Source: Flavobacterium sp. (GTDB lineage Bacteria; Bacteroidota; Bacteroidia; Flavobacteriales; Flavobacteriaceae). Taken from it: a stretch of DNA of 5,557 nt. The DNA lies in NCBI GenBank assembly GCA_003449615.1, contig DMHA01000234.1, forward strand, positions 1 to 5,557, read 5' to 3'. Positions 1 through 5,557 of this stretch are shown piece by piece (positions within the stretch are counted from its first letter, which is position 1; the number at the start of each line of letters is the position of its first letter). The translations under genes and the position numbers were made by a program. Below the pieces are notes generated by a model. The model had not been told where the DNA came from. It searched no databases and saw only the letters and a program-made list of their open reading frames with translations.

Positions 1-5
1 GGTAA

Positions 6-56
6 ACTAAAGTGTCTTTTTTTGGTTACTAAAGTTTATTTCATACTTTAGCTAAA
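6..56. promoter_or_regulatory. Candidate operator half-sites (CTAAAGT) for autoregulation
   Basis: CTAAAGT occurs at 7-13 and 29-35 as a direct repeat 22 bp apart, about two helical turns. Its exact complement ACTTTAG lies at 45-51, so 29-35 and 45-51 form a perfect 7-bp inverted repeat with a 9-bp spacer. TTTAGCTAAA at 47-56 is a further perfect 10-bp palindrome. The sites straddle the -33 and -7 elements. Small XRE proteins typically bind such dyads as dimers and repress their own gene; that this protein binds here is inference. The upstream site lies at the window edge, so the array may continue to the left. Confidence 0.5.
21..51 (+). promoter_or_regulatory. Bacteroidetes-type promoter of the XRE regulator gene
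   Basis: TTTG at 21-24 matches the -33 element and TACTTTAG at 44-51 matches seven of eight positions of the TAnnTTTG -7 element, with 19 bp between them, inside the usual range for the Bacteroidetes primary sigma factor. Transcription would start near 56-58, leaving a leader of about ten bases before the ATG at 68. No Shine-Dalgarno sequence is evident, which is common in this phylum. The -7 element is overlapped by dyad repeats described separately, so repression by occlusion is plausible. Confidence 0.65.
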
Positions 57-67
57 AATTATAAATC

Positions 68-418
68 ATGACTTTAGGAACAAAACTACGTAATTACAGG
101 AATAAAAAAGGAATTTCACTAGAAAAATTGGCACATGAACTCAATATCTCTAAAGCCGCTATTGGCAAGTGGGAATCAGACAAATCTATACCAAATTCAG
201 AAAACCTTTTAAAAATTGCTGATTGTTTTGAAACTGATGTTTATGAATTACTCAAAAATGTGGAAAATGTGAATTTTGGTAATGCAAAATTTAAAGGTCA
301 TTCTTATGCAGGTTATGCTGAAAATTTTACAGTAAACAACACTACTTCACCCGAACTGATAGAAAGTATAGTGGACAATCAAAAGAAAATTACAGTTTTG
401 ATGGAGTTCCAAAAGTGA
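68..418 (+). CDS. XRE-family helix-turn-helix transcriptional regulator
   Basis: This 116-residue cytoplasmic DNA-binding protein is a Cro/C1-type repressor. The HTH_3 domain spans about residues 4-63: the helix-turn-helix is seen in LEKLAHELNISKAAIGKWE (18-36), followed by the family's usual D-K-S-I-P-N turn and a closing helix ending in the V-Y-E-L-L pattern (58-62). Residues 64-95 form a polar stretch rich in N, G and aromatic residues with no domain I can name, and 95-114 is probably a helix for oligomerisation. The ATG at 68 sits about ten bases after the predicted transcription start and is the natural start, since the HTH begins at once. The gene lies 182 bp upstream of a toxin-antitoxin operon read in the same direction. 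It may control only itself, judging by the repeats over its promoter, or it may also influence the operon. The C-terminus ends abruptly in a lysine-rich helix and could be slightly truncated. The family assignment is firm; the target is unknown. Confidence 0.9.
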   Translation: MTLGTKLRNYRNKKGISLEKLAHELNISKAAIGKWESDKSIPNSENLLKIADCFETDVYELLKNVENVNFGNAKFKGHSYAGYAENFTVNNTTSPELIESIVDNQKKITVLMEFQK

Positions 419-555
419 ATTACTCGTTAGCTTGTTGGCTAAAAAGTCATAAAAAAACGTATTTTAGCTTATCAATTTTTTCCACCTTAAGTCTCGAATT
501 TGATCAAAAATTAGAGCAAGATTACCTATTTAAAAGCAAGAAATCTAAAGATTAA
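415..555 (+). CDS. Possible 46-residue ORF coupled to the XRE gene stop
   Basis: An open frame of 46 codons begins with GTG at 415, overlapping the regulator's TGA stop in the arrangement GTGA, and ends at TAA 553-555. The peptide starts with N-Y-S-L-A-C-W and ends in a charged tail, L-E-Q-D-Y-L-F-K-S-K-K-S-K-D. It has a mildly hydrophobic middle (F-S-L-S-I-F-S-T-L-S-L), too short and polar for a convincing membrane helix. I do not recognise it. The overlap would allow translational coupling, but in such AT-rich DNA an ORF this size can arise by chance. It could also be a remnant of a longer C-terminus of the regulator or of another gene. Confidence 0.25.
   Translation: MNYSLACWLKSHKKTYFSLSIFSTLSLEFDQKLEQDYLFKSKKSKD
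438..468. repeat. Perfect 7-bp inverted repeat GCTAAAA/TTTTAGC
   Basis: GCTAAAA at 438-444 is complementary to TTTTAGC at 462-468 with a 17-base loop. A shorter pair, TTAGC 427-431 with GCTAA 438-442, shares the left arm and would be an alternative stem. No T-run follows at the expected distance, so it is not a good intrinsic terminator. The GCTAAA word is also part of the palindrome at 47-56 before the XRE gene, so a second regulator site is a possible reading. Confidence 0.25.
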
Positions 556-588
556 ATCAAGAAATAAATTTTTAAAGTAAATAAATAC

Positions 589-596
589 TAATTTTG
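589..596 (+). promoter_or_regulatory. -7 promoter element of the toxin-antitoxin operon
   Basis: TAATTTTG matches TAnnTTTG exactly. The -33 region is poor: only a T-run at 569-573 lies near the right place. The element ends four bases before the GTG start codon at 601, so transcription would begin at or within a few bases of that codon, predicting a leaderless or nearly leaderless message. Confidence 0.5.
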
Positions 597-600
597 TATA

Positions 601-891
601 GTGAAACAATCGATAAACATAGCAACAATTTTTCCCAAACACTTATTTTGGGATATGGATCATAGTAAACTTAATCTTTCTAGAGATAAGGACATTATCA
701 TTCCAAGGGCTTTGTTTGCAACAACACCTGAAACATTTGCAACGGATATTCTTAAATTAGAGCAATATTATTCCCAAACCATCATACTTAAATACCTCAA
801 AAGTACAAAAGAGCGTATTAGTAATGAAGTTTGTGCAATGGTTGCCAAAAGATACAATGTACCCACTTTTGCACGTTTCAAACAAATATGA
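601..891 (+). CDS. DUF6922-like protein, putative antitoxin of the AbiEii-type toxin
   Basis: This 96-residue protein is probably the cytoplasmic antitoxin partner of the overlapping nucleotidyltransferase gene. It opens with the F-P-K-H-L-F-W-D motif (residues 11-18) followed by D-x-S-K-L-N-L and a run ending in I-I-I-P-R-A-L, which I associate with the Bacteroidetes DUF6922 family. That family is often found directly upstream of AbiEii-type genes. The C-terminal half (about 45-96) is mostly helical and ends in V-P-T-F-A-R-F. The start is GTG at 601: the motif lies before the first internal Met (residue 19), and an in-frame TAA at 589-591 excludes anything longer. The stop TGA (889-891) overlaps the toxin ATG (888-890), so the two are translationally coupled. 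Whether it neutralises the toxin by protein contact or acts as a repressor cannot be told from the sequence. A decayed copy of its last 31 codons lies at 2697-2787. Confidence 0.75.
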   Translation: MKQSINIATIFPKHLFWDMDHSKLNLSRDKDIIIPRALFATTPETFATDILKLEQYYSQTIILKYLKSTKERISNEVCAMVAKRYNVPTFARFKQI

Positions 892-1658
892 ATGCAGTAA
901 GTTCCATTTTAAAACAAACAATACTAGAATTACAAAATTTGCCCAGCATAGCACAATTTGCTTTAGGTGGTGGAACTAATTTGGCTTTGAGATACAATCA
1001 TCGTATATCTATTGATATCGATTTTATTGCTCCAGAAATCATAGGAAGAATTGGTTTTGAACAAATTATAAAAGAAGTTGAAAGCCTATATGGCAAGAAG
1101 CAAGTAAATGCAATGTTGCTAAATACTCAATTAGACGAACAATTTTTGTTTTTAAAAATGTTCATTTCAAAAGATAACGAAGTCATAAAAGTGGAATTTT
1201 TACAGAATATGAAATGCTTATTCAACCCTGATTTCAATAATGATATTCGATTAATTCACAAAATAGACATTGGTTTATTCAAATTAATGAGTGCTTCAAA
1301 TCGTTTTGCTAAAAAGGACATTTATGATTTAGATTACATCACTGATGAGATGTCTTTGGTTGATTTATTCCATCATTTTAAGATCAAATGTGAACAATTT
1401 AATTTGCCTGAACACCAGACAATTTTTGATTTAGACATGGAAATAAATCCAATCGACAAACCAGAGTTGCTATTAGCATTCGATAATGTAGAATCATCAA
1501 AACAAAACAGTCCATCACATTCAAACGATAGAATAGAAGTATTGGGAAGCAGCAAAACTTGGATTGAAGCAAAAATAAGTTGGCGTTCAAAAGTGAGAAG
1601 ACTGTACGACTATTTGGGGAAAGATTTTCCTAAACCAAAAGGAATAAAAATTAAATAA
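888..1658 (+). CDS. AbiEii/AbiGii-family nucleotidyltransferase toxin
   Basis: This 256-residue protein has the DNA polymerase beta-like nucleotidyltransferase fold of the AbiEii/MenT group, whose studied members transfer nucleotides to RNA (tRNA for MenT) and stop growth, for instance during phage infection. The active-site signature is intact: GGGTNLAL at residues 27-34, H38-R39, then S41-x-D43-x-D45-F, the metal-binding aspartates. Further conserved features are K-V-E-F-L near 101-105 and the helix L-F-K-L (130-133), R139 and K-K-D-I-Y-D (142-147). The C-terminal region (about 170-256) is less conserved and ends in a basic tail. I chose ATG 888 over the in-frame ATG at 831 because the extra 19 residues only re-read the antitoxin 3' end in another frame, and because ATGA overlap with the upstream stop is typical of these operons. 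Nothing suggests inactivation. No terminator hairpin follows. The fold is secure; the exact substrate is unknown. Confidence 0.88.
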   Translation: MNAVSSILKQTILELQNLPSIAQFALGGGTNLALRYNHRISIDIDFIAPEIIGRIGFEQIIKEVESLYGKKQVNAMLLNTQLDEQFLFLKMFISKDNEVIKVEFLQNMKCLFNPDFNNDIRLIHKIDIGLFKLMSASNRFAKKDIYDLDYITDEMSLVDLFHHFKIKCEQFNLPEHQTIFDLDMEINPIDKPELLLAFDNVESSKQNSPSHSNDRIEVLGSSKTWIEAKISWRSKVRRLYDYLGKDFPKPKGIKIK

Positions 1659-1680
1659 GTCCATTGAAAACCCCCTGATT

Positions 1681-1740
1681 TTTTTGTAATTTCTTATGTG
1701 TTCCTTACTTGACAATCAAGCTTTTTATCCTTCAATTCAT
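1681..1740 (-). pseudogene. Decayed fragment resembling the 3' end of the ABC exporter gene
   Basis: Positions 1701-1720 match 3661-3680 at 18 of 20 bases, the five bases before them match at four of five, and the T-rich block at 1681-1690 resembles that at 3618-3627, with about 30 bases missing between. Read on the minus strand in the exporter's frame, it gives L-I-V-K-stop-G-T-H-K-K-L where the intact gene has L-I-V-E-Q-G-T-H-Q-E-L. A one-base insertion lies just before this stretch. The orientation is the same as the intact gene. It begins about 20 bases after the toxin stop. It could be a relic of the intact exporter gene downstream or of a close paralogue. The similarity is short, so chance is not fully excluded. 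Confidence 0.55.
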
Positions 1741-1783
1741 TAGTTATGAGATGCTTGATAATAAGCTACTAAAATCAAAAAAT

Positions 1784-1805
1784 ATTTAATTTTCAAAAAT
1801 TAAAT
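1784..1805. repeat. Perfect 10-bp AT-only inverted repeat before the Rpn gene
   Basis: ATTTAATTTT at 1784-1793 and AAAATTAAAT at 1796-1805 are exact complements with a two-base spacer. The dyad covers the -33 region of the promoter for the next gene and ends two bases before its -7 element, a position suited to an operator. It contains no G and only one C, so base composition raises the odds of chance occurrence. As RNA it would be outside the predicted transcript. Confidence 0.4.
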
Positions 1806-1807
1806 CG

Positions 1808-1815
1808 TATTTTTG
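1808..1815 (+). promoter_or_regulatory. -7 promoter element of the Rpn gene
   Basis: TATTTTTG matches TAnnTTTG exactly and lies 16 bases before the ATG at 1832, predicting a leader of roughly ten bases. No clear TTTG is seen at -33; that region is taken up by the inverted repeat at 1784-1805. The gene therefore probably has its own transcription unit, separate from the toxin operon. Confidence 0.55.
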
Positions 1816-1831
1816 TTAAAAATAATTTGAA

Positions 1832-2680
1832 ATGCAAGCAAAGTATATCAATCCGTTTACAGATTTCGGCTTTAAAAAAATATTTGGAGAAGAAGCAAGC
1901 AAACCTTTATTGCTAGATTTTTTGAATGCTCTTTTGCCTGAAAATGATCAAATTGTAAGCCTTTCTTTCAAAAATAAGGAGCAATTAGGACAAACTGAAT
2001 TTGATAGAAAAGCCATTTATGACATTTATTGCGAAAACGAAAAAGGCGAAAAATTTATTGTAGAATTACAAAAATCCAAGCAAAATTATTTCAAAGAACG
2101 AACCATTTATTATTCTACTTTTCCAATTCAGGAACAAGCAGAAAGAGGCGAATGGAACTACAATTTGAAAGCCGTTTATTGTATCGGAATTCTCGATTTT
2201 ACCTTTGATGACTACGAAAGTGAACCTGAAAAAAGTGAAGTGATTCACACCATAAAACTCAAGAATCAAAACAATAAAACTTTTTATGAAAAGCTGACCT
2301 ATATCTATCTTGAAATGCCAAATTTCAAGAAAAAAGAAGCTGATTTGAAAACTCGAATTGAGCAGTGGTTGTATTTCATCAAACATTTAGAGGATTTTCA
2401 ATCTATACCAACAATTTTTTCTGATGAAGTTTTTAGACAAGCTTTTGACAAAGCAGAATTAGCTAAGTTGGCACCAACAGAGCTAGATAGTTATCAATAC
2501 AGTTTAAAAGTATTTAGAGATAATAAAGCCGTGTATGATTATGCTGTTGACACAGCTTTCGACGAAGGCGAATTAAAAGGTAAATTAGAAACTGTAAAAT
2601 CATTCAAAAAATTAGGAGTTTCGATTGAGATAATTATTGAAGCAACGGGACTTTCAAAAGAAGAAATCGAGAAACTTTAA
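1832..2680 (+). CDS. Rpn-family recombination-promoting nuclease (PD-(D/E)XK transposase-like)
   Basis: The 282-residue protein belongs to the PDDEXK_2 / TIGR01784 group, often labelled 'putative transposase'. E. coli Rpn relatives are DNA endonucleases that promote RecA-independent recombination. The family N-terminus is clear: INPFTDFGFKKIFG (6-19), then a leucine-rich helix L-L-L-D-F-L-N-A-L-L-P (26-36). Nuclease residues are D64 in A-I-Y-D-I, then E78 and Q80 in F-I-V-E-L-Q, with K81 just after. Residues 85-125 hold the expected Y-F-K-E-R and Y-Y-S-T-F segments and the hydrophobic core strand. The C-terminus (about 250-282) carries the family's closing helix pair, K-L-G-V-S-I-E and T-G-L-S-K-E-E-I-E-K-L. 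Length is normal, and the start is supported by the family N-terminus and by the promoter 16 bases upstream. It has no terminal inverted repeats that I can see and is not an autonomous insertion sequence. It lies between two relics of neighbouring genes, consistent with involvement in local rearrangement, but that link is inference. Confidence 0.9.
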   Translation: MQAKYINPFTDFGFKKIFGEEASKPLLLDFLNALLPENDQIVSLSFKNKEQLGQTEFDRKAIYDIYCENEKGEKFIVELQKSKQNYFKERTIYYSTFPIQEQAERGEWNYNLKAVYCIGILDFTFDDYESEPEKSEVIHTIKLKNQNNKTFYEKLTYIYLEMPNFKKKEADLKTRIEQWLYFIKHLEDFQSIPTIFSDEVFRQAFDKAELAKLAPTELDSYQYSLKVFRDNKAVYDYAVDTAFDEGELKGKLETVKSFKKLGVSIEIIIEATGLSKEEIEKL

Positions 2681-2695
2681 AAATAAATGCTTCTG

Positions 2696-2898
2696 TCAAA
2701 AGCACAAATGAGCGTATCAGTAATGAAGTTTGTGCAATGGTTGCAAAAAGATACAATGTACCCACTTTTGCACGATTCAAACCAATAGGTATGCAGTAAG
2801 TTCGATTTTAAAACAAACAATCGTAGAATTTAAAGATTACCCAGCGTAGCACAATTTGCGTTAGGTGGTGGAACTAATTTGGCTTTGAAATACTATCA
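2696..2898 (+). pseudogene. Decayed second copy of the antitoxin-toxin junction
   Basis: This stretch aligns with 797-1000 at about 90% identity by my hand count (roughly 20 differences and one single-base deletion). It covers the last 31 antitoxin codons and the first 38 or so toxin codons, including the GGGTNLAL active-site motif. The antitoxin stop and toxin start (TGA and ATG sharing bases) have become GGT and AGG, so the antitoxin frame now runs on to a TAA at 2797-2799. A base is missing between 2828 and 2838, and the toxin frame then meets TAG at 2847-2849. Neither gene can be made. It begins 16 bases after the Rpn stop and ends 7 bases before the DUF2238 stop. In the antitoxin part four of six base changes are silent, pointing to divergence while functional. 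Confidence 0.92.
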
Positions 2899-2905
2899 AA
2901 TTATT

Positions 2906-3553
2906 CTATTTCTCCCGTAAATTGAACACTTTTTTCACAAAAGACACAATAGTGGTTGCCAGTATGGAGCCTATAAATGCCAAGAATATATCTTTTTGTG
3001 CATCCCAAATATCACCTTGTGTTCCTAAATAAGCATCTCCTTGTGCTTTGAAAAATACATCAGCAACTGCCCATTCGACTAATTCGTAAAAACCACTGAT
3101 GGAAAGTGTGATTTCTATGGGCAAAGTCCAAGCTACCCAAGTTGGGAATTTGAGCCATTTCAAAAACATTTCACGCATGGGGTAAGCCAATAAAAATCCA
3201 AAACTAAAATGAACAATTCTGTCGTAATGATTTCGGGATAAATCGAGTGCCTCTTTTAGCCAGTAACCAAACGGATTTTCGGCATAAGTGTATTTTGAAC
3301 CGTAAACGTGCAGACACAAATAAACACAAATTAACAAATAGCTAAGGTCGCTAAATTGGAATTTTTTGTAGTTGAATGTTATAAAGCCAAGGAATAAAAA
3401 AACTAAGGTGTTTTCTAATATCCAATTGGCGGTATCAGTATTTCCGATATAGGAATTTGCCCAATTGACAAGAAAAAAAACAATAAAAATTTGAAGCCAG
3501 ATGTTCTTTTTTAGAGGAGTTCGGTATTTGGAAATTGCAATTGTAAATGCCAT
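2906..3553 (-). CDS. DUF2238 (YjdF-like) integral membrane protein
   Basis: This 215-residue inner-membrane protein of unknown biochemical role belongs to the DUF2238 family, typified by E. coli YjdF. Hydrophobic segments suggest about six membrane helices: roughly 18-35, 44-60, 68-84, 113-127, 137-155 and 189-206. Family motifs are H-V-Y-G-S-K-Y-T-Y (82-90), R-N-H-Y-D-R-I-V-H-F (107-116), G-F-Y-E-L-V-E-W (154-161) and the loop G-T-Q-G-D-I-W-D-A-Q-K-D (177-188). These conserved His, Asp and Glu residues hint at metal or ligand binding near the membrane, but no reaction is established. The start ATG lies 15 bases after the ABC exporter stop, so the two are probably transcribed together, although a functional link is not implied by the families. 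The gene ends in TAG, close against the toxin-antitoxin relic. Length is normal and there is no sign of damage. Confidence 0.88.
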   Translation of the reverse strand: MAFTIAISKYRTPLKKNIWLQIFIVFFLVNWANSYIGNTDTANWILENTLVFLFLGFITFNYKKFQFSDLSYLLICVYLCLHVYGSKYTYAENPFGYWLKEALDLSRNHYDRIVHFSFGFLLAYPMREMFLKWLKFPTWVAWTLPIEITLSISGFYELVEWAVADVFFKAQGDAYLGTQGDIWDAQKDIFLAFIGSILATTIVSFVKKVFNLREK

Positions 3554-3568
3554 AAGGAATAAATTTAA

Positions 3569-5338
3569 TTAGTTATTTGTGGTGTCGATTTCTAAAGCAA
3601 ACTGAGAGTCGTATAATTTTTTGTAATATCCATTTTCAAAGGTCAATAATTCCTGATGCGTTCCTTGCTCGACAATCAAGCCTTTGTCCATCACTACAAT
3701 TTTGTCGGCTTTGAGAATGGTGGCCAAACGATGTGCAATTACGATAGAAGTTCTGCCTTTGGTAATGTTTTCGGTCGCTTTCTGAATCAATTCCTCCGAA
3801 TAAGTATCAATAGAAGAAGTGGCTTCATCCAAAATCAGAATACTCGGATTGCTCACATAAGCACGCAGAAAAGCAATCAATTGGCGTTGCCCCGAAGACA
3901 GCATAACGCCACGCTCTTTCACATCAAAATCATAATTATCGGGCAAACTCATAATGAATTTATGGACGCCAATTTTTTTGGCGGCAGCCAGAACTTGTTC
4001 CCGAGAAATATCGGGATTGTTGAGGGTAATATTATTGAAAATGGTATCGGCAAAAAGAAAAACGTCCTGCAACACCACCGCTATTTGCTTTCGCAAAGAA
4101 CTTAAAGTGTAATTTTCAATGTTTTGACCGTCAATACATATCGTTCCGCTATTAATTTCATAAAAACGGTTCAGCAAATTGATAATCGTTGATTTTCCTG
4201 CTCCTGTGGCTCCAACAATGGCAATGGTTTTTCCTGCTTTTACATCTAAATCGATTCCTTTAATCACATATTCTTCGGCGATATAGCCAAAGTGAACATC
4301 TTTAAATTGAATACTTCCTTTGAATATAGGCGCTTCGATAGTTCCCGTATCTTGAATTTGGTCTTGGGTGTCGAGAATATCAAAAACACGATTGGCGGCA
4401 ATCATTCCGAGTTGCATTTCGTTGAATTTATCTGCAATTTGACGCAACGGATTGAATAACATCCCGATAAACATGGTGTAGGAAAACAAATCTCCAAAGG
4501 TGGTGAAATTGTCCCCATTCAATATTTTAATTCCTCCGTAAAGTACAACAAAACCAAGGGTTAACGAAGAAATAATATCGGCAATAGGAAAGAAGATGGA
4601 GTTGTATAAAATGGTTTTTATCCAAGCTTTATTGTGTTTTTGATTGATGGTTTTGAATTTTTCGAATTCAATATCTTCCCGATGAAATAATTGTACAATT
4701 TTCATTCCTGTCACTCGTTCCTGAACGAAGGAGTTCAAATTGGCAATTTGTGTACGAACTTCCTCGAAAGCGATTTGCATTTTCTTTTGAAAAATTCGAG
4801 TGAAGAACACTAAAATTGGCATCGCAACGATGACAATCCAAGTAAGTTTCCAATTCATATAAAACATAAACCCCAGCACCACAATCATTTTCATCATATC
4901 ACTTATGATCATAAATAATCCTTGACTAAAAATCCGTGCAATGGCTTCAATATCCGAAACCGAACGAGTCACGAGTTGTCCTACAGGCACATTGTCAAAA
5001 TATTTCATTTTGAAGCTTAGAATATGTTTGAACATTTTATTTCGAATGTCTTTTACGATGTCTTGTCCAAGCCAGTTAGCCCAAAAGACAAAGAAAAATT
5101 GAGAAAAAACTTCCAGTAACAAAACAAATCCCATTAGACTGACATACAGTAAAAGTCCAAATTGGTCGTGGGTTTTAATGTATCCATCGACTGTTTGTTT
5201 TAATAAATACGGTCGTAAAGCTGCAAAAACAGATAATGAAACGGCAAAAATAATCACACCATTAAAGCGTAACTTATAAGGCTTTGTATATTGTAATATT
5301 CTTTTGAATAAACGGGTATCGAATGCTTTTGCTTTCAT
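3569..5338 (-). CDS. ABC exporter half-transporter, fused permease and ATPase (MsbA/MdlB-like)
   Basis: The 589-residue protein has an N-terminal six-helix ABC exporter domain (about 20-310) and a C-terminal nucleotide-binding domain (about 340-575). It would dimerise in the inner membrane and export a lipid, peptide or drug using ATP. Helices are seen near 27-45, 62-86, 138-160, 165-182, 247-270 and 282-300. All ATPase motifs are present: Walker A GATGAGKST (376-384, K382), Q-loop Q424, signature LSSGQ (480-484, a common variant of LSGGQ), Walker B I-L-I-L-D-E (500-505) with catalytic E505, D-loop S-S-I-D (508-511) and switch H536. The site therefore looks fully active, fitting a homodimer or the competent half of a heterodimer. 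The ATG at 5338 gives a normal N-terminus. The DUF2238 gene follows 15 bp downstream. Heptad repeats begin about ten bases before the start. The substrate cannot be told from the sequence. A fragment like its 3' end lies at 1681-1740. Confidence 0.93.
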   Translation of the reverse strand: MKAKAFDTRLFKRILQYTKPYKLRFNGVIIFAVSLSVFAALRPYLLKQTVDGYIKTHDQFGLLLYVSLMGFVLLLEVFSQFFFVFWANWLGQDIVKDIRNKMFKHILSFKMKYFDNVPVGQLVTRSVSDIEAIARIFSQGLFMIISDMMKMIVVLGFMFYMNWKLTWIVIVAMPILVFFTRIFQKKMQIAFEEVRTQIANLNSFVQERVTGMKIVQLFHREDIEFEKFKTINQKHNKAWIKTILYNSIFFPIADIISSLTLGFVVLYGGIKILNGDNFTTFGDLFSYTMFIGMLFNPLRQIADKFNEMQLGMIAANRVFDILDTQDQIQDTGTIEAPIFKGSIQFKDVHFGYIAEEYVIKGIDLDVKAGKTIAIVGATGAGKSTIINLLNRFYEINSGTICIDGQNIENYTLSSLRKQIAVVLQDVFLFADTIFNNITLNNPDISREQVLAAAKKIGVHKFIMSLPDNYDFDVKERGVMLSSGQRQLIAFLRAYVSNPSILILDEATSSIDTYSEELIQKATENITKGRTSIVIAHRLATILKADKIVVMDKGLIVEQGTHQELLTFENGYYKKLYDSQFALEIDTTNN

Positions 5339-5348
5339 AATTTTAGAG

Positions 5349-5383
5349 GGCAGATTTCAGGTTGCAGATTACAGATTACAGAA
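5349..5383. repeat. Five degenerate 7-bp repeats (NNCAGAT) just upstream of the ABC exporter start
   Basis: The units read ggcagat, ttcaggt, tgcagat, tacagat and tacagaa. They are the reverse complement of the ATCTGNN units in the array at 5486-5557, making the two arrays an inverted pair about 100 bp apart. The nearest unit ends ten bases before the exporter's start codon on the minus strand, so it probably lies in the transcript leader. One unit carries the CAGGT variant, the counterpart of the ACCTG units in the other array. Confidence 0.75.
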
Positions 5384-5485
5384 TCAGAATTCTAAATTTG
5401 TAATCAAATACCTTTTGCTGCATTATAAACTAATTTTTTTAATGTAATTTTTTTTATAAAATTTTCAATCTCATTATCTATTCCA
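5384..5485. other. AT-rich spacer between the inverted heptad arrays; no gene
   Basis: The spacer has long T-runs (5432-5438, 5448-5455) and a short palindrome AGAATTCT at 5387-5394. It should contain, or lie near, the minus-strand promoter of the exporter operon, but I find no minus-strand TAnnTTTG here. The promoter may be degenerate or lie beyond the window. No ORF or RNA gene is evident. Confidence 0.4.
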
Positions 5486-5557
5486 ACCTGCCATCTGCCA
5501 TCTGCTACCTGCCATCTGCCATCTGCCACCTGCGATCTGCCATCTGCCATCTGCCAT
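5486..5557. repeat. Tandem 7-bp repeat array (ATCTGCC), at least ten units, cut by the window end
   Basis: Ten consecutive heptads run from 5486 to 5555 and the array continues past the edge. Most are ATCTGCC; exceptions are ACCTGCC at 5486 and 5507, ACCTGCG at 5528 and ATCTGCT at 5500. The ACCTG units fall exactly 21 bp apart, giving a higher-order repeat of three heptads. Seven is not a multiple of three, so the array is not a simple amino-acid repeat and is best read as intergenic. There are no unique spacers between units, so this is not a CRISPR array. Confidence 0.9.

Follow-up and report, generated by a model that had tools for sequence, protein, structure and literature searches.

Genomic organization of the locus

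The window, the whole stretch of 5,557 nucleotides analysed here (C167:1-5557), comes from a Flavobacterium assembly of 2.95 Mb in 437 contigs that is rated 76% complete. It opens with an HTH regulator gene (68-418) and a two-gene operon on the forward strand. The first gene of the operon (601-891) encodes an intact predicted antitoxin of 96 residues with a DUF6922 match (PF21956, E 5.5e-11), and the second (888-1658) an intact predicted toxin of 256 residues, an AbiEii-type nucleotidyltransferase (PF08843, E 1.1e-8; PADLOC AbiEii, E 1e-10); the two genes overlap by ATGA (888-891). Beyond the operon lies ABC' (1687-1740, reverse strand), a broken copy of an ABC-transporter gene's 3' tail, with a core at 1687-1725 and the frame lost. 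Between this fragment and the relic described below, the forward strand carries a gene of the Rpn-family PD-(D/E)XK nucleases (rpn, 1832-2680, 282 residues), which scores well above the cut-offs of both family models (PF12784, E 8.1e-70, 235.5 bits against a cut-off of 27.4; TIGR01784, E 3.8e-33, 115.5 bits against 52.1). The relic, TA' (2696-2898, forward strand), is a decayed copy of part of the operon. It ends 8 bases from the end of a DUF2238 membrane-protein gene (2906-3553, reverse strand; PF09997, E 2e-50), a native neighbour, which is in turn followed by an intact MsbA-like ABC-transporter gene (3569-5338, reverse strand; PF00664, PF00005) whose tail (3647-3700) matches ABC'. The order is thus full operon, ABC', rpn, TA', DUF2238 and full ABC gene. 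Upstream of the ABC gene, positions 5488-5557 form a run of CTGCCAT-type tandem repeats, and the adjoining contig is partly masked.

The toxin resembles that of the type IV AbiE system, with a match to the AbiEii/DUF1814 nucleotidyltransferases, motifs I to IV (LGG, DID, KLMSASNR and KDIYD, read by eye) and a two-gene operon, as set out in the available sections of PMC3985639. Its partner differs from the AbiE antitoxin described there, being a short DUF6922 protein and not a two-domain AbiEi; it matches DUF6922 in Pfam only and nothing in NCBIfam or PADLOC. No mention of DUF6922 was found in the literature searched. The toxin had no match in viral contigs, phages or solved structures; its closest whole-operon relative in genome contigs reaches 63% toxin identity, with up to 87% among proteins only.

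DUF6922 antitoxin genes seem to outlast their toxin genes. Five loci (L076, L117, L119, L120 and L122) carry the antitoxin gene with no AbiEii match in the fetched stretch, one of these antitoxins (L117) being 94% identical to that of the window, and at L121 the antitoxin stands beside a truncated toxin. A further candidate orphan (L073) was set aside, as it lies at a contig end.

Comparison of the relic with the intact operon

TA' covers antitoxin codons 66 to 96 and about the first 37 toxin codons. Repeat searching and alignment identify its counterpart as positions 797-1000 of the forward strand. The first-pass annotation had described a segment about 90% identical to the operon across its ATGA junction, with both the shared stop/start and the toxin frame destroyed, and the alignment bears this out: 204 columns hold 19 mismatches and 1 gap (90.2% identity), ATGA has become AGGT, so that the stop/start overlap is gone, and one base is missing opposite 932/933, which breaks the toxin frame. 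The longest exact runs common to both copies are 29, 28 and 26 bases. The 216-base stretch 2690-2905 matches itself and 797-1000 only in its own genome (E 1e-74; assembly 76% complete). An assembly artefact was set aside, given that the two copies differ by 10% on one contig and that a comparable pair, described below, lies on another.

The 19 mismatches were polarised with 19 homologues. Four changes fall on the intact copy (804, 846, 923 and 941) and all are silent. Ten fall on TA' (810, 819, 876, 884, 889, 891, 932, 962, 991 and 996), in addition to the deletion. Five mismatches (905, 924, 937, 938 and 948) have no branch assignment; the calls at 804, 846 and 819 lean mainly on the nearest homologues, and that at 991 on toxin protein relatives. 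At a neutral expectation of 22% silent changes, the intact copy departs significantly (4 of 4 silent, p 0.002) and TA' does not (4 of 12 silent, counting 905 and 924 in; p 0.26). Between the two copies, the contrast is not significant by itself (Fisher p 0.077), and the numbers are small. The annotation had also observed that antitoxin-side changes are mostly silent, which is correct for 4 of the 6 changed codons, but polarisation places two of the silent changes (804 and 846) on the intact copy.

Residue conservation agrees with decay on the relic's side. Among the 40 of 41 fetched toxin relatives that could be aligned, the residues F15, K16 and K35 of TA' occur in none, and at positions 15 and 16 TA' departs from the residue kept in 40 of 40; its V13, D17 and V21 are present in 2, 1 and 1 of the 40, respectively. 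Conversely, S6 is common to TA' and the intact toxin and is found in only 2 of the 40 relatives, which ties TA' to this very operon. A functional paralogue would have changed mainly silently; the relic branch instead holds 3 silent and 7 non-silent changes and a deletion, in a small sample with 5 of 19 mismatches unassigned. On these small numbers of sequence differences, TA' looks like a decaying duplicate of this operon and not a long-lived paralogue. The proposal that it is what remains of a diverged functional paralogue, not of a fresh duplication, thus holds in that the copies are too far apart for a fresh duplication and is not supported as to the functional paralogue. Two complete operons, or a deletion joining the two copies, which the annotation had suggested looking for in related strains, were not seen there.

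One public protein complicates the comparison. P0121 (96 residues, from a 2,650-base contig) equals the window antitoxin except for K70N, the residue that TA' itself has; position 70 is K in 37 of the 38 antitoxins compared (38 of 120 listed), P0121 being the sole N. It is possible that TA' derives from an N70 allele (by import or from a second copy), that TA' has converted an intact gene, or that the match is a coincidence. A chimeric contig was dismissed by reasoning, as the copies share no sequence left of 797 that would allow switching.

The rpn gene and its joint

The homology of the rpn gene with genome G079 spans 1773-2699 at 81%, and TA' starts where this homology stops. Homology and alignment together place the joint, the end of the 3' flank of rpn, at 2681-2699 (forward strand). 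The four bases TCAA (2696-2699) fit both the rpn flank and the operon copy; in A+T-rich DNA, four shared bases prove little. The sequence between the arms measures 944-970 bases, depending on where ABC' is taken to end. No inverted pairs of at least 16 bases were found at the two rpn ends, so that the element does not look like a conventional insertion sequence, and compared with plasmids, the DNA from operon to rpn gave matches in rpn only. Within the gene, codons 162, 172, 180, 213 and 234 are candidate internal in-frame starts for a putative intragenic antitoxin, RpnS.

The genome's other PF12784 gene, a more distant rpn (C382:3659-4561, L190), also lies between direct copies. Its arms (3498-3649 and 4628-4779) are 152 bases each and 92% alike, are separated by 978 bases, and consist of intergenic sequence and the last 30 codons of dapD, the dapD fragment standing 9 bases from the rpn stop. 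The dapD pair shows 3 differences, 2 silent on the intact copy and 1 non-silent on the fragment, so that the fragment looks to be ageing like TA' on a smaller scale. Among relatives, all of the 19 loci fetched have only one dapD tail, and 52 other genomes with a dapD match have one match each. In G025, G036 and G021 a relative of the Kdo-kinase-like neighbour gene lies directly beside the one dapD tail and leaves no room for rpn. Both rpn genes found in this genome hence sit between copies of pieces of neighbouring genes. These direct copies are long and not the same from one locus to the other, unlike a short target-site duplication of fixed length. The TA fragment, the dapD fragment and the ABC core each have just one other match in their own genome.

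ABC', which had escaped the first-pass annotation, supplies the other side of the rpn gene in the window. Its core matches 3647-3685 at 33 of 39 bases (E 2.1e-5 within its own genome), and the ABC tail is the best other match of 1687-1725 in the genome. Repeat finding extends the match weakly to 1751, in the orientation of the ABC tail and with the frame lost. Where the core departs from the intact copy, all six changes yield A or T. Aligned to this stretch, the orthologous ABC tails of G013 and G021 score lower (48 and 41 against 64) and in a different register. The alignment score of 61 exceeds the best of 1000 dinucleotide shuffles (57); that the fragment is short, with 39 core bases, counts against the duplication favoured below.

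Relatives' loci and the wider survey of repeats

At seven relatives' loci (L067, L068 and L123-L127) DUF2238 adjoins ABC and the fetched stretch matches neither TA nor rpn. Further on, G013 and G021 carry a gene that resembles dihydrolipoyl dehydrogenase in sequence. No relative was found with TA, DUF2238 and ABC in a row, the seven loci lacking both rpn and TA.

Direct repeats straddle 12 of 21 rpn blocks; the other 9 have no straddling repeat. The comparison sets gave 3 of 93 for arbitrary centres, 4 of 22 for loci of the DUF6922/AbiEii pair and 0 of 7 for DUF2238 loci (Fisher p 2e-8 against the random centres and 0.012 against the DUF6922 loci). The arbitrary centres were taken from 31 random regions of 7 of the 9 rpn-bearing genomes. 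The arrays at L163 and L164 count as one block each, L185 as two blocks whose flanks repeat each other, and L188, where rpn is a fragment containing a stop, is not among the 21. Of the 12 straddled blocks, only the two of this genome involve pieces of neighbouring genes. The arms were compared with ORFs at 8 of the 9 other loci (all but L152), and none of them overlaps an ORF longer than 102 residues; five of those eight (L154, L162, L163, L185 and L187) have further copies of the repeats in their own genome. On these two counts, the repeats around rpn genes were not taken in general to be duplications made by insertion.

On plasmids, 2 of 9 records have repeats across the whole rpn block, and one of the two is a family with nine places in its plasmid. 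At L256 (2764-3044) a repeat of about 280 bases, partly annotated as a hypothetical gene, occurs in nine places each in Bacteroides faecis and B. ovatus plasmids. Direct rpn arrays of two or three copies stand at L163, L164, L252 and L254; at L163 and L164 the copies are 97% alike over the unit, and array copies carry short C-terminal repeats such as GKIEGKIE and EGILEGIL. A search for an empty site of the array in G323 left its left neighbour unmatched in the stretches around argH of 23 relatives.

Flanking copies are also found outside the rpn family. In G268 a DUF6922/AbiEii operon lies between two 156-base copies (91% alike; L083:4583-4738 and 5916-6071) of the tail of a short-chain-dehydrogenase-like gene, whose Pfam match is below the cut-off; the anatomy of these flanks is the same as at both rpn genes of the present genome.

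Origin of the duplicated sequences

The reading we favour, with a probability of roughly 55%, is that TA' and ABC' are the two inner ends of one direct duplication, whose unit began at the operon junction, took in DUF2238 and closed with the end of ABC, rpn standing where the two copies meet. Support comes from two fragments, each derived from a gene across rpn and each in direct orientation, from the start of TA' where the rpn homology with G079 stops, and from the second rpn between dapD tails that are single in relatives. The DUF2238/ABC pairs without TA or rpn, the distribution of silent and non-silent changes, and the S6 residue point the same way. Low-copy sequence from the far side, in direct orientation, thus flanks the window's rpn on both sides; at the second rpn the dapD fragment derives from one neighbour only, on one side. 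As to how the joint formed, we infer that a piece of DNA bearing rpn joined the chromosome and that the duplication was made at that event, either because one end crossed over within homologous flanks while the other was joined illegitimately, or because template switching produced a tandem duplication. Redundant parts would later have disappeared: the left copy would have shed DUF2238 and the right one the toxin body, after which TA' would have decayed with no coding role. Several observations weigh against this reading. DUF2238 is absent from the left copy and ABC' lacks the last 26 ABC codons, so that two later deletions must be assumed. The state before the duplication has to be supposed, since no relative with TA, DUF2238 and ABC together was found. 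The contrast in silent changes between the copies lacks significance on its own, and in the survey pieces of neighbouring genes flank rpn in this genome only. Finally, P0121 with its K70N is not predicted by the simplest duplication in situ.

That protein is an argument for a possible but less probable alternative, in which TA' was imported from a donor that had an N70 allele of the same operon. Here rpn would have entered with flanking donor DNA, one end crossing over and the other being joined illegitimately, so that donor fragments stayed next to genes of the recipient. Homology-facilitated illegitimate recombination of this kind is a route described in the available sections of PMC5361080 and PMC3240628, and import overlaps with the favoured duplication, of which it is one branch. 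Yet the K70N of P0121 may also stem from gene conversion by TA' or from an independent mutation, and other changes of TA' (start lost, F15, K16) resemble decay and not an allele. It is unlikely that the fragments and rpn are independent, with two unrelated small duplications in a repeat-rich spot and rpn a bystander. The survey lends this some weight, in that rpn genes of this genus are often surrounded by direct repeats in the intergenic DNA, several of which are multicopy, and in the nine-copy repeat that straddles rpn on a Bacteroides plasmid. Against it, TA', the dapD fragment and the core of ABC' each match just one other place in their own genome, TA' and ABC' each come from a gene beyond rpn, and both rpn genes found in this genome sit between such copies.

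A little less probable again is the origin first proposed for TA', namely that it is left over from a diverged paralogous operon, once functional, which stood beside the first and was lost. An identity of 90% is indeed too low for a fresh copy, most of the changed antitoxin codons are silent, and the N70 of TA' recurs in the otherwise intact P0121. However, once polarised, the antitoxin changes of TA' itself are 2 silent to 2 non-silent, invariant toxin positions 15 and 16 are altered, and both ABC' and the dapD case would be left unexplained. The direct duplication with rpn at its joint remains our preferred account. A far broader extension of it, that rpn genes in Bacteroidota are mobile bare cassettes of about 0.95 kb (promoter, gene and some ten bases) whose entry into the chromosome copies between 0.15 and about 1.7 kb of the target, is doubtful; were it true, it would be a transposition-like route that uses neither inverted repeats nor a fixed target duplication and whose footprints are decayed gene fragments like TA'.

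Relation to known systems and implications

The anatomy of the window fits what is reported for rpn genes, to which it adds host sequence duplicated over long stretches and since decayed. In the available sections of Zhong et al. (2023, PMC10327210), rpn genes are gained and lost singly, with varying ends and no identifiable inverted repeats or target-site duplications; their arrays arise by tandem direct duplication, and RpnL proteins are suspected of starting recombination and generating duplicated rpn genes. The window shares the single-gene pattern and differs in that its single rpn stands between decayed direct copies of host genes, as does the second rpn. Long duplications of differing length are likely to be missed by a search for short target duplications. 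For a wider Rpn-group nuclease, RpnA, Kingston et al. (2017, PMC5350276) describe, in the sections available, stimulation of RecA-independent recombination and a template-switch model. The likeness is that such a nuclease promotes RecA-independent joining and that template switching could give joints of the present kind; the difference is that their proteins are overexpressed E. coli members of PF04754, whereas the window gene matches PF12784 and is a predicted nuclease. A further parallel is offered by the orphan immunity-gene arrays that effector displacement has left in Vibrio T6SS clusters, where an incoming module is proposed to use homology on one side and illegitimate joining on the other, so that part of its predecessor stays beside it (PMC5361080). 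There the immunity gene is whole; in the window, the copied antitoxin gene is cut short and rpn is the newcomer. No report of rpn genes with direct-repeat footprints was found in the literature searched, which is not proof of novelty.

A relic such as TA' could arise even where only one functional operon had ever stood. For rpn genes, single-gene gain and loss is recorded with no transposition footprint identified in the available sections of PMC10327210. The decayed duplications at both rpn genes found in this genome, for one of which relatives show empty sites, provide a concrete footprint to seek.
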